Source: Pacificibacter marinus (GTDB lineage Bacteria > Pseudomonadota > Alphaproteobacteria > Rhodobacterales > Rhodobacteraceae). From it: a DNA stretch of 64,000 nucleotides. The notes under the pieces are model-generated. The model was given only the letters and a program-made list of their open reading frames with translations. It had not been told where the DNA came from and did no database searches. The position numbers were made by a program, and so were the translations under genes. The stretch spans positions 1-64,000 of the forward strand of contig NZ_FNZV01000012.1 in NCBI RefSeq assembly GCF_900109555.1. Direction: 5' to 3'. Each line of letters starts with the position of its first letter. Position 1 is the stretch's first letter. Positions 1 to 64,000 of the stretch are shown here, one piece after another.

Positions 1-2
1 CA

Positions 3-110
3 GGCTTTCTTCAGGCGTCAATCTCATTTGGCCTGTCGCGTCCAGAGTTGCGCGATGAACTTCAAGAGTATCTTGATGAATTGTCTGCATCTCGCGGAGC
101 GGCACAGTAA
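3..110 (+). CDS. galU: UTP-glucose-1-phosphate uridylyltransferase, C-terminal end only
   Basis: Only the last 35 codons are in the window; the gene begins to the left. The readable tail (GFLQASISFGLSRPEL, then an acidic helix and SRGAAQ) matches the C-terminal helix of bacterial GalU, where E. coli has GYMQAFVEYGIRH at the same place. GalU makes UDP-glucose from UTP and glucose-1-phosphate. The stop lies 8 bases before galE, so the two are probably co-transcribed and supply UDP-glucose and UDP-galactose for the glycan genes downstream. Identification rests on a short stretch and on context. Confidence 0.7.
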   Translation, partial: GFLQASISFGLSRPELRDELQEYLDELSASRGAAQ

Positions 111-118
111 GGGCTAAG

Positions 119-1105
119 ATGACACAAAATGTTCTTGTGACCGGCGGTGCTGGTTATATTGGGTCGCACGCGTGTAAAAAATTGCGTGCGGCCGGCTATG
201 TTCCTGTCACATTTGACAATCTGTCCACCGGTTGGGAGGATGCCGTTAAGTTTGGCCCGTTTGAGCGGGGGGACCTTTTGGACCGCGCCCGCTTGGATGA
301 GGTATTCTCTAAATATCAGCCAATCACAGTGATGCACTTTGCCGCCTTTAGTCAAGTCGGTGAAAGCATGAAAGACCCTGGAAAATATTGGCGCAACAAT
401 GTCATCGGATCTTTGCAGTTGATTGAGGCAGCGGCAGATGCTGGCTGTTTGAACTTTGTGTTTTCGTCGACTTGTGCGACTTATGGCGATCAAGATAATA
501 TTGTGCTGAACGAAGACTCAGTGCAGTTGCCGATCAATTCCTATGGGGCCTCCAAGCGTACCATCGAAGATATATTGGCAAACTTTGAGCAGTCCCATAG
601 CCTGAAAAGCGTTATCTTTCGCTACTTCAATGTTGCTGGTTGCGACCCAGAGGGTGAAGTTGGTGAGTTTCACCAGCCAGAAACACATCTGATCCCGCTT
701 ATGCTTGATGCGATTACGGAAAAACGCGATGCGTTAACAATCTTTGGCACCGATTACGATACACCGGATGGTACCTGTATTCGTGATTATGTGCATGTTT
801 GCGACTTGGTCGATGCGCATGTTTTGGGTCTTAAATGGCTTGAGAATGACAAAGGCAGTCGTGTTTTCAATCTCGGAACGGGCAAAGGGTTTTCTGTCCG
901 TGAGGTATTGGAACAATCGCGTGTTGTGACCAACAAACAAGTGCCGCATGTCGAAGGGCCGCGCCGCGCCGGCGATTGCACCAAGCTTGTGTCGGGATCA
1001 GAGCGTGCGGTCACCGAACTTGGTTGGCTTCCTGAGCGATCCAACATGAAAACTATGATTGAAGATGCATGGAATTGGCATCAAACTGGCCATTATGAAA
1101 AATAA
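119..1105 (+). CDS. galE: UDP-glucose 4-epimerase
   Basis: Interconverts UDP-glucose and UDP-galactose in the cytoplasm using bound NAD. The 328-residue protein is of normal GalE length. It shows the N-terminal Rossmann motif GGAGYIG (residues 9-15), the catalytic Ser/Thr region FSSTCATYG (about 115-123) and the YxxxK pair as YGASK (Tyr142, Lys146), followed by the FRYFNVAG segment typical of GalE. It lies 8 bp after the galU end and 12 bp before a glycosyltransferase, so it probably provides UDP-galactose for the surface glycan made by the next genes. No oddity seen. Confidence 0.95.
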   Translation: MTQNVLVTGGAGYIGSHACKKLRAAGYVPVTFDNLSTGWEDAVKFGPFERGDLLDRARLDEVFSKYQPITVMHFAAFSQVGESMKDPGKYWRNNVIGSLQLIEAAADAGCLNFVFSSTCATYGDQDNIVLNEDSVQLPINSYGASKRTIEDILANFEQSHSLKSVIFRYFNVAGCDPEGEVGEFHQPETHLIPLMLDAITEKRDALTIFGTDYDTPDGTCIRDYVHVCDLVDAHVLGLKWLENDKGSRVFNLGTGKGFSVREVLEQSRVVTNKQVPHVEGPRRAGDCTKLVSGSERAVTELGWLPERSNMKTMIEDAWNWHQTGHYEK

Positions 1106-1117
1106 CCAGAAAACCAA

Positions 1118-2137
1118 ATGAGCTTAATTGCAGAAGCTTGGCTTAAGTATCGCCTGCGCTTACGGCGCCGTAGGCTACTTTTGCGTGCGATACGCAAACG
1201 GCGAGAACTATCTTGTGTTGCCAATCGCACCAAAGACATTCAACCCAGTGACATTTTGTGTTTCGCAACTGTACGCAATGAAATGGTGCGGTTGCCCTAT
1301 TTTCTTGAGCACCACAGGGCACTTGGCGTTTCGCAGTTTTTGATGGTGGACAATGGCAGTGACGATGGGACGGGGGCCTATTTAGAGGCACAACCCGATG
1401 TGTCTTTGTGGCGCACACCCAAAAGCTATAGGGCATCGCGGTTTGGCATGGATTGGCTTACGTGGCTACAAATGCGCTATGGGCGTGGCCATTGGTGCTT
1501 AACCCTTGATGCGGACGAAGCATTGGTTATCCCGCATCATGAGACACGAAATTTAAAAGACATGACCTCTTGGCTTGATGCCCATGGCGTATCTATTTTT
1601 TCGGCTTTGATGTTAGACCTTTACCCCAAAGCGCAGCTGAGTGCGGCTCCGTATACTGTCGGTGCACATTTTACAGATGCGCTTGGCTACTACGATGCTC
1701 AAGGCTACGATTGGGAGTTTCAGTCGAAATATAAGAATATTTCCATTCGAGGCGGTCCACGAAAGCGTAAGTTTTTCAAAGACAGACCGGAACTTGCTCC
1801 GCATATGCATAAGACCCCGTTGATTAAATGGCGTTGGTGGTATGTCTATGTCAGCTCCACTCATATCGCACTGCCCACGCAGCTTAATATTGGATTTGAT
1901 GCGCGCCATGAGTTACCGACAGGGGTGTTGCTGCACGCCAAATTTCTAAATGAAGCATTGCTTTACTCAACCGCTGAACCGCTGCGCAAAGAGCATTTTA
2001 CGCATCCTGAATCCTACAATGATTATTACAATAAAGTGGCGTCTGACCCTATATTTTGGGACGAAACCTCGCATATCTATCGTGGGTGGAAGGCGCTGGA
2101 AGACGAAGGCCTATTGACGCGTGGGCGCTGGGTTTAG
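1118..2137 (+). CDS. Glycosyltransferase, family 2-like (Glyco_tranf_2_4 type)
   Basis: A 339-residue putative glycosyltransferase. A basic N-terminus rich in Arg and Leu (about 10-30) precedes a GT-A-like fold: a nucleotide-binding start ILCFATVRNE (about 46-55), VDNGSDDG (77-84), and a DxD-type metal/UDP site DADE (131-134). This pattern fits the Glyco_tranf_2_4 family common in roseobacter polysaccharide loci. The acceptor and sugar cannot be told from sequence. It follows galE closely and is paralogous to the gene starting at 2348; the two share the Arg-rich start, the glycine-rich GGPR stretch and the HST(H/M) C-terminal segment. The gene is visibly AT-richer than the housekeeping genes later in the window. 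Confidence 0.85.
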   Translation: MSLIAEAWLKYRLRLRRRRLLLRAIRKRRELSCVANRTKDIQPSDILCFATVRNEMVRLPYFLEHHRALGVSQFLMVDNGSDDGTGAYLEAQPDVSLWRTPKSYRASRFGMDWLTWLQMRYGRGHWCLTLDADEALVIPHHETRNLKDMTSWLDAHGVSIFSALMLDLYPKAQLSAAPYTVGAHFTDALGYYDAQGYDWEFQSKYKNISIRGGPRKRKFFKDRPELAPHMHKTPLIKWRWWYVYVSSTHIALPTQLNIGFDARHELPTGVLLHAKFLNEALLYSTAEPLRKEHFTHPESYNDYYNKVASDPIFWDETSHIYRGWKALEDEGLLTRGRWV

Positions 2138-2347
2138 TCTTGTAACAGAGCAACAATGTTTCCAACCTCACAATGCATTGTTTACGAAAATGGAATAAGT
2201 CCCTATTTAGATAGAGAAAAGCAAGGTTGGCGTATGTTTGTGATGTACGGGGCGCTGAATAAGCGCTGAAATTTTGTTGTAGATTTCAAAGTTTGTCCAG
2301 AGCACGGACGCGCGTAGTACTCAGTATAAAATGGAAAAGGGCTGAAG

Positions 2348-3358
2348 TTGAGTCGACTAAAGCAATATCGCCTTAGGCTTCGCCGCAAACAGCGGTTGAT
2401 CCGAGCTTACCGGAAAAGCCGCCAGCTGACTTGCCTCCAAAACAATACGACTGCGATCCAAAAAGATGACGTCCTTTTGGTGTGTACGCTGCGCAATGAA
2501 CGTATTCGTTTACCCTATTTCATGAAGTATTACCGCGACCTTGGTGTGAAACATTTCTTGTTCATTGATAATGACAGCGATGATGGGTCGCGTGAATATC
2601 TTATAGGTGAAAAAGACGTGTCACTTTGGCATACTGCCGCGAGCTACAAAAAAGCACTGTATGGTGTACATTGGATGAATGGTCTTGCCCGAAAATATTG
2701 CCACAACCATTGGACTTTGACAGTGGATGTTGATGAATTTTTCGTTTTTCCATTTTGCGACACGCGCCCCATTTTGGCTTTGACTGATTGGCTTGATAAC
2801 TCCGGTGTCCAGTCTTTTTCTGCAATGTTGATTGATATGTACCCTAAAGGGCCAATTGATGCGCAGCCTTACCAAGAGGGTATGGATCCCATGAAAATCG
2901 CGCAATGGTTTGACAGTGGTAACTATATGTTGTCGACCAACGCGGAGTACCAAAATCTTTGGATTCAAGGTGGGCCTCGGGCGCGGGTTTTCTTTAATGA
3001 TGACCCAGTCAATGCGCCGTCTTTAAACAAAATCCCGCTGGTAAAATGGCACAAAGACTATGTCTATATGCACTCCACGCACATGCTTTTACCGCGCCGT
3101 CTGAACCACGTTTACGCAACAGAAGGGGGCGAAAAAGCCTCTGGTGCATTGCTGCACACCAAATTCCTTAGCACGTTTGTTCAAAAGACCGAAGAAGAGT
3201 TGAAAAGACGCCAGCATTATGCGGGCAGCCGCGAATATTTAGCCTATCACAACAGACTACAGGACGACCCAGAGTTGTGGTGCAATTGGTCTGAAAAATA
3301 TATAAACTGGCGTCAACTCGAAATTTTGGGGCTTATATCAAAAGGAAATTGGGCATGA
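2348..3358 (+). CDS. Glycosyltransferase, family 2-like (paralogue of the preceding gene)
   Basis: A 336-residue putative glycosyltransferase starting at TTG (2348-2350), the only start that keeps the Arg-rich leader shared with its upstream paralogue. The family landmarks are present: VCTLRNERIRLPYF (about 45-58), IDNDSDDGS (73-81) and the acidic site DVDE (127-130). The 210-bp gap before it holds no gene and may carry a separate promoter. Its end overlaps the next start by 4 bases (ATGA), so translation of the two is likely coupled. Tandem paralogues of this kind often add successive sugars of one repeat unit; that role is inferred. Confidence 0.85.
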   Translation: MSRLKQYRLRLRRKQRLIRAYRKSRQLTCLQNNTTAIQKDDVLLVCTLRNERIRLPYFMKYYRDLGVKHFLFIDNDSDDGSREYLIGEKDVSLWHTAASYKKALYGVHWMNGLARKYCHNHWTLTVDVDEFFVFPFCDTRPILALTDWLDNSGVQSFSAMLIDMYPKGPIDAQPYQEGMDPMKIAQWFDSGNYMLSTNAEYQNLWIQGGPRARVFFNDDPVNAPSLNKIPLVKWHKDYVYMHSTHMLLPRRLNHVYATEGGEKASGALLHTKFLSTFVQKTEEELKRRQHYAGSREYLAYHNRLQDDPELWCNWSEKYINWRQLEILGLISKGNWA

Positions 3359-5052
3359 GCGTGGGGTTTGTCATGCTTGTACATGAAACACTGAACCGCG
3401 CCGAACAAGTGGCTCGGCACCTTGCTGCCCATGGTTGCCCCGTTGTCATTCATGTCGATAAACGCGTTTCTCAGGACGCATATATTTCCTTTTTCGAAAG
3501 CCTTTCAGACATAGAGAATATAAAGTTTTCGAACAGGCATACCTGCGAGTGGGGCACATGGTCTTTGGTGGCTGCCTCGCAAGATGCATCGGAAATGATG
3601 TTGAACAGTTTTCCCGAGGTGCGTCATGTTTACCTGTCGTCAGGGTCGTGTTTGCCTTTACGCCCCGTCGACGATTTGATTCACTATTTGGCCGATCGCC
3701 CGATGACAAATTTTATCGAAAGCGTCACGACCGAAGACGTACCTTGGACTGTCGGCGGCCTTGATTTTGAACGGTTTACGTTACGGTTCCCGTTCTCTTG
3801 GAAAAGGCAACGAAAGCTTTTTGACCGCTATGTCAAGCTTCAGCGGCGTGTGGGCTTTAAGCGTAAAATCCCTGACGGCCTTGTGCCGCATATGGGGTCG
3901 CAGTGGTGGTGTTTGACCCGTCAAACTCTGAATGCCATTCTAACCGACCCTGATCGCAAGGCCCATGATGCCTACTTTAAAAAAGTATGGATTCCGGACG
4001 AAAGCTATTACCAAACGCTTGTCAGACTGTATTCCAATAATATTGAAAGCCGGTCTTTGACGCTTTCAAAATTTGATTATCAGGGCAAGCCCCATACATT
4101 TTATGATGATCACTTGCAACTGTTGCGGCGTTCAGATTGCTTTGTAGCACGCAAAATTTGGAATAAAGCAGATCGTCTTTACGATACATTTTTAAGCCCA
4201 CAGACTAATTCGATGAAGAGGGCAGAGCCTAATCCGGGCAAGATTGATCGCATTTTTTCAAAAGCTGTCGAACGTCGCACTGAAGGACGGGCCGGTCTTT
4301 ATATGCAAAGTCGTCAGCCTGGACCGGGCAAGGGGCATAATAAAACATGTGCGCCCTATTCTATTTTTGAAGGCTTTTCGGATCTATTCGAGGATTTCGA
4401 TGATTGGCTGTCTCAGGCGGTTGGGGAGCGCGTGCATGGCCATTTGTTTGCGCCAGAGGGCGCTGAATTTTCTGGTGACCAAAAGATATTTTCAGGTGCG
4501 ATGTCACACCACGCCACTTTGCGAGATTACAATCCTTGCGGTTTTCTAACCAACCTGATTTGGAACACGCGCGGTGAGCGGCAGTGTTTTATGTATGGGC
4601 CACGCGACAATCAAGAAATCAACTGGTTGATCGCAACTGACGACAATGCACAAATTTCTGTGATTTCTGGTGCTTGGGCTGTCACGTTGTTTCGTTCAAA
4701 TCTAGATTTTTCTGAAATTCGGCGCGAAGCGGCGCGGTTGCAGAAAATTGAAACCCAGCACCTAGAAGTCCTGCGCTCACGGCACGCCAAAGCACGTGTA
4801 CGCATTTGGACGATGGCGGATTTCATCGAGAGCCGCCTAGAGCCTTTGCAAGCAATCATTGATGAAATTAGTCCGCGCAATGTGCGCCGTTTAGCCCAAG
4901 CCCCTCGTATGCGTGATTTGACTGGGTTTGGGCAGTTTCTGCAAAATCTGAAAAATCAGGGTATGCACCCACATTTGATGGGAGATTTTCCCATGGTGTC
5001 TGATATTGAATCCCCGCTGTATGATCGTAAAAAACCCTATTTGGTAAAATAA
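3355..5052 (+). CDS. Core-2/I-branching-type beta-1,6-N-acetylglucosaminyltransferase family protein
   Basis: A 565-residue protein whose first about 270 residues resemble the Branch (Core-2/I-branching, GT14) family: MLVHETLNRAEQVARHL near the start, IHVDKRV, WGTWSLV, HVYLSSGSCLPLRP and GSQWWCLTR. The remaining about 290 residues are a second domain of unknown function that I believe corresponds to the DUF5927/5928-type extension seen in roseobacters. The start was set at the ATG in the ATGA overlap with the preceding gene, with AAAGGAAA upstream, in preference to a TTG two codons earlier. It probably adds a branching amino sugar to the glycan built by its neighbours. Confidence 0.8.
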   Translation: MSVGFVMLVHETLNRAEQVARHLAAHGCPVVIHVDKRVSQDAYISFFESLSDIENIKFSNRHTCEWGTWSLVAASQDASEMMLNSFPEVRHVYLSSGSCLPLRPVDDLIHYLADRPMTNFIESVTTEDVPWTVGGLDFERFTLRFPFSWKRQRKLFDRYVKLQRRVGFKRKIPDGLVPHMGSQWWCLTRQTLNAILTDPDRKAHDAYFKKVWIPDESYYQTLVRLYSNNIESRSLTLSKFDYQGKPHTFYDDHLQLLRRSDCFVARKIWNKADRLYDTFLSPQTNSMKRAEPNPGKIDRIFSKAVERRTEGRAGLYMQSRQPGPGKGHNKTCAPYSIFEGFSDLFEDFDDWLSQAVGERVHGHLFAPEGAEFSGDQKIFSGAMSHHATLRDYNPCGFLTNLIWNTRGERQCFMYGPRDNQEINWLIATDDNAQISVISGAWAVTLFRSNLDFSEIRREAARLQKIETQHLEVLRSRHAKARVRIWTMADFIESRLEPLQAIIDEISPRNVRRLAQAPRMRDLTGFGQFLQNLKNQGMHPHLMGDFPMVSDIESPLYDRKKPYLVK

Positions 5053-5055
5053 CAC

Positions 5056-6465
5056 ATGTCCCAACATTTTGATTATTTTGTAATTTTCGCAGAGATGCGA
5101 ACGGGTTCTAACTTTCTAGAAGAGAATGTGAATTCTTATCCGAACCTCGCGTGCTGGGGGGAAATCTATAATCCTCATTTTGTTGGAAAACCCAGCAATT
5201 CAGATTTCGAAGGGATCACATTAGAGCAACGCGAAGCGGACCCGATGAAGCTTCTTGAGCGATTGAAAAACCGCTCAAGTGGACTTGATGGTTTTCGGTA
5301 TTTCCATGACCATGATCCGCGCATGCTGGCACCTATTTTGAATGATCCGCGCTGTGCTAAAATTATTCTCACGCGAAATCCGCTTGAAAGTTACGTGTCG
5401 CTTAAAATTGCGAGCGCAACAGGTCAGTGGCGGCTTGGCGATTTAAAGGACGCAAAAAGTGTAAAGGTCAGCTTTGACGGTTTGGAATTTGATAGAATGC
5501 TCGAATCGGTCAAGCAGTTTCAAATGCAGCTTTTGCGAGGACTACAGACGACAGGGCAGACCGCGTTTTATATTTCTTACGAGGATGTACAGGATATTGA
5601 TGTAATCAACGGTCTGGCAAAGTTTTTAGGCGTGGCTGAGGCGCGCAGCAAGACAGTTCAGAAAACTAAAGTTCAAAATCCATCGAGCCTAGAAGACAAG
5701 GTAATCAATTTCAAAGAAATGGTGAGCGCCCTTTCATCAATTGATCACTTCAACCTGTCCAACACGCCAAACTTTGAGCCACGCCGCGGACCAGCCGTCC
5801 CAACATTTATCGCAGCAAAAGGGGCGCCCCTCTTGTATTTGCCAGTGCGCTGCGGGCCAGAAGATGCGGTAAAGCACTGGCTTGAAAATTTGGGCACAGA
5901 TGATGCTGGCTTGATCCACGGATTTACGCAAAAGACGCTGCGCAAATGGAAACGCAACAGTAAAAATCATCGAAGTTTTACCGTGGTGTCGCATCCCGTG
6001 GTGCGGTTGCATCGCGCCTTTTGCAAGCACATCGCAACTGTTGGTGAGCACACGTTTGGCGAAATCCGTGAACAGCTTAGAACCACATACAAATTACCGC
6101 TTTCAAACAATGCTGATACATATTCTATTTCCACGCACCGTGAGGCCTTCATCAAGTTTGCGCATTTTATAAAAGGCAACCTTGGGGGGCAAACGTCGAT
6201 TCGAGTGGATGGAAGCTGGGCATCACAATCTGAAATCATCAATGGATTTTCAGAGTTCGCACTGCCCGATCACATTTTTCGCGAAGCTGAATTGACACAG
6301 GATCTGTTGCGACTGCCCGGCGCAGAGGGGTGGCCTGTATCAATGATGCAGCCGCAAGATACGCCTTACATACTTGCTGACATCTACGATGCAGATGTTG
6401 AGGCTGCTGTGCGCGGTGCCTATCAAAAAGACTACATGATGTTTGGGTTCACAGACTGGCGTTGA
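5056..6465 (+). CDS. Two-domain sulfotransferase (Stf0-like plus Sulfotransfer_2-like)
   Basis: A 469-residue cytoplasmic protein expected to transfer sulfate from PAPS to a glycan. The N-terminal half has the Stf0-type PAPS 5'-phosphosulfate loop RTGSNFLEE (residues 15-23) followed by the WGEIYNPHF motif, and a 3'-phosphate segment LTRNPLESYVSL (106-117). The C-terminal half (about 235-469) looks like a second sulfotransferase fold of the Sulfotransfer_2 type: VVSHPVVRLHRAF matches its 3'-phosphate motif, but the expected Lys-rich 5' loop is degenerate (IAAKGAPLLYLPV). The second half may therefore be inactive or bind the acceptor. It closes the glycan locus, starting 3 bp after the branching enzyme. 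Confidence 0.8.
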   Translation: MSQHFDYFVIFAEMRTGSNFLEENVNSYPNLACWGEIYNPHFVGKPSNSDFEGITLEQREADPMKLLERLKNRSSGLDGFRYFHDHDPRMLAPILNDPRCAKIILTRNPLESYVSLKIASATGQWRLGDLKDAKSVKVSFDGLEFDRMLESVKQFQMQLLRGLQTTGQTAFYISYEDVQDIDVINGLAKFLGVAEARSKTVQKTKVQNPSSLEDKVINFKEMVSALSSIDHFNLSNTPNFEPRRGPAVPTFIAAKGAPLLYLPVRCGPEDAVKHWLENLGTDDAGLIHGFTQKTLRKWKRNSKNHRSFTVVSHPVVRLHRAFCKHIATVGEHTFGEIREQLRTTYKLPLSNNADTYSISTHREAFIKFAHFIKGNLGGQTSIRVDGSWASQSEIINGFSEFALPDHIFREAELTQDLLRLPGAEGWPVSMMQPQDTPYILADIYDADVEAAVRGAYQKDYMMFGFTDWR

Positions 6466-6473
6466 AGCGCCGC

Positions 6474-6938
6474 CTATGCGGCTTTGATCACAGGCCCAGC
6501 TGTCAAGATAGCATGAAGCGTTGTCGCATCTGCATTCGAGCGCAGTTTGGTACAGGTGTCAGGGTCGCGCATTGTTCGTGATACAAGTGCCAGCGCTTTC
6601 AGATGGTCCACACCAGATTCCGCTGGCGCAAATAATGCGAAAATAAGATCAACAGGCTGACGATCCACGGCATCAAAGTCGAGCGGTGTATCAAGGCGAA
6701 AGAATGCACCAACGACACGGTCCAGTCCTTCAATGCGGGCATGTGGCAAGGCTACGCCGTGGCCAACGCCAGTCGGCCCAAGGCTTTCGCGGTCTTGTAG
6801 CGCATTGACGGCGGAATTAACTTCCAGCCCATAACAAGCACCAGCAACCTCGCCCAAGTCCAAGAAAAGACGTTTTTTACTGGTCAGTTTCCCAAAAGCC
6901 TTAACGGCCTCGGGATGCAAAATTTCAGAAAGTTCCAT
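6474..6938 (-). CDS. ptsN: PTS IIA-like nitrogen-regulatory protein PtsN (EIIA-Ntr)
   Basis: A 154-residue phospho-carrier of the nitrogen PTS; in other proteobacteria its phosphorylation state tunes potassium transport, stringent response and sigma-54-linked processes. The phospho-accepting histidine is His66 in GVALPHAR, preceded by the GPTGVGHG turn typical of EIIA-Ntr. The ATG at 6938 (MELSEILHPEAV) was chosen because it gives the family N-terminus; the longer frame adds 37 unrelated residues. It lies downstream of hpf in the conserved lptB-hpf-ptsN order and converges with the sulfotransferase, leaving 8 bp between the stops. Confidence 0.93.
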   Translation of the reverse strand: MELSEILHPEAVKAFGKLTSKKRLFLDLGEVAGACYGLEVNSAVNALQDRESLGPTGVGHGVALPHARIEGLDRVVGAFFRLDTPLDFDAVDRQPVDLIFALFAPAESGVDHLKALALVSRTMRDPDTCTKLRSNADATTLHAILTAGPVIKAA

Positions 6939-6987
6939 GTGTATACTGTTACCCGCCTTGGCCGATGCGCAAGGCGGGCCAAGATTT

Positions 6988-7563
6988 TCAGTTTGCGTTA
7001 TTTGGGTCGATCCAGCCGAAATTCCCATCAGGGCGGCGGTAAACGACATTTACTCCGGTCTTACCTTCTTTGTGAAACACAACAACAGGTGCGCCTGCCA
7101 GTTCCATCTGCATAACCGCTTCGCCTACCGTCAAGGTGGGTACGTGCGTCTCAGTCTCTGCGATAATCATTGGCTGCAGGGAATCGGGTTCTTGATCCTC
7201 TTCGTGGTCCGTTGCGGCGAGGATATACGCTGAAGCACCCGCAAGTTCAACCGGTTCGGCGCGATGCGAGTGATGGTCCTTCAAACGGCGCTTGTAGCGG
7301 CGCAATTGTTTTTCCATTTTCGCGGCACATTGGTCAAATGCAGCGTAGATATCGTGTGCATGCGCGTGGGCTTGAGCCGTGAGACCTGTTGAGAGGTGAA
7401 TCACCGCCTCGCAGTTGAATTCTGAACCGCTTTTCGAAAAAATGACGGTCACGCCAGTTGGGCGTTCTGCATATTTCTCAATAATGACGCCAAGTTCAGT
7501 TTTGACGTGGCCTTGCAGAGCTTCGCCAATGTCTATTTGCTTTCCGCTAATTTGGTACCGCAT
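6988..7563 (-). CDS. hpf: Ribosome hibernation-promoting factor, long form
   Basis: A 191-residue long-form HPF that would dimerise and silence 70S ribosomes in stationary phase. The N-terminal domain (about 1-100) carries the S30AE fold signatures MRYQISGKQIDIGEAL and DIYAAFDQCAAKMEKQLRRYKRRLKDHH. The C-terminal domain (about 130-190) has the dimerisation features VGEAVMQMELAGAPVVVFHK and GWIDP. A strong Shine-Dalgarno (AGGAGG on the coding strand) sits just before the ATG. A 251-bp gap separates it from lptB, so it probably has its own promoter. In many alphaproteobacteria rpoN occupies that position; here it is absent. Confidence 0.94.
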   Translation of the reverse strand: MRYQISGKQIDIGEALQGHVKTELGVIIEKYAERPTGVTVIFSKSGSEFNCEAVIHLSTGLTAQAHAHAHDIYAAFDQCAAKMEKQLRRYKRRLKDHHSHRAEPVELAGASAYILAATDHEEDQEPDSLQPMIIAETETHVPTLTVGEAVMQMELAGAPVVVFHKEGKTGVNVVYRRPDGNFGWIDPNNAN

Positions 7564-7814
7564 GATACCTCCTTTTGTTTATTTAAACTCACCGGCGATA
7601 TAAACGTGACGCAAAGGGGAGTTTTTGGATTTTGTTAATTGCGGGATTTTGCTGCACAAACGTTGGACGTGTCCCAAACCTTTGGTTGGGGCGGTGTCCG
7701 TGTGGTTCCGAGCTTTGACAGCCCAACCACATTCTTTGAAACGACGGTTATGCATCAAGTGTATTTGGCTGCACAAAGGGGGTGGATGTCAACCACAAGC
7801 TGAAACGAGGGTTA

Positions 7815-8552
7815 TCAAAAGCGGAAATTTTCACCCAAATAGACGCGACGAACTGTTTCGTCTTCGACGATTTCACGCGTGGTGCCCGACATCAAAACTT
7901 GACCGTCATGTAAGATATAGGCGCGATCAATAATTCCTAATGTTTCCTGAACGTTATGATCCGTCACCAAGACCCCGATGCCGCGATTTTTTAGGTCGGA
8001 AACCAAGCTGCGTATCTCACCAACAGCAATAGGATCAACACCAGCAAAGGGTTCGTCGAGCAAAACATAATAGGGATTTGATGCAAGGCAGCGCGCGATT
8101 TCGACACGCCGCCGTTCTCCGCCGGATAGCGACAGAGCAGGGGCGCGGCGCAGGTGGCCGATTGAAAATTCGTTGAGCAATTCTTCAAGCCGCTCTCGGC
8201 GAATCAAAGGATCACTTTCTGCGATTTCCAAAATCGATAGAATGTTGTCTTCAACGCAAAGCCCACGAAAGATGGACGCTTCTTGCGGTAGGTAGCCAAT
8301 CCCAAGCTTTGCGCGTCGGTACATCGGTAGTTTTGCAATGTCGCGTCCATCAACGATAACTTGACCCGCTTCGGGGGTCACAAGACCTGCGATTGAGTAA
8401 AAGCACGTGGTTTTTCCAGATCCATTTGGCCCAAGCAAAGCCACCACTTCACCGCGATTGAGGTCAAGCGAGACGTCTCTGATGACGGTACGTTTGCGGT
8501 ATCCTTTGCGCAGGTTTCGCACGCGCAAGCCCAAGTCTTGAGAGTCTGGCAT
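7815..8552 (-). CDS. lptB: LPS export ABC transporter, ATP-binding protein LptB
   Basis: Cytoplasmic ATPase of the LptB2FG complex that extracts LPS from the inner membrane. The 245 residues contain Walker A GPNGSGKTT (41-49), the Q-loop in YLPQEASIF, the signature LSGGERRRVEIARCLA, Walker B VLLDEPFAGVDP and the H-loop TDHNV. The PQEASIFRGL stretch is specific to LptB within the ABC superfamily. The start codon overlaps the lptA stop by one base (TAATG), so the two are translationally coupled. LptF and LptG are not in the window, as is usual. Confidence 0.96.
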   Translation of the reverse strand: MPDSQDLGLRVRNLRKGYRKRTVIRDVSLDLNRGEVVALLGPNGSGKTTCFYSIAGLVTPEAGQVIVDGRDIAKLPMYRRAKLGIGYLPQEASIFRGLCVEDNILSILEIAESDPLIRRERLEELLNEFSIGHLRRAPALSLSGGERRRVEIARCLASNPYYVLLDEPFAGVDPIAVGEIRSLVSDLKNRGIGVLVTDHNVQETLGIIDRAYILHDGQVLMSGTTREIVEDETVRRVYLGENFRF

Positions 8553-9070
8553 TATTGCTGACCTGGCTGAAGGATCGTTTTTACACGCCCTTCAATCCGG
8601 CCTGTACCAGTCTTAAGGTCGACTATCATGCTTTGCCCCGACAGTGCATTTGCCCCTTGGGTTAAGATGACGTCACCTGAGAGCGCGACAGTGGCGGCTT
8701 GGATGTCATACACGGCACGTTGTGATTCGATCGCTTCACCGCCATTCACAAACGTCACGCCACCTGTAGCAATCAGTTTTGAAATTTTGGTAGCGTCGTT
8801 TGCACCATAGATCACCTCGACCGTCGTTGCGGATAGGCGCAGTGCGCCCTGACCGATCAAGACATCACCTGAAAAGATCGCTTTGCCTGTGGATTGATCA
8901 ACGCTCAATTGGTCTGATGTGATTTCAACGGGGAGTGAGCTGTCGTGTTTTAGCCCACCAAATGTGACCTCGGCCCCCTGAGCAAAAGCGGGGGTTTGCA
9001 TAATAAGCAACCCAGCGGCGACGCATGCCGAAGTCAGAAGTGATTTGAATGCTTGCACAGTGTTCCCCAA
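8552..9070 (-). CDS. lptA: LPS transport periplasmic protein LptA
   Basis: A 172-residue periplasmic bridge protein that carries LPS to the outer membrane. A cleavable signal peptide is visible (hydrophobic 9-25, ending near AFA). The mature part has the repeating beta-jellyroll pattern of the OstA/LptA domain: LPVEITSDQLSVDQSTGKAIFSGDVLIGQGALRL, then GDVILTQGANALSG and a final GRIEGRVKTIL. It overlaps lptB by one base and starts 6 bp after the lptC stop, forming the lptC-lptA-lptB set. Confidence 0.93.
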   Translation of the reverse strand: MGNTVQAFKSLLTSACVAAGLLIMQTPAFAQGAEVTFGGLKHDSSLPVEITSDQLSVDQSTGKAIFSGDVLIGQGALRLSATTVEVIYGANDATKISKLIATGGVTFVNGGEAIESQRAVYDIQAATVALSGDVILTQGANALSGQSMIVDLKTGTGRIEGRVKTILQPGQQ

Positions 9071-9076
9071 ATTTGC

Positions 9077-9676
9077 TTATGGTTGGTATATCAGCTTAAC
9101 GCGATTTTTGAAAACAAGAAGGTACTCACCACTGTCTTCGTTCTTTGAAATTTCCATCGATCCTGCTGAAATATTTCCAGAAGGGGCCTGTCCCGTGACC
9201 GTGCTTGGGCTTTCAATCTTTGAGAGGTTCAGTGTGGCCGCAATATAATCGGTTTCAATGGCATAGCCCGTTGTCGTTTGCACGCGCACGTTGCCGGATA
9301 ACTCGGCGATGCGGCTTGGCCCGTCAATCACAGCGTCATTTGCAATCATAGAAACGGCACTTTTGTCTGGCAGTCTCAATTCGGCGCGGACTTGTGTTGA
9401 GTTCACGACGTTTTTGTTTGAAGGATCAGGGCGCGCACGACCTGCTGATATTTCAAGTTCTGCGCCATCGTCTGTCACTGTCGCAAATGTCGGGCCATCG
9501 ATCCGTTGTTCACGGGCAAGAGATTCAATATCCACCCGTGCATAGGGAATATCATAGGTCGTCTCGCCGCCGCGTGCGAATAGAAAAAGCGTTGCAAGCA
9601 GCGCAAGGCTGGCCAAGGGCAGAAAAATCTTTGCCCTTGCAACGAGACGTGAGTGAAAATTATCAAAATGCGCCAT
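9077..9676 (-). CDS. lptC: LPS export protein LptC
   Basis: A 199-residue inner-membrane protein with a single N-terminal transmembrane helix (about 17-34, PLASLALLATLFLFA) and a periplasmic jellyroll domain that hands LPS from LptBFG to LptA. The ATG at 9676 (MAHFDNFHSR) was chosen over one 18 bases upstream because the latter reaches into the kdsD end and adds no family residues. Features matching LptC are the IDGPTFATVTDDG segment and a long array of short beta strands. It lies between kdsD and lptA. Confidence 0.88.
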   Translation of the reverse strand: MAHFDNFHSRLVARAKIFLPLASLALLATLFLFARGGETTYDIPYARVDIESLAREQRIDGPTFATVTDDGAELEISAGRARPDPSNKNVVNSTQVRAELRLPDKSAVSMIANDAVIDGPSRIAELSGNVRVQTTTGYAIETDYIAATLNLSKIESPSTVTGQAPSGNISAGSMEISKNEDSGEYLLVFKNRVKLIYQP

Positions 9677-9686
9677 GGGGCTGTCT

Positions 9687-10649
9687 TTACACAATGCCTG
9701 CGCGAAGACAGTCTTGAATTTTCAGAATACCGCAAGGTCGGCCATCTTCGGCGGAATGCCGCACAAAAAGGCAGGTGATGGATCGTTCATCCATGCGGGC
9801 CAGTGCTTTTTCTGCCAAAGCATCAGCGGCAATCGTCAACGGATTTGTTGTCATAATGTCACCCGCTGTTTTGAACAAAAGCCCATCAATGTTGCGGCGT
9901 AAATCTCCATCGGTGATGATTCCTGCGAGTTCACCGTCTGGGCCAATAACCCCCACAACACCAAAACCTTTGGCCGATATTACATCAAGCGTGTCCTGCA
10001 TCGGGGTATCTGGACGCACCAGCGGCAGATCGGTGTTCATAAGATCGCTTGCTTTGGTCAAGCGTGCGCCTAGTTTGCCACCCGGATGTAGCATCCGAAA
10101 GTTATCTGCGGTGAAGCTGCGATGATCCATCAACGCAATGGCAAGAGCATCTCCAAGCGCGAGGGTCATGGTCGTTGATGTAGTGGGAACAATCCCTTGA
10201 TCGCAGGCCTCTTCAGCTTTTGGTAAAATCAGCGGCACATCACAGGCCCGTATCAGCGAACTGTTTGGATTGGACGCCACACCAATCATCGGGATTTGAA
10301 ACCGGCGTGTATAAGCAATCATGTCGGCAAGTTCGGGTGTCTCACCGGAATTTGATAGGATCAACACAACATCGTCTTTGCCGATCATACCCAAATCGCC
10401 GTGACTGGCCTCTGCAGGGTGAACAAAGTGCGCCGGTGTTCCTGTTGATGCAAAGGTGGCTGCGATCTTGCGAGCAATGTGCCCAGATTTCCCCATGCCC
10501 GTCACAATGGTTCGACCTTTGGCACCCAATATCAAAGACGTGGCTGTGACAAAGGTCTCGCCGAGTGTGTCAGCCAAGGTGGTCAGTGCTTCTGCTTCGC
10601 GGCGAATCACGCGTTGCCCCACGGATAGAAATGTTTGAGGGAGTGTCAT
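9687..10649 (-). CDS. kdsD: Arabinose-5-phosphate isomerase (SIS plus two CBS domains)
   Basis: Converts ribulose-5-phosphate to arabinose-5-phosphate, the first step of Kdo synthesis for LPS. The 320 residues comprise an N-terminal SIS domain (about 30-175) with the sugar-phosphate loop GMGKSGHIARKIAATFASTG and the HPAEASHGDLGMI stretch characteristic of KdsD/KpsF, followed by two CBS domains (about 205-320). It starts the Kdo/LPS-export gene block. Whether this copy serves LPS or a Kdo-linked capsule (kpsF) cannot be told from sequence; the adjacent lpt genes favour LPS. Confidence 0.94.
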   Translation of the reverse strand: MTLPQTFLSVGQRVIRREAEALTTLADTLGETFVTATSLILGAKGRTIVTGMGKSGHIARKIAATFASTGTPAHFVHPAEASHGDLGMIGKDDVVLILSNSGETPELADMIAYTRRFQIPMIGVASNPNSSLIRACDVPLILPKAEEACDQGIVPTTSTTMTLALGDALAIALMDHRSFTADNFRMLHPGGKLGARLTKASDLMNTDLPLVRPDTPMQDTLDVISAKGFGVVGVIGPDGELAGIITDGDLRRNIDGLLFKTAGDIMTTNPLTIAADALAEKALARMDERSITCLFVRHSAEDGRPCGILKIQDCLRAGIV

Positions 10650-10712
10650 GGTTCGGCTTTCTTTAGGGCGATAGGGCTTTTGCGTGATCGTACTTTGGTG
10701 CAGCTTGAGAAT

Positions 10713-11324
10713 TTAATGGGAAAAAATATCGAGTTCAGGCCACCCCTTAAGATCCAGCGCTGCACGTGTAGGAAGAAAATCAAAACATGATTGTGCCAAT
10801 TCCATGCGACCTTCTCGGACCAGCATTTCATTGAGCCGATCCCGCAGTTTATGCAGGTACAAAACGTCAGATGCCGCATAATCAAGCTGGGCTTTGCTCA
10901 GATCACGCGCGCCCCAGTCGCTCATCTGTTGATATTTTGAAATATCGACTTTCAACAACTGGTCCAGCAGATTTTTCAAACCGTGGCGATCCGTGTATGT
11001 CCGCACCAGTTTAGATGCGATTTTGGTGCAATACACAGGTTGCGCGCGTGTGCCAAAAGCATTTTCCATCGCTGCAATGTCAAAGCGACCATAGTGGAAA
11101 AGCTTCAAAACCTTAGGGTCGGCAAGTATTTTGCACAGGTTCGGTGCTTTTGTTTGGCCGGGCATAATTTGAATAAGGTGCGCATTTCCGTCGCCGCCCG
11201 ACAGTTGAACCAAACACAAACGATCACGATGGGGGTTAAGGCCCATGGTCTCACAGTCGATGGCCACCATAGAGCCAAGGTCAAGATCATCGGGAAGATC
11301 GTTTTGGTATAGAAAATTTGCCAC
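10713..11324 (-). CDS. rnd: Ribonuclease D family 3'-5' exoribonuclease (short form)
   Basis: A 203-residue DEDD exonuclease lacking the HRDC domains of E. coli RNase D, as in many alphaproteobacteria. Exo motif I is AIDCETMGL (Asp23 and Glu25), motif II lies in KLFHYGRFDIAAM and motif III in QLDYAASDVLYLHKL. I placed the start at a GTG (11324) with AAGGGA six bases upstream; a GTG 18 bases further upstream is possible but has a poorer ribosome site. It likely trims tRNA and other stable RNA 3' ends. Confidence 0.9.
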   Translation of the reverse strand: MANFLYQNDLPDDLDLGSMVAIDCETMGLNPHRDRLCLVQLSGGDGNAHLIQIMPGQTKAPNLCKILADPKVLKLFHYGRFDIAAMENAFGTRAQPVYCTKIASKLVRTYTDRHGLKNLLDQLLKVDISKYQQMSDWGARDLSKAQLDYAASDVLYLHKLRDRLNEMLVREGRMELAQSCFDFLPTRAALDLKGWPELDIFSH

Positions 11325-11635
11325 GTCAGGTCCCTTGCGCACTCAAATTGTTGGTATGAAACATAAGCACTTGTTAGAGGGGGGGCAAGTTTAACAAAGT
11401 AACCCATCCGCTGGTTGGATTTGGCTCCTGTTGATAAAAGCTAGAGAACAACAGCGCGTTATATCAAGTGTGCAATTCTACCCTTTACCGCTGCATCTCC
11501 TAAAGGGCTGGAAATCTGATCTGGATTTTCTTTTAGGTACGTAAGCGAACTTCTTTGACGGTTTTCAAAAACCGGCCTTGAACAAAAACGAGCGGCCCGA
11601 AAACCGCTCGTTTGGTATGTCAGTGGTGTGATTGC
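11325..11635. other. Non-coding interval between rnd and the PadR-reductase fusion
   Basis: No gene-like open frame is seen in these 311 bp. The left part would hold the rnd promoter (minus strand). A small hairpin (CGGTTTT/AAAACCG, about 11559-11575) lies next to the clear terminator at 11586-11613. Nothing else stands out. Confidence 0.5.
11586..11613 (-). terminator. Rho-independent terminator of the PadR-ferric reductase gene
   Basis: A perfect 10-bp stem, AAACGAGCGG pairing with CCGCTCGTTT around an 8-base loop, lies 22 bp past the stop of the minus-strand gene. On that strand it is followed by a T-rich run. It probably ends that transcript before rnd, which runs in the same direction. 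Confidence 0.8.
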
Positions 11636-12955
11636 TTATGCGAGGCTTTTATCTTCGCCAGCTGCTTTGCCACTGGTCCAATATCCCGAGGCTTTCATCT
11701 GCGTCATAGGATGCCCTAGCTCATCGGTTACGTGGTCGCGCACGGCACGGGCCACTTTCGCTTCTGTTGCAATCCATACGAACCCTTTGCCTTTGGGCAA
11801 GGTCAGGCCTTTGAGAGCATCAAGCACAGGCGCGGGGTCGGCGGCGTCCGCAATAGGACGATGCACCCAATGCGCAGTGTGATGGGCTGCCGTCTCAAAC
11901 ACTTGTTCATCTGCCACTTCTGGTACAGACGTCAACGTAATCACGTCCACCCCTTCGGGCAATTCTTCGACACGGCGGCCAATGGCGGGCAGTGCCGTTT
12001 CATCTCCGATCAACAGATACCAATCAAAAATGGGGGCCACCACGGCGGACCCACGCGGGCCACCAATGGTCAACTCAGAGCCTTCTTGCGCCTGTATCGC
12101 CCAATCTGTTGCAGGCCCTGCTTCGTGTATGGCAAAGTCCAGAGTGAGGGTCTTGGCCTTTGTGTCATAGGCGCGCGGTGTGTAGTCGCGCATTGCAGGT
12201 TTATCTGCGCCTTGATCAAAGAACAGCTTGATGTGATCATCATAAGAAAGGCTTACAAAGTCATCCAGATCGTCCCCTGTGAGGACGGTGCGGATCATAT
12301 GCGGCGTTAGATAGCTGGCCTTGGTGACCGTAAGTGCGCGCCGCTTGGTATCGAACCTATGCCGTGTGATGATTTGCTCAGAGGTGTCGCTGGAAAAATC
12401 TTTGGGTTGCGCACCGCTTTTGGACGCAATACCACCTGTGATCTTTTGTACGGCCTCATCAATCGCCGCTGCGATTTCGGTCTTATCGTCCGGGTCGGAT
12501 GTCGGGCCTGAAAGTCGACTGCGCAACGCGCCTTTGAGACGATCCATTGCTGCGATCACCACATCACCTCCTTTATTGAAGGCCATGTTTTCCGTCATGC
12601 GACGGGTCAAGATTTCGTTAACTGCCGCACGGTTGGCAGTCACAAAGGACTCGCCTTCTGGTGTGATCCGCGACAGCTTTCGCCCCCCATCTTCTGGGGA
12701 AAGCGTGATGTAGCCCACATCTTCGAGCCACGAAAGTGTTGGATACATCACGCCCGGACTTGGGGTGTATTGTCCTTCGAACCGATCTGCGATTGTTTTG
12801 ATAATTTCATAACCATGACGCGGCTTTTCCAGCACCATCGCGAGGACAAGTAGTCTCAACTCTCCATAGTCGAACAGGCGCTTTGCGCGCCGCCCACCAT
12901 GGTGTCCTTTGCTGCCTTTTTGGTGGCCGTCTTCCATATGTCTTTTGTGTTTCAT
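11636..12955 (-). CDS. PadR-type repressor fused to siderophore-interacting ferric reductase (YqjI-YqjH fusion)
   Basis: A 439-residue two-part protein. Residues 1-23 form a His-rich tail (five His, no Cys). Residues about 28-105 are a PadR winged helix: LFDYGELRLLVL, KPRHGYEIIK, YTPSPGVMYPTLSWLEDVGY. A helical dimerisation part follows to about 175. Residues about 195-430 are a siderophore-interacting flavin reductase with the FAD motif RDYTPRAYD, the GPRGSAVV segment and the NAD(P)-site motif GDETALPAI. In E. coli the same parts are two adjacent genes: nickel-responsive repressor YqjI, also His/Cys-tailed, and ferric-chelate reductase YqjH. Here they are one chain. The gene has its own terminator and a 41-bp palindrome upstream. 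I infer an autoregulated metal-sensing ferric reductase. Confidence 0.88.
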   Translation of the reverse strand: MKHKRHMEDGHQKGSKGHHGGRRAKRLFDYGELRLLVLAMVLEKPRHGYEIIKTIADRFEGQYTPSPGVMYPTLSWLEDVGYITLSPEDGGRKLSRITPEGESFVTANRAAVNEILTRRMTENMAFNKGGDVVIAAMDRLKGALRSRLSGPTSDPDDKTEIAAAIDEAVQKITGGIASKSGAQPKDFSSDTSEQIITRHRFDTKRRALTVTKASYLTPHMIRTVLTGDDLDDFVSLSYDDHIKLFFDQGADKPAMRDYTPRAYDTKAKTLTLDFAIHEAGPATDWAIQAQEGSELTIGGPRGSAVVAPIFDWYLLIGDETALPAIGRRVEELPEGVDVITLTSVPEVADEQVFETAAHHTAHWVHRPIADAADPAPVLDALKGLTLPKGKGFVWIATEAKVARAVRDHVTDELGHPMTQMKASGYWTSGKAAGEDKSLA

Positions 12956-12965
12956 ACGTTCGATA

Positions 12966-13006
12966 TATATTTAGATATATCTCAAATCAAGATATATCTA
13001 AATATA
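12966..13006. promoter_or_regulatory. 41-bp perfect inverted repeat, likely operator of the PadR-reductase fusion
   Basis: Two perfectly complementary 17-bp arms (12966-12982 and 12990-13006) flank a 7-base spacer. Each arm contains the self-complementary 10-mer AGATATATCT, so the site is a palindrome of palindromes and could bind two dimers. It begins 11 bp upstream of the ATG at 12955, overlapping where promoter and ribosome site should lie. PadR repressors bind long AT-rich inverted repeats in their own promoters, so autorepression is likely. Confidence 0.75.
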
Positions 13007-13129
13007 ATTCCCGATACTCGGTAAATCCCAACATAAGACCTTTATGCTGCGCAAATATTTAATTCTGGCGTAGCCATTGTAAAAAAAATACGAGATTTGG
13101 CGCATTTGACCCCCTCCAGCGATAGGGTT

Positions 13130-13894
13130 TTACATACATACGAGGCAGCGGATGGCATCGTCGGTGACGAGGCGCAGGCCAAGATGAGCGGGCGGGCTTC
13201 CCACTGCACATCCTCCACGAGCAGGATCGCGGACGAGGTAGGGAATGACTGCAACATGTTCTCCACCGACGAAAAAGGCTGGACATCGGGACAGGTCCAC
13301 CTGTCCAGCGTCACCTGCATAGCAATCTTGGGTCCATTCCCAGACGCTACCATCGAGATCGACAACGCCCTGTGAACTGGTCGAAAAGCTACCACGCAGG
13401 CGTAGCCGCCGCGAAGTGAGCCCCTCAGTGAGATAGGCAGAGGCCCAAGTTAGATCGGGATCGGTGAAAATGGGATCAGGCTCGTCGGGTAGGACGTCTT
13501 TGGCCATAAATTCCCATTCTTCGGTTGTGGGCAGGCGAAAATTATGGCGTGCGTGGGTGTTGATCCAATCCAAATATTGCGACACATCTACGTAATTCAG
13601 CCCTGTCGCGGGCGTCTCAGCCATATCAAGTCCCGTAGGGGCACGCAGCGCCAAATCACAGGCCCCATCGGCATGACATAGGTTCCATTCTGTAACGGTC
13701 ACTTCATATTTTTGCACGAAAACCTTATGGCCATCGGGCAGGTCGACCGCATGTTCGGCCATTTGTGGCACATAATTGAAATCGGGGCCGCGCAGCATCC
13801 ACCACGCGACCCCGCCCAGAGAAACCACCCCCATCACAGACAACACACCCAGAAGGGACCTAAGAATGCGGGATGTCTGAGTGGGGACGGTCAT
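13130..13894 (-). CDS. nirV: NirV, formylglycine-generating-enzyme-like protein of the nitrite reductase operon
   Basis: A 254-residue protein with an N-terminal membrane anchor (about 11-33) and an FGE-sulfatase (SUMF1-type) domain: KYEVTVTEWNLC, LNYVDVSQYLDWIN, FRLPTTEEWEFMA, DLDGSVWEWTQDC and a GLRLV end. NirV genes follow nirK in many denitrifying alphaproteobacteria; their exact role is unresolved. The start lies 15 bp after the nirK stop, so it is in the paz-nirK-nirV operon. The canonical formylglycine-generating cysteine pair is not clearly conserved. Confidence 0.88.
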   Translation of the reverse strand: MTVPTQTSRILRSLLGVLSVMGVVSLGGVAWWMLRGPDFNYVPQMAEHAVDLPDGHKVFVQKYEVTVTEWNLCHADGACDLALRAPTGLDMAETPATGLNYVDVSQYLDWINTHARHNFRLPTTEEWEFMAKDVLPDEPDPIFTDPDLTWASAYLTEGLTSRRLRLRGSFSTSSQGVVDLDGSVWEWTQDCYAGDAGQVDLSRCPAFFVGGEHVAVIPYLVRDPARGGCAVGSPPAHLGLRLVTDDAIRCLVCM

Positions 13895-13909
13895 CGGGAT
13901 ATCTCCTGT

Positions 13910-15127
13910 TTATGTTTCGATGCTTTTTGGCGCGACGACTTGTTCCATTAGGGCGTTGTCCCACGCCCCTTCGACGACAAAGTGACCCGTGGCACCAAGC
14001 AAAGCAGCTTCGATCAGGTTGTGATTGACGTAGGCGTAGACACCCGGTTGCTTGAACGTATAAAGTGCCGCCCCTGCGCTCCCGCCTCGGATGAACCATG
14101 TTTCCATATCCGTTTGTGGAGGGTTGCCAAATTTGCCATTTTCCCAGACGAAATCACCATGCCCGCCAATCAGGTGTGGGCGACTATCGCGGTTGGCTTG
14201 ATTGTGGATCATCAAGACGGTTTCACCAACTTTGGCTCGCAGCGCATTTTCCCCTGTCAAAGCCCCAACAGATCCGTTGAACACGGAATGTGTGGGGGTC
14301 AGTGTGCGCATGGCATCGATACTGTCTGAATAGTCATCGCCCGCGACTTCATAGGTTTTGTAATCGCCGTCATCATTCATCGGTAGGTAAAAATCTTGTT
14401 CGCCGATATAGGCGATGCTGTCATATTTTAGCGGGTTGCCGTCGCGGTCTTTTAACCCATCGCGCGGCAAGACCATGACGGCGCCGTTCATTCCGTGGGT
14501 GACGTGATAGGGGATCATCGCGCCGCCGGGGGCACAGTGATAGGTGAACACGCCAGGCTTGGTCGCTTTCCAGCGCAGCACGGCCTCTTCGCCAGGGAAT
14601 ATATGGGTCAAGCCACCGCCACCCAACGCGCCTGTTGAGGCGTGAAAGTCGATGTTGTGTTCCATCATGCTATCGACTGGGTTGCGCAGGGTGAGTTCAA
14701 CATAGTCGCCCTCATGCACAATAATCAGTGGACCGGGCACAGAGCCATTATAGGTGAGCGCCCAGATTTCTGCGCCAGTGTCTTCGTCTACGGTCAGCAG
14801 GCGTTCTTCGGTCTCCATGGTGATTTCAACAATCTTGGGTCCTCCTGTGGCAACCTGTTCATGTGCAGGGGCAAAGGGTGGGGCGACGAGATCTTGTTTG
14901 ACGCGGGTGTAGCCGGATAAATCCACGCTTGGGGCTTCGGTTTGTGCCTGTGCTTCAGCTTGGATGAATTTTGCTGCGGGTTTGCGCGGTGTGATCATTG
15001 GGGCTGTACGTGACTTTGGCGTGGCCAATGCAGCCCCACCTGTCATAGCGGCAGCCCCCGCAAGCATACTGCCGCGTAGGACATTACGGCGGTTGGTTTT
15101 GATGAGGCCGGGGTTGATAAACTTGGT
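13910..15127 (-). CDS. nirK: Copper-containing nitrite reductase
   Basis: Periplasmic enzyme reducing nitrite to nitric oxide, the committing step of denitrification. The 405-residue precursor starts with a twin-arginine signal (RRNVLRG, 14-20; cleavage near ALA). Two cupredoxin domains follow. The type 1/type 2 copper ligand region reads [15 protein letters not shown] and later [16 protein letters not shown], as in class I NirK. A second ligand region includes [13 protein letters not shown]. The ATG at 15127 was preferred over a frame extension of five codons. Pseudoazurin, its likely electron donor, is encoded just upstream. Confidence 0.97.
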
Positions 15128-15206
15128 CATAAGACCCTCCAAGAGGTTTTGTTGTTGTTATGTCTTGTGCGTTGGGTCGATGTTTTTGGTTTTCGAAAGG
15201 ATGGGA

Positions 15207-15635
15207 TCAAAGATTGCCAAGCTGGGTTTCAAAACGTGCTTTGGCTTTTGGTGGAATGCGGCCCGCAAGGAAATCGTCAGGAGCAGCAACATCGCCAACG
15301 GCAATGGTCATCACCATGCCCATCGCGAAATGAGGTTTGCATTCAACGCCGTAGAACCCATCCGTGTCAAAGGTGACATCCACTTGTTTGCCGATTTTTC
15401 CCTTGAACGGCGCGCTGCCTTCAGGGGCCATGCCTTTGATGCTTTCGGCGTTGTGGCCTTTGTCAGTGGGGATGAAATGTACGGTGTCCCCAGCTGCGAT
15501 TTTGAGAAAGTCTGGTGCGAAAACCATACGATCATCCCCGTCTTTGTTGAGCATTTTGACTTCAAAATCTTCGGCAAAGGCGGCCCCTCCTGTGAGGGTG
15601 ATCAGGGCGAGTGCGGTCATCAGTGGGCGAAGCAT
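15207..15635 (-). CDS. paz: Pseudoazurin, blue copper electron carrier
   Basis: A 142-residue periplasmic cupredoxin with a signal peptide of about 21 residues ending AFA. Counting from the mature end the copper ligands fall at His40 (KGHNAES), Cys78, His81 and Met86 (ECKPHFAMGM), the pseudoazurin set. A good ribosome site (AAAGGAC) precedes the ATG. It heads the paz-nirK-nirV operon and would carry electrons from the cytochrome bc1 complex to NirK. An NNR-type box lies 63 bp upstream. Confidence 0.95.
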   Translation of the reverse strand: MLRPLMTALALITLTGGAAFAEDFEVKMLNKDGDDRMVFAPDFLKIAAGDTVHFIPTDKGHNAESIKGMAPEGSAPFKGKIGKQVDVTFDTDGFYGVECKPHFAMGMVMTIAVGDVAAPDDFLAGRIPPKAKARFETQLGNL

Positions 15636-15697
15636 GGTGGTGTCCTTTCAAAAGTGTGTTGTTGATCCAGACCCTAATCAAAACCGCGGCCAGTTCT

Positions 15698-15711
15698 TTG
15701 TGCTGGCGCAA
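15698..15711. promoter_or_regulatory. FNR/NNR-type box between paz and nnrR
   Basis: TTGTGCTGGCGCAA is a 14-bp imperfect palindrome of the TTG-N8-CAA type bound by FNR/DNR/NnrR regulators. It lies 63 bp upstream of the paz start, fitting a position near -41.5, and 84 bp upstream of nnrR on the other strand. It shares the core CTGGCGCAA with the second box at 16797-16810. Confidence 0.8.
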
Positions 15712-15794
15712 TGTTTGAGGCTTCTTGATATATTTTATATTGCTGCCTGAGATGTAGCATTGGACGGGATTGGGAACTGTGATTAGAAACGAGC

Positions 15795-16523
15795 ATGAGC
15801 GAATCCACTGACCGCCAAACTTTGCCTCGGCTTGATGAAAGCCTGTTGACGCATATTCCACCGTTTTCACGGTTGGAGCGGCGGCGCATCCGTGAGATTC
15901 TCGATCTGGCCACCTCGCGCCGCTATGACGAAGGTGTCACTGTCTTTGACGAAGGCGCGCAGGCAGAGCGGTTCTATATGTTGCTCGATGGCTATATTCG
16001 GGTGATCCGCGTCACGCCCACAGGCGAGCAGGTGATCTCGCTTCATATTCCAGCAGGGCAACTCTTTGGCATCGCCAAGGCATTGGGGCGTGACACATAC
16101 CCCGCCACCGCTGTCACCGCCTCGCAAGCGATCGTTTTGAGTTGGCCGACGCGGGTTTGGGACGGTTTTGTGCGCGACTATGATGGGTTTTCAACAGAAA
16201 CCTATAAGACTGTCGGGCAACGTATCGGTGAAATGAACACCCGTATTGTGGAAATGGCGACGCAACAGGTTGAGCAACGGGTGGCCAATGCGCTTTTGCG
16301 GTTGATCAATCAAACGGGACGCAAGGTGGAAGAGGGCATCGAGATTGATTTCCCGATCACGCGTCAGGACCTATCGGAAATGACCGGCACCACGTTACAC
16401 ACTGTGAGCCGTCTTTTAAGTGCTTGGGAAAAACAAGGGCTTGTGCAAAGCAAACGCAAACGGATCACCGTCACGGACGCTCATCGTCTTGTGTTGATCT
16501 GTCGGGGTGTTTCGGGTTCTTGA
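15795..16523 (+). CDS. nnrR: Crp/Fnr-family nitric-oxide-responsive regulator (NnrR/Dnr type)
   Basis: A 242-residue regulator with a cyclic-nucleotide-binding-like sensor domain (about 20-145) and a Crp-type helix-turn-helix at about 195-220 (ITRQDLSEMTGTTLHTVSRLLSAWE). It lacks the N-terminal cysteine cluster of oxygen-sensing FNR, as expected for the NnrR/DNR group, which in known cases senses NO through haem. It sits between the nirK and norCBQD operons, both preceded by TTG-N8-CAA boxes, so it is the obvious activator of both. The last 53 bp overlap the end of the convergent DUF1858 gene. Confidence 0.9.
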   Translation: MSESTDRQTLPRLDESLLTHIPPFSRLERRRIREILDLATSRRYDEGVTVFDEGAQAERFYMLLDGYIRVIRVTPTGEQVISLHIPAGQLFGIAKALGRDTYPATAVTASQAIVLSWPTRVWDGFVRDYDGFSTETYKTVGQRIGEMNTRIVEMATQQVEQRVANALLRLINQTGRKVEEGIEIDFPITRQDLSEMTGTTLHTVSRLLSAWEKQGLVQSKRKRITVTDAHRLVLICRGVSGS

Positions 16524-16737
16524 TGGCCGATTCAAGTTCGGCCACAAAATCGGCCATATCCAATTGATATTCTACGCAAGCGTCATAGAGCGTGTGAAAC
16601 GGCGTTATCATACAGCCGACACAAAGCATTTTATGACGCAAAAACACTGGGATTGTGTCAGGCCACTGTGTCATCAAATCTTCAAGCGTCAGATCAGGCT
16701 GAGTTAGGTCGGGATCAGTACGGGTTTTGCGCGACAT
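16471..16737 (-). CDS. DUF1858 redox-disulfide domain protein
   Basis: An 88-residue cytoplasmic protein of the hybrid-cluster-protein-associated redox disulfide (DUF1858) family: LEDLMTQWPDTIPVFLRHKMLCVGC, with the CxxC pair as CVGC, then a helical end. The ATG at 16737 gives the family start; the longer frame runs back through the norC promoter. Such proteins often sit beside NO or anaerobic respiration genes, but their reaction is unknown. Its start is 59 bp from the NNR box shared with norC, and its 3' end overlaps nnrR tail-to-tail by 53 bp. Confidence 0.82.
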   Translation of the reverse strand: MSRKTRTDPDLTQPDLTLEDLMTQWPDTIPVFLRHKMLCVGCMITPFHTLYDACVEYQLDMADFVAELESAIKNPKHPDRSTQDDERP

Positions 16738-16782
16738 GAACAGACCTTTCCTCTCAACATATGCCAACAAGCTAATATATAA

Positions 16783-16798
16783 AATGTTCCTGAACATT
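16783..16798. promoter_or_regulatory. Second palindrome in the norC/DUF1858 promoter
   Basis: AATGTTC-CT-GAACATT is a perfect 7-bp inverted repeat that overlaps the first two bases of the NNR box next to it. It could be a site for a second regulator, for example an NO-responsive repressor, competing with the NNR-box activator. No regulator can be named from the motif alone. Confidence 0.45.
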
Positions 16799-16810
16799 GC
16801 GCTGGCGCAA
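16797..16810. promoter_or_regulatory. FNR/NNR-type box in the norC/DUF1858 divergent promoter
   Basis: TTGCGCTGGCGCAA is a 14-bp site with complementary 6-base ends around TG. It is almost equidistant from the two divergent starts, about 61 bp to norC and 59 bp to the DUF1858 gene, so a single dimer could serve both. The core matches the box at 15698-15711. Confidence 0.85.
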
Positions 16811-16871
16811 ACTTCGCACAATTGATCGCGGCTACCCCTTGGTTCATCCGAGACATTAAGGGGGCCCACAG

Positions 16872-17324
16872 ATGGCTGAGATCCTGACCAAGTCGCGGGC
16901 GCGCAACATTTTCTACGGGGGATCTATATTCTTCGTCGTGGTGTTCATCGCGCTCACCGCACAAAGCCACAAATATATCGTCAAAGTATCCACTGCGGGC
17001 ATGCCCCTGACCGAACAGGTCGCTTTGGGCAAACATGTCTGGGAACGCCACTCTTGTATCAACTGTCATACGTTGCATGGCGAGGGGGCCTATTTTGCCC
17101 CAGAGCTGGGCAATGTGATGACCCGTTGGGGCGTCAATGATGACTCCGAAGGTGCGTTTGAGACCCTGCAAGGCTGGATGGAAGCGCAACCTTCGGGCAT
17201 CGAAGGTCGCCGCCAAATGCCACATTTCGAGATCACTGACGAAGAAATGCGCGCCCTCGCCGATTTTCTGCGCTGGGCCGATCAAACCGACACACAGGGC
17301 TGGCCGCCCAATGATGCAGGCTAA
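16872..17324 (+). CDS. norC: Nitric oxide reductase, cytochrome c subunit
   Basis: A 150-residue membrane-anchored cytochrome c, the electron-entry subunit of cNOR. One N-terminal transmembrane helix (about 13-30) is followed by a periplasmic domain with the haem c site CINCH (62-66), the HTLHGEGAYFAPELGNV stretch typical of NorC and a C-terminal Met region (RRQMPHFEI). It would receive electrons from cytochrome c or pseudoazurin. norB starts 11 bp downstream. Confidence 0.96.
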   Translation: MAEILTKSRARNIFYGGSIFFVVVFIALTAQSHKYIVKVSTAGMPLTEQVALGKHVWERHSCINCHTLHGEGAYFAPELGNVMTRWGVNDDSEGAFETLQGWMEAQPSGIEGRRQMPHFEITDEEMRALADFLRWADQTDTQGWPPNDAG

Positions 17325-17335
17325 GGAGACCCGCA

Positions 17336-18691
17336 ATGAAATATCAATCACAACAGGTGGCAAAAGCCTATTTTATCTGCGCGATGGGGCTGTTTGCCAT
17401 TCAGGTTCTGGGCGGGCTTTTGGCGGGCTGGATTTACGTTTCCCCCAATTTTTTGTCTGAAATTTTGCCGTTTAACATCACCCGTATGATCCACACCAAC
17501 GCCCTCATCGTTTGGTTGTTGCTGGGCTTTTTTGGGGCTGCCTATTTTCTTGTCCCCGAAGAATCTGAGCGCGAAATCTATTCGGTCAAACTTGCCTATC
17601 TACAACTGATCATCCTTGTGGTTGGCACTTTGGGCGCAGTGGGGTCTTACCTCGTTGGCATCCATGGTGGGCGCGAGTTTTTGGAACAACCTTTGTGGGT
17701 CAAATTCGGCATTCTTGTCGCGGCACTCATTTTCTTGTTCAACATCTCCATGACCGTGCTGGCAGGGCGCAAAACTGCCATCACCAATGTCTTGCTGATG
17801 GGGTTGTGGCTTTTGTCGCTGCTGTGGATTTTTGCCTTTATCAACCCTGACAACCTCAGCTTGGACAAAATGTACTGGTGGATGGTTGTGCATCTTTGGG
17901 TCGAAGCGACATGGGAATTGGTGATGGCTGCCATCCTCGCGTTCTTGTTGCTCAAACTGACAGGCGTGGACCGTGAAGTGGTTGAAAAGTGGCTTTATGT
18001 CATCGTTGCGACTGCGTTGTTTTCAGGCATCCTTGGTACAGGGCACCATTTCTATTGGATCGGCACACCGGGCTATTGGCAGTGGGTCGGGTCGATTTTC
18101 TCTACCTTTGAAGTCGTGCCGTTCTTTTTGATGATGTCCTTTGCTTTTGTCATGGTGTGGAAAGGCCGCAAAAACCATCCTAACAAAGCTGCACTTTTGT
18201 GGTCTCTTGGGTCGTCAACCGTAGCGTTCTTTGGCGCGGGCGTTTGGGGATTTTTGCACACACTGCACGGGGTTAATTTCTATTCCCACGGCACGCAAAT
18301 CACCGCAGCGCATGGGCACTTGTCCTTTTACGGGGCCTATGTGGCGCTCAATTTGGCGATGTTCACTTATGCCATGCCGATGCTGCTCAATCGCGCGCCT
18401 TACAACCAAGTGCTCAACATGGCCTCATTCTGGCTGATGACAGGGGGCATGGCGTTCATGACCATTGTGCTGACGTTTGCAGGTACGATCCAAACCCATA
18501 TGCAACGCGTGGTGGGGGATTATTACATGGATGTTCAAGACAGCCTGTCGATCTTTTACCTGATGCGATTTGGGGCAGGGGCCGCCGTGGTGATTGGTGC
18601 GCTGTTGTTCATCTACGCCAATTTGGTGGTGCGCGATCGTGAAATTATTGCGCCTGGTTTAGCCAATACGCTTTGGAGGAATGATCTATGA
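17336..18691 (+). CDS. norB: Nitric oxide reductase, large subunit
   Basis: Catalytic subunit of cNOR, reducing two NO to N2O at a haem b3/non-haem iron centre in the cytoplasmic membrane. The 451 residues form about 12 membrane helices. Conserved features are the haem-ligand region MIHTNALIVWLLLGFFG, the metal-site segment HLWVEATWELVMAAI with its glutamate and GTGHHFYWIG, and a distal HGVNFYSHGTQITAAHGHLSFYGAY. Its stop overlaps the norQ start (ATGA). Confidence 0.97.
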   Translation: MKYQSQQVAKAYFICAMGLFAIQVLGGLLAGWIYVSPNFLSEILPFNITRMIHTNALIVWLLLGFFGAAYFLVPEESEREIYSVKLAYLQLIILVVGTLGAVGSYLVGIHGGREFLEQPLWVKFGILVAALIFLFNISMTVLAGRKTAITNVLLMGLWLLSLLWIFAFINPDNLSLDKMYWWMVVHLWVEATWELVMAAILAFLLLKLTGVDREVVEKWLYVIVATALFSGILGTGHHFYWIGTPGYWQWVGSIFSTFEVVPFFLMMSFAFVMVWKGRKNHPNKAALLWSLGSSTVAFFGAGVWGFLHTLHGVNFYSHGTQITAAHGHLSFYGAYVALNLAMFTYAMPMLLNRAPYNQVLNMASFWLMTGGMAFMTIVLTFAGTIQTHMQRVVGDYYMDVQDSLSIFYLMRFGAGAAVVIGALLFIYANLVVRDREIIAPGLANTLWRNDL

Positions 18692-19488
18692 CACTGCATG
18701 CTGTACCTACACCTTCCGTGCCTTATTATCACGCCACCGGTCGCGAATGCGAACTGTTCGAGACCGCTTATGACCACGGCCTGCCCCTTCTTTTGAAGGG
18801 GCCGACCGGCTGCGGAAAAACTCGGTTTGTCGAACATATGGCCGCCAAACTGGGCAAGCCTATTTACACGGTGGCGTGTCATGACGATCTTTCTGCTGCC
18901 GATTTGATTGGGCGTTACCTGTTGAAAGGCGGACAAACCGAATGGGTCGATGGGCCGTTGACCCGGGCTGTGCGCGAAGGCGCGATTTGTTATCTTGATG
19001 AGGTGGTTGAAGCGCGCAAAGACGTGACTGTGGTGCTTCACCCGCTCACCGACACGCGCCGCACTTTGATGATTGATCGCACGGGCGAGGAACTTGTTGC
19101 ACCAAAGGGCTTTATGCTCGTGGCCTCATATAATCCTGGTTATCAAAACGTTCTCAAGCGACTCAAACCATCGACGCGGCAGCGCTTTTTATCGATGTCG
19201 TTCGATTTTCCCGATCCTGAAGTGGAAATCAAAGTGGTCTCACATGAAAGTGGGTTGGAGCCAGGCCGTGTTGCCCCACTTGTTCGGCTTGCCGGACACA
19301 TCCGCGCGCTCTCAGGGATGGATCTGGAAGAGGGCGTCTCAACCCGTTTGTTGACCTATGCCGCCACACTTATGGCAGGTGGTATGGGCGTTGATCAGGC
19401 TTTGGATGTCGCGGTGATCGAGCCGCTTACAGATGAGCCAGACGTTCAAATCGCCCTGCGCGATTTGATTTCAACAATTTATGGATGA
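18688..19488 (+). CDS. norQ: NorQ, MoxR-type AAA+ ATPase for NO reductase activation
   Basis: A 266-residue AAA+ chaperone working with NorD to insert the non-haem iron into NorB. Walker A is GPTGCGKT (38-45), Walker B is ICYLDEVVE, and sensor regions TRQRFLSMSFDFP are visible. It is coupled to its neighbours by 4-base ATGA overlaps on both sides. Confidence 0.95.
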   Translation: MTLHAVPTPSVPYYHATGRECELFETAYDHGLPLLLKGPTGCGKTRFVEHMAAKLGKPIYTVACHDDLSAADLIGRYLLKGGQTEWVDGPLTRAVREGAICYLDEVVEARKDVTVVLHPLTDTRRTLMIDRTGEELVAPKGFMLVASYNPGYQNVLKRLKPSTRQRFLSMSFDFPDPEVEIKVVSHESGLEPGRVAPLVRLAGHIRALSGMDLEEGVSTRLLTYAATLMAGGMGVDQALDVAVIEPLTDEPDVQIALRDLISTIYG

Positions 19489-21413
19489 CGGCAGGGATAA
19501 GCGCGATGAACCTCTTTGATCTGATGGACCCCGAGGAAACGGTTGGCAATGTATGGCACGATATGGCCAGAAATATTGGTGCTGCCACATCCTATCCTGA
19601 AGCTGCAGTTGCCTTGGCTGCGCTACGACCCTCTTTGGCGGTTCTTTTTCGGGCGCTTGGTGGTGCGGCAGGGGTAGAGATCGCAGAGGCAGCGCTCGCC
19701 CCAATCCGTCACCGGATGCCCGTACGACGTAAACTTGGTACGGCCAAAGACCGCGAATATGTGGCCAGCTACGATGGCGAGCGATTGTACTTGCCGCCGA
19801 TGATTATGGCCTTTTCGGACCCTGAATTAAACCGCGGTGCTTATTTCTGGCTCACGGCACTCGCTGCGGTAACTGAGGCGTCCCAGTTTGAGGTTCCAGA
19901 AGAACCATCCGCTCCGGCGATGGATTGCGCCCAAATCCGCGCCAATGCTAGTGCCTGTGATCTTGCTTATGCGCGCTGTCCGGGGTTGCGCTCGGCCTAT
20001 TTGAAAATGGCCAAACTTTCTTTGTTGCAACGTCGCTCACTGGTGCGATCCGATGCTGAAATGATGATCGAACAGGCCGTGTGCGATCAACTTGGGGGGC
20101 AATCCGAACAACCAGCGCCCGACACCATCCGCGCCTTACCTGAGACGCGCACTTATATGTCTTTTGCGCCGGTGCCAATCTGGTTGAGGTACGGTTGCCC
20201 ACAGTCCGGCGCAGCGGCAACAGAAGATCACGCAGACCCAGTAGCGCCTGCGCCCACTGCGGCTACAGGTTCGCGTAAACTTGGCGAGCGGCGAGATTTA
20301 GACGAAAATCGGCGCAAGGATAGTTTTATCATTCATCGATTTGAATCCATCCTTTCGTGGGTAGAATCGATGAACATCAATCGATCTGTCGATGATGACG
20401 ACGATGAGAATGCCCAGAAAGCCGCCGATGATCAGGACAAGGTCACCCTGACCAAACATGACCGCAAAGCCGCTACGCGGTTGCGGTTGCACCTTGATCT
20501 CTCGCCTGCGGATGTAGAGCATGAAGCACTGGCGGGGATACACATCTACCCCGAATGGAATCACCGCACGCGCAGTTATATGGAGGGCCATTGTCGCGTG
20601 TTGGATGCGCCTGCCGCCCCCTGCGGCGCAGAAACATTTCATCCTGACCTGCGCCATGTGCGTGCGGTTCAGCGCCAATTTGAAAGCCTGCGTCCGCGTC
20701 GCATTTTGCGCCCGCGTCAGATCGACGGGGGAGAATTAGATTTGGATGCCGTGATCTGTAATCAGACCGATTTGATCGCCACTGGGCGTGGCACGGATCG
20801 GATTTGGCAAGACACCCGCCAGATTGAGCGCGATTTGGCCGTGGCATTTTTGATAGACACATCGCGCTCGACCGAGGCGGCAATGGGCGACACTTCAGTG
20901 ATCAATGTGGCCCGCGAGGCGATGTCTGCGCTGGCTTATGGCATTGACGCGGCGGGGGACAGGTTTGGCATTTGGGGGTTTTCTTCGCTGCGTTGTAATC
21001 GTGTATTTCTCACGCGTGTCAAAGAATTTAGAGCGCCGATGGGGCCTGATATCCTGTCTAATATCGCCGCTCTCAAACCTGGCCATTACACCCGTCTAGG
21101 GGCGGCGATCCGTCACGCAAGCGCCGAACTGGCCAAAGAAACGGCCGCGCGCAAATTGTTGATTATTTTAACCGATGGAAAGCCCAATGATTTGGACCAT
21201 TATGAGGGCCAACATGGTATCGAGGATAGCCATATGGCTGTGCGCGAAGCTCGCCGTGCGGGTCAGACCTTGCATGGTGTGGTCATTGATGAAGATGGCC
21301 AAGACTGGTTTGCCCGCATTTTTGGCCGAGGCGGATTTACGCTTTTACCCCATCCTGAACGCCTCATTCGGGCGTTACCCAATATTTACCGTAGCCTAAC
21401 ACAGGAGAGTTAA
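19485..21413 (+). CDS. norD: NorD, von Willebrand A-domain protein for NO reductase activation
   Basis: A 642-residue partner of NorQ. The C-terminal about 200 residues are a VWA domain with the MIDAS motif DTSRS (in FLIDTSRSTEAAM) and the late ILTDGKPNDLDHYEG segment. The middle is charged, with an acidic run of Asp residues. The start in the ATGA overlap with norQ is used; an ATG seven codons later (MNLFDLMD) is also plausible and resembles the family start better. Two small membrane-protein genes follow where norE and norF would be expected. Confidence 0.93.
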   Translation: MTAGISAMNLFDLMDPEETVGNVWHDMARNIGAATSYPEAAVALAALRPSLAVLFRALGGAAGVEIAEAALAPIRHRMPVRRKLGTAKDREYVASYDGERLYLPPMIMAFSDPELNRGAYFWLTALAAVTEASQFEVPEEPSAPAMDCAQIRANASACDLAYARCPGLRSAYLKMAKLSLLQRRSLVRSDAEMMIEQAVCDQLGGQSEQPAPDTIRALPETRTYMSFAPVPIWLRYGCPQSGAAATEDHADPVAPAPTAATGSRKLGERRDLDENRRKDSFIIHRFESILSWVESMNINRSVDDDDDENAQKAADDQDKVTLTKHDRKAATRLRLHLDLSPADVEHEALAGIHIYPEWNHRTRSYMEGHCRVLDAPAAPCGAETFHPDLRHVRAVQRQFESLRPRRILRPRQIDGGELDLDAVICNQTDLIATGRGTDRIWQDTRQIERDLAVAFLIDTSRSTEAAMGDTSVINVAREAMSALAYGIDAAGDRFGIWGFSSLRCNRVFLTRVKEFRAPMGPDILSNIAALKPGHYTRLGAAIRHASAELAKETAARKLLIILTDGKPNDLDHYEGQHGIEDSHMAVREARRAGQTLHGVVIDEDGQDWFARIFGRGGFTLLPHPERLIRALPNIYRSLTQES

Positions 21414-21414
21414 T

Positions 21415-21588
21415 ATGCGCTTTTTATCCATCCTCTTTTCCCTCACCGCCTTGCCTGCTTTTGCGACAGCCTATGACCGCCCTATTCCGCAGGCGCAATC
21501 GGCTACGGCAGAGTTTTGGTACACCATCGCTAGCCTGACACTTTTGGCGGCGCTATTTGTGGTGTATTGGCTGGTGAACCGTCGATGA
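21415..21588 (+). CDS. 57-residue mini membrane protein of the nor operon
   Basis: A small protein with an apparent signal peptide (MRFLSILFSLTALPAFATA) and one C-terminal transmembrane helix (about 34-54, ending LVNRR). I do not recognise a family. The start lies one base after the norD stop and the stop overlaps the next ATG (ATGA), so it is plainly translated as part of the operon. By position it may help assemble or stabilise NO reductase, in the place taken by norE/norF in Paracoccus; this is inference. Confidence 0.78.
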   Translation: MRFLSILFSLTALPAFATAYDRPIPQAQSATAEFWYTIASLTLLAALFVVYWLVNRR

Positions 21589-21827
21589 GCCCGCGTTGTT
21601 CGTCCGTTCAGATCGCTGTGCTGCTTTACCCGTTTGGTATGGCCGCGATGGCAGTGAATGTGTTTTTTGCTTCTCTTCTGGGCAGTTGGGTCGGCGGGCC
21701 TGTGGCCACCACTTTTGTGGCGCTGGGGTTGGGCGCGCTCATTGCCATTCCTGCGACCTACGCCTTTGCCTGCCACATACGTCGCCTTATGGATGAGGCC
21801 GAAGCTGCCGTGGATCGCGCGGGCTAA
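21585..21827 (+). CDS. 80-residue two-helix membrane protein of the nor operon (NorF-like position)
   Basis: The ATG lies in a 4-base overlap with the preceding mini gene. Two hydrophobic segments (about 8-32 and 39-62) are followed by a charged tail (HIRRLMDEAEAAVDRAG). Size and topology resemble NorF, a small two-helix protein needed for full NO reductase activity in Paracoccus, but I see no decisive motif. NnrS follows 19 bp downstream. Confidence 0.78.
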   Translation: MSPRCSSVQIAVLLYPFGMAAMAVNVFFASLLGSWVGGPVATTFVALGLGALIAIPATYAFACHIRRLMDEAEAAVDRAG

Positions 21828-21846
21828 TTTTAAAAGGATTTTTCTC

Positions 21847-23049
21847 ATGGCTCACTCTTCCGCAGAACAAATGCGTCACTGGAAAGGCCCTGTGCTTTTT
21901 TCCTACGGCTTTCGTCCGTTTTTTCTATTTGGGGCACTTTGGGCGGGCGGAGCAATGGTGCTTTGGATCCTTGCCCTGTCCGAGACGATCAATTTGCCGA
22001 CGCGCTTTGATCCGGTGACATGGCACGCACATGCCTTTCTGTTTGGGTATCTCAGTGCGATCATTGCAGGATTTTTGCTCACTGCAGTGCCCAACTGGAC
22101 TGGGCGTTTACCAGTTGTCGGTTGGCGCCTTGCTGGGCTGTTCGGGATTTGGGCGGTGGGGAGAGCGGCTGTTTTATTCTCCGCTGCGATGCCAGTCTGG
22201 AGCAGTATTGCACTTGATCTTTTGTTTCCGCTTACACTAGCCGCCGTAATATTGCGTGAGATTTTGGTGGGTAAAAACTGGCGCAATCTTATTGTGCTTG
22301 TGCTGTTGGCCATCTTTACCCTCGCCAATCTGCTGTTCCACTTAGAGGCCGCCCATGGCGCGTATGCTGCGCAAGGGATGGGGTTTCGCCTTGGGGTCAG
22401 TGCTGTGATTTTAATGATCGTGGTGATTGGCGGGCGCATCGTGCCATCGTTTACCCGCAATTGGTTGGTCCGCGAGGCGCATGCAGCCCGACCAGCATCG
22501 CCGATGCAGCGGTTTGATAAGGCTGTGTTGTTGGTCAGTGTTGGTGCCTTTTTGGCGTGGATCGCCGCGCCCACTATGGTGCTCACTGGTATTGGGTTTT
22601 GCTGCTTCGGTTGTCTTCATTTGGTACGTCTGTCGCGGTGGAAGGGTCAACATACTGCGCGCGATCCATTGGTTCTTATTTTGCACCTCGCCTATGGATT
22701 TACACCGTTGGGGGCTTTGGCCGTGGGGGCGGCGATTTTGTGGCCTGATGTCCTGTCGATGGCGGGCGCGCTGCATCTTTGGTTGGCAGGGGCTATCGGT
22801 GGGATGACGCTTGCGGTCATGACCCGTGCCAGCCTTGGCCATACGGGACAGCCGCTACATGCGGGGCGGGGGACCGTGATGATTTATGGGGCGATTATAG
22901 CTGCCACGCTCACACGGTTCCTTGCGGGAATCTGGCCTATGACGGTGCTTTATGATGTGACTGGTATTTTTTGGTGCGTGGCGTTCTTCGGTTTCGTCGG
23001 CGTTTATGGACCCCTTTTGTGGCGCACTAAAAAGGCAATCCGTGAGTGA
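21847..23049 (+). CDS. nnrS: NnrS family haem-copper membrane protein
   Basis: A 400-residue integral membrane protein with about 12 helices, belonging to the NnrS family that protects cells from nitrosative stress and accompanies denitrification genes. Family features are FSYGFRPFFLFGALWA near the start, WHAHAFLFGYLSAIIAGFLLTAVPNWTG, GGRIVPSFTRNWL and MTRASLGHTGQPL. The ATG at 21847 was chosen because the longer frame overlaps the previous gene in another frame and lacks family residues. It shares the nor transcript, 19 bp after the two-helix gene. Confidence 0.93.
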   Translation: MAHSSAEQMRHWKGPVLFSYGFRPFFLFGALWAGGAMVLWILALSETINLPTRFDPVTWHAHAFLFGYLSAIIAGFLLTAVPNWTGRLPVVGWRLAGLFGIWAVGRAAVLFSAAMPVWSSIALDLLFPLTLAAVILREILVGKNWRNLIVLVLLAIFTLANLLFHLEAAHGAYAAQGMGFRLGVSAVILMIVVIGGRIVPSFTRNWLVREAHAARPASPMQRFDKAVLLVSVGAFLAWIAAPTMVLTGIGFCCFGCLHLVRLSRWKGQHTARDPLVLILHLAYGFTPLGALAVGAAILWPDVLSMAGALHLWLAGAIGGMTLAVMTRASLGHTGQPLHAGRGTVMIYGAIIAATLTRFLAGIWPMTVLYDVTGIFWCVAFFGFVGVYGPLLWRTKKAIRE

Positions 23050-23066
23050 GGTTCCTAAGGGCAGAG

Positions 23067-23168
23067 GTGAGTAAAACATTACAGTTCATTGCCGGCCTCG
23101 GTCTGCACTCTCAAAAACCTGCAGCGCCATCAGTGAATCGCGACGAGCAGCAGCGACGTCGACGGTAA
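23067..23168 (+). CDS. 33-residue Arg-tailed small ORF after nnrS
   Basis: A GTG-started ORF (23067) with AAGGG five bases upstream begins 17 bp after the nnrS stop. It encodes a short hydrophobic start (MSKTLQFIAGLGLHSQ), a linker, and a basic end (VNRDEQQRRRR). No family is recognised. Spacing and ribosome site suggest it is the last gene of the nor operon, but chance remains possible at this length. From here to the tRNA at 23392 I see no other gene. Confidence 0.4.
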   Translation: MSKTLQFIAGLGLHSQKPAAPSVNRDEQQRRRR

Positions 23169-23391
23169 AGATCCATATGAGTGACTAGTATTTTGCAATA
23201 AAGGTTTATGGGCTAAAAGGTGAAAGTATATCTTCTGCGGAAGCGCTTACGGCCTCCTGATAGATTATCAATGTACTTTAACTTCATTACAAAGATCATG
23301 AAATGTATCCCCAGAGTGTCCCAAATCGTGTTTCGGGTGGTGGGGTAACGCCATGATTTGTTTGATAAACAACACTTTATATGAGATGTTA

Positions 23392-23478
23392 TGGTGCCCA
23401 GGAGAGGACTCGAACCTCCACATCGTTGCCAATACTAGCACCTGAAGCTAGCGCGTCTACCAATTCCGCCACCTGGGC
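23392..23478 (-). tRNA. tRNA-Leu (CAG)
   Basis: An 87-base type II tRNA on the minus strand with 3' CCA encoded. The acceptor GCCCAGG pairs with CCTGGGC. The anticodon loop CTTCAGG reads CAG. A long variable arm, as required for leucine, and the T-loop GGTTCGAGTCC are present. Confidence 0.97.
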
Positions 23479-23619
23479 AGGTGTGGTGACTTGGCGATGT
23501 AAAGAGGAGTAGAGGGGCTGTCAACGCAGATTCGATAGTTTTCGAATGCGTTGATAGCGTCTTGTTCATTTGATCATGAAAAGCTAAGAAAAATATAGAA
23601 AATGGCATTGGAGATGCAG

Positions 23620-24606
23620 ATGACGAAATTGGTCACCATCTATGGCGGCGCTGGCTTTGTTGGGCGTTACATCGCACGTCGTATGGCGAAAGAAGGTTGG
23701 CGCGTGCGCGTGGCGGTACGTCGCCCGAACGAGTCGCTTCATGTGAAACCTTATGGCGCAGTGGGGCAGGTCGAACCTGTTCTGTGCAATATTCGTGATG
23801 ACGCTTCAGTGCGTGCTGCGATGCAAGGGGCGGACGTGGTTGTGAACTGTGTTGGCGTGTTGGCCGAAAAAGGCAAAAATTCATTTGCTGCAGTTCAATC
23901 CGAGGGCGCAGCGCGCATCGCTCGTATTGCATCTGAAGAGGGCATAGGACGGTTTGTGCATTTGTCTGCCATTGGCGCAGACAAGGGCGCGGCCAGCGAA
24001 TATCAACAAACCAAAGCGCAAGGCGAAGAGGCGGTTCTTGCGTCTTTCCCTGACGCTGTGATCTTGCGTCCTTCGGTGATTTTTGGCGTCGAAGATGAGT
24101 TTTTCAATCGTTTTGCGAAGATGACGAACTTTTCTCCTGTCCTCCCTTTGATTGGCGGCGAGACCAAATTTCAGCCTGTTTACGTGGATGACGTTGCGCA
24201 GGCTGCTGTGAAAGCTGTGCTTGGCGACGCGTCTTCTGGTATTTACGAATTGGGCGGGCCGGAAACGGACACGCTCAAAGGCTTGATGGCAAATATGCTA
24301 GAGATCATTCAGCGTCGACGTCTCGTTATCGATCTACCGTTTTTTGCGGGCAACTTGATGGCAATGGGGTTTGATGTTGCCCAAGCTTTGACGCTTGGCT
24401 TGTTCCACAACAAAGTGCTTACACGTGATCAGGTGAAAAACCTTGCCAATGATTGTATTGTGGGTGCCGATGCCAAAGGCTTTGCTGACTTGGGTATTGC
24501 GCCCACGGCGATGGATGTCATTTTGCCAGAGTATCTTTGGGTGTACCGCGCAACGGGTCAGTATGCTGCAATCCGAGATAGCGCAAAAAATCTGCGCAAG
24601 ACCTAA
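23620..24606 (+). CDS. NDUFA9-like NAD(P)-binding protein (complex I-associated atypical SDR)
   Basis: A 328-residue member of the atypical short-chain dehydrogenase group related to the complex I subunit NDUFA9. The NAD(P) motif is YGGAGFVGRYIARRM (about 6-20), followed by VVNCVGVL and the ILRPSVIFG segment. The usual YxxxK is replaced (YQQTKAQGE), as in this group. The start at 23620 has GGAG six bases upstream; an ATG 18 bases earlier is less likely. In alphaproteobacteria it is linked to respiratory complex I assembly or quinone metabolism by homology only. Confidence 0.87.
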   Translation: MTKLVTIYGGAGFVGRYIARRMAKEGWRVRVAVRRPNESLHVKPYGAVGQVEPVLCNIRDDASVRAAMQGADVVVNCVGVLAEKGKNSFAAVQSEGAARIARIASEEGIGRFVHLSAIGADKGAASEYQQTKAQGEEAVLASFPDAVILRPSVIFGVEDEFFNRFAKMTNFSPVLPLIGGETKFQPVYVDDVAQAAVKAVLGDASSGIYELGGPETDTLKGLMANMLEIIQRRRLVIDLPFFAGNLMAMGFDVAQALTLGLFHNKVLTRDQVKNLANDCIVGADAKGFADLGIAPTAMDVILPEYLWVYRATGQYAAIRDSAKNLRKT

Positions 24607-24628
24607 GGTCCGCATCTCATTTTAAATA

Positions 24629-24664
24629 GGGCGCGCTCGATGAATATCGGACGCGCCTTTTTTA
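24629..24664 (+). terminator. Rho-independent terminator after the NDUFA9-like gene
   Basis: GGGCGCGC and GGACGCGCC form a GC stem around an AT-rich loop, followed by TTTTTT. It lies 23 bp past the stop and touches the end of convergent uppP, so it may act for that transcript too. Confidence 0.8.
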
Positions 24665-25468
24665 TGCGCTGTAAGAAATGGCCAGCAGGGCGATACCAAG
24701 AATGACTCGGTAGATCACGTAGGGCGTAAAGCTCACGGATTTCAAAAGCCGCATCATTAATGTCAGCGCTCCAAGTGCCGCGATGAATGCAAAGGCTGCG
24801 CCGATCCCTGCGTATTTCATCAACTCCCAATCGGCATCTCCAGCAACCTCAGCGCCAAGCAATATGCCTGAGGCCAATATGGTTGGAATGGACATAAGCA
24901 TTGCAATTTTGGCACCATCTTCTCGGGTGTAGCCAAGAGCGCGCGCGCCTGTGATCGTGATGCCGGACCGTGAGGTGCCAGGAATCAATGCGACGGCTTG
25001 CCAGAGACCCAAAATTATTGCGTCTTTCAGGGACCAATCTTGTTCGGTTTTGTCTGTGGCACCCTTTTGGTCAAACCAATACAGCGCCAGTCCAAATAAA
25101 AGCATCGTCCAGCCGATTACACGTATTGATCGCATTGCGTCCGACAGTCCCGTGATTTTCAGGACGAGACCAAGCAGGATAACGGGAATCGTGGCGATGA
25201 GTAAAAGAAAGGCAAGCTTTGCGCCGGGGGTATCAATTTTACCAGTGAGCATGCGCGGCAAACCCAAAAGGCCAATTTTTACATCTTTCCAAAAATACAC
25301 GATGACGGCGCCAAGTGTCCCTATGTGAACAGCCACATCTATGGCTTGTCCTTGATCATCTATCCCGACGAAATAGGGCAATAGAATCAGGTGCCCTGAT
25401 GAGGATACAGGTAGAAATTCTGTAACTCCTTGAATCAATGCGACGAGAAATAGGTAGAATAGACTCAT
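24662..25468 (-). CDS. uppP: Undecaprenyl-diphosphatase UppP (BacA)
   Basis: A 268-residue integral membrane enzyme that dephosphorylates undecaprenyl pyrophosphate, recycling the lipid carrier for peptidoglycan and glycans. The two signature regions are present: LIQGVTEFLPVSSSGHLIL (about 11-29) and PGTSRSGITITGARALGYTREDGAK. About eight membrane helices are visible. It converges with the NDUFA9-like gene and is divergent from gltD. Confidence 0.96.
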   Translation of the reverse strand: MSLFYLFLVALIQGVTEFLPVSSSGHLILLPYFVGIDDQGQAIDVAVHIGTLGAVIVYFWKDVKIGLLGLPRMLTGKIDTPGAKLAFLLLIATIPVILLGLVLKITGLSDAMRSIRVIGWTMLLFGLALYWFDQKGATDKTEQDWSLKDAIILGLWQAVALIPGTSRSGITITGARALGYTREDGAKIAMLMSIPTILASGILLGAEVAGDADWELMKYAGIGAAFAFIAALGALTLMMRLLKSVSFTPYVIYRVILGIALLAISYSA

Positions 25469-25622
25469 GGGGCTGTCCTTAGTGCGCTGATGGAAAAATG
25501 ATAAACTCTTTAGTTCTCAATAAGAAGGCTAAAATTATATCATAAGTAATGACCTATATTTTCACTTAGGGCGTGGTTTTTTCGACGCAACGTGAAAAGA
25601 AACAATATATAGGACAGCACTT

Positions 25623-25727
25623 ATGACTTTTCTTTTTGATCACTTCTTTGTACATAGCATCCAAACCCATACTCAAACCCACGGAGATATTGTGTCATGG
25701 CTAAAGAGCCTATGCTCAAATTTGTGA
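25623..25727 (+). CDS. Possible 34-codon leader ORF overlapping the gltD start
   Basis: An ATG at 25623, with AGGA eight bases upstream, opens a 34-residue frame (MTFLFDHFFVHSIQTHTQTH at its start, four His) that ends at 25727, inside gltD in another frame. If translated it would bring ribosomes over the gltD start and could couple or attenuate it. Length is small and no family is recognised, so it may be fortuitous. The rest of 25469-25696 is AT-rich promoter-like DNA. Confidence 0.3.
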   Translation: MTFLFDHFFVHSIQTHTQTHGDIVSWLKSLCSNL

Positions 25728-27130
25728 ACGTTGGTCGGGACATGCCCGAAAAACGCGACGCAGGCGACCGTAAGGGCGATTTTTTGGAAATCTACGGCGA
25801 TTTCATTTCGGACAAAGCTGAAGAGCAAGCCTCTCGGTGTTCGCAGTGCGGTGTGCCATATTGCCAATCACATTGTCCTCTTCATAACAACATCCCTGAC
25901 TGGCTGCGCCTGACAGCAAGCGGCCGGTTGAAGGAGGCTTACGAACTCTCTCAAGCGACCAACGCTTTTCCAGAGATTTGTGGCCGCATTTGTCCGCAGG
26001 ATCGCCTTTGCGAAGGCAACTGTGTGATCGAACAATCCGGTCATGGCACAGTGACAATCGGTGCGGTTGAAAAATACATCACGGATACGGCTTGGGAAAA
26101 GGGCTGGGTTGAAACAATCACCCCCCATGTCGAGCGCACTGAATCCGTTGGTATCATCGGCTCTGGCCCTGGTGGCATTGCTGCGGCGGATCGTTTGCGT
26201 CGCGCGGGTCTGCAGGTGACTGTATATGAACGCTCTGATCGCGCTGGCGGCTTGCTGACCTATGGCATCCCAAGCTTTAAGCTGGAAAAAGACGTGGTTA
26301 TGCGCCGCATCGACCAACTTAAACAGTCCGGCGTTGAATTCGTGCTGAATTGTAGTGTTGGCGAAGACATCACATTTGATGCACTGCGCCAAAAACACGA
26401 CGCGGTTCTTATTGCAACGGGCGTGTATAAATCACGTGATTTGCAAGGCCCCGGTTCTGGCTCTGCTGGTATCGTTCGTGCGCTTGATTATCTCACCACA
26501 AGCAACAAAGTGTCCTTTGGCGACACTGTGGCGGAATTTGAAAGTGGCGAACTGAATGCCGAAGGCAAAAAGGTCGTTGTGATCGGTGGTGGTGACACTG
26601 CGATGGACTGTGTGCGCACAGCGATCCGTCAAGGTGCGACGTCTGTGAAATGTCTATACCGCCGTGACCGTGCTAATATGCCGGGATCGCAACGTGAGAC
26701 GCAAAACGCAGAAGAAGAAGGCGTGGAATTCGTCTGGCTTGCGGCCCCCAAAGGCTTTGCTGGCAACCCTGTAAGCGGTGTTATGGTGCAAAAAATGCGC
26801 CTTGGCGTGCCGGATGCATCAGGTCGCCAATCCCCTGAAGTGATCGAGGGGGCTGACTATGTTGAAGACGCCGATCTCGTGATCAAAGCACTTGGGTTCG
26901 AGCCTGAAGATCTTCCAAAACTTTGGAATACTGATGGTTTGGAAGTGACGCGCTGGGGCACAGTTTTGGCTGATTTCAAAACGCATGAAACCAAGCTTCC
27001 AGGGGTTTATGCCTGCGGTGATATTCAACGTGGTGCGTCCTTGGTTGTCTGGGCGATCCGCGATGGACGCGAAGCGGCCGATGCTATTGTCGAACAAGTC
27101 AATGCTGCGGCCAGCGTCGCTGCTGAGTAA
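25697..27130 (+). CDS. gltD: Glutamate synthase (NADPH), small subunit
   Basis: The 477-residue flavoprotein subunit of GOGAT passes NADPH electrons to GltB. The N-terminal cysteine clusters for [4Fe-4S] are CSQCGVPYCQSHCP and CGRICPQDRLCEGNC. The FAD motif is IIGSGPGGIAAADRLR and the NADPH motif VVIGGGDTAMDCVRTA; the end has GVYACGDIQRGASLVVWAI. The gene precedes gltB, separated by 175 bp of structured sequence. Confidence 0.97.
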   Translation: MAKEPMLKFVNVGRDMPEKRDAGDRKGDFLEIYGDFISDKAEEQASRCSQCGVPYCQSHCPLHNNIPDWLRLTASGRLKEAYELSQATNAFPEICGRICPQDRLCEGNCVIEQSGHGTVTIGAVEKYITDTAWEKGWVETITPHVERTESVGIIGSGPGGIAAADRLRRAGLQVTVYERSDRAGGLLTYGIPSFKLEKDVVMRRIDQLKQSGVEFVLNCSVGEDITFDALRQKHDAVLIATGVYKSRDLQGPGSGSAGIVRALDYLTTSNKVSFGDTVAEFESGELNAEGKKVVVIGGGDTAMDCVRTAIRQGATSVKCLYRRDRANMPGSQRETQNAEEEGVEFVWLAAPKGFAGNPVSGVMVQKMRLGVPDASGRQSPEVIEGADYVEDADLVIKALGFEPEDLPKLWNTDGLEVTRWGTVLADFKTHETKLPGVYACGDIQRGASLVVWAIRDGREAADAIVEQVNAAASVAAE

Positions 27131-27138
27131 TTCTTAAC

Positions 27139-27284
27139 GGATCAAATGGGTAAAAACAGGTGGCTGCACCCTGTCGGGTTTATGTCTGGCATGTGTCTGC
27201 TACATGTCGGGAAAAGAGCCCCCCATTTGATCCTTCCCGAAGTCTTAAAAGGGCAGTTGCCCTGACCCACTGACCTTTTGGTCA
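27139..27284 (+). ncRNA. Candidate structured leader RNA of gltB (three-way junction)
   Basis: In the gltD-gltB gap a perfect 12-bp stem (GGATCAAATGGG 27139-27150 with CCCATTTGATCC 27222-27233) encloses two hairpins: 27156-27174 (ACAGGTG with CAC-C-CTGT, one bulge) and 27188-27208 (GGCATGT with ACATGTC, 7-base loop). This is a three-way junction of riboswitch size. Downstream come GGGC-AGTT-GCCC (27251-27262) and TGACC-TTTT-GGTCA (27271-27284). GACCC (27264-27268) can pair with GGGTT (27296-27300), covering the gltB ribosome site AAAGGG. I read this as a possible cis-regulatory RNA. No known Rfam class is claimed. Confidence 0.6.
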
Positions 27285-27305
27285 CTCATAAGAAAGGGTT
27301 CCGAC

Positions 27306-30300
27306 ATGACAAAATATGATGAAAGCTGGGCTGCACGCGAAGAAGCAAAACGCGAGTGGATGGCACAAAATTCTCTCTTCCGTGAAGAAGAAGAACATTC
27401 CTCTTGTGGGGTTGGTCTTGTTGTTTCTGTGGATGGCTTGAAATCTCGCAAGGTTGTCGAAAACGGCATTTCTGCATTGAAAGCCATCTGGCACCGTGGC
27501 GCTGTAGATGCTGATGGTAAAACCGGTGATGGCGCGGGCATCCACGTTCAGATTCCAGTGCCGTTCTTTTATGATCAAGTGAAACGCACAGGTCACAAGC
27601 CGCGCGAAAATGAGATGATCGCAGTTGGGCAAATTTTCTTGCCACGTACAAATTTTGGCGCTCAAGAAACCTGTCGTACGATCATTGAATCCGAAGTGCT
27701 GCGGATGGGCTACTACATCTACGGCTGGCGTCATGTGCCTGTCAGTGTTGAATGCCTTGGCGAAAAAGCCAACGCAACACGTCCTGAGATCGAACAGATT
27801 TTGATTTCGAATTCCAAAGGCGTTGACGAGGAAACATTCGAGCGCGAGCTGTATGTCATTCGCCGCCGTATCGAAAAAGCTGCTATGGCCGCTGGCGTGC
27901 AGTCATTGTACGTGTGTTCGCTGTCGTGCCGTTCGATCATTTACAAAGGTATGATGCTGGCCGAACAGGTTGCTGAATTCTACCCTGACTTGATGGACGA
28001 GCGTTTTGAATCTGCTTTTGCGATTTACCACCAGCGTTATTCCACCAACACATTTCCGCAGTGGTGGCTTGCACAGCCGTTTCGCATGTTGGCGCACAAC
28101 GGTGAAATCAACACATTTAAAGGCAACATGAACTGGATGAAGTCGCACGAAATTCGTATGGCTTCCAGCACCTTTGGCGACACGTCCGACGACATCAAAC
28201 CTATCGTTCCACAAGGCGCGTCCGATTCCGCAGCATTAGATGCTGTGTTCGAAGTTTTGGTGCGCGCTGGGCGGTCTGCCCCGATGGCTAAAACAATGTT
28301 GGTGCCCGAAGCATGGTCCCAGCAAGCGGTTGAATTGCCGCAAGCTTGGCGTGACATGTATTCTTATGTGAACTCTGTGATGGAGCCATGGGATGGTCCT
28401 GCCGCTTTGGCGATGACCGATGGTCGCTGGGTTTGTGCGGGTCTTGACCGTAATGGTTTGCGCCCGATGCGGTATGTCGTGACAGGGGATGGTCTTGTGA
28501 TCGCTGGGTCCGAAGTGGGCATGGTGCCAACTGACGAGGCGACTGTCGTTGAAAAAGGCGCATTGGGTCCAGGGCAAATGCTGGCGATCGATATGGTCGA
28601 AGGCAAGCTCTATCACGACACTGAAATGAAAGACAAACTTGCCGCAGCGCAGCCGTTTGGCGAATGGGCGAGCAAGATCAAAGATCTCGAGCCTGTGCTG
28701 TCTGGTCTTGAAGAAAAAGCGATTTTCAGCGGTGCTGAGTTGAAGCAACGTCAAATTGCTGCGGGCTATTCTATTGAAGAGCTTGAGCAAATTCTTGCGC
28801 CTATGGCCGAAGATGGCAAAGAAGCTTTGGCCTCTATGGGCGATGATACGCCTTCTGCTGTTTTGTCCGAAAAATACCGCCCGTTGAGCCACTTCTTCCG
28901 TCAAAACTTTTCGCAGGTCACCAATCCTCCGATTGATTCCTTGCGTGAATATCGGGTGATGTCGCTCAAAACGCGCTTTGGGAATCTCAAAAACGTTTTG
29001 GACGAAAGCTCTGCTCAGACTGAAATTTTGGTGCTCGACAGTCCATTTGTGGGCAATGCGCAATTTGAAGCGCTCAAAGGCAGCTTCAACGCGGGCATGA
29101 CCGAAATCGACTGTACCTTCCCTGTGGATGGTGGCAACACAGCTTTGCGCGAGGCGTTAGATCGTATCCGCGCAGAGGCTGAAGAGGCCGTGCGTTCTGG
29201 TGGCGGTCATATTGTTTTGAGCGATCAAGCACAAAGCGCGGACCGCGTGGCGATGCCAATGATTTTGGCGACATCCGGTGTGCACAGCTGGCTGACTAAA
29301 AAAGGTCTGCGGACGTTCTGTTCGCTTGGCGTGCGCTCTGCTGAATGTATCGATCCGCATTACTTTGCGGTGCTGATCGGGTGTGGCGCTACGATTGTGA
29401 ACGCTTACTTGGCCGAAGATTCCCTGAGTGACCGCATTGAACGCGGCCTTTTGGATTGCACATTGACCGAAGCTGTCGCGCGTTACCGTGCGGCTGTCGA
29501 TGCAGGCCTTTTGAAAATCATGGCAAAGATGGGCATCTCTGTGATCTCGTCTTACCGTGGTGGTTTGAACTTTGAAGCTGTAGGTCTGTCTCGCGCGATG
29601 TGTGCGGAATTTTTCCCAGGCATGCATTCGCGTATTTCCGGCATCGGTATCGGTGGCATTCAAAAGAAAATCAAAGCCGTACACGCACAGGGCTTTTTAG
29701 GCAGCAACACTTTGCCCATCGGTGGGTTCTACAAATCGCGTAAATCTGGCGAAACCCACGCGTGGGAAGCGCAGTCAATGCACATGCTGCAAACCGCTTG
29801 TGACCGTGCCTCTTACGAGATGTGGAAACAGTATTCTGCCAAAATGAAATCCAACCCGCCCATTCACTTGCGCGATCTGTTGGATGTCAAACCTCTTGGC
29901 AAACCTGTGCCATTGGAAGAGGTGGAATCCATCACCGCGATCCGCAAACGCTTTGTCACACCGGGCATGTCTTTGGGCGCTTTGTCCCCCGAAGCGCACC
30001 GCACGTTGTCCATCGCTATGAACCGCATTGGTGCGAAATCGGACTCTGGTGAAGGTGGCGAAAGCCCCGATGATTTCACGCCAGAACCAAACGGCGACAA
30101 CGCTTCAGCGAAAATCAAACAGGTCGCGTCTGGCCGGTTTGGGGTCACAGCCGAGTATCTTTTGGCCTGTGAAGAGCTTGAGATCAAAGTCGCCCAAGGC
30201 GCGAAACCAGGCGAAGGTGGTCAGCTGCCAGGCATGAAGGTCACAGACTTGATCGCTAAATTGCGCCATTCGACCAAAGGCGTGACATTGATTTCACCAC

Positions 30301-31841
30301 CGCCACACCACGATATCTATTCTATCGAGGATTTGGCGCAGTTGATCTACGATCTCAAGCAGATCAATCCTAAGTGTAAAGTCACCGTGAAACTTGTGGC
30401 GTCTTCTGGCGTTGGCACGATTGCAGCGGGTGTTGCCAAAGCGAAAGCGGACATCATTTTGATCTCTGGTCACAATGGCGGCACAGGCGCGTCCCCTGCG
30501 ACCTCGATTAAATTCGCAGGTCTGCCATGGGAAATGGGTCTGACTGAGGCACATCAGGTTCTGTCGATGAACAACCTGCGTGAACGTGTCACTTTGCGCA
30601 CCGATGGCGGTCTGCGCACAGGGCGTGACATCGTTATGGCCGCGATGCTTGGTGCCGAAGAATACGGTATCGGCACCGCTGCTTTGATCGCGATGGGCTG
30701 TATCATGGTACGTCAGTGTCAGTCGAACACATGCCCTGTTGGTGTGTGTACGCAAGATGATGATCTGCGCAAAAAGTTCACTGGTAACGCCGATAAAGTG
30801 GTCAACTTGATCACCTTCTACGCGCAAGAAGTCCGCGATATTTTGGCCTCTATCGGTGCTCGGTCTATGGATGAAATCATCGGTCGTGCTGATCTGTTGA
30901 CACAGGTGTCTCGCGGGTCTGCGCACTTGGACGATCTTGATCTCAACCCGCTTTTGATCACTGTCGATGGCGCGGATAAAATCGTTTACGATCGCTCTAA
31001 GCCACGCAATGCCGTGCCTGATACGTTGGATGCGCAAATCGTTTCTGACGCTGCGCGTTTCTTGAACGATGGCGAAAAAATGCAGCTGTCCTATGCGGTG
31101 CAAAACACGCATCGCACCATTGGCACACGCACTTCTAGCCACATCGTGCAGAACTTTGGCATGCGCAACGATCTTCAACCCGACCACCTGACTGTGAAAC
31201 TCACAGGCTCTGCGGGTCAATCTTTGGGTGCTTTTGCGGCTCCCGGTTTGAAAATCGAAGTGTCAGGGGATGCCAACGATTATGTCGGTAAAGGCCTGTC
31301 TGGCGGGATCATTTCTGTGCGTCCTCCGATGCATTCTCCGCTCAAGGCTTCTGAGAATACCATCATCGGCAATACTGTTTTGTACGGCGCGACGGATGGA
31401 TATCTCTTTGCTGCAGGGCGCGCGGGCGAACGTTTCGCTGTGCGTAACTCTGGTGCGACCGTTGTGATCGAGGGCTGTGGCTCAAGCGGATGTGAGTACA
31501 TGACAGGCGGGATCGCTGTGATCCTTGGGCCAATTGGTGCAAACTTTGGCGCTGGGATGACTGGCGGCATGGCTTATCTGTATGATCCAGAAGGCACTGC
31601 GTTTGAGTTGATGAACCATGAAACTCTGGTGACATGCCCCGTCACTGTTGATCATTGGGAACATGAGCTTAAGTCCTTGGTGGAACGCCATGCTGTCGAA
31701 ACAGGTTCCGTGAAGGCGACTGAGATCTTGTCGAACTGGGATGTTGAAAAAGCCAACTTCATTCAAGTGTGCCCCAAAGAAATGCTGGTGCATCTCAAGG
31801 TGCCGTTGCAGTTGGAAAAAGGCGCAATCCCAGCTGAATAA
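27306..31841 (+). CDS. gltB: Glutamate synthase (NADPH), large subunit
   Basis: The 1511-residue catalytic subunit of GOGAT makes two glutamates from glutamine and 2-oxoglutarate. The N-terminal glutaminase nucleophile is Cys34 (HSSCGVG) after a 33-residue propeptide. The central domain and the FMN/2-oxoglutarate domain follow, the latter with SDSGEGGE, GAKPGEGGQLPG, SGHNGGTGASP and the 3Fe-4S region CIMVRQCQSNTCPVGVCTQ. The C-terminal beta-helix domain has GGEMT-like glycine repeats (GCGSSGCEYMTGG). The ribosome site AAAGGG may be masked by the upstream RNA structure. Confidence 0.98.
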   Translation: MTKYDESWAAREEAKREWMAQNSLFREEEEHSSCGVGLVVSVDGLKSRKVVENGISALKAIWHRGAVDADGKTGDGAGIHVQIPVPFFYDQVKRTGHKPRENEMIAVGQIFLPRTNFGAQETCRTIIESEVLRMGYYIYGWRHVPVSVECLGEKANATRPEIEQILISNSKGVDEETFERELYVIRRRIEKAAMAAGVQSLYVCSLSCRSIIYKGMMLAEQVAEFYPDLMDERFESAFAIYHQRYSTNTFPQWWLAQPFRMLAHNGEINTFKGNMNWMKSHEIRMASSTFGDTSDDIKPIVPQGASDSAALDAVFEVLVRAGRSAPMAKTMLVPEAWSQQAVELPQAWRDMYSYVNSVMEPWDGPAALAMTDGRWVCAGLDRNGLRPMRYVVTGDGLVIAGSEVGMVPTDEATVVEKGALGPGQMLAIDMVEGKLYHDTEMKDKLAAAQPFGEWASKIKDLEPVLSGLEEKAIFSGAELKQRQIAAGYSIEELEQILAPMAEDGKEALASMGDDTPSAVLSEKYRPLSHFFRQNFSQVTNPPIDSLREYRVMSLKTRFGNLKNVLDESSAQTEILVLDSPFVGNAQFEALKGSFNAGMTEIDCTFPVDGGNTALREALDRIRAEAEEAVRSGGGHIVLSDQAQSADRVAMPMILATSGVHSWLTKKGLRTFCSLGVRSAECIDPHYFAVLIGCGATIVNAYLAEDSLSDRIERGLLDCTLTEAVARYRAAVDAGLLKIMAKMGISVISSYRGGLNFEAVGLSRAMCAEFFPGMHSRISGIGIGGIQKKIKAVHAQGFLGSNTLPIGGFYKSRKSGETHAWEAQSMHMLQTACDRASYEMWKQYSAKMKSNPPIHLRDLLDVKPLGKPVPLEEVESITAIRKRFVTPGMSLGALSPEAHRTLSIAMNRIGAKSDSGEGGESPDDFTPEPNGDNASAKIKQVASGRFGVTAEYLLACEELEIKVAQGAKPGEGGQLPGMKVTDLIAKLRHSTKGVTLISPPPHHDIYSIEDLAQLIYDLKQINPKCKVTVKLVASSGVGTIAAGVAKAKADIILISGHNGGTGASPATSIKFAGLPWEMGLTEAHQVLSMNNLRERVTLRTDGGLRTGRDIVMAAMLGAEEYGIGTAALIAMGCIMVRQCQSNTCPVGVCTQDDDLRKKFTGNADKVVNLITFYAQEVRDILASIGARSMDEIIGRADLLTQVSRGSAHLDDLDLNPLLITVDGADKIVYDRSKPRNAVPDTLDAQIVSDAARFLNDGEKMQLSYAVQNTHRTIGTRTSSHIVQNFGMRNDLQPDHLTVKLTGSAGQSLGAFAAPGLKIEVSGDANDYVGKGLSGGIISVRPPMHSPLKASENTIIGNTVLYGATDGYLFAAGRAGERFAVRNSGATVVIEGCGSSGCEYMTGGIAVILGPIGANFGAGMTGGMAYLYDPEGTAFELMNHETLVTCPVTVDHWEHELKSLVERHAVETGSVKATEILSNWDVEKANFIQVCPKEMLVHLKVPLQLEKGAIPAE

Positions 31842-31862
31842 GGCTGTCACCAAGAAAATGAC

Positions 31863-31893
31863 AAAAAGCCCTCAAGAAATTGGGGGCTTTTTT
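31863..31893 (+). terminator. Rho-independent terminator after gltB
   Basis: AAAAAGCCC pairs with GGGCTTTTT around a 12-base centre, with a T run at the 3' side, 22 bp past the gltB stop. Confidence 0.88.
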
Positions 31894-31947
31894 CGTGTTC
31901 AGATGCGGTTGTTTTTTCAGCGATGACTTGACCTCCCCCACCAGACC

Positions 31948-32733
31948 ATGAATCACTGCACTATGGTCAAAACACCCAAAAAATCCAAAGCGCCCCAGCG
32001 CAAAACTACAAAACCCAAAAAGCCTGCGAAGTCTGTTGCAAAGTCTAGCGCCGCACCGCGGGGTTTTTTGGCACGCCAGCGTCTGCGCGTCTTGCGGTTG
32101 GTTTTTGGGGTGTGTCTTCTCGGCTTTATTTGGATTTTGGCCTATAGTTTTATACCAATTCCGACGACGCCATACATGATGTCGGAGCGTCGCGAAAACG
32201 GTGACATTGATTATCAATGGGTGCCGCTTGAAAGCATGGCTCCTGTTTTGGCACGGGCCGTTGTTGCCGCCGAGGATGCGAATTTTTGCACGCATTGGGG
32301 GTTTGATCTGAATGCGATTCGTGCGGCTATTGATGACGGTAGCGGGCGCGGTGCGTCGACGATCACGCAGCAAGTGGTTAAAAATGCGTTCTTGTGGCAC
32401 GGGCGGTCGTGGCCGCGCAAAGCGTTGGAAGCCATTGTGACGCCGATCGTGGAGCTGACATGGACAAAGCGACGCATTCTTGAAGTGTACCTGAACATCG
32501 CTGAATTTGACCAAGGCATTTTTGGTGCAGAGGCCGCTGCGCGTGCTTATTTCGGGGTTGGTCCCGAAGAATTGACTGCCCAACAGGCCGCGCAACTCGC
32601 AGCCGTCTTACCCGCGCCAAAGCTACGCAATGCAGGGCGTCCGGGTCCATTCGTTCGGCGAAGGGCCGCGCAAATTGTTGATGGCGCGGCGACAATTCAG
32701 GCCGATGGGCGTTCTGGCTGTTTCGAGGATTGA
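31948..32733 (+). CDS. mtgA: Monofunctional biosynthetic peptidoglycan transglycosylase
   Basis: A 261-residue GT51 enzyme that polymerises lipid II glycan strands. A long Lys/Pro-rich cytoplasmic tail (1-45) precedes one transmembrane helix (about 50-70). The catalytic motif is VVAAEDANFCTHWGFD with its glutamate, followed by GRGASTITQQVVKN, WTKRRILEVYLNIAEFDQGIFGAEAAARAYFG and the closing AQLAAVLPAP. There is no transpeptidase domain. The start could also be the ATG five codons later (MVKTPKKS). Confidence 0.95.
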   Translation: MNHCTMVKTPKKSKAPQRKTTKPKKPAKSVAKSSAAPRGFLARQRLRVLRLVFGVCLLGFIWILAYSFIPIPTTPYMMSERRENGDIDYQWVPLESMAPVLARAVVAAEDANFCTHWGFDLNAIRAAIDDGSGRGASTITQQVVKNAFLWHGRSWPRKALEAIVTPIVELTWTKRRILEVYLNIAEFDQGIFGAEAAARAYFGVGPEELTAQQAAQLAAVLPAPKLRNAGRPGPFVRRRAAQIVDGAATIQADGRSGCFED

Positions 32734-32784
32734 ACTGCCCGCGCTTTCACGGCACTTAGGGATAAAACAACAAGAGTAGTACCA

Positions 32785-33450
32785 ATGATCCGACTTTTCC
32801 ACGTTCCACTTTCCCCATTTTGCCGCAAGGTGCGCTTGAGTTTGGCAGAAAAAAAACTTGAAGTGGAGCTTGTCGAAGAGCGTTATTGGGAACGCGATCC
32901 CGATTTTCTGCGGCGCAACCCCGCTGGAAAGGTTCCAGTTTTACGTATCGACGACATGATTTTGTCCGAAAGTGCGGCCATTTGCGAGTACATTGAAGAA
33001 AAGCACCCAACGCCATCTTTGATGCCAAACGACCCCGAGGGTCGTTTTGAAGTACGTCGTTTGGTGTCTTGGTTTGATGATAAATTTCACCACGATGTGA
33101 CATCAAATCTTTTGTATGAGCGCGTGAATCGTAAGTTGACCAAGTCTGGTTACCCGGATTCTAAAAACGTCAAAGCAGGATCCAAAGCGATCAAGTATCA
33201 TTTGGATTATATGGCTTGGCTTTTGGATCGGCGTCGTTGGCTTGCTGGCGATTCAATGACTTTGGCAGATTTTGCTGCCGCTGCGCATTTGTCGTCGCTT
33301 GATTATATTTCCGATGTGGATTGGAATCGTTCGGCCGTCGTCAAAGATTGGTATGCAAAAATAAAATCACGCCCTGCATTTCGGTCGCTTTTGGCCGACC
33401 ATGTGTCAGGCTTTCCGCCACCTGAGCATTATGCTGATCTCGATTTTTGA
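32785..33450 (+). CDS. Glutathione S-transferase family protein
   Basis: A 221-residue GST with an N-terminal thioredoxin-like domain (1-80; RLFHVPLSPFCRKVRLSLAEK with a serine-cysteine active region, NPAGKVPVLRIDD and LSESAAICEYIEE) and an all-helical C-terminal domain (SMTLADFAAAAHLSSLDY). The substrate is unknown. It is followed by queG after 28 bp. Confidence 0.88.
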   Translation: MIRLFHVPLSPFCRKVRLSLAEKKLEVELVEERYWERDPDFLRRNPAGKVPVLRIDDMILSESAAICEYIEEKHPTPSLMPNDPEGRFEVRRLVSWFDDKFHHDVTSNLLYERVNRKLTKSGYPDSKNVKAGSKAIKYHLDYMAWLLDRRRWLAGDSMTLADFAAAAHLSSLDYISDVDWNRSAVVKDWYAKIKSRPAFRSLLADHVSGFPPPEHYADLDF

Positions 33451-33478
33451 GCTAGGCTAGCCCAAAGGGGCGTATGAT

Positions 33479-34510
33479 TTGGCTGAAATAGACAAAGAAA
33501 CACTGCGTCAGCATGCCTTGGCCGAAGGGTTTTCGCAGGTCGGCTTTGCCCGTCCTGAATTGCCCGAAGCCATGGAAAGGCTGCAACAGTTTGTCGACTT
33601 GGAGCGCCATGGACAAATGGCGTGGATGGCCGATCGCATGGCGTGGCGCGGTGACCCGTCTGCGCTGTGGCCTGAGGCAAAGTCAGTGATCATGTTGGCC
33701 GAAGCCTATACGCCAGACGATGACCCGATGGCGGCTATTGCGCGCACAGATACAGGCGCTATTTCGGTGTATGCCCGCAATCGTGATTACCACGACATCG
33801 TCAAAAAGCGTCTAAAACGTGTTGGACGTTGGCTTATTGATCAAGCGGGGCCAGACACGCAGATCAAGGTGTTCGTCGACACGGCCCCGGTTATGGAAAA
33901 GCCCCTTGGTGCTAAGGCGGGTCTTGGGTGGCAAGGCAAACATACCAATTTGGTTGGTCGCGATTTGGGCAGTTGGTTCTTTTTAGGGGCGATCTTTACC
34001 ACGCATAATTTCGACCCTGATCCAGCTGAACATGATCATTGCGGGTCTTGTACAGCATGTCTGTCGGCGTGTCCGACGGATGCATTTCCTGCGCCCTATC
34101 AAATTGATGCACGTCGCTGCATTTCATATTTAACGATTGAACATCATGGCCCTGTTGATGCAGAACTGCGGCCGCTTTTGGGCAATCGTATCTATGGTTG
34201 CGATGATTGTTTGGCCGCGTGCCCGTGGAATAAGTTTGCAGTCGATGCTGCGGATATACGATACCACGCGCGCGCGGATCTTGTTTCGCCACCTTTGAGC
34301 GAACTGGTCGCGTTAGATGATGCCGCGTTTCGCCTGCGGTTTTCGGGATCTCCGATCAAGCGGATTGGCCGCAATCGTTTCGTTCGCAACGTTTTGTATG
34401 CTATCGGAAACTCACATCAGCCCGAATTGCGTGAGAGCATTCTACCGCTTTTGTCAGACCCAGATGGGACGGTGGCTGATGCAGCCGCTTGGGCATTGGC
34501 GCAGTTTTAA
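33479..34510 (+). CDS. queG: Epoxyqueuosine reductase QueG
   Basis: Final enzyme of queuosine synthesis, reducing epoxyqueuosine in tRNA with cobalamin and two [4Fe-4S] clusters. The 343 residues include [26 protein letters not shown], the first cluster [16 protein letters not shown] and the second [14 protein letters not shown], and a short HEAT-like end. The start is TTG (33479) with AGGGG upstream; the only nearby ATG (33474) is out of frame and closes quickly. Without the TTG the conserved N-terminus would be lost. Confidence 0.95.
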
Positions 34511-34525
34511 AGCGCGCTGGGGGTA

Positions 34526-35023
34526 TCAGTCTTCAAAGACGCGAAACCAAGAAGTAGAATTTTCCGCTTGGGCTTTTTGTTCTTTTTGTAAGGCCGCCAT
34601 TTTGTGTGCTTTGAGCAGGCGCTCTGCATGGACGGCTGTTTTGATCCCGCTGGCAGCGTCTGAAAATGAGTAGGGACCAATTTTGTTTCGCCCAACCATA
34701 TAGGTCACTGTCACGGCAGAGCTTTGGGGGGTGGATCGAAACTTGACCCGAACTTCGCTGTTGTAGCGTTCGAACGGCAGCCTTAACGCGTCGGCGTAGT
34801 CTTGGTTCGATATCCGTTTGGGGGCTTGGTCGCCAATCGTGACAACCGCAATGATTTCACCAGTTTCAGCAATAAGCCCCGCGTCTGCGAGTTTTTGTAT
34901 GGTGACCCCAAGTGGGCGAAAATGTGGATTTTTTGTAATGAAATACGCAGCCAACGCCGCCATGGCCGGAAGCACTATGCAGGCTGCAATCAGCATTCCA
35001 ATGAGGGTGTCTTTTTTCATCAA
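34526..35023 (-). CDS. Conserved-looking membrane-anchored protein, unknown function
   Basis: A 165-residue protein with one N-terminal transmembrane helix (about 8-28) and a soluble part of about 130 residues (GEIIAVVTIGDQAPKRISN, then VRVKFRSTPQSSAVTVTYMVG) that looks like a mixed alpha/beta domain outside the membrane. No family is recognised. It converges with queG, with 15 bp between stops, and lies upstream of ilvE on the same strand. Confidence 0.7.
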   Translation of the reverse strand: MMKKDTLIGMLIAACIVLPAMAALAAYFITKNPHFRPLGVTIQKLADAGLIAETGEIIAVVTIGDQAPKRISNQDYADALRLPFERYNSEVRVKFRSTPQSSAVTVTYMVGRNKIGPYSFSDAASGIKTAVHAERLLKAHKMAALQKEQKAQAENSTSWFRVFED

Positions 35024-35086
35024 CTGGTATCTCCGGCGTATTTAACGCCAGAGATTTAGCAAAAGACGCTTTAGATTTTCCTAATT

Positions 35087-35956
35087 TTAGCTGCGAACCA
35101 GCTTTTCATAGGATTCTGCCACATCACGTGTCAGCGCACCGACTTTAAACATGTGGTCGCCAATTTGCCCAACCGGCGTGACTTCGGCCGCTGTGCCTGT
35201 CAGCCAGCATTGTTCAAACCCTGCAAGTTCCTCGGGCATGATCACGCGCTCATGCACAATGATGCCTTTGTCTTTGAGCATTTGAATGATGGTCTGGCGG
35301 GTGATGCCGTTGAGAATGGCGTCTGGGATTGGCGTATGCACTTCGCCGTCTTTTACGAAAAAGATGTTTGCGCCAGTCGCTTCGGCGACATACCCGCGAT
35401 AATCCATGAACAACGCATCAGAACAGCCTTTAGCTTCGGCTGCGTGTTTGGACATTGTGCAGATCATGTAAAGGCCCGCAGCTTTCGCGGCTGTTGGGAT
35501 TGTCTCGGGGGAAGGGCGTTTCCATTTTGCGATATCAAGTTTCGCGCCCACATTTTTCGCATCGCCGTAATAAGCGCCCCATTCCCAAGCTGCGACAGCC
35601 ATGCGGACAGGGTTTTTGTTTGAGGCAACACCCATGTCTTCGCCCGCGCCGCGCCATGCAATTACACGTACATAAGCATCGGTCCATCCATTGGCCTCTA
35701 ACACCGCGTATTTCGCAGCTTCGATTTCGTCGATGGAATATGGGATTGGCATATCAAGCAATTCGCCTGATTTGATCAAGCGGGCGGAATGTTCGCGTGA
35801 TTTGAAAATCTTGCCATTGTAGCAGCGTTCGCCTTCGAACACAGACGACGCGTAATGCATAGCGTGGGTCAAAATGTGAACCTGTGCATCGCGCCACTCG
35901 ACGAGAGCGCCATCCATCCAAATTTTACCATCGCGATTTTCGTATGAACCAGCCAT
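35087..35956 (-). CDS. ilvE: Branched-chain amino acid aminotransferase
   Basis: A 289-residue fold-type IV PLP enzyme, the last step of Val, Leu and Ile synthesis. Family features are MHYASSVFEGERCYNGKIF near residues 33-51, the PLP lysine in TAAKAAGLYM, and EATGANIFFVKDG and NGITRQTIIQ towards the end. Divergent from petP, with 153 bp between. ilvD of the same pathway lies at 55688-57529. Confidence 0.95.
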   Translation of the reverse strand: MAGSYENRDGKIWMDGALVEWRDAQVHILTHAMHYASSVFEGERCYNGKIFKSREHSARLIKSGELLDMPIPYSIDEIEAAKYAVLEANGWTDAYVRVIAWRGAGEDMGVASNKNPVRMAVAAWEWGAYYGDAKNVGAKLDIAKWKRPSPETIPTAAKAAGLYMICTMSKHAAEAKGCSDALFMDYRGYVAEATGANIFFVKDGEVHTPIPDAILNGITRQTIIQMLKDKGIIVHERVIMPEELAGFEQCWLTGTAAEVTPVGQIGDHMFKVGALTRDVAESYEKLVRS

Positions 35957-36109
35957 TGCGCCATCCTTTAACTTTTAGTGCATTTTGCGATTGTTGCGTA
36001 TAGATAGGATATCGAAGACATTATCTTGCGCAAAACCTGATATGCGCTATCAATTGAAGCTTGGAATGTCAATGTCGCTGACTTAAAATGCTCAGAGATT
36101 ACGTAAATT

Positions 36110-36631
36110 GTGAATGAGGACAGTATGGCCGACGGTAAGAGTACACGGAGCGGTGAGAGCCTATTGTTTTTGAAAGATGAACAGCTGCGCAAAGGGATCG
36201 AGGCGATGTTTTTTGCCTATCGCGGCTTTACGGCAGACCCAGACAGAATTTTAGATAAACACGGGTATGGGCGTGCGCATCATCGCGCTGTGCACTTTAT
36301 CAACCGTGCGCAAGGCACCACCGTGAACGCGTTGCTTGGTGTGCTTGGAGTGACGAAACAGTCTTTGAACAGGGTTCTGCGCACCCTTATCGCGGATGAA
36401 CTGGTCGAAAGCCGTGTGGGGCAAAGAGACAAGCGTGAGCGGCATTTGTTTTTGACGCCCAAGGGCAAAGCTTTGGAGGCTGAATTGTCTGAGGCACAGC
36501 GTGCGCGTATGCGAGTCGCGTTTAGCACGGCTGGCCCCGAAGCTGTCGCGGGGTTCCGAGATGTGCTAGAGGCGATGATGGACGCAGATCAAAGAACCTA
36601 TTTTGATACGTTAAAGGAGAAAACTCTGTGA
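36110..36631 (+). CDS. petP: MarR-family regulator PetP
   Basis: A 173-residue winged-helix protein of the MarR group: HRAVHFINRAQGTTVNALLGVLGVTKQSLNRVLRTLIADELVE (recognition helix) and QRDKRERHLFLTPKG (wing). The start is GTG at 36110; an ATG five codons on is possible. It overlaps the response-regulator gene petR by four bases. The petP-petR pair is known from Rhodobacter capsulatus, where it lies directly upstream of petABC; here the bc1 operon is about 11 kb away. Confidence 0.85.
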   Translation: MNEDSMADGKSTRSGESLLFLKDEQLRKGIEAMFFAYRGFTADPDRILDKHGYGRAHHRAVHFINRAQGTTVNALLGVLGVTKQSLNRVLRTLIADELVESRVGQRDKRERHLFLTPKGKALEAELSEAQRARMRVAFSTAGPEAVAGFRDVLEAMMDADQRTYFDTLKEKTL

Positions 36632-37323
36632 GTGACATTCATCTTCTCATTGTTGACGACGATGAACGCATTCGCCAGTTGTTACAAAAGTTTTTGATCC
36701 GCAACGGATTTTGCGTCACTGCGGCGCGCGATGCGGCCCATGCACGGCGTCTTTTGGCTGGGCTTGAGTTCGATATGATCGTGATGGATGTCATGATGCC
36801 TGGCGAAGATGGTGTGACTTTGACGCGCAGTTTGCGGCAAACTTTGGCGACGCCTATTTTGCTTTTGACGGCAAAGGGCGAAACGGAAGACCGGATTTCC
36901 GGGCTTGAGGCGGGCGCAGATGATTATCTTGCAAAGCCATTTGAGCCCAAAGAACTGCTATTGCGGATCAACGCTGTTTTGCGCCGTGTGCCGCAGGTTG
37001 AAGATGTGGCAGCTTTGCCCAAGTATCTGCATCTGGGTAATTTTAGATATGACATTGAGCGTGGTGAATTGTGGGAAGGCGATCAAATTGTACGTCTGAC
37101 GCAGACCGAAGCACAGCTTATGCGTATCTTTACCGCGACGCTTGGTGAATCTGTCTCGCGCAGTGAGTTGGTTGAAAAGCTCGGGCGCGATGGGGGCCAA
37201 GCGCAAGAGCGTGCCGTGGATGTTCAAATCACACGCCTGCGTCGCAAGTTTGAAACCGATCCGCGCCAACCCCGTTTCTTGCAAACTGTACGTGGATCTG
37301 GATATATGTTGAGCCCCGAATAG
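36628..37323 (+). CDS. petR: OmpR-type response regulator PetR
   Basis: A 231-residue response regulator. The receiver domain (1-120) has the acidic pair DDDER, the phosphorylation site in DMIVMDVMMPGEDG, and the K of YLAKPFEPKEL. The C-terminal OmpR/PhoB winged helix has VRLTQTEAQLM, VDVQITRLRRKFE and TVRGSGYML. The start is GTG overlapping the petP stop. No histidine kinase is nearby, as in R. capsulatus, where PetR is essential. Confidence 0.88.
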   Translation: MSDIHLLIVDDDERIRQLLQKFLIRNGFCVTAARDAAHARRLLAGLEFDMIVMDVMMPGEDGVTLTRSLRQTLATPILLLTAKGETEDRISGLEAGADDYLAKPFEPKELLLRINAVLRRVPQVEDVAALPKYLHLGNFRYDIERGELWEGDQIVRLTQTEAQLMRIFTATLGESVSRSELVEKLGRDGGQAQERAVDVQITRLRRKFETDPRQPRFLQTVRGSGYMLSPE

Positions 37324-37426
37324 GGAAATTTCCTGCCAAAGGCTTGATCTGGAACTGGCCAACAGGGGGCAATCCCTTGTAGGTAGGCCTAGATGAGTAA
37401 GGAATAGTTTTTCAGGAGATGCTGAT

Positions 37427-37669
37427 ATGACCGAAACACCTGTGTCTGAAATGAGCTTTGAAGCGGCGATGGCAGAGCTTGATCAAGTCGTTGCCAAGCT
37501 TGAGCACGGTGAAGTGGCGCTTGAAGACAGCATCAAACTGTACGAACGTGGCGCAACGTTAAAGGCGCATTGCGAAGCCAAGTTGAAAGATGCGACTGAA
37601 AAAGTTGAAAAAATCTCGGTTGGCAGCGATGGAAAACCGGCATCTGCGCAACCTGTTGAAGGCCTCTGA
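37427..37669 (+). CDS. xseB: Exodeoxyribonuclease VII, small subunit
   Basis: An 80-residue protein with the family core MSFEAAMAELDQVVAKLEHGEVALEDSIKLYERGATLKAHCEAKL. It forms the helical part of ExoVII with XseA (not in window). AGGAG precedes the ATG. The stop overlaps ispA by one base, giving the widespread xseB-ispA-dxs operon. Confidence 0.94.
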   Translation: MTETPVSEMSFEAAMAELDQVVAKLEHGEVALEDSIKLYERGATLKAHCEAKLKDATEKVEKISVGSDGKPASAQPVEGL

Positions 37670-38535
37670 TGCACGCTAAACTTGATCGTTGTTGTCAGCT
37701 GGTTGACACATGTTTCGATGCTGTTTTGTCCCCGATGGGGCAATCCCCCGTTGAACTTGGCATGCGCTATGCTGTGAGCGGCGGCAAGCGATTGCGAGCG
37801 TTTTTGGTGCTCGAAAGCGCTGCGCTTTACGACATTAATCCTCTGCAATCTGTTTGGTCCGCCACAGCGATTGAAGCGATGCATGCCTATAGTTTGGTGC
37901 ATGACGATCTGCCGTGCATGGACGATGATGATTTGCGGCGCGGCCAACCGACTGTTCACAAAAAATGGGATGAAGCCACAGCTGTACTTGTTGGCGATGC
38001 TTTGCAGACCCTGTCTTTTGAATTGTTGGCGCGCTCAGAAACATCTGAGTCGAGCGATGTTCGACTCAATTTGATTGCCGCCATGGCCCGCGCCGCTGGT
38101 GCGCAAGGCATGGTTCTTGGGCAGGCCCAAGACATCGCGGCGGAAACGACCAAGACCCCGCTTGATTTGTTTGCGATCACTGAATTGCAGGCAAATAAAA
38201 CAGGGGCGCTGATTGAATGGGCCGCAATCGCCGGCCCTATGCTTGTTGGCGCGGATCAAACGCCTTTGGCACGTTACGCACAAGCGATCGGGCTGGCCTT
38301 TCAAATCCAAGACGACATTTTGGACGTGATTGGTGACACAGATAAAACCGGAAAAGCCGTGGGCAAAGATCAGGACGCTGGCAAAGCGACATTCGTGTCT
38401 TTGCTGGGGCTTGAGGGGGCACAAAAACGCGCCTCCGCCTTGGTGGATGACGCCTGTGCGGCACTTAGCCCGTTTGGCGCGCGCGCAGAAACCTTGCAGG
38501 ATATCGCTCGGTTCGTTATTTCCCGCGAAACCTAA
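37669..38535 (+). CDS. ispA: Polyprenyl (farnesyl/geranylgeranyl) diphosphate synthase
   Basis: A 288-residue isoprenyl diphosphate synthase condensing IPP with allylic diphosphates. The first Asp-rich motif is [15 protein letters not shown], the second [22 protein letters not shown] and GLAFQ are also present. Chain length cannot be read reliably; operon position with xseB and dxs favours farnesyl diphosphate. Confidence 0.93.
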
Positions 38536-38549
38536 GAAAGCTAAAGCGC

Positions 38550-40478
38550 ATGTCTGATCGTCCCGACACCCCAACGCTTGACCGAGTTTCAATCCCTGCG
38601 GATTTGAAGGTCTTGTCCGATTCAGAGCTGAAACGCGTCGCCAGTGAACTGCGCGCCGAGACCATTTCAGCGGTGTCGGAAACAGGTGGGCATTTGGGCG
38701 CGGGTCTTGGAGTCGTCGAATTGACGGTCGCGCTGCATGCCGTTTTTGACACGCCAAAAGACCGACTGATCTGGGATGTGTCGCATCAGTGTTACCCCCA
38801 TAAAATTCTGACAGGGCGTCGCGATAAAATTCGCACCTTGCGCCAAAAGCATGGGTTGTCTGGTTTCACCAAGCGCTCGGAAAGTCCATTTGACCCCTTT
38901 GGGGCTGCCCACAGTTCGACGTCTATCTCTGCCGCGCTTGGATTTTCTGTGGCGCGCGATTTGGGTGGTGCGCCTGATCCCGCGCTGGGCGATGCAATTG
39001 CTGTAATCGGTGACGGGTCCATGTCTGCGGGCATGGCGTTTGAGGCGATGAACAATGCGGGCCATTTGGGCAAGCGGTTGTTTGTGATTCTCAACGACAA
39101 TGAAATGTCGATTGCCGAACCTGTCGGGGCGCTGTCCAGCTATCTGTCCCGCCTTTATGCGGGCGAACCGTTTCAAGAATTGAAAGCTGCCGCCAAGGGC
39201 GCGGTGTCTTTGTTGCCGCCGCCCTTTCAAGAGGGTGCGCGCCGCGCCAAGGAAATGCTCAAGGGCATGACTGTTGGCGGCACGATGTTTGAAGAGCTTG
39301 GATTTTCCTATGTTGGCCCGATTGATGGTCACGATATGGATCAGCTTTTGTCGGTTTTGCGCACAGTTAAAACCCGTGCCACTGGCCCAGTTTTGATCCA
39401 TACGATTACCAAAAAGGGCAAAGGTTACGCCCCCGCCGAACGTGCGCTCGACAAAGGTCACGCGACAAGTAAGTTCGATGTGCTGACCGGAAAACAACAG
39501 AAATCGACCCCCAATGCCCCGTCTTACACGTCGGTCTTTGCCAAAGCCCTGCTGCAAGAAGCGGCTGAGGATGACAAGATTTGCGCTGTAACGGCTGCGA
39601 TGCCTGATGGCACAGGGCTCAATTTGTTTGCTGAACGCTATGGATCACGCTGTTTCGACGTGGGCATTGCCGAACAGCATGGCGTGACCTTTGCGGCTGG
39701 TTTGGCTGCTGGTGGGATGAAGCCCTTTTGCGCGATGTATTCAACGTTTTTGCAACGCGGTTATGACCAAGTTGTGCATGATGTTGCGATTCAGCGTTTG
39801 CCTGTCCGGTTTGCGATTGATCGCGCTGGTTTGGTCGGTGCTGATGGTGCCACGCATGCAGGGTCTTTTGATGTTGCGTTTCTCGCAAATCTGCCCGGAT
39901 TTGTTGTGATGGCCGCTGCGGATGAGGCCGAATTGGTACACATGGTGGCGACAGCTGCGGCCCATGATGATGGACCTATCGCGTTTCGGTATCCACGTGG
40001 TGAGGGTGTTGGTATTGAGCTGCCAGAACGCGGCACGCCGATTGAAATCGGTAAAGGGCGCATCATTCAAGAGGGCGCGCGCGTTGCTATTTTGTCGTTT
40101 GGCACCCGTTTGGATGCTGTGCGCAAAGCGTGCGAAAGCTTGGCCCAAAAAGGCATTACGCCCACCATTGCAGATGCGCGGTTTGCCAAGCCTTTGGACC
40201 ATGAACTTATTCGCACTTTGGCCGAAAATCACGAGGCCCTGATTACGGTAGAAGAGGGCGCTATCGGTGGATTTGGGTCACATGTTGCCGATTTTCTTGC
40301 CAATGAGGGCGTGTTTGATCGTGGCATAAAGTTCAGATCAATGGTGCTGCCCGATACGTTTATCGATCAATCCAGCCCCGAAGATATGTACGCCACGGCA
40401 GGGTTGAACGCTGCAGATATTGAAGCCAAAGTGCTGCATGTTTTGGGAATCACCGACATTTCTGCCAAGCGCGCCTGA
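38550..40478 (+). CDS. dxs: 1-deoxy-D-xylulose-5-phosphate synthase
   Basis: A 642-residue TPP enzyme, first step of the MEP isoprenoid pathway (pyruvate plus glyceraldehyde-3-phosphate). The TPP motif [18 protein letters not shown], the H-containing [17 protein letters not shown] and the central [18 protein letters not shown] are clear. It is the last gene of xseB-ispA-dxs. Its stop abuts the stop of the convergent SDR gene with no gap; the two stop codons form TGATCA. Confidence 0.97.
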
Positions 40479-41342
40479 TCAGCTTTCAGCGGCCAAGAGC
40501 GCTTTAAGGCCCGAATGGTAGTCAGGGTAAATCAGCGACACGCCCAACGCATCTTTGATCCGATCATTGCGCACTTTTTTGCTTTCCGCATAAAAGCTGC
40601 GGGCCATCGGTGTCATCTGCGCGGTCTCAAAGTCTTCAGTGGCGGGGATCGGTAATCCCAACAGTTCGGCAGCATGGCCAATAACGTCTTCGGGTGGGGC
40701 GGGCATATCATCGCACACATTGAATATTTGGCTGGAATCGGGACGATGTATCGACGCTAAAAGAACCTGCGCAATGTCTTCGACATGGGTGCGTGAAAAA
40801 ATCTGATTTTGCTTGATGATACGCCGTGCAGTGCCGTTTCGCACTTTGGCAAAAGGTCCGCGCCCCGGGCCATATATCCCCGCAAGTCTGAAAATCTTTA
40901 GGTTTAGGCCAAGGTCTTTGGCCACCGCGATCCAGTGTGCTTCGGCTTCGACACGTGCTTTACCGCGCTTGGTCGCGGGGGTCAGGGGGGTGGTTTCATC
41001 CACCCAATCACCATCATGGTTGCCATAAACGCCAGTGGTCGACAGGTACCCGACCCATTTCAAATTTTTTGCAGCATCTTTTAGGCTTTCCAAGTGCTGC
41101 GCCAAAAATGGATCACCTGCATCCGTGGGCGCAGCCGATGTTAAAAAATGAGTGGCCTTGAGCAGATCATCATGAATCGTTTCGTCTGGCAGTACACGGC
41201 ACGTCATGCCTGTTTTGCGCAAGGTTAGAGCCTTGTCCAACCTGCGCGTTGTTCCTGTGATGTCCCAGTTTAGGGGCAGCAAAAGGGCCGCGAGAGCTTG
41301 GGCAGAATAACCGTGACCGTATGAAAAGAGATGATCTGGCAT
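40479..41342 (-). CDS. SDR-family NAD(P)-dependent epimerase-like protein
   Basis: A 287-residue extended-SDR relative resembling YeeZ-type proteins. The dinucleotide loop is a shortened FSYGHGYSAQALA; then LSTTGVYGNHDGDWVDE and FRLAGIYGPGRGPFAKVRNGTARRI follow. The classical YxxxK is not obvious, so it may bind nucleotide without standard dehydrogenase chemistry. Convergent with dxs and sharing its end. Confidence 0.82.
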   Translation of the reverse strand: MPDHLFSYGHGYSAQALAALLLPLNWDITGTTRRLDKALTLRKTGMTCRVLPDETIHDDLLKATHFLTSAAPTDAGDPFLAQHLESLKDAAKNLKWVGYLSTTGVYGNHDGDWVDETTPLTPATKRGKARVEAEAHWIAVAKDLGLNLKIFRLAGIYGPGRGPFAKVRNGTARRIIKQNQIFSRTHVEDIAQVLLASIHRPDSSQIFNVCDDMPAPPEDVIGHAAELLGLPIPATEDFETAQMTPMARSFYAESKKVRNDRIKDALGVSLIYPDYHSGLKALLAAES

Positions 41343-41479
41343 GATGTGATGTCCGATAAGAATGTACTAGCGTGCGCACTGGGCTTGCGTCGCCCTTGGA
41401 GTTGGTGACAATGCACACCCAAAGGTCAAGGATCAAGGCCGTGACACCAATTGAAGATCGCATTTGAGGAACCGTAGAT

Positions 41480-42958
41480 ATGTCTGATACAGGATTTAAG
41501 CTTGAAACGCCTCCCCATCGTGCCCCAGAGCTTTTTTCGGATGCCGCCGCAGCTGTTCAGCGGCTTGAAGAGCTATACGTCGAGGCAACGACATTTTTGA
41601 CGTCGCAATTCTCACGTGTTGCTGGTGGGGCAAAACCAACTGCAAGGTACCGTGCATATTACCCAGAGATTCGCGTTGTCGTCGCGTCCTATGCGTCGTC
41701 AGACAGTCGGTTGTCATTTGGCCATGTGTCAAAGCCTGGAATTTATTCGACCACGATCACGCGCCCTGATTTGTTTCGAAACTATCTGACGTTTCAGTTG
41801 CAGCAATTGATCGCAAACCACGACATAAAAGTAGGTATTGGTCCATCGCAAACGCCCTTGCCGGTTCATTTTGCCGTGGCAAATGATGACAGCATCACTG
41901 TCCCACAAGAAGGCGTGATGGATTATCCGTTGCGGGATGTTTTCGACGTTCCTGATTTGTCGACCACGCATGATAATATCGTCAACGGGTCTGAGTTTCA
42001 TTACGAAGATGGGTCTGGCCCTTTGGCGCCCTTTACAGCACAGCGCATCGATTATTCGTTGGCGCGGTTGTCTCATTACACCGCCACCGATGCAGATCAT
42101 TTCCAAAACCATGTGCTGTTCACGAACTACCAGTTCTACGTGTCAGAATTCGAAGCCTATGCGCGCACTCAGCTGGCCGATCCAGATAGCGGCTACACAA
42201 GCTTTGTCAGCACTGGAAATGTTGAAATCACGGACCCTGAGACACCGATCGATCCCGTCGAAAAGATGCCGCAGATGCCGACATATCACTTGAAGCGGGC
42301 AGATGGATCTGGCGTCACGTTGGTGAACATCGGGGTTGGTCCGTCCAACGCCAAAACAGCCACGGATCACATTGCAGTGCTTCGCCCGCACGCGTGGATC
42401 ATGGTGGGACATTGTGCGGGGCTTCGAAACTCTCAGCGCCTTGGCGACTTTGTTTTGGCCCACGCCTATCTGCGCGAAGATCACGTTCTGGATGCTGATC
42501 TACCTGTTTGGGTGCCTATTCCTGCGCTTGCCGAAATTCAAACATCGCTTGAAGGGGCGGTGGCGCAGGTGACGCAGCTTGAAGGATACGAGCTGAAGCG
42601 GATCATGCGTACTGGCACGGTTGCAACAATCGACAATCGCAACTGGGAGCTGCGGGATCAATCAGGTCCTGTGCAGCGCTTGTCGCAATCGCGTGCTGTT
42701 GGATTGGATATGGAAAGCGCGACAATCGCCGCTAACGGATTTCGGTTCCGTGTGCCTTATGGAACGCTTTTGTGTGTGTCTGACAAACCTTTGCATGGCG
42801 AACTTAAGTTGCCTGGCATGGCGTCTGATTTCTACAAAAGCCAAGTGTCACGGCATTTGTTGATCGGTATTCGCGCGATGGAAATCTTAAGAGAAATGCC
42901 TATCGAGCGGATTCACAGTCGCAAATTGCGTTCATTTGAGGAAACTGCGTTCCTTTAA
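41480..42958 (+). CDS. amn: AMP nucleosidase
   Basis: A 492-residue enzyme splitting AMP into adenine and ribose-5-phosphate. It has the N-terminal AMP-nucleosidase domain (RYRAYYPEIRV, GHVSKPGIYSTTITRPDLF) and a C-terminal purine nucleosidase/phosphorylase fold with GHCAGLRNSQRLGDFVLAHAYLR, AVGLDMESATIAANGFRFRVPYGTLLCVSDKPLHGELK. Length agrees with E. coli Amn (484). Confidence 0.96.
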   Translation: MSDTGFKLETPPHRAPELFSDAAAAVQRLEELYVEATTFLTSQFSRVAGGAKPTARYRAYYPEIRVVVASYASSDSRLSFGHVSKPGIYSTTITRPDLFRNYLTFQLQQLIANHDIKVGIGPSQTPLPVHFAVANDDSITVPQEGVMDYPLRDVFDVPDLSTTHDNIVNGSEFHYEDGSGPLAPFTAQRIDYSLARLSHYTATDADHFQNHVLFTNYQFYVSEFEAYARTQLADPDSGYTSFVSTGNVEITDPETPIDPVEKMPQMPTYHLKRADGSGVTLVNIGVGPSNAKTATDHIAVLRPHAWIMVGHCAGLRNSQRLGDFVLAHAYLREDHVLDADLPVWVPIPALAEIQTSLEGAVAQVTQLEGYELKRIMRTGTVATIDNRNWELRDQSGPVQRLSQSRAVGLDMESATIAANGFRFRVPYGTLLCVSDKPLHGELKLPGMASDFYKSQVSRHLLIGIRAMEILREMPIERIHSRKLRSFEETAFL

Positions 42959-43088
42959 AGCGGAAAAATGCCGTAAAAGTTATGAAAATGTCATGGTTTG
43001 CCACACTAAGCGTTGTGTGGACCTACTATATTGGCTTAGAAATGCTCGATAACCCCCTAATCCATGGGGGAGATGAGGAGATACAGAC

Positions 43089-43376
43089 ATGTCGAAACCA
43101 ATGACTAAGACCCAGCTCGTTGCTGCTTTGGCAGAAGAACTGGGCGCAGATAAAAAAACTGCTGGTGCTGCTCTTGAAGCTGTAACTGCGATCATCACGC
43201 GCGAAGTTTCTGCTGGCGGCGCCGTGACCCTTCCTGGTGTTGGCAAAATCTATTGTCGCGAACGTCCAGCACGTATGGTGCGTAACCCACAAACGGGTGA
43301 GCAAATGCCAAAAGATGCTGACAAAGTTGTAAAAATGACAATTGCAAAAGCGCTTAAAGATAGCGTGAACGAGTAA
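43089..43376 (+). CDS. hup: HU-family DNA-binding protein
   Basis: A 95-residue histone-like protein with the HU dimer core (MTKTQLVAALAEELGADKKTAGAALEAV) and the DNA-binding arm VTLPGVGKIYCRERPARMVRNPQTGEQ. Strong GGAGATGAGGAG-type purine tract before the ATG. It is monocistronic, with a terminator after it. Confidence 0.95.
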   Translation: MSKPMTKTQLVAALAEELGADKKTAGAALEAVTAIITREVSAGGAVTLPGVGKIYCRERPARMVRNPQTGEQMPKDADKVVKMTIAKALKDSVNE

Positions 43377-43401
43377 AATTCACTCGCTTTGCTATTTGGG
43401 A

Positions 43402-43427
43402 GGGTCGTGCATTTGCGCGGCCCTTTT
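43402..43427 (+). terminator. Rho-independent terminator after the HU gene
   Basis: GGGTCGTGC pairs with GCGCGGCCC (9 bp, two G-U) around ATTT, followed by TTTT. It starts 25 bp past the HU stop. Confidence 0.8.
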
Positions 43428-43456
43428 CGTTTTAATAAATGAATTGAGAAAGACCA

Positions 43457-44317
43457 ATGGATTTTAAAGCACTTTTGATGGGCTTGGCTTTTGTTTTGAT
43501 GTGGTCTTCTGCCTTTACATCGGCTCGTATTATTGTCGCAGATGCCCCCGCTTTGGCATCGCTTGCGCTGCGCTTTTTGATGTCCGGTATTGCAGGTGTT
43601 CTTTTGGCGCGCGCTTTGGGCCAGAATTGGCATTTCACACGCAAACAGTGGCGGGCGATCATTATTTTTGGCGTGTGCCAAAACGCAGCCTATCTGGGTC
43701 TTTATTTTCTGGCGATGCGCTCTGTCGAAGCATCATTGGCCTCTGTGCTGGCGTCATCAATGCCGCTCGTCGTTGCGTTAATTTCAACGCTCTTTTTGCA
43801 TGAAAGGCCGCGCCCCGTAGCTGCACTTGGTTTGGGCATCGGGTTCTTGGGTGTTTTGCTGATTATGGGCACACGCCTGTCTGCTGGCAGCGATATGGTT
43901 GGTATTTTGATGTGTGTCGTTGGCACCATTGCACTTGCTGTTGCGACACTGTCTTTGCGGTCTGTCGGTGCTGGACCCAATGTGTTGATGGTGGTGGGGC
44001 TGCAAAGCTTGATTGGCAGTGTGGTGCTGGCGTTCTTGTCACCTTTGGTGGATGTTTACCACGTTACCATGTCGACCAGTCTCGTGGTCGCGATGCTTTA
44101 TACGACGTTTGTGCCCGGCCTTTTCGCAACATGGCTTTGGTTTAAATTGGTCGAGCGTATCGGAACAGTCAAAGGCGCGGCCTTTCACTTTTTGAACCCG
44201 TTTTTCGGGGTCGCGATCGCCGCAGTCCTGCTGGGCGAACGCGTGAATGTTTGGGATATCGTTGGAGTGGTGACGATTATGATCGGCATCTTGGCAGTGC
44301 AGTTGTCAAAAGCTTAA
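43457..44317 (+). CDS. EamA/DMT-family transporter
   Basis: A 286-residue inner-membrane protein with about ten helices in two EamA repeats: GLAFVLMWSSAFTSARI near the start, SVEASLASVLASSMPLVVALISTLFLHERP closing repeat one, and AAFHFLNPFFGVAIAAVLLGERVNVWDIVG closing repeat two. Probably a metabolite or amino-acid exporter; substrate unknown. Its stop is one base from the stop of convergent aroC. Confidence 0.9.
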   Translation: MDFKALLMGLAFVLMWSSAFTSARIIVADAPALASLALRFLMSGIAGVLLARALGQNWHFTRKQWRAIIIFGVCQNAAYLGLYFLAMRSVEASLASVLASSMPLVVALISTLFLHERPRPVAALGLGIGFLGVLLIMGTRLSAGSDMVGILMCVVGTIALAVATLSLRSVGAGPNVLMVVGLQSLIGSVVLAFLSPLVDVYHVTMSTSLVVAMLYTTFVPGLFATWLWFKLVERIGTVKGAAFHFLNPFFGVAIAAVLLGERVNVWDIVGVVTIMIGILAVQLSKA

Positions 44318-44318
44318 C

Positions 44319-45422
44319 TTACTTTCCAAACACGCCCAAAGGTTCCGCGCCATTCTGACCACGATGCAGCAAAAAGTGGTCCAATATCACACAGGCCATC
44401 ATCGCCTCGCCCACGGGCACGGCGCGGATGCCGACACAAGGGTCATGACGCCCTTTGGTGATCAAATCCGTGTCCTTACCGCTTTTCGTGACCGTCTTGC
44501 GTGATGTTAGGATCGAACTTGTTGGCTTCACCGCAAAGCGCACGACCAAATCTTGGCCTGTCGAAATACCACCAAGAATACCACCGGCATGGTTCGACAT
44601 ATATTCAGGTCCATCAGGGCCCATGCGAATTTCGTCAGCGTTTTCTTTTCCTGTCAGCATCGCGGCATTCATGCCCTCGCCAATTTCCACACCTTTGACG
44701 GCGTTGATTGACATCATGGCAGAGGCCAAATCCGTATCGATTTTGGCATAGATAGGCGCGCCAAGACCCGCTGGTGCGCCTTTTGCTACAACTTCGACCA
44801 CAGCGCCGACCGATGAGCCTGATTTGCGGATGTCATCCAAATAATCCGCCCAATTTTTGGCAGTCACAGCGCTGGGCACCCAAAACGGATTGTTGTCGAT
44901 TTCCGACATATCCCGTTCGCCGATGATACCATTTGGGCCGATTTGGGTCATATACCCTTTAATCTCAAGGCTTGGGATCAACTGCGCCAGCGCCGCACGC
45001 GCAATACCACCAGCTGCAACACGTGCAGCAGTTTCGCGCGCAGAAGAGCGCCCACCGCCTCGGTAATCGCGAATACCGTATTTTTGGAAATAGGTGATGT
45101 CAGCATGACCGGGGCGGAACTTTTCAGAAATATCACCGTAGTCTTTAGAGCGCTGATCGGTGTTACGGATCATCAGCTGGATGGGCGTGCCTGTGGTTTT
45201 ACCTTCGAACACACCTGACAGTATCTCAACCTGATCGGCCTCGCGCCGCTGGGTTGTATATTTTGACGTGCCCGGTTTACGCTTATCAAGCCAGATTTGT
45301 AGCATCTCTTCGTTCAACTCAATACCCGGGGGGCACCCATCGACAGTCGCGCCCAAGGCTGGGCCGTGGCTTTCGCCCCAAGTGGTGAAACGAAATAGGT
45401 GACCGAATGTGTTCATGCTCAT
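44319..45422 (-). CDS. aroC: Chorismate synthase
   Basis: A 367-residue FMN-dependent enzyme making chorismate from EPSP. The three family signatures appear as [18 protein letters not shown] (N-terminus), [19 protein letters not shown] and RTDPC-equivalent [18 protein letters not shown] precedes the ATG at 45422. It is divergent from the TPP-riboswitch/thiBPQ operon. Confidence 0.97.
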
Positions 45423-45528
45423 GGTGTGCTCCTTGATCGCCTATTCGTTTAACGGGTGTTGAGCCGCTCGAAAAGGGGGCACGGCGTCTGGGGCTTGCGC
45501 TTTGTACGATTAACGCTAGATTGCGGCT

Positions 45529-45613
45529 TACCTCGGGGTGCCACCAGATGTGGCTGAGATGCGCAAGCGGACCCGTAGAACCTGACCCGGCTAAAACCGG
45601 CGGAGGGAAGGTA
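45529..45613 (+). promoter_or_regulatory. TPP riboswitch (THI element) of thiBPQ
   Basis: The conserved THI-box landmarks are all visible in order: P1 TACCT pairing AGGTA at the ends, CGGGGTGCC, TGGCTGAGATG, ACCCGTAGAACCTGA, and GGCGGAGGGAAGGT. It lies 55 bp upstream of thiB and would lower expression when thiamine pyrophosphate is plentiful. Confidence 0.96.
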
Positions 45614-45642
45614 TTCGCCTCATAGGATGCGACCTTTTTCTT

Positions 45643-45664
45643 CGCCCATTTTTTGAATGGAGCG
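45643..45664 (+). promoter_or_regulatory. Hairpin over the thiB ribosome-binding site
   Basis: CGC-C-CATT and AATG-G-AGCG can pair (CCATT/AATGG core) so that the thiB Shine-Dalgarno GGAG (45659-45662) lies in the stem. No T-run terminator is seen, so the riboswitch probably acts on translation. Confidence 0.55.
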
Positions 45665-45668
45665 AGCT

Positions 45669-46643
45669 ATGAAATATAGCCTAACACTTGCCGCCAGCCT
45701 TATGGCCACATCAGCTTTTGCTGATCCTTTGACCATTTATGCACCAGATTACTTTGGATCTGAATGGGGTCCAGGCCCTGCAATCAAAGCGGCGTTTGAG
45801 GAAACATGCGATTGTGAAATCGAGTATGTCACGGGCGATCTGTTACCTCGTTTGCTGCTCGAAGGCGCACGCACAAATGCCGACATCGCGATTGGGTTTA
45901 ATTCTGATGTGACCAAAAAAGCGCGGGAATCGGGTCTGTTTGTGCCGCATGGCGTCGACATGTCACCGCTGACTTTGCCACTTGATTGGACAGATGACAC
46001 GTTTTTGCCCTTTAACTGGGGCTATACGGCATTTGTTTACGACAACACCAAAATCACCAATCCGCCCACCAGCTTTGCCGAGCTTGTGAACAGCGAAGAA
46101 GATTGGAAAATTGCGATCCAAGATCCGCGTACGTCTATTTCTGGTCTGGCTTTGATTCTATGGGGCAAGCAGGTGTTTGGCGATGATGCCGAGGCAGCAT
46201 GGGCAAAACTAGCGCCCAAAGTGACCACTGTGACCAAAGGCTGGTCTGAGGCATATGGTATGTTCACAGACGGCGAAGTCGATATGGTGCTGTCTTACAC
46301 AACATCGCCCGCCTACCACATCATTGCCGAAGAAGATCAGTCCAAATCGGCGGCTCTTTTCGACGAAGGGCATTACTTCATGGTTGAATTGGCCGCCAAG
46401 TTGAAAACGACTGACCAACCTGAACTTGCAGATCAATTCATGGCGTTCATCATGGATGAAAAGTTTCAAAAACTGATCCCAACCGCCAACTGGTCTTACC
46501 CTGCTGCTTTGCCAAAAGAGCAATGGCCGACCGAGTTTTCTCAACTCAATTACCCTGAGAAAGCAATTTTTCTGAATGAAGACGAAGCCGCAGCGCTTCG
46601 GGATGAGGCAATCGCTGAATGGCGCGCCGCGTTCTCGCAATAA
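45669..46643 (+). CDS. thiB: Thiamine ABC transporter, substrate-binding protein
   Basis: A 324-residue periplasmic binding protein with signal peptide MKYSLTLAASLMATSAFA and a family-1/6 solute-binding fold. Thiamine-binding-protein features include LTIYAPDYFGSEWGPGP, DLLPRLLLEG, FNWGYTAFVYD and WSEAYGMFTDGEVDMVLSYTTSPAYH. The ATG at 45669 has GGAG at good spacing; an ATG four codons earlier lies within that site. It is controlled by the TPP riboswitch and overlaps thiP by 25 bp. Confidence 0.95.
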   Translation: MKYSLTLAASLMATSAFADPLTIYAPDYFGSEWGPGPAIKAAFEETCDCEIEYVTGDLLPRLLLEGARTNADIAIGFNSDVTKKARESGLFVPHGVDMSPLTLPLDWTDDTFLPFNWGYTAFVYDNTKITNPPTSFAELVNSEEDWKIAIQDPRTSISGLALILWGKQVFGDDAEAAWAKLAPKVTTVTKGWSEAYGMFTDGEVDMVLSYTTSPAYHIIAEEDQSKSAALFDEGHYFMVELAAKLKTTDQPELADQFMAFIMDEKFQKLIPTANWSYPAALPKEQWPTEFSQLNYPEKAIFLNEDEAAALRDEAIAEWRAAFSQ

Positions 46644-48169
46644 ACCCTTGGCCGGGGCTGATTGTCGCTGGATTGGTGACGTTTTTTAGCCTCGGCACTT
46701 TGCTGACTGTGGCGCTGCGTGCGGACAGTTTCGGAGCACTTGATCACTTTGATTGGGCCTCTGTGAGGTTTACTGTGGTGCAGGCATTCTGGTCTGCAGT
46801 GCTGTCCGTAGGCCTTGCAATTCCTGTGGCACGGGCTTTGGCGCGGCGCTCCTTTTGGGGACGCGGTGCATTGATCACCCTGCTGGGCGCGCCGTTTATT
46901 TTGCCCGTGATCGTTGCGATCTTGGGACTAACCGCTGTGTTCGGGCGGTCTGGTATCGTTGCTTATTTACTAAATTTAGCCGGGTTAGAGCCTATTTCGA
47001 TCTATGGATTTCATGGCGTTCTGTTGGCACATGTGTTTTTTAACCTGCCCCTTGCGACACGTCTTTTGCTACACGGTTGGGTGTCTATTCCAGCAGAGCA
47101 ATTCAGATTGGCAGGTGCGCTGAATTTCACCTCGCAAGACACGTTTCACCATATTGAATGGCCGATGTTGCGCACACTTGCGCCTGGGATTTTGGCAATT
47201 ATTTTCTTGATCTGTACAACCAGTTTTGCCGTGGCGCTGACATTTGGCGGGGGGCCAAAAGCGACAACTGTTGAGTTGGCCATTTATCAAGCGTTCAAAT
47301 TTGACTTTGATATTGGCAAAGCGGCCCTTTTGGCTGGCATCCAATTTGTGATCTGCGCGATTGCTGCGATCGCATCGCTTTGGCTGCATGTTCCACAAGC
47401 TGTGATGAGCGGGCAGGATCGGATCGTTCAACGATTTGATACGGGGCGTTTCAGACTCAAAGTGCTTGATGCGGTGTGGATCGTTATGGCGTCTTTGTTT
47501 TTGATCGTGCCTTTGTTGGCGATTGTGATGCAGGGGGCATCAAGTGTGATGTCATTGCCTGAAGCGGTTTGGACAGCGGCGTTGCGGTCGGTTTTGACTG
47601 CCGTTACATCGGCAGGTCTGTCGCTGGTGTTCGCGCTGGCCTTGGCGCTTGCTGCCATTAGGTGGCAATGGTTAGAGGGTGTCGGCATGCTAAGTGTTGC
47701 TGCCTCGCCATTGGTCATGGGAACGGGCTTGTTCATTTTGGTGTTCCCATATGTTGATCCCGCAAGCATCGCTTTGGCGGTGACTGCGCTGGTGAATGCG
47801 GTCATGTCGCTGCCGTTTGTTTTGCGATCCATTGGGCCCGCCGTGCGATCAAGTGAGCAACAGTTTGGGCTATTGTCCGACAGTCTTGGTCTTGTCGGGT
47901 GGGCACGTTTGAGGCTGGTGATCTTGCCGCGTATTCGTGCGCCAATGGGATTTTCCGCTGGGCTGGCCGCAGCGTTGTCGATGGGGGACTTGGGCGTTGT
48001 GACCTTGTTTGCACGCCCAGATGGGGCCACTTTGCCATTGCAAATTTACCGTCTCATGGGCGCATATCGCATGGACCAAGCTATGGGTGCGGCACTCTTG
48101 CTGCTGCTGTTGAGCCTTGTGTTGTTTTATCTTTTTGACAGAGGGGGGCGGGCGCATGCTGTGTCTTAA
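46619..48169 (+). CDS. thiP: Thiamine ABC transporter, permease
   Basis: A 516-residue fused permease with about 12 helices, made of two binding-protein-dependent transport domains in tandem; EAA-type loops are SIPAEQFRLAGALNFTSQDTF in the first half and SDSLGLVGWARLRLVILPRIRAP in the second. It overlaps thiB by 25 bp and thiQ by 14 bp, a tightly packed operon. Confidence 0.94.
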   Translation: MARRVLAINPWPGLIVAGLVTFFSLGTLLTVALRADSFGALDHFDWASVRFTVVQAFWSAVLSVGLAIPVARALARRSFWGRGALITLLGAPFILPVIVAILGLTAVFGRSGIVAYLLNLAGLEPISIYGFHGVLLAHVFFNLPLATRLLLHGWVSIPAEQFRLAGALNFTSQDTFHHIEWPMLRTLAPGILAIIFLICTTSFAVALTFGGGPKATTVELAIYQAFKFDFDIGKAALLAGIQFVICAIAAIASLWLHVPQAVMSGQDRIVQRFDTGRFRLKVLDAVWIVMASLFLIVPLLAIVMQGASSVMSLPEAVWTAALRSVLTAVTSAGLSLVFALALALAAIRWQWLEGVGMLSVAASPLVMGTGLFILVFPYVDPASIALAVTALVNAVMSLPFVLRSIGPAVRSSEQQFGLLSDSLGLVGWARLRLVILPRIRAPMGFSAGLAAALSMGDLGVVTLFARPDGATLPLQIYRLMGAYRMDQAMGAALLLLLLSLVLFYLFDRGGRAHAVS

Positions 48170-48851
48170 GAATGTCGTCGTACAGCAAGATGACTTTCGC
48201 TTGCAGGCCAATTTTGACATCCCCACGAGGCGGCGCGTTGCTGTTTTGGGTCCGTCAGGGGCAGGTAAAAGCACGCTGCTGTCCGTGCTTGGCGGGTATC
48301 TGGCCACGACAAGCGGGCGGGTGCTGTGGCAGGGGCTCGACATCACAGACCAGCCGCCAAGCCAGCGACCCATTGCGACTGTGTTTCAAGACAACAATCT
48401 ATTTCCACATATGACGGCGGTTCAAAATGTCGGACTTGGGATCAAGCCGAGTTTGAAATTATCGCCCAAACAGACCGAGCAGGTTGATGATGCATTGCGC
48501 TCTGTCGAGCTTGGTGATTTTGGCCAACGCCGCCCCGCCGCATTGTCTGGCGGGCAACAAAGCCGTGTGGCTTTGGCGCGATTGTTGGTGCAGCAAAAGC
48601 CCCTGATCTTGCTGGATGAACCGTTTTCAGCGCTCGGGCCATCAATGCGCTCGGATATGGTTGATTTAGCACGTGATATTGGCGCGCGCGCAGGGGCGAC
48701 GCTTTTAATGGTGAGCCATGATATCAAAGATGTTGAACACTTTGCCGATGACGTGATCTGGGTGGAAGAGGGGATGTGCCAAGCACCACTGCCTTTAGCC
48801 GATTTTCTCAATCACCCGCCTCAAGGCTTCAAAGATTACGTTGGCGATTAG
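48156..48851 (+). CDS. thiQ: Thiamine ABC transporter, ATP-binding protein
   Basis: A 231-residue ABC ATPase: Walker A GPSGAGKST, Q-loop VFQDNNLFPHMT, signature LSGGQQSRVALARLL, Walker B LILLDEPFSALGP and H-loop MVSHD. The ATG at 48156 (MLCLKNVVVQQ) gives the usual ThiQ start; the longer frame adds residues from thiP. A terminator follows. Confidence 0.95.
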   Translation: MLCLKNVVVQQDDFRLQANFDIPTRRRVAVLGPSGAGKSTLLSVLGGYLATTSGRVLWQGLDITDQPPSQRPIATVFQDNNLFPHMTAVQNVGLGIKPSLKLSPKQTEQVDDALRSVELGDFGQRRPAALSGGQQSRVALARLLVQQKPLILLDEPFSALGPSMRSDMVDLARDIGARAGATLLMVSHDIKDVEHFADDVIWVEEGMCQAPLPLADFLNHPPQGFKDYVGD

Positions 48852-48857
48852 ATACAA

Positions 48858-48885
48858 AAAAGGCGCCCCGCAAGGAGCGCCTTTT
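48858..48885. terminator. Bidirectional terminator between thiQ and petC
   Basis: AAAAGGCGC and GCGCCTTTT form a 9-bp stem with A and T runs on the two sides, placed between converging operons. Confidence 0.88.
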
Positions 48886-48905
48886 GTCTTTGATCGTCTG
48901 TAAAT

Positions 48906-49697
48906 TTACAGATCGAACTTTTTGCCTTTGTGCGGTGCCCACAATTTCTTGTTTGTGAGGTACAGCAAGACAGTGAGCAAAATCAGCATTGTAACGGCGA
49001 TAAAGCCTGCTTGTTTACGCGCCATCATTTTTGGCTCTGCTGTCCACATCAAGAAAGATGCAACATCTTCCGATTCGTGGTGCAGTTCGTTGGAATGGCC
49101 ATCTGCGAATTCAACGTCTTCACCGTAAAGCGGGGGCGCCATAGCGATCCAGCCACCAGGAAAGGCGGTGTTTTCGTAGAATGTCGTGCCTGCGGACTCT
49201 TTTTCTTCACCGGTGTAACCAGTGAGAATTGAGACGATGTACTCAGGGCCGCCGATGCCGTTGAGGAACTGGCTGATGCCTGTGCCCATTGGACCGTGAA
49301 AGCCCGCGCGCGCCTTTGCCATCAAAGACAAGTCAGGTGCGTTGGACAATGACGATTCTGGGAAAAAGTCAGCTGGTTTTCTAGGGCGATCATCGTCCAA
49401 TTCTGCATCATAGATATCGAACTGAGTGGCGTAAGCACGCACTTGATCTTCTGGCAGGTGTGGCCCGCCTTCATCTGCAAGTGTACGAATTGGTACGTGC
49501 TTTAGGCCGTGACAGGCAGAACAAACTTCAGTGTAGATCTGCAAACCACGTTGAAGTTGGTTTTGGTCGAATTTGCCAAACGGGCCTTCGAAGCTGAAGT
49601 CCACATCATGTGTGTGACCTGCGTCGCCGGCTGCCATTGCTCCACCAGCGCTCAGCGCCAGTGCAACAAATGCGGAGAGAGTAAGTTTCTTAAACAT
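48906..49697 (-). CDS. petC: Ubiquinol-cytochrome c reductase, cytochrome c1
   Basis: A 263-residue haem c subunit of the bc1 complex. Signal peptide of about 22 residues (ends GAMA), haem site CSACH (59-63), the Met-ligand region near the end ([14 protein letters not shown]) and a C-terminal membrane anchor ([18 protein letters not shown]). The ATG at 49697 is used; a start 21 bases upstream would overlap petB. Last gene of petABC. Confidence 0.96.
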
Positions 49698-49714
49698 AAT
49701 TCCTAAGTCCTTTC

Positions 49715-51040
49715 TCACTCTGCCGAGTCTTTGGCAGCGCCAGGGTAGTGAGCAACGAAGTCATCTTCGATGGTCGCTGGCAGTGGCAATGGTTTTTCGA
49801 ATACGCCCAAAAGCGGCAGGATTACCAAGAAGTAAGCAAACCAGTATGTCGCACCGATCAATGAGATCCAGTCATGTGGGAACTCAGTGTCACGCGCGCC
49901 AACCCACATCAAAACGACAAAGTCGATTGCAAGCAGGGCAAACCACCATTTGAACATGGGGCGGTATTTACCTGAACGTACTGACGATGTGTCGAGCCAA
50001 GGCACAAGAGCCATGACAAAGATCGCACCGAACATCGCAAGCACACCAAAGAATTTCGCATCAACGATGCCGCCTGTGAGGAAGGACACAAACTGAACAG
50101 CCCAAACATCCGCAGTGAACGCACGCAAGATCGCGTAGAACGGCAAGTAGTACCATTCAGGAACGATGTGTGAAGGCGTCGAAAGTGGGTTGGCAGGGAT
50201 GTAGTTGTCTGGGTGGCCAAGGTAGTTCGGCATAAAGCCAACGACCGCAAAGAACACGACCAAGACAACGCCAAGTGCAAAGAGATCTTTGATCACGAAG
50301 TATGGCCAGAATGGCAGTGTGTCTTTCTTGGCTTCTTTGACAGAGCCGCGACGCACTTCAACACCTGTTGGGTTGTTGTTGCCTGTGTGGTGGAACGCCC
50401 AGATGTGAACAATCACAAGGCCGGCAATCACGAAGGGCAGCAAATAGTGCAGCGAGAAAAAGCGGTTCAGCGTGGCGTTATCAACAGCAGGTCCGCCCAA
50501 AAGGAACGTCTGCAAGGCTTCGCCCACGAATGGGATCGCGCCGAACAAGCCGGTGATCACAGTCGCTCCCCAAAATGACATCTGACCCCAAGGCAAAACG
50601 TAGCCTAAGAAACCAGTTGCCATCATCAAGAGATAAATGAGCATGCCGATGATCCATGTGATTTCGCGCGGGGCTTTGTATGAGCCATAGTAAAGACCGC
50701 GGAAAATGTGCAGATACACAGCGATGAAAAACAAAGACGCGCCGTTTGCGTGCAAGTAACGCAGCATATGGCCGCCGTTCACGTCACGCATGATGTGTTC
50801 AACAGAGGCAAACGCCATGTCGACATGTGGCGTGTAATGCATCACCAGAACGATACCGGTGACGATTTGCAAAACCAGACAGAACGCAAGGACAATGCCC
50901 CAGATCCACATCCAGTTTAGGTTTTTTGGTGTCGGCGCAGTGAGCGTCGCGTGAACAAGGCCAATAATAGGAAGACGGCCGTTGATCCACTTTTCGATAC
51001 CTGTTTTAGGTTCGTAGTGGTCGTGCGGAATACCAGACAT
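49715..51040 (-). CDS. petB: Ubiquinol-cytochrome c reductase, cytochrome b
   Basis: The 441-residue quinol-oxidising core with eight helices. It has haem-ligand histidine pairs ([23 protein letters not shown] and [20 protein letters not shown]), the Qo-site loop with [15 protein letters not shown], and [17 protein letters not shown]. Lies 11 bp after petA. Confidence 0.98.
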
Positions 51041-51051
51041 CAGTTTCTCCC

Positions 51052-51615
51052 TCAGCCCAATACGATTTCAGTGTCGCCATCAAAGGCGGCTACTGGAACA
51101 GGCAGGTTGCGTGGAGCTGGACCTTTGCGAATGCGGCCAGCGGTGTCGTAGTGAGAGCCGTGACATGGGCAGAACCAACCACCAAAGTCGCCAGCGCCAT
51201 CGCCAAGCGGTACACACCCAAGGTGCGTACACACGCCCATCATCACCAACCATTCGCCGTTTTCGTCCAGCGTCCGGTTTGCGTCTGAGGCGTCTGAGTC
51301 AGCTGCGACGTTGTCATTTTCAGCTCTGTCATCGATCAGGTCGGCCAAATCAACGGCGCGTGCGGCGTCGATTTCGTCTTGCGTGCGGCGGCGAATGAAT
51401 ACGGGCTTGCCGCGCCATTTGACCGTCAGCTGCGTGCCAACTTCGATATCACCTATGTCAACGCGAATAGAGGCAAGCGCCTTAACATCAGCTGAGGGGT
51501 TCATTTGATTGACCAGCGGCCATACTGCGGCGCCCGTGGCGACAGCACCAGCGCCAGCTGTGGCGTAGTACAAAAAGTCGCGGCGGTTGCCTACGTGTTC
51601 GTCTGCGTGGGACAC
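51052..51615 (-). CDS. petA: Ubiquinol-cytochrome c reductase, Rieske iron-sulfur subunit
   Basis: A 187-residue Rieske protein. The N-terminal Tat-type anchor has [20 protein letters not shown]; the [2Fe-2S] ligands lie in [10 protein letters not shown] and CPCHGSHYD. The start is placed at GTG 51615 ([10 protein letters not shown]) with GGAGA upstream rather than at a TTG two codons before. First gene of petABC, whose promoter lies in 51616-51865. Confidence 0.96.
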
Positions 51616-51865
51616 GAGCAATTCTCCATTGTCTCAAGCCGGTCATCCGGCCAATGCATGCAAAGGCCACAGTTTCCCGGAGCCCTTCTGAGGCGCTTTT
51701 AGCTGCGGACTCGTCTCACGTCCAGCATACAATCGGTTTCATATAGGGGCGCGTTGTCGCGGCACCACAGTTCATGCGACCTTTGAGTGGCTTGAAGCAC
51801 TAAACTGGAGCGATTACGATGAAACAAGAAACGATGCAGTGTTCCTTATTCGCAGAGATGGACGC

Positions 51866-52531
51866 ATGACCCGATTCACTTTGAATGTTGTTTTGGCCAG
51901 CCTTTTGATCTTTCCATGTGTCGGCGCGCAGGCGGAAACAGAGCTTTCTTTTTACACTGGTTACCAAACTGCGCCCCATTCCTCTGTCGAGGGCAACGAT
52001 CCTGAGGCAACGTGGACTGATGAGTTCACAGCTGGATGGGACGGTAATAGTTTTGTCGCCCCACCTTATTACGGTGTGCGCGCCATTCTCTGGACGTCTG
52101 ATACCTTTGGTTGGGGGGCTGAATTCACCCACGCCAAAGTTTACGCAGATGATTCGACCTTAGCTGCCAACGGTTATGATCGGTTCGAGTTCACCGATGG
52201 TTTGAATATCATCACGATCAACGCCATGCGCCGCTGGCCTAGGCAATGGGGTGATAAAGTCACGCCTTATGTTGGGGGTGGTGTCGGGTTTGCCATGCCG
52301 CATGCCGATATTCAGGCTGCAGGTGGCGTCCATACCTATGGCTACCAAATCACCGGCCCTGCCGTGCGCGCAACGGCAGGCGTGAACTATGAGGTCAATG
52401 AAAAATGGTCCGCCTTTGCGGAATATCAGGGCACCTATTCTATGAATGATGTCGATTTGGACAATGGTGGTTCTTTTGAAACCAACGTGATCACCAATGC
52501 TTTGAACATTGGTTTGGGATTCTTATTCTAA
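51866..52531 (+). CDS. Outer-membrane beta-barrel protein (possible lipid A oxidase, LpxQ-like)
   Basis: A 221-residue secreted protein with signal peptide (about 1-23, ending AQA) and a small beta-barrel of alternating strands: ELSFYTGYQTAPHSSV, YYGVRAILWTSDTFGWGAEFTHAKVY, VTPYVGGGVGFAMPHADI and a terminal ITNALNIGLGFLF ending in Phe. The pattern fits COG3637-type barrels; the PHS and FTHAKVY parts recall lipid A oxidase LpxQ, but I cannot confirm. The ATG at 51866 gives a clean signal peptide. Confidence 0.75.
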   Translation: MTRFTLNVVLASLLIFPCVGAQAETELSFYTGYQTAPHSSVEGNDPEATWTDEFTAGWDGNSFVAPPYYGVRAILWTSDTFGWGAEFTHAKVYADDSTLAANGYDRFEFTDGLNIITINAMRRWPRQWGDKVTPYVGGGVGFAMPHADIQAAGGVHTYGYQITGPAVRATAGVNYEVNEKWSAFAEYQGTYSMNDVDLDNGGSFETNVITNALNIGLGFLF

Positions 52532-52541
52532 AAGGCTTTGC

Positions 52542-53210
52542 CTAAAAATGTGTCAGATCAAGCGATTTGGGGAACGTCTGCACAGCAGCGCCTGCGTGCC
52601 AAAGGGGGTATTTCCCCATGATATCTGCGAACATCTGACTGTCTAAGAACTGTTCAAGCCATCTTTTGACACCGTCCCACGGCTCGGCGTCAAACCAGCT
52701 GCGGTCCACATTGGCGAATTGACGTACGAATGTGATCGTCGCCATATCAGCCAAACAAGGTCGGTCCCCAAACAGCCATTTGCGCTGACGCAACTGTGCG
52801 TCGACGGTCCCTAAAATTTCCCGCGCGATGCCACGTTCGACTTTTGCATCAATATTTTCAAACCGAGTCGCATATTTGTAGCGGTCCAGCGCGTTTTTGA
52901 ACGGGCCTTCAATCTTGGCGATCCACGCAGCGCCCTCAGACGGCATATTCAACCATCCATCAGGATCGTTTTGCCCAAGCGCCCAGTCCATAATATCACG
53001 GCTCTCGTCAATCACGCGATCCCCAAGCCAAAGCACAGGCACGGTGCCTTTTGGAGACAATTCAAGCATATGTGCTGGCTTGTCGCGTAAAATAATCTCG
53101 CGCACTTCAACGGTGATTCCCGCACTGAGCAACGCCAATCGTGCTCGCATGGCATACGGACAGCGGCGAAAGTTATACAAAACGGGCATGGCCAAGGTGT
53201 CGTGGGTCAT
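52542..53210 (-). CDS. Glutathione S-transferase family protein
   Basis: A 222-residue GST with the glutaredoxin-like N-terminal motif YNFRRCPYAMRARLAL (Cys active site), SPKGTVPVLWLGD and IDESRDIMDWAL, then a helical domain. Such Cys-type GSTs resemble GrxB/omega enzymes. The start overlaps the mtaB stop (ATGA), so it is co-translated with mtaB and dapF. Confidence 0.88.
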   Translation of the reverse strand: MTHDTLAMPVLYNFRRCPYAMRARLALLSAGITVEVREIILRDKPAHMLELSPKGTVPVLWLGDRVIDESRDIMDWALGQNDPDGWLNMPSEGAAWIAKIEGPFKNALDRYKYATRFENIDAKVERGIAREILGTVDAQLRQRKWLFGDRPCLADMATITFVRQFANVDRSWFDAEPWDGVKRWLEQFLDSQMFADIMGKYPLWHAGAAVQTFPKSLDLTHF

Positions 53211-54469
53211 GCAACCAACTGTGTGCCGTTGAGGCCTAGGATTTTGGCCGTGACCAAGGCTCCCTCAGTTTGAGCGGTTTCAAAGCGCACTTCGGTGAAT
53301 TGTTCGGTGCGGCCCATGTTCGGATTTTCCATCAAAATATGATGTGTGCGCCCGATTTGCGCCTGCAAATGCTTTTGCACCTGTGCATCGCCCGCCGCGC
53401 GCAATCGTGCTGCGCGGTCTTTGATAATGTTGCCATTCACCTGAGTTGGGATTTTGGCAGCTGGCGTACCCTCGCGTTTGGAATAGGGAAACACATGCAG
53501 CCACGTTAGATCGCACTCAGACACAAGTTTGATCGAGTTTTCGAAATGCGCGTTAGTCTCCGTTGGAAACCCTGCAATAATATCAGCGCCAAAGGTCATG
53601 TCGGGGCGCAATTTTTTCGCGTCTTCACAAAATTTAATCGCATCATCGCGCAAATGACGGCGCGCCATACGTTTGAGAATCAAATCATCGCCATGCTGAA
53701 GTGATAGGTGCAAATGCGGCATCAAACGGGGCTCGGTGGCGATGGCTTGCATCAACGCGTCATCGGCTTCAATCGAATCAATCGATGAAATGCGCAGGCG
53801 TGGCAAATCAGGGATCAGTTTTAAGATCCGCATGACCAAATCACCCAAATGTGGCTCGGCAGGCAAATCAGCGCCCCATGACGTCAAATCAACCCCAGTG
53901 AGCACGACCTCATTATAGCCTTTGTCCACCAGACGTTTGATTTGATCGACCACAACGCCCGCAGGCACAGACCGCGAATTGCCGCGACCATAGGGAATGA
54001 TGCAAAACGTACAGCGGTGATCACAGCCGTTTTGCACCTGAACATAGGCGCGGGACCGCGTGCCAAAGCCATCAATCAAATGCCCTGCGGTTTCAGTGAC
54101 TGACATAATGTCGTCAACCTGCACGCGCTCAGTCTCGCCAATGAAATTCGGCCCCATGGCGTTCCATGTGTCGGCTTGCATTTTCTCGGTGTTGCCAATG
54201 ACCACATCGACCTCATCCATGCTGGAAAAGGTCGCAGGTTCGGTTTGCGCGGCACATCCCGTGACAATAATTCTCGCCTCAGGATTTTCGCGCTTTAACT
54301 TGCGAATCTCTTGGCGGGCTTTGCGCACAGCTTCGGCCGTCACAGCGCAGGTGTTGACCACAACAGCGTCTTGCACGCCAGCGCTTGCTGCCAGTTCTTT
54401 CATCGCCTCGGTTTCATAGGCGTTCAGACGACAGCCAAGTGTCGCAAAAATAGGGGCATTGGCAGACAT
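53207..54469 (-). CDS. mtaB: tRNA (t6A37) methylthiotransferase MtaB
   Basis: A 420-residue radical-SAM methylthiotransferase forming ms2t6A in tRNA. N-terminal UPF0004 cysteines (TLGCRLNAYETEAM, VNTCAVT, VTGCAA), the radical SAM cluster CDHRCTFCIIPYGRG and a C-terminal TRAM-like end are present. It overlaps dapF by one base (TAATG) and the GST by four. Confidence 0.94.
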   Translation of the reverse strand: MSANAPIFATLGCRLNAYETEAMKELAASAGVQDAVVVNTCAVTAEAVRKARQEIRKLKRENPEARIIVTGCAAQTEPATFSSMDEVDVVIGNTEKMQADTWNAMGPNFIGETERVQVDDIMSVTETAGHLIDGFGTRSRAYVQVQNGCDHRCTFCIIPYGRGNSRSVPAGVVVDQIKRLVDKGYNEVVLTGVDLTSWGADLPAEPHLGDLVMRILKLIPDLPRLRISSIDSIEADDALMQAIATEPRLMPHLHLSLQHGDDLILKRMARRHLRDDAIKFCEDAKKLRPDMTFGADIIAGFPTETNAHFENSIKLVSECDLTWLHVFPYSKREGTPAAKIPTQVNGNIIKDRAARLRAAGDAQVQKHLQAQIGRTHHILMENPNMGRTEQFTEVRFETAQTEGALVTAKILGLNGTQLVA

Positions 54470-55317
54470 TAGACCTGCTCCAAAAATGTGGCGTCAAATT
54501 CGCCCGCAAACACAAGCGTGGTCGGGCCTGTCATCCAGACGCCATCATCGCGCCACTCTAGGGCAAGCCAGCCCCCGTCCACTTCCATCCGCACGGATTT
54601 GTCTGTGAGACCACGCAACGACGCCGCAACCACCGTCGCACAGGCACCAGAGCCACAAGCCAGCGTGATGCCCGCACCACGTTCCCATACGCGCATCCGA
54701 ATCTCACTGCGGCTGCGCACTTCGGCAAATTCCACATTGGTACGTTCAGGAAACAGCGGATCATGTTCAATCGTGGCGCCTTGAGTGGGCAAATCAATGT
54801 CTGTGATGTCGTTCACAAAAAACACGGCATGCGGATTTCCCATGCCAACAGCCACAGGATCTCCCGCAAGAGGCAAGTGTTCAACATCGACGTTGGCCGC
54901 CAATGGCACTTGGTCCCATTCCAGAATCGGAAGCCCCATGTTCACAGAGACTTCGGTGCCCGCGCGCTCAGCCTGCAACAGTCCGCGTTCGGTGCGGATG
55001 AGAATTGTGTCTTTGCCAGTCTCATCCATCATAAGGCGCGCGACACATCGGGTGGCGTTGCCACAAGCACCTGCACGCGATCCATCGTTGTTCCAAAAGT
55101 CCAAATCAATGTCGGCACTTTCAGATGTGCGAATCTCGGCAAGCTGATCAAATCCCACGCCACGATTGCGATCACCAATAGCTTTGGCCAGCGCAGGGGT
55201 AATCTGCGCGTCGCGTCCACGCGAATCGATAATGACGAAATCATTGCCAAGCCCATGCATTTTCAGGAAAGAAAGCTTTGAGATGGGCGAGCGGGTAGGG
55301 TTTGGTTCATTGTGCAT
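54469..55317 (-). CDS. dapF: Diaminopimelate epimerase
   Basis: A 282-residue cofactor-independent racemase making meso-diaminopimelate for lysine and peptidoglycan. The two catalytic cysteines are in [12 protein letters not shown] and [12 protein letters not shown]; the start of the fold is [16 protein letters not shown]. The N-terminus is uncertain: an ATG at 55317 is used, and one nine codons earlier is possible; neither has a clear ribosome site. Confidence 0.94.
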
Positions 55318-55420
55318 AAGCGGGCATATAAACCTTAGTGACATCTTTTAAAAGATAATCTCGGTTTTGTGCTTGACGCCCCCAGTGTGTGACGGTAAAT
55401 CCGCCCCACCACTAAGAAGT

Positions 55421-55496
55421 GGGCCCTTAGCTCAGCCGGTAGAGCAACTGACTTTTAATCAGTAGGTCGATGGTTCGAACCCATCAGGGCTCACCA
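55421..55496 (+). tRNA. tRNA-Lys (TTT)
   Basis: A 76-base tRNA with CCA encoded. Acceptor GGGCCCT pairs AGGGCTC (one G-U); the anticodon loop CTTTTAA reads TTT; the T arm ATGGTTCGAACCCAT is canonical. Confidence 0.98.
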
Positions 55497-55525
55497 CTTC
55501 TTCTTTTAGATGTGGTTTTTAAAAA

Positions 55526-55547
55526 GACGCCCCTTGGGCGTTTTTTT
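55526..55547 (+). terminator. Terminator after tRNA-Lys
   Basis: ACGCCC-CTT-GGGCGT stem followed by seven T, 30 bp past the tRNA. Confidence 0.85.
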
Positions 55548-55618
55548 GTTTTAAGTCCCTGACATTTCAGAATTCATTTCATGACTTCCATTCCCACGTC
55601 ATCACACTGCCCTGAGCT

Positions 55619-55649
55619 ATAAAAAACGCCGCCCCAATAAGGGACGGCG
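55619..55649 (-). terminator. Terminator after ilvD
   Basis: On the minus strand CGCCGTCCC-TTATT-GGGGCGGCG is followed by TTTTTT, 39 bp past the ilvD stop. Confidence 0.87.
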
Positions 55650-55687
55650 CAAAACGGTTTGTTTGATTTTAATGTATCGTGACAGAT

Positions 55688-57529
55688 TTATGCGTCGTCA
55701 GGCAAAATACGCACAGCACCCTTGGCCGCTGACGATGCAAAGGCCGCATAGGCTTTAAGCGCCGTTGAGACAAAGCGTGGACGATCCGCAGCAGGTTTCC
55801 ATGGCAGTGGACCAGCAGCTTCGCGACGTTTGGCAATCTCGGCGTCTGGGATGGCCAAGTGGATTTTGCGGTTTGGAATGTCGATTTCAATCGGATCGCC
55901 ATTTTGGATCAAGCCAATCAAGCCGCCCTCTGCCGCTTCTGGTGACACGTGACCAATCGATAGGCCAGATGTCCCGCCTGAGAATCGCCCGTCTGTGAGC
56001 AAAGCACATTTTTTGCCCAAGCCTTTGGATTTCAAATAAGACGTTGGGTACAACATTTCTTGCATGCCAGGGCCGCCTTGCGGACCTTCAAACCGAATCA
56101 CAACCACATCGCCAGACTCGACCTTGCGAGTCAAAATGCCTTGCACAGCGTCGTCTTGGCTGTCGAACACGTGGGCTTTGCCGTGGAACACAAGATTGCT
56201 TTCATCCACGCCAGCCGTTTTTACGATGCAGCCGTGTTCAGCGATGTTGCCGTACAAAACGGCCAAGCCGCCATCCTTTGAAAATGCGTTTTTGACTGAG
56301 CGCACAACACCATTCTGGCGGTCGTCATCCAGCTCTTTGTAGCGGTTGTCTGTCGAGAATGCCTGTGTGGTGCGTACGCCTCCGGGGGCTGCGCGATAGA
56401 ACGAATTGGTTTCGGGTGTGTTGGCGACTTTGATGTCCCATTTGGAAATTGCTTGTGCCATCGAATCCGAATGAACAGTCGGCACATCACCGTGCAACAA
56501 ACCGCCGCGGTGCAATTCGCCCAAGATGCCAAAAATCCCGCCCGCACGGTGGATGTCTTCCATGTGCACGTTGATTGTATTTGGCGCAACTTTACACAGG
56601 CACGGCACTTTGCGTGACAGACGGTCCATGTCAGCCATGGTAAAGTCCACACCGCCCTCATGTGCGATGGCCAAAAGGTGCAACACTGTGTTGGTCGACC
56701 CGCCCATCGCGATGTCCAAAGACATAGCATTCTCGAACGCTTCAAAGCTGGCGATGTCGCGTGGCAAAAGGCCGGGCTTTTCGTCTTCGTAATGCGCTTT
56801 GGTGATCTCAACGATCTTGCGACCCGCTTCCAAGAACAAGCGTTTGCGATCGACGTGCGTCGCCAGCGTAGATCCGTTGCCCGGCAATGCCAGACCAAGT
56901 GCCTCGGCCAAACAGTTCATTGAGTTGGCCGTGAACATCCCAGAACAGGACCCGCAGGTCGGGCAGGCGTTCTCTTCAATGTCTTTGACTTGCGCATCGG
57001 TGAACCTGTCATCAGCGGCGGCAACCATCGCGTCAACCAAATCGACTTTCATCTCAAGATCATCGATGGTCACTTTACCAGCTTCCATCGGGCCACCTGA
57101 TACGAAAATCACCGGAATGTTCAGGCGCATCGCGGCCATCATCATACCGGGGGTGATTTTATCGCAGTTGGAAATACACACCATCGCATCAGCACAATGC
57201 GCGTTGACCATGTATTCAACAGAATCGGCGATCAATTCGCGTGAGGGCAGGGAATAGAGCATCCCATCATGGCCCATCGCGATGCCGTCATCCACAGCAA
57301 TCGTGTTAAATTCTTTCGCCACGCCACCAGCGTCTTCGATCTCGCGGGCGACCATTTGACCAAGGTCTTTCAGGTGCACGTGACCAGGTACAAATTGCGT
57401 GAATGAGTTCACAACCGCGATGATCGGCTTGCCGAAATCACCATCTTTCATACCTGTGGCACGCCAGAGACCACGGGCCCCTGCCATGTTGCGACCGTGG
57501 GTGGAGCGGCGGGATTTGTAATGGGGCAT
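55688..57529 (-). CDS. ilvD: Dihydroxy-acid dehydratase
   Basis: A 613-residue Fe-S enzyme of valine/isoleucine synthesis. Features: [56 protein letters not shown], the cluster/Mg region [19 protein letters not shown], and [19 protein letters not shown] near the end. The ATG at 57529 ([10 protein letters not shown]) matches the family start; the longer frame adds 16 residues. Confidence 0.97.
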
Positions 57530-57693
57530 TTTTCTAACTTTCGTATTCGCTTGAGACGTATTGAACCTCTGGCTCAAATTTCTAGTGATACATACGCTGT
57601 TCGGGCGGGTGTTTCCAGTTGGTACACCAAATTACATAAGCATCAATTGTAGGAACCCGAATTTCAGGCCCTGATGCCAATGCTGGAATGCTC

Positions 57694-58743
57694 TTAGACC
57701 TTTTTAATCCGTTTAAGCGTGTCGCCAAAATCCAAAGACGGATCAAGCGATACCACTTCTTTGCCGACAGCAGCAGGATCAGAGGCGCGGTCCACAATAA
57801 TCTGTGCGGCAGCGCGGCCAATTTCAACGCGGCAGGCATCCATTGTCGCCAATTGGCGCGGCAAGCCGTCCAAAAATTCAATGCCGTTAAAGCCCGCCAA
57901 TCCAATCTGGCCAGGCACATCGATGCCGTTGTCCAGACAGTACAGCAGTCCACCAGCCCCAATCATGTCATTTGAATAATAGAGAAAATCCAAATCAGGG
58001 GTGCGGTTTAAAATGGTTTCGGTCATCTCGCGGCCCTTGGCCAGCGCGGACCCGCCAGAGTAAAATTCTTGATCTGCAACTTCCAAACCCGCTTTGGCAA
58101 GTGCTTCTGTAAAACCCTCAAACCGTTTGCGTGCACGGTGATCAAGCGGCATCTTTGTGCCAAGAAAACCGATCTTTTTATATCCTGCATCCACAATCGC
58201 CTGCGCCATTTTGCGCCCAGCGCGGCGATGCGAAATTCCAACGACAGCGTCAATCGCGACACCGTCAGTATCCATAATCTCAACAATCGGAATGCCCGCG
58301 GCCCCCAACATCGCTTTGGCGGCTTCCGTGTGTTCAAGTCCCGCGATAATCACGCCAGAGGGACGCCACGACAGCATTTCGTACAGCACGGCTTCTTCGC
58401 GCTCTGGTTTGTAATGGGTCACGCCAACGACTGGCTGCAATTCGGTGTCGTCCAGAATTTCCGAAATTCCGGTCATCACTTCGGGGAACACCATATTCGA
58501 CAGCGATGGGATGATCACAGCAACCAGATTGACCCGAGATGACGCCAGCGCCCCTGCAATTTTATTGGGCACATAGCCAAGATCGCGGGCCGCTTTAAGC
58601 ACCTTTTCACGAGTCGCTTCAGACACATCCCCGCGATTGCGTAACACGCGGCTTACGGTCATTTCAGAAACCCCAGAGACCTCAGAAACGTCTCGCAGTG
58701 TCAGGGGGCGTTTGGGAATGGGGCGAACGGGCGTTTGCGTCAT
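57694..58743 (-). CDS. LacI-family transcriptional regulator (GntR/gluconate-type)
   Basis: A 349-residue LacI regulator: N-terminal helix-turn-helix LTLRDVSEVSGVSEMTVSRVLRN and hinge VPNKIAGALASSR, then a periplasmic-binding-like domain (VAVIIPSLSNMVFPEVMTGI, PDLDFLYYSNDMIGAGGL, GLAGFNGIEF) that would bind a sugar or sugar acid. It most resembles gluconate-type LacI repressors. A matching operator lies 81 bp upstream. No sugar catabolic genes are adjacent, so targets are elsewhere. Confidence 0.88.
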   Translation of the reverse strand: MTQTPVRPIPKRPLTLRDVSEVSGVSEMTVSRVLRNRGDVSEATREKVLKAARDLGYVPNKIAGALASSRVNLVAVIIPSLSNMVFPEVMTGISEILDDTELQPVVGVTHYKPEREEAVLYEMLSWRPSGVIIAGLEHTEAAKAMLGAAGIPIVEIMDTDGVAIDAVVGISHRRAGRKMAQAIVDAGYKKIGFLGTKMPLDHRARKRFEGFTEALAKAGLEVADQEFYSGGSALAKGREMTETILNRTPDLDFLYYSNDMIGAGGLLYCLDNGIDVPGQIGLAGFNGIEFLDGLPRQLATMDACRVEIGRAAAQIIVDRASDPAAVGKEVVSLDPSLDFGDTLKRIKKV

Positions 58744-58823
58744 AGTATGCGTGCTTTCACTGCTAGATACGCGCGCAACAATACATGGAAAATCAGCCTT
58801 GTCCACGCGACACGAAACCGCTA

Positions 58824-58837
58824 TGTTAACGCTAACA
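58824..58837. promoter_or_regulatory. LacI-family operator
   Basis: TGTTAACGCTAACA: perfect 5-bp arms TGTTA/TAACA around ACGC, the form bound by gluconate-type LacI regulators. It lies upstream of the lacI-type gene, consistent with autoregulation. Confidence 0.7.
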
Positions 58838-58920
58838 GGGCGAAATCATTGGTTTTGCTCTAAAATAACATCCGAATCGTCCTGCAAGCTCTCTAACTCT
58901 CAGTGCGGTCTCGGATTTAG

Positions 58921-58952
58921 AGGGGGAGTGGTGGGCCAAATTCGCTCCCCCT
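58921..58952. repeat. 8-bp inverted repeat in the lacI-tRNA-Arg gap
   Basis: AGGGGGAG (58921-58928) and CTCCCCCT (58945-58952) flank 16 bases. It can form a hairpin but no clear T run follows. Role unknown; no gene is seen in 58744-59059. Confidence 0.35.
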
Positions 58953-59059
58953 TACCTTATTCCCAAGACATTTAATGCGATTGCCATGTTCGCGTGTTTT
59001 TAATCACGTCAGACAGATATTGTGTTTCTGTATCCCTCAGCGCTAAACAGGGCGCGCGT

Positions 59060-59136
59060 GGTCCCGTGGCTCAACTGGATAGAGCAGCCCCCTCCTAAGG
59101 GGCAGGTTACTGGTTCGAATCCAGTCGGGATCACCA
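59060..59136 (+). tRNA. tRNA-Arg (CCT)
   Basis: A 77-base tRNA with encoded CCA. Acceptor GGTCCCG pairs CGGGATC; anticodon loop CTCCTAA reads CCT; T arm CTGGTTCGAATCCAG. Confidence 0.97.
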
Positions 59137-59212
59137 TTATGTGCAGTTTTCTTGGCGGCTGAGGTGGTGGACTAAATCCTGTCGTGCGTGTCGCTTGAGA
59201 ATGCGTTGTGCG

Positions 59213-59914
59213 TTAGACCATTTTAATCACATCGCGCGGCACAGACAGCATGTAGCCTTTGCGTGCAATGTTCTTAACCAAGAGTTCACTCATCATTTGG
59301 TTTCCAAGTGTATCGCGCAATCGTTTGATGCGCGTCGCACCCGCAGCTTCATCACAGTCAACAGCATTTCGCCCAGACACAACGCCTTCAATCTCGGCCC
59401 CGCTGAGCACATCATCGTCCAAACGCGCTTCGGCCAAAACGCACAGCGTTTCAATCGCCGCGCCGGTCAGTTTGAATTCCATGTTGTTAAGGTAGACCGT
59501 ATTTTCAGCACGCGAAATCAACAAAGATGAAATTTGAATACCCTGCTTTTCAATCTCTGACATGCGTCGGTTGAGACCTAAAATCGTCAACAAAAACACC
59601 AAAGACGCCACCAGCAAAGCCGTGGCAAACAACATCAACACAAAGATGACAACGCGGTAACTGGTCAACGTATCGGAAAACGCAGTGCCCGATTGCGCCA
59701 GAATTTCCAACAGCTTGATCTCAGCGTTTGATGTCAGATTGTCGTTCTCAACAAAGATCGTTTCAACCCGCGCATTGAAAGCATTGGCATCGGGTAAATT
59801 GGCAAACAAAAGCCCCGCAGCAATAAGCAAAATCAACACAATAGCCACAATCCCAAGCGTCAAAACGCGCCCAGATTTATGGCTCTCAGTAACGGAGGAA
59901 ATAGGCTCCAGCAC
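59213..59914 (-). CDS. Membrane-anchored protein with C-terminal OmpR-type winged helix (inverted ToxR-like)
   Basis: A 233-residue protein with two membrane helices (about 15-38 and 84-110), a short segment between them expected to face the periplasm, and a cytoplasmic C-terminal winged helix of the Trans_reg_C type (VYLNNMEFKLTGAAIETLCVLAE, ATRIKRLRDTLG, IARKGYMLSVPRD). ToxR and CadC have the opposite order, DNA-binding domain first. The start is uncertain; GTG 59914 has GGAA upstream and is used, and ATG 59944 is an alternative. It overlaps the secreted-protein gene upstream by 29 bp. Target genes and signal are unknown. Confidence 0.72.
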   Translation of the reverse strand: MLEPISSVTESHKSGRVLTLGIVAIVLILLIAAGLLFANLPDANAFNARVETIFVENDNLTSNAEIKLLEILAQSGTAFSDTLTSYRVVIFVLMLFATALLVASLVFLLTILGLNRRMSEIEKQGIQISSLLISRAENTVYLNNMEFKLTGAAIETLCVLAEARLDDDVLSGAEIEGVVSGRNAVDCDEAAGATRIKRLRDTLGNQMMSELLVKNIARKGYMLSVPRDVIKMV

Positions 59915-60188
59915 TTTCTTTTTTTCCTTGCAAATCAGTCTCATCGACAAAGCCGACAATTGATAAAAACACCCAACCATCAGCCGCAAGGCGCGGTGTC
60001 AATGCAGCTTGAGCCGCACTCTTGGTGCATTGGGCATCACTCAGTTTGGCTATACCGTAATGCAGTTTCAAAGGGTTGTCCCGCTTTGCTTTGTATTCAG
60101 CATAACAGGCAGCGTGGCTGGCCATCGGCACAAAAGCTAACGCCAGTGCTGTGGCCAAAATACGGGGGAATGCGCGTGTGTGTGTCAT
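59886..60188 (-). CDS. Secreted 100-residue protein of unknown function
   Basis: A signal peptide (about 1-27, ending SHA) is followed by about 73 residues with two cysteines (AACYAEYKAKRD and DAQCTKSAAQ) and an aromatic strand-like end (GWVFLSIVGFVDE). No family is recognised. Its stop region overlaps the start of the membrane winged-helix gene on the same strand, suggesting coupling, so it may be a sensor partner or target. Confidence 0.68.
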   Translation of the reverse strand: MTHTRAFPRILATALALAFVPMASHAACYAEYKAKRDNPLKLHYGIAKLSDAQCTKSAAQAALTPRLAADGWVFLSIVGFVDETDLQGKKESAGAYFLRY

Positions 60189-60364
60189 GCTTGAACTCTG
60201 CGCAATTCACCAATGTTATTCAATATCAAAGACCGCGTGCGCCGCTGATAAGCGATATCATTTCGCTGATATTGTGCGGCATCGTCCCTGTGATCCATTC
60301 CTGTTCCATCGACACTCTGCACGGTTCCAATCTGTGCGGTGCCAGCAACAAGAAAGGATGTCTC

Positions 60365-60877
60365 ATGAAGACTTCAATCCACACGTCAAAGAAACGTACA
60401 CCGAAATTCGCCGCAGGTCTGGTGGCTTTGTCCTTGGCCATCTCTGGTCTCTCCGTCGCCCCCGCACGGGCTGGTGATGCTGACGTGGCCCGCGCCATTG
60501 GCGGGCTCTTGACCTTGTTTGTGGTTGGCAAAGCGATCGAAAACCATTCCTCTAAATCCAAAGCAGCCCCTGTCAAATCTCAGCACGATCGCCACAACAC
60601 GCCCCGCGTTGATCGTCGCTCGTCTTTCGATATCCCCAGCAGTTGCGTGGTCAGCGTGCAAGGCAACCGAAATCGTCTGCAAACCGTCGCCATGGAAAAC
60701 TGCGTGATGAAAAATCGCCGCTCTGCCGTGGCATTGCCACGTGCCTGCGAAACAGTGGTGCGCACCAAACGTGGCCGCGCAGATGCCTATGACGTCGGGT
60801 GCCTCAACAACTTCGGATACCGCGTTACACAATCTGACGGCAAAGGCGGATACCACGGCAAAGGGTCTTTGCGCTAA
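60365..60877 (+). CDS. Secreted four-cysteine basic protein of unknown function
   Basis: A 170-residue protein. A signal peptide (about 1-36, ending ARA) leads to a hydrophobic glycine segment (VARAIGGLLTLFVVGKAI), a basic linker and a C-terminal region with four cysteines (SSCVVSV, MENCVMK, RACETVV, VGCLNN) that could form two disulfides. Tail is glycine-rich. No family recognised. Divergent from the preceding pair and followed by a terminator. Confidence 0.7.
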   Translation: MKTSIHTSKKRTPKFAAGLVALSLAISGLSVAPARAGDADVARAIGGLLTLFVVGKAIENHSSKSKAAPVKSQHDRHNTPRVDRRSSFDIPSSCVVSVQGNRNRLQTVAMENCVMKNRRSAVALPRACETVVRTKRGRADAYDVGCLNNFGYRVTQSDGKGGYHGKGSLR

Positions 60878-60925
60878 ATTGAAATAGAATACGCGTGCGT
60901 CATGTCCCCATGTCTCGCGTCACTT

Positions 60926-60959
60926 GGCGGGTGGTTCATGCGTTCCACCCGCCCTTTTT
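60926..60959 (+). terminator. Terminator after the four-cysteine protein
   Basis: GGCGGGTGG pairs CCACCCGCC (9 bp) around a 10-base loop, then CTTTTT; 48 bp past the stop. Confidence 0.87.
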
Positions 60960-61005
60960 ATGATTCTCCTTGCCCTTGTGCCGCGCATCCGCTTTCACAG
61001 GGGGT

Positions 61006-61617
61006 ATGATATATACACCTGATTTTTCTTTCGAAACGGCGGCCGCGGGTCGCGGTTATTCTCGTATTGTTGGCGTTGACGAAGTGGGCCGTGGCCCGCT
61101 GTCCGGCCCTGTTGTGGCTGCCGCTGTGTGGCTCGATCCGAATCGCATTCCCGAGGGGATGAATGATTCTAAAAAGTTGACCGCAAAACGGCGCGAGGCT
61201 CTGTATGATCAAATTCTTGCAGTCGCAGATGTCTCTATTGCGTCCTGTTCCGTCGAAGAAATCGACGAGATCAATATTTTACAAGCCTCTTTACGTGCGA
61301 TGGAACGTGCCGTGGCAGGCCTGAAAACCCAAGCGGACTATGTTTTGGTCGATGGCAATAAAATCCCCGCTGCGTTCGGGGGGAATGCCGAAGCGATTGT
61401 CAAAGGCGATGCGCGATCTTTGTCGATTTCTGCCGCCTCTATTGTTGCAAAAACATGGCGTGATCGGCTGATGGTGGATTTGGCGCAACAGTACCCCGGT
61501 TATGGATGGGAAAAGAACGCAGGTTACGGCACCAAACTGCACTTGGAAGGCTTGGCCAAATTCGGTGTGACCCCACACCATAGACGTTCGTTCAAACCTA
61601 TACACAAGATGTTGTAG
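61006..61617 (+). CDS. rnhB: Ribonuclease HII
   Basis: A 203-residue RNase H2 removing ribonucleotides from DNA. Catalytic acidic residues lie in GVDEVGRGPLSGPVVAAAV, VLVDGNKIP and KGDARSLSISAASIVAK; GYGWEKNAGYGTKLHLEGL and PHHRRSF close the domain. The start at ATG 61006 (MIYTPDFSFE) is preferred; upstream in-frame codons look non-coding. rnhB-ccrM adjacency is typical of alphaproteobacteria. Confidence 0.95.
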   Translation: MIYTPDFSFETAAAGRGYSRIVGVDEVGRGPLSGPVVAAAVWLDPNRIPEGMNDSKKLTAKRREALYDQILAVADVSIASCSVEEIDEINILQASLRAMERAVAGLKTQADYVLVDGNKIPAAFGGNAEAIVKGDARSLSISAASIVAKTWRDRLMVDLAQQYPGYGWEKNAGYGTKLHLEGLAKFGVTPHHRRSFKPIHKML

Positions 61618-61638
61618 CAAGCATTTTTATAACACCTT

Positions 61639-62853
<1,215 letters not shown>

Positions 62854-62970
62854 GGGCACTTTCCAACAATTTGGTTTGATCGATCCTCCGTAAAAGGGGG
62901 TCGGTTAGATCTGCCCGACAGTTAGCATACAGTTGCCATACATATAGCATATGCCAAACAGACGGATCGC

Positions 62971-63086
62971 AGACCGCCCTTTTGGGCAGGGTTGCGCCCT
63001 GTTTGCGCACAAAAAGTTACCGCCTGATGCCTGTGGTCTGACTTCCACGGCATCCTCCTTGCCCCGCCTTATGGCGGGGCTTTTTT
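62971..63086 (+). ncRNA. Candidate small RNA downstream of ccrM
   Basis: Between ccrM and alkB a series of hairpins ends in a strong terminator: GCCC-TTTT-GGGC (62976-62987), CAGGG-TTGCG-CCCTG (62987-63001), a 10-bp stem GATGCC-T-GTGG with CCAC-GGCATC (63026-63054), an unpaired CCTCCTT (63054-63060), and the terminator GCCCCGCC-TTAT-GGCGGGGC with TTTTTT (63061-63086). The CCTCCTT linker is complementary to Shine-Dalgarno sequences. The 5' end is a guess. It might instead be the ccrM 3' UTR or a processed product of it. Confidence 0.55.
63061..63086 (+). terminator. Rho-independent terminator downstream of ccrM / candidate sRNA
   Basis: A perfect 8-bp GC stem with a TTAT loop followed by six T. 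It also abuts the end of convergent alkB. Confidence 0.92.
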
Positions 63087-63098
63087 ATGGGCGTACTT

Positions 63099-64000
63099 TT
63101 ATAATCGGGGCAGGGGATTGGTGCCCTGTTTGTAGGGCTCCCAGTCTTTAAATGTAGCAATATCAGGGTAGTACTGCTTACGCCATTCTTTGACACGCGG
63201 GTTCATAACGCGTCGCCACAAAGGCGGCACCATGGCCGCAAACGTCATCACAGGATAGCCATAGGGCAACTGCGGCGCGTCATCTTCGGAATAGTTTTGC
63301 AGTAGCGGGAAACGACGATCTGGCTTGTAATGATGATCGGAATGGCGCTGCAAATTGATCAACAACCAATTGGTCGCCATCTGCGCCGCATTCCAACTGT
63401 GATGTGGTTGAACATGCTCATATTTTCCGTCGCCAAGGTGCCTGCGCGTGAGGCCGTAATGTTCCACATAATTGGTCAATTCAAGCTGCCAAACGGCAAT
63501 GAAAGCCTGCCAAATAAATAGGAAAAATCCGGCTGTTCCGCCAAGTAATACGGCCAAAATCAACATGCAAAGTTGCAATATCCAATAGCGAAAATGTGGG
63601 TTGCGCGGGTGCAAGGCAGGCAAGTCGCGCCGTGCCAAAAGCGCCTTTTCCGCAGCCCAAGCAGACATAGGCCCCTCATACAGAACACGCCAGAAAAAGT
63701 GATGAAATCCTTCATTGTATAGCGCCGTCACCGCATCGCGCCGTGTGCCGACATGCTTGTGATGCACCAGTAAATGTTCGGTCCGAAAATGCGAATAAAG
63801 CACTGATGCCAATAGTAAATCCCCAAGCCAGCGCTCTAGTTTATTGCCCTGATGCAAAAGCTCATGGGCATAGACTATGCCGATTGTGCCAGAGGACACG
63901 CCAAGGCTAAAGAACAGCACAATGATCTCTGTGCGCGACAGGTGATCCGTATGGGTGACGAAGTAGATCAACCCATAAATCATCACGAATTGAACCGGAA
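63099..64000 (-). CDS. alkB: Alkane 1-monooxygenase (AlkB type), N-terminus cut by window edge
   Basis: The visible 300 residues are the C-terminal three quarters of an integral-membrane di-iron alkane hydroxylase; the frame stays open to the edge at 64000. The histidine boxes are HELLHQ, HLLVHHKHVGTRRD, NYVEHYGL and LQRHSDHHYKP, in the spacing of AlkB. Several membrane helices are visible. Full-length relatives have about 380-400 residues, so about 90 lie outside. It converges with ccrM and the sRNA candidate. It would hydroxylate medium-chain alkanes to alcohols with rubredoxin. Confidence 0.93.
   Translation of the reverse strand, partial: PVQFVMIYGLIYFVTHTDHLSRTEIIVLFFSLGVSSGTIGIVYAHELLHQGNKLERWLGDLLLASVLYSHFRTEHLLVHHKHVGTRRDAVTALYNEGFHHFFWRVLYEGPMSAWAAEKALLARRDLPALHPRNPHFRYWILQLCMLILAVLLGGTAGFFLFIWQAFIAVWQLELTNYVEHYGLTRRHLGDGKYEHVQPHHSWNAAQMATNWLLINLQRHSDHHYKPDRRFPLLQNYSEDDAPQLPYGYPVMTFAAMVPPLWRRVMNPRVKEWRKQYYPDIATFKDWEPYKQGTNPLPRL

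Follow-up and report, generated by a model that had tools for sequence, protein, structure and literature searches.

What lies between gltD (25697-27130) and gltB (27306-31841) of Pacificibacter marinus, and is it read as RNA or as DNA? In the 64,000-nt stretch of DNA analysed here (the window), the two genes are separated by 175 nt, in which a first-pass annotation had described a riboswitch-like three-way junction, with a perfect 12-bp closing stem around two 7-bp hairpins and two more hairpins downstream, an arrangement held to be unlikely by chance. The gap has the size given there, and the stem is present, with GGATCAAATGGG (5′ arm, 27139-27150, plus strand) perfectly complementary over 12 bp to CCCATTTGATCC (3′ arm, 27222-27233, plus strand), as identified by a shuffle test and in the MFE fold. 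None of 300 shuffles reached 12 bp (longest shuffled perfect stem, 11 bp), which makes the stem exceptional, and the folding energy of the gap was −67.5 kcal/mol compared with −48.6 ± 4.0 kcal/mol in 200 dinucleotide shuffles (z = −4.7; no shuffle folded as stably). The sole other 12-bp perfect stem in the window with a loop of 3-120 nt is part of a perfect AT-rich palindrome with arms of 17 bp (12966-13006).

Inside the stem the agreement was partial. The MFE fold contains one 7-pair hairpin, interrupted by a bulge, and in place of the second a longer irregular hairpin of 6 + 11 pairs. The MFE folds of three relatives with a repeat array in their own gltD-gltB gap (L027, L033 and L041) do not hold the same inner hairpins. 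Rfam returned no family match at the gap at the gathering threshold, in keeping with the earlier statement that no named RNA class belongs at this position, and by E-value only a miRNA match (E = 9.5) in 27000-27450. A second copy of the whole 95-nt block was not found in the P. marinus genome (partial matches only, E = 0.026 or worse), and nothing was found that points to the nitrogen ligand that had been guessed at. In 12 of 19 species of the genus, the gap measures 51-58 nt and is without the block. These results, together with the dispersal of the loop sequence in both orientations described below, do not support the riboswitch reading; if the array reading given below is right, the riboswitch lead falls away and a smaller, testable gltB leader is left.

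The feature overlooked in the earlier reading is a tandem array of period 11 inside the stem loop, where the sequence repeats every 11 nt as GTCGGGTTTAT, GTCTGGCATGT, GTCTGCTACAT and GTCGGGAAAAG, with a weaker unit before them. The array (27162-27216, plus strand) comprises a degenerate unit at 27162-27172, then four clear ones that begin at 27173, 27184, 27195 and 27206, and is recognized by both of our search models, R1 and R2. R1 consists of nine array rows, three of them from the window, and only R2 serves as independent evidence; it holds 47 arrays from other genomes, with no row from the P. marinus genome and none from the gltD site, and was obtained from 106 non-own arrays scoring at least 48, from which 60 were drawn at random; 13 of these were then excluded manually, namely the rows from the gltD site (L171 and L219) and rows of lower quality or out of register. 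The R2 match to 27164-27199 had E = 6.7e-7 when the window was searched and 4.1e-5 for the whole genome. A second window array of six units (62909-62974, minus strand; R2 match 62911-62949, E = 9.3e-5, with arrays of this site from G298, G299 and G302 included in R2) sits between the convergent ends of what we take, from their sequences, to be genes for a ccrM-like DNA methylase and a fatty-acid-desaturase/alkane-hydroxylase-like protein, and an array is also present at the ccrM site in genomes G302, G299, G300 and G298. Period 11 likewise recurs in the gltD-gltB gap of G302, G299 and G300 and at other loci of the P. marinus genome, where R1 found 14 separate places at E ≤ 0.6 (some double matches on long arrays) and R2 found 7. 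Chance occurrence was judged by R2, by the 12 genomes of the genus without arrays and by other periods. With a hand-made unit score, period 11 gave 312 matches versus 299-554 at periods 9, 10, 12 and 13, standing apart by its top matches only and not by counts, and a weak unit-free scan with 5 invariant columns recovered one of the two window arrays and returned 30, 9 and 2 matches at periods 15, 12 and 11, respectively, in 200 kb of G175.

The arrays are patchily distributed. Of the 20 genomes of the genus, 8 gave R2 matches, numbering 45, 41, 21, 21, 14, 12, 7 (P. marinus) and 4 (E ≤ 0.01, up to 150 candidates scored per genome); the other 12, eleven of which are more than 90% complete, gave none. 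R1 matched 25 of 295 genomes of the family, P. marinus included, under a strict filter with 21 candidates scored in each, a proportion that points to a dispensable role; the array places numbered 47 in G175 and 27 in G035, which belong to two other genera. Among 385 genomes sampled across the class, the one match outside the family proved on reading to be a palindrome and no array. Low-sensitivity blastn searches gave no match in plasmids (two short queries) and one 23-base match in phages (one short query, E = 0.4). G303, G304 and G260 carry no array at the ccrM site, nor was one found in 100-120 kb of each by the unit-free scan, which finds one of the two window arrays.

Most arrays hold 4-6 units, one per 11 bp, or about one helical turn. 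Of the arrays of G299, at least 43 in number, 21 yielded the consensus GTCGGc.a.gt GTCGGACat.T GTCGGACATnT GTCGGGCA, outside of whose units no column reached 70%; the first and last units are unlike the middle ones, which argues for a defined site of about 42 bp. The unit itself differs between lineages, with GTCTGGC, GTATGGC and GTCGGGC in others and, among the period-11 arrays that follow gltD in other genera, GTCGGTA in L054 and L082, ATATGA in L105 and GTRCAC in L059, L090, L097, L102, L115 and L076. Across the 78 loci from L042 to L121 with a gltD match (L094 and L110, without such a match, were left out), 7 showed period 11 with at least 4 invariant columns over four units, one of which (L055) looks like chance, versus 0 to 2 loci for each other period from 8 to 16; with three units and six columns, the counts were 9 for period 11, and 5 and 3 for periods 15 and 16. 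After gltD, L111 carries GTRCAC units with a period of 13 nt instead of 11, and L065 and L099 carry other repeated motifs (GTACATTTT; GCGAAGTTTCGG-like). Model R3, built for the second unit type (GTRCAC-N5), matched 20 of the 295 genomes of the family; of 30 R3 loci displayed, most read as tandem arrays. A single genome (G277) contains both unit types where about 1.7 would be expected, a difference that does not allow mutual exclusivity of the two types to be claimed. In six genomes, heptamers were more alike within a genome than between orthologous arrays (0.87 vs 0.83, n = 62, P = 7e-4), and orthologous arrays conserved heptamers over spacers (0.83 vs 0.50), a difference that is partly built in by the choice of arrays by heptamer score. 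The P. marinus arrays are degenerate, being as similar to orthologous arrays as to one another (identity 0.66, n = 8).

We then considered gene context, using gene calls trained on the known gltB and gltD frames. Of 137 arrays, 40 are flanked by convergent genes, 26 by tandem genes on the array's own strand, another 26 by tandem genes on the opposite strand and 7 by divergent genes; the other 38 overlap a called ORF, some through over-extended starts and a few as real in-gene copies. The excess of convergent over divergent gaps (40 vs 7) was significant (P = 1e-6). For the second unit type (27 loci oriented by their C-rich spacers, after L356, L365 and L377 had been dropped as short), the corresponding numbers were 5 convergent, 7 same strand, 5 opposite strand, 0 divergent and 10 ORF-overlapping. 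The direction of transcription is thus irrelevant to the arrays and divergent gaps are avoided, and this strand neutrality speaks against the array being read as RNA. One in-coding array occupies the same place in L155 (P. marinus), L195 (G302) and L320 (G298), within a coding sequence that is presumably cobI-like, and its recurrence in three species suggests that the site has been kept despite coding constraint. Within about 110 nt of 123 non-own R1 arrays, GTTAAC is some ten times commoner than in the rest of the loci (0.31 vs 0.03 per kb) and at some loci stands on both sides of the array, an enrichment that could reflect intergenic composition.

Array positions are conserved between species. 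By their flanking proteins, 84 of the 137 arrays are linked between genomes and fall into 24 clusters (each genome being sampled in part, L227 and L239 dropped as short, and duplicates of one place merged), with some links false, as where ABC-ATPase paralogues join two places into one cluster; given the size and number of the loci, we roughly estimate fewer than 10 such links by chance. Orientation is kept in 92 of 110 linked pairs. The array at the gltD site is common to P. marinus, G299, G302 and G175, the last of another genus, in which the array lies 3′ of gltD, with a gene other than gltB coming next; in seven loci from other genera (L059, L076, L082, L090, L097, L102 and L115), gltB lies 573-1396 nt beyond the array. 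On a GltD+GltB tree of 19 species, array presence requires four changes, two of them being forced by well-supported branches, and because positions are common to different clades, losses of whole array sets would be the simplest account of these changes.

The arrays also keep apart from one another. Among the positions listed for nine genomes, 2, 7 and 22 array pairs lay within 10, 20 and 30 kb, compared with 18.3, 35.2 and 50.7 expected, a pooled significance that is overstated because related species share array positions. The positions comprised 45 from G298, 41 of at least 43 from G299, 19 of 21 from G300, 20 of 21 from G301, 10 of 12 from G302, 14 each from G306 and P. marinus, and all of those from G175 and G035, some weak arrays being absent from the positions listed. 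G175 and G035 together showed 3 pairs within 20 kb versus 14.1 expected. In G175, the smallest gap was 12.3 kb (0.0008 of random sets) and gaps were more even than random (0.0076); in G035, where all 27 matches are on C1 (3.79 of ~4.4 Mb), the smallest gap was 22.5 kb (0.013) and evenness was like random (0.40). Evenness was also like random in G300 (0.59; all 17 matches on C1), and its smallest gap was not unusual (0.18), and one close pair, 4.7 kb apart, was found in G306. Replichore polarity, hinted at by the first 18 G175 matches, vanished with all 47 (22 plus, 25 minus; the best of the scanned splits into two arms gave P = 0.14 without correction and without a mapped origin). In three stretches between close array pairs, no evident gene for a binding protein was seen on reading the ORFs.

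Enclosing stems of different sequence occur in five of the six other long gaps of the genus (G302, G303, G304, G299 and, weakly, G260), with or without an array, and the G300 gap has none; whole-gap z values were −4.7 for P. marinus, −4.2 for G303, −3.95 for G302, −2.4 for G304, −2.0 for G299, −1.35 for G260 and −0.2 for G300, the last being no more stable than its shuffles. At least one hairpin is present in the folds of all 19 same-genus gaps. Around arrays in general, a flanking stem was not found by duplex-energy permutation in four genome sets of 14, 21, 27 and 38 arrays (P = 0.34-0.71), and flanking runs of at least 8 bp had a somewhat higher frequency in the family set (0.13 vs 0.05). 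The closing stem is therefore a feature specific to the gltD-gltB gap and no general part of the arrays, and since enclosing stems of other sequence also occur in gaps without an array, this hairpin may act at the RNA level.

Downstream of the block, the two further hairpins are present on the plus strand as described, P1 formed by AGGGC (27250-27254) and GCCCT (27259-27263) and the other by TGACC (27271-27275) and GGTCA (27280-27284). The latter is enclosed by a helix, P2 (27264-27300), in which GACCC (27264-27268) can pair, as had been proposed, with GGGTT (27296-27300) of the gltB ribosome-binding site (AAGAAAGGG with the ATG at 27306-27308; 27290-27308, plus strand). In an alignment of 8 leader sequences, chosen by eye among 99 regions and representing three genera, two of the five P1 pairs had changed on both sides, a number reached by 42 of 500 shuffles, with 100% of cells paired; four cells had changed on both sides and the covariation score was 0.207, neither being reached in 500 shuffles. 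Further pair types did not rise above shuffles, and P2 (39 of 40 cells paired) hardly varies and is weak evidence alone. The close relatives G303 and G304 are without P1, and the 12 short-gap species of the genus show a like layout in other letters, namely a hairpin directly followed by CCTTT, which pairs with GAAAGG. The proposal of a cis-acting RNA that acts on gltB is not supported for 27139-27233 as an aptamer and retains some comparative support for 27250-27300, where the leader appears to be a separate, more RNA-like cis element that would partly pair off the ribosome site and thereby exert translational control. Like other 5′ leaders that sequester a ribosome site, it would pair the gltB site in P2 and shows candidate covarying pairs in P1, and it differs from them in having no known ligand or class and no Rfam match. 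Two further elements lie elsewhere in the window. One is an ordinary TPP riboswitch (45524-45625, plus strand, 74.4 bits). The other, at 63016-63086 (plus strand), is a conserved hairpin, GATGCCTGTGGTCTGACTTCCACGGCATC, with a strong terminator after it, located between the second window array and the desaturase-like gene; it has no Rfam match, shows by eye compensated stem changes in G299 and G300, and is possibly a small RNA gene.

How, then, are stem, array and leader best explained? That the gap as a whole works as a riboswitch or attenuator, a cis-acting RNA for the GOGAT genes with the three-way junction as its aptamer, now seems very improbable, for the low folding energy, the enclosing stems of differing sequence in related gaps and the shared P1/P2 leader that speak for it are set against the missing Rfam match, the absence of the same inner hairpins from the folds of L027, L033 and L041, a loop made of a dispersed and strand-neutral array, an array behind gltD even where gltB is not the next gene, and the short block-free gaps of most species of the genus. 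Intercistronic hairpins set the ratio of neighbouring products in other operons, and the block could be such a segment-stability or processing hairpin, with the array as its loop, that sets the GltD:GltB ratio. The enclosing stems in P. marinus, G302, G303 and G304 and more weakly in G299 and G260, the z values of these six gaps (−4.7 to −1.35) and the hairpins in every gap of the genus agree with this, but the stability of the G300 gap is like that of its shuffles, arrays generally lack flanking stems, and such a hairpin accounts for the stem and not for the array, so that we regard it as rather unlikely as an explanation of the block.

The remaining alternatives concern the arrays themselves. 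A non-autonomous mobile repeat of the REP/MITE kind, without present function, would be dispersed, mainly extragenic and patchy across species, as the arrays are; it is nevertheless improbable in view of positions and orientations common to species and to some genera, the lack of a terminal inverted repeat or conserved flank, the absence of a Y1 transposase (PF01797) from six of the eight array-bearing genomes of the genus, the mutual avoidance of arrays and the different units that other lineages carry at the same place. In favor of Rho-use sites or other strand-specific termination signals, the 66 arrays with a same-strand left neighbour lie a median of 22.5 nt past a stop codon (51 of 66 within 60 nt), yet arrays between tandem genes are as often sense as antisense (26 vs 26; 7 vs 5 for the second type) and several adjoin ordinary terminators, leaving termination signals with very little credence.

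By a narrow balance of probability, we favor the view that the arrays are chromosomal platforms for a DNA-binding protein that would bind head to tail and mark positions tens of kilobases apart, the gltD-gltB block being one such site and not an aptamer. A predicted sequence-specific protein would place one subunit on each 11-bp unit, and the arrays would probably serve chromosome organization or act as bidirectional boundaries. The unit may drift by lineage together with its predicted protein, and where that protein has been lost, the sites would decay. More tentatively, and with less than even confidence, the arrays may represent an undescribed chromosome-marking system in which 11-bp arrays at old, fixed positions are read as double-stranded DNA by a fast-evolving, repeatedly lost protein whose unit changes by lineage. 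No array-binding protein was found, and searches of the open-licence PMC library showed no description of phased 11-bp arrays. If the platform reading is right, some Rhodobacteraceae would hold about 10-50 well-separated chromosomal sites whose recognition unit differs between genera and which are without the tested features of REP, KOPS, MITE, terminator or promoter-operator; the patchy presence within one genus means that the binding protein could be found by gene-content comparison.

Among known systems, REP/BIME elements with their RAYT transposases are likewise dispersed, mostly extragenic and patchy between species, but the arrays are direct repeats with an 11-bp period, form no palindrome and are set far apart. 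An association with RAYT was rejected, a Y1 transposase being present in 3 of 20 genomes of the genus and in 2 of the 8 array-bearing ones, and terminal inverted repeats or shared ends of the MITE kind were not found in the 21 G299 arrays. KOPS, matS and parS are, like the arrays, short sequence-specific chromosomal sites in many copies, whereas the arrays are tandem, have lineage-specific units and show no replichore polarity detectable in G175. Pho-box and OmpR-PhoB-type operators differ from the arrays, which have mostly 4-6 units and tens of sites, no evident gene theme, and a convergent rather than a promoter placement (40 convergent vs 7 divergent), but the two have in common tandem direct repeats 11 bp apart, that is, head-to-tail units one helical turn from each other with a variable spacer.
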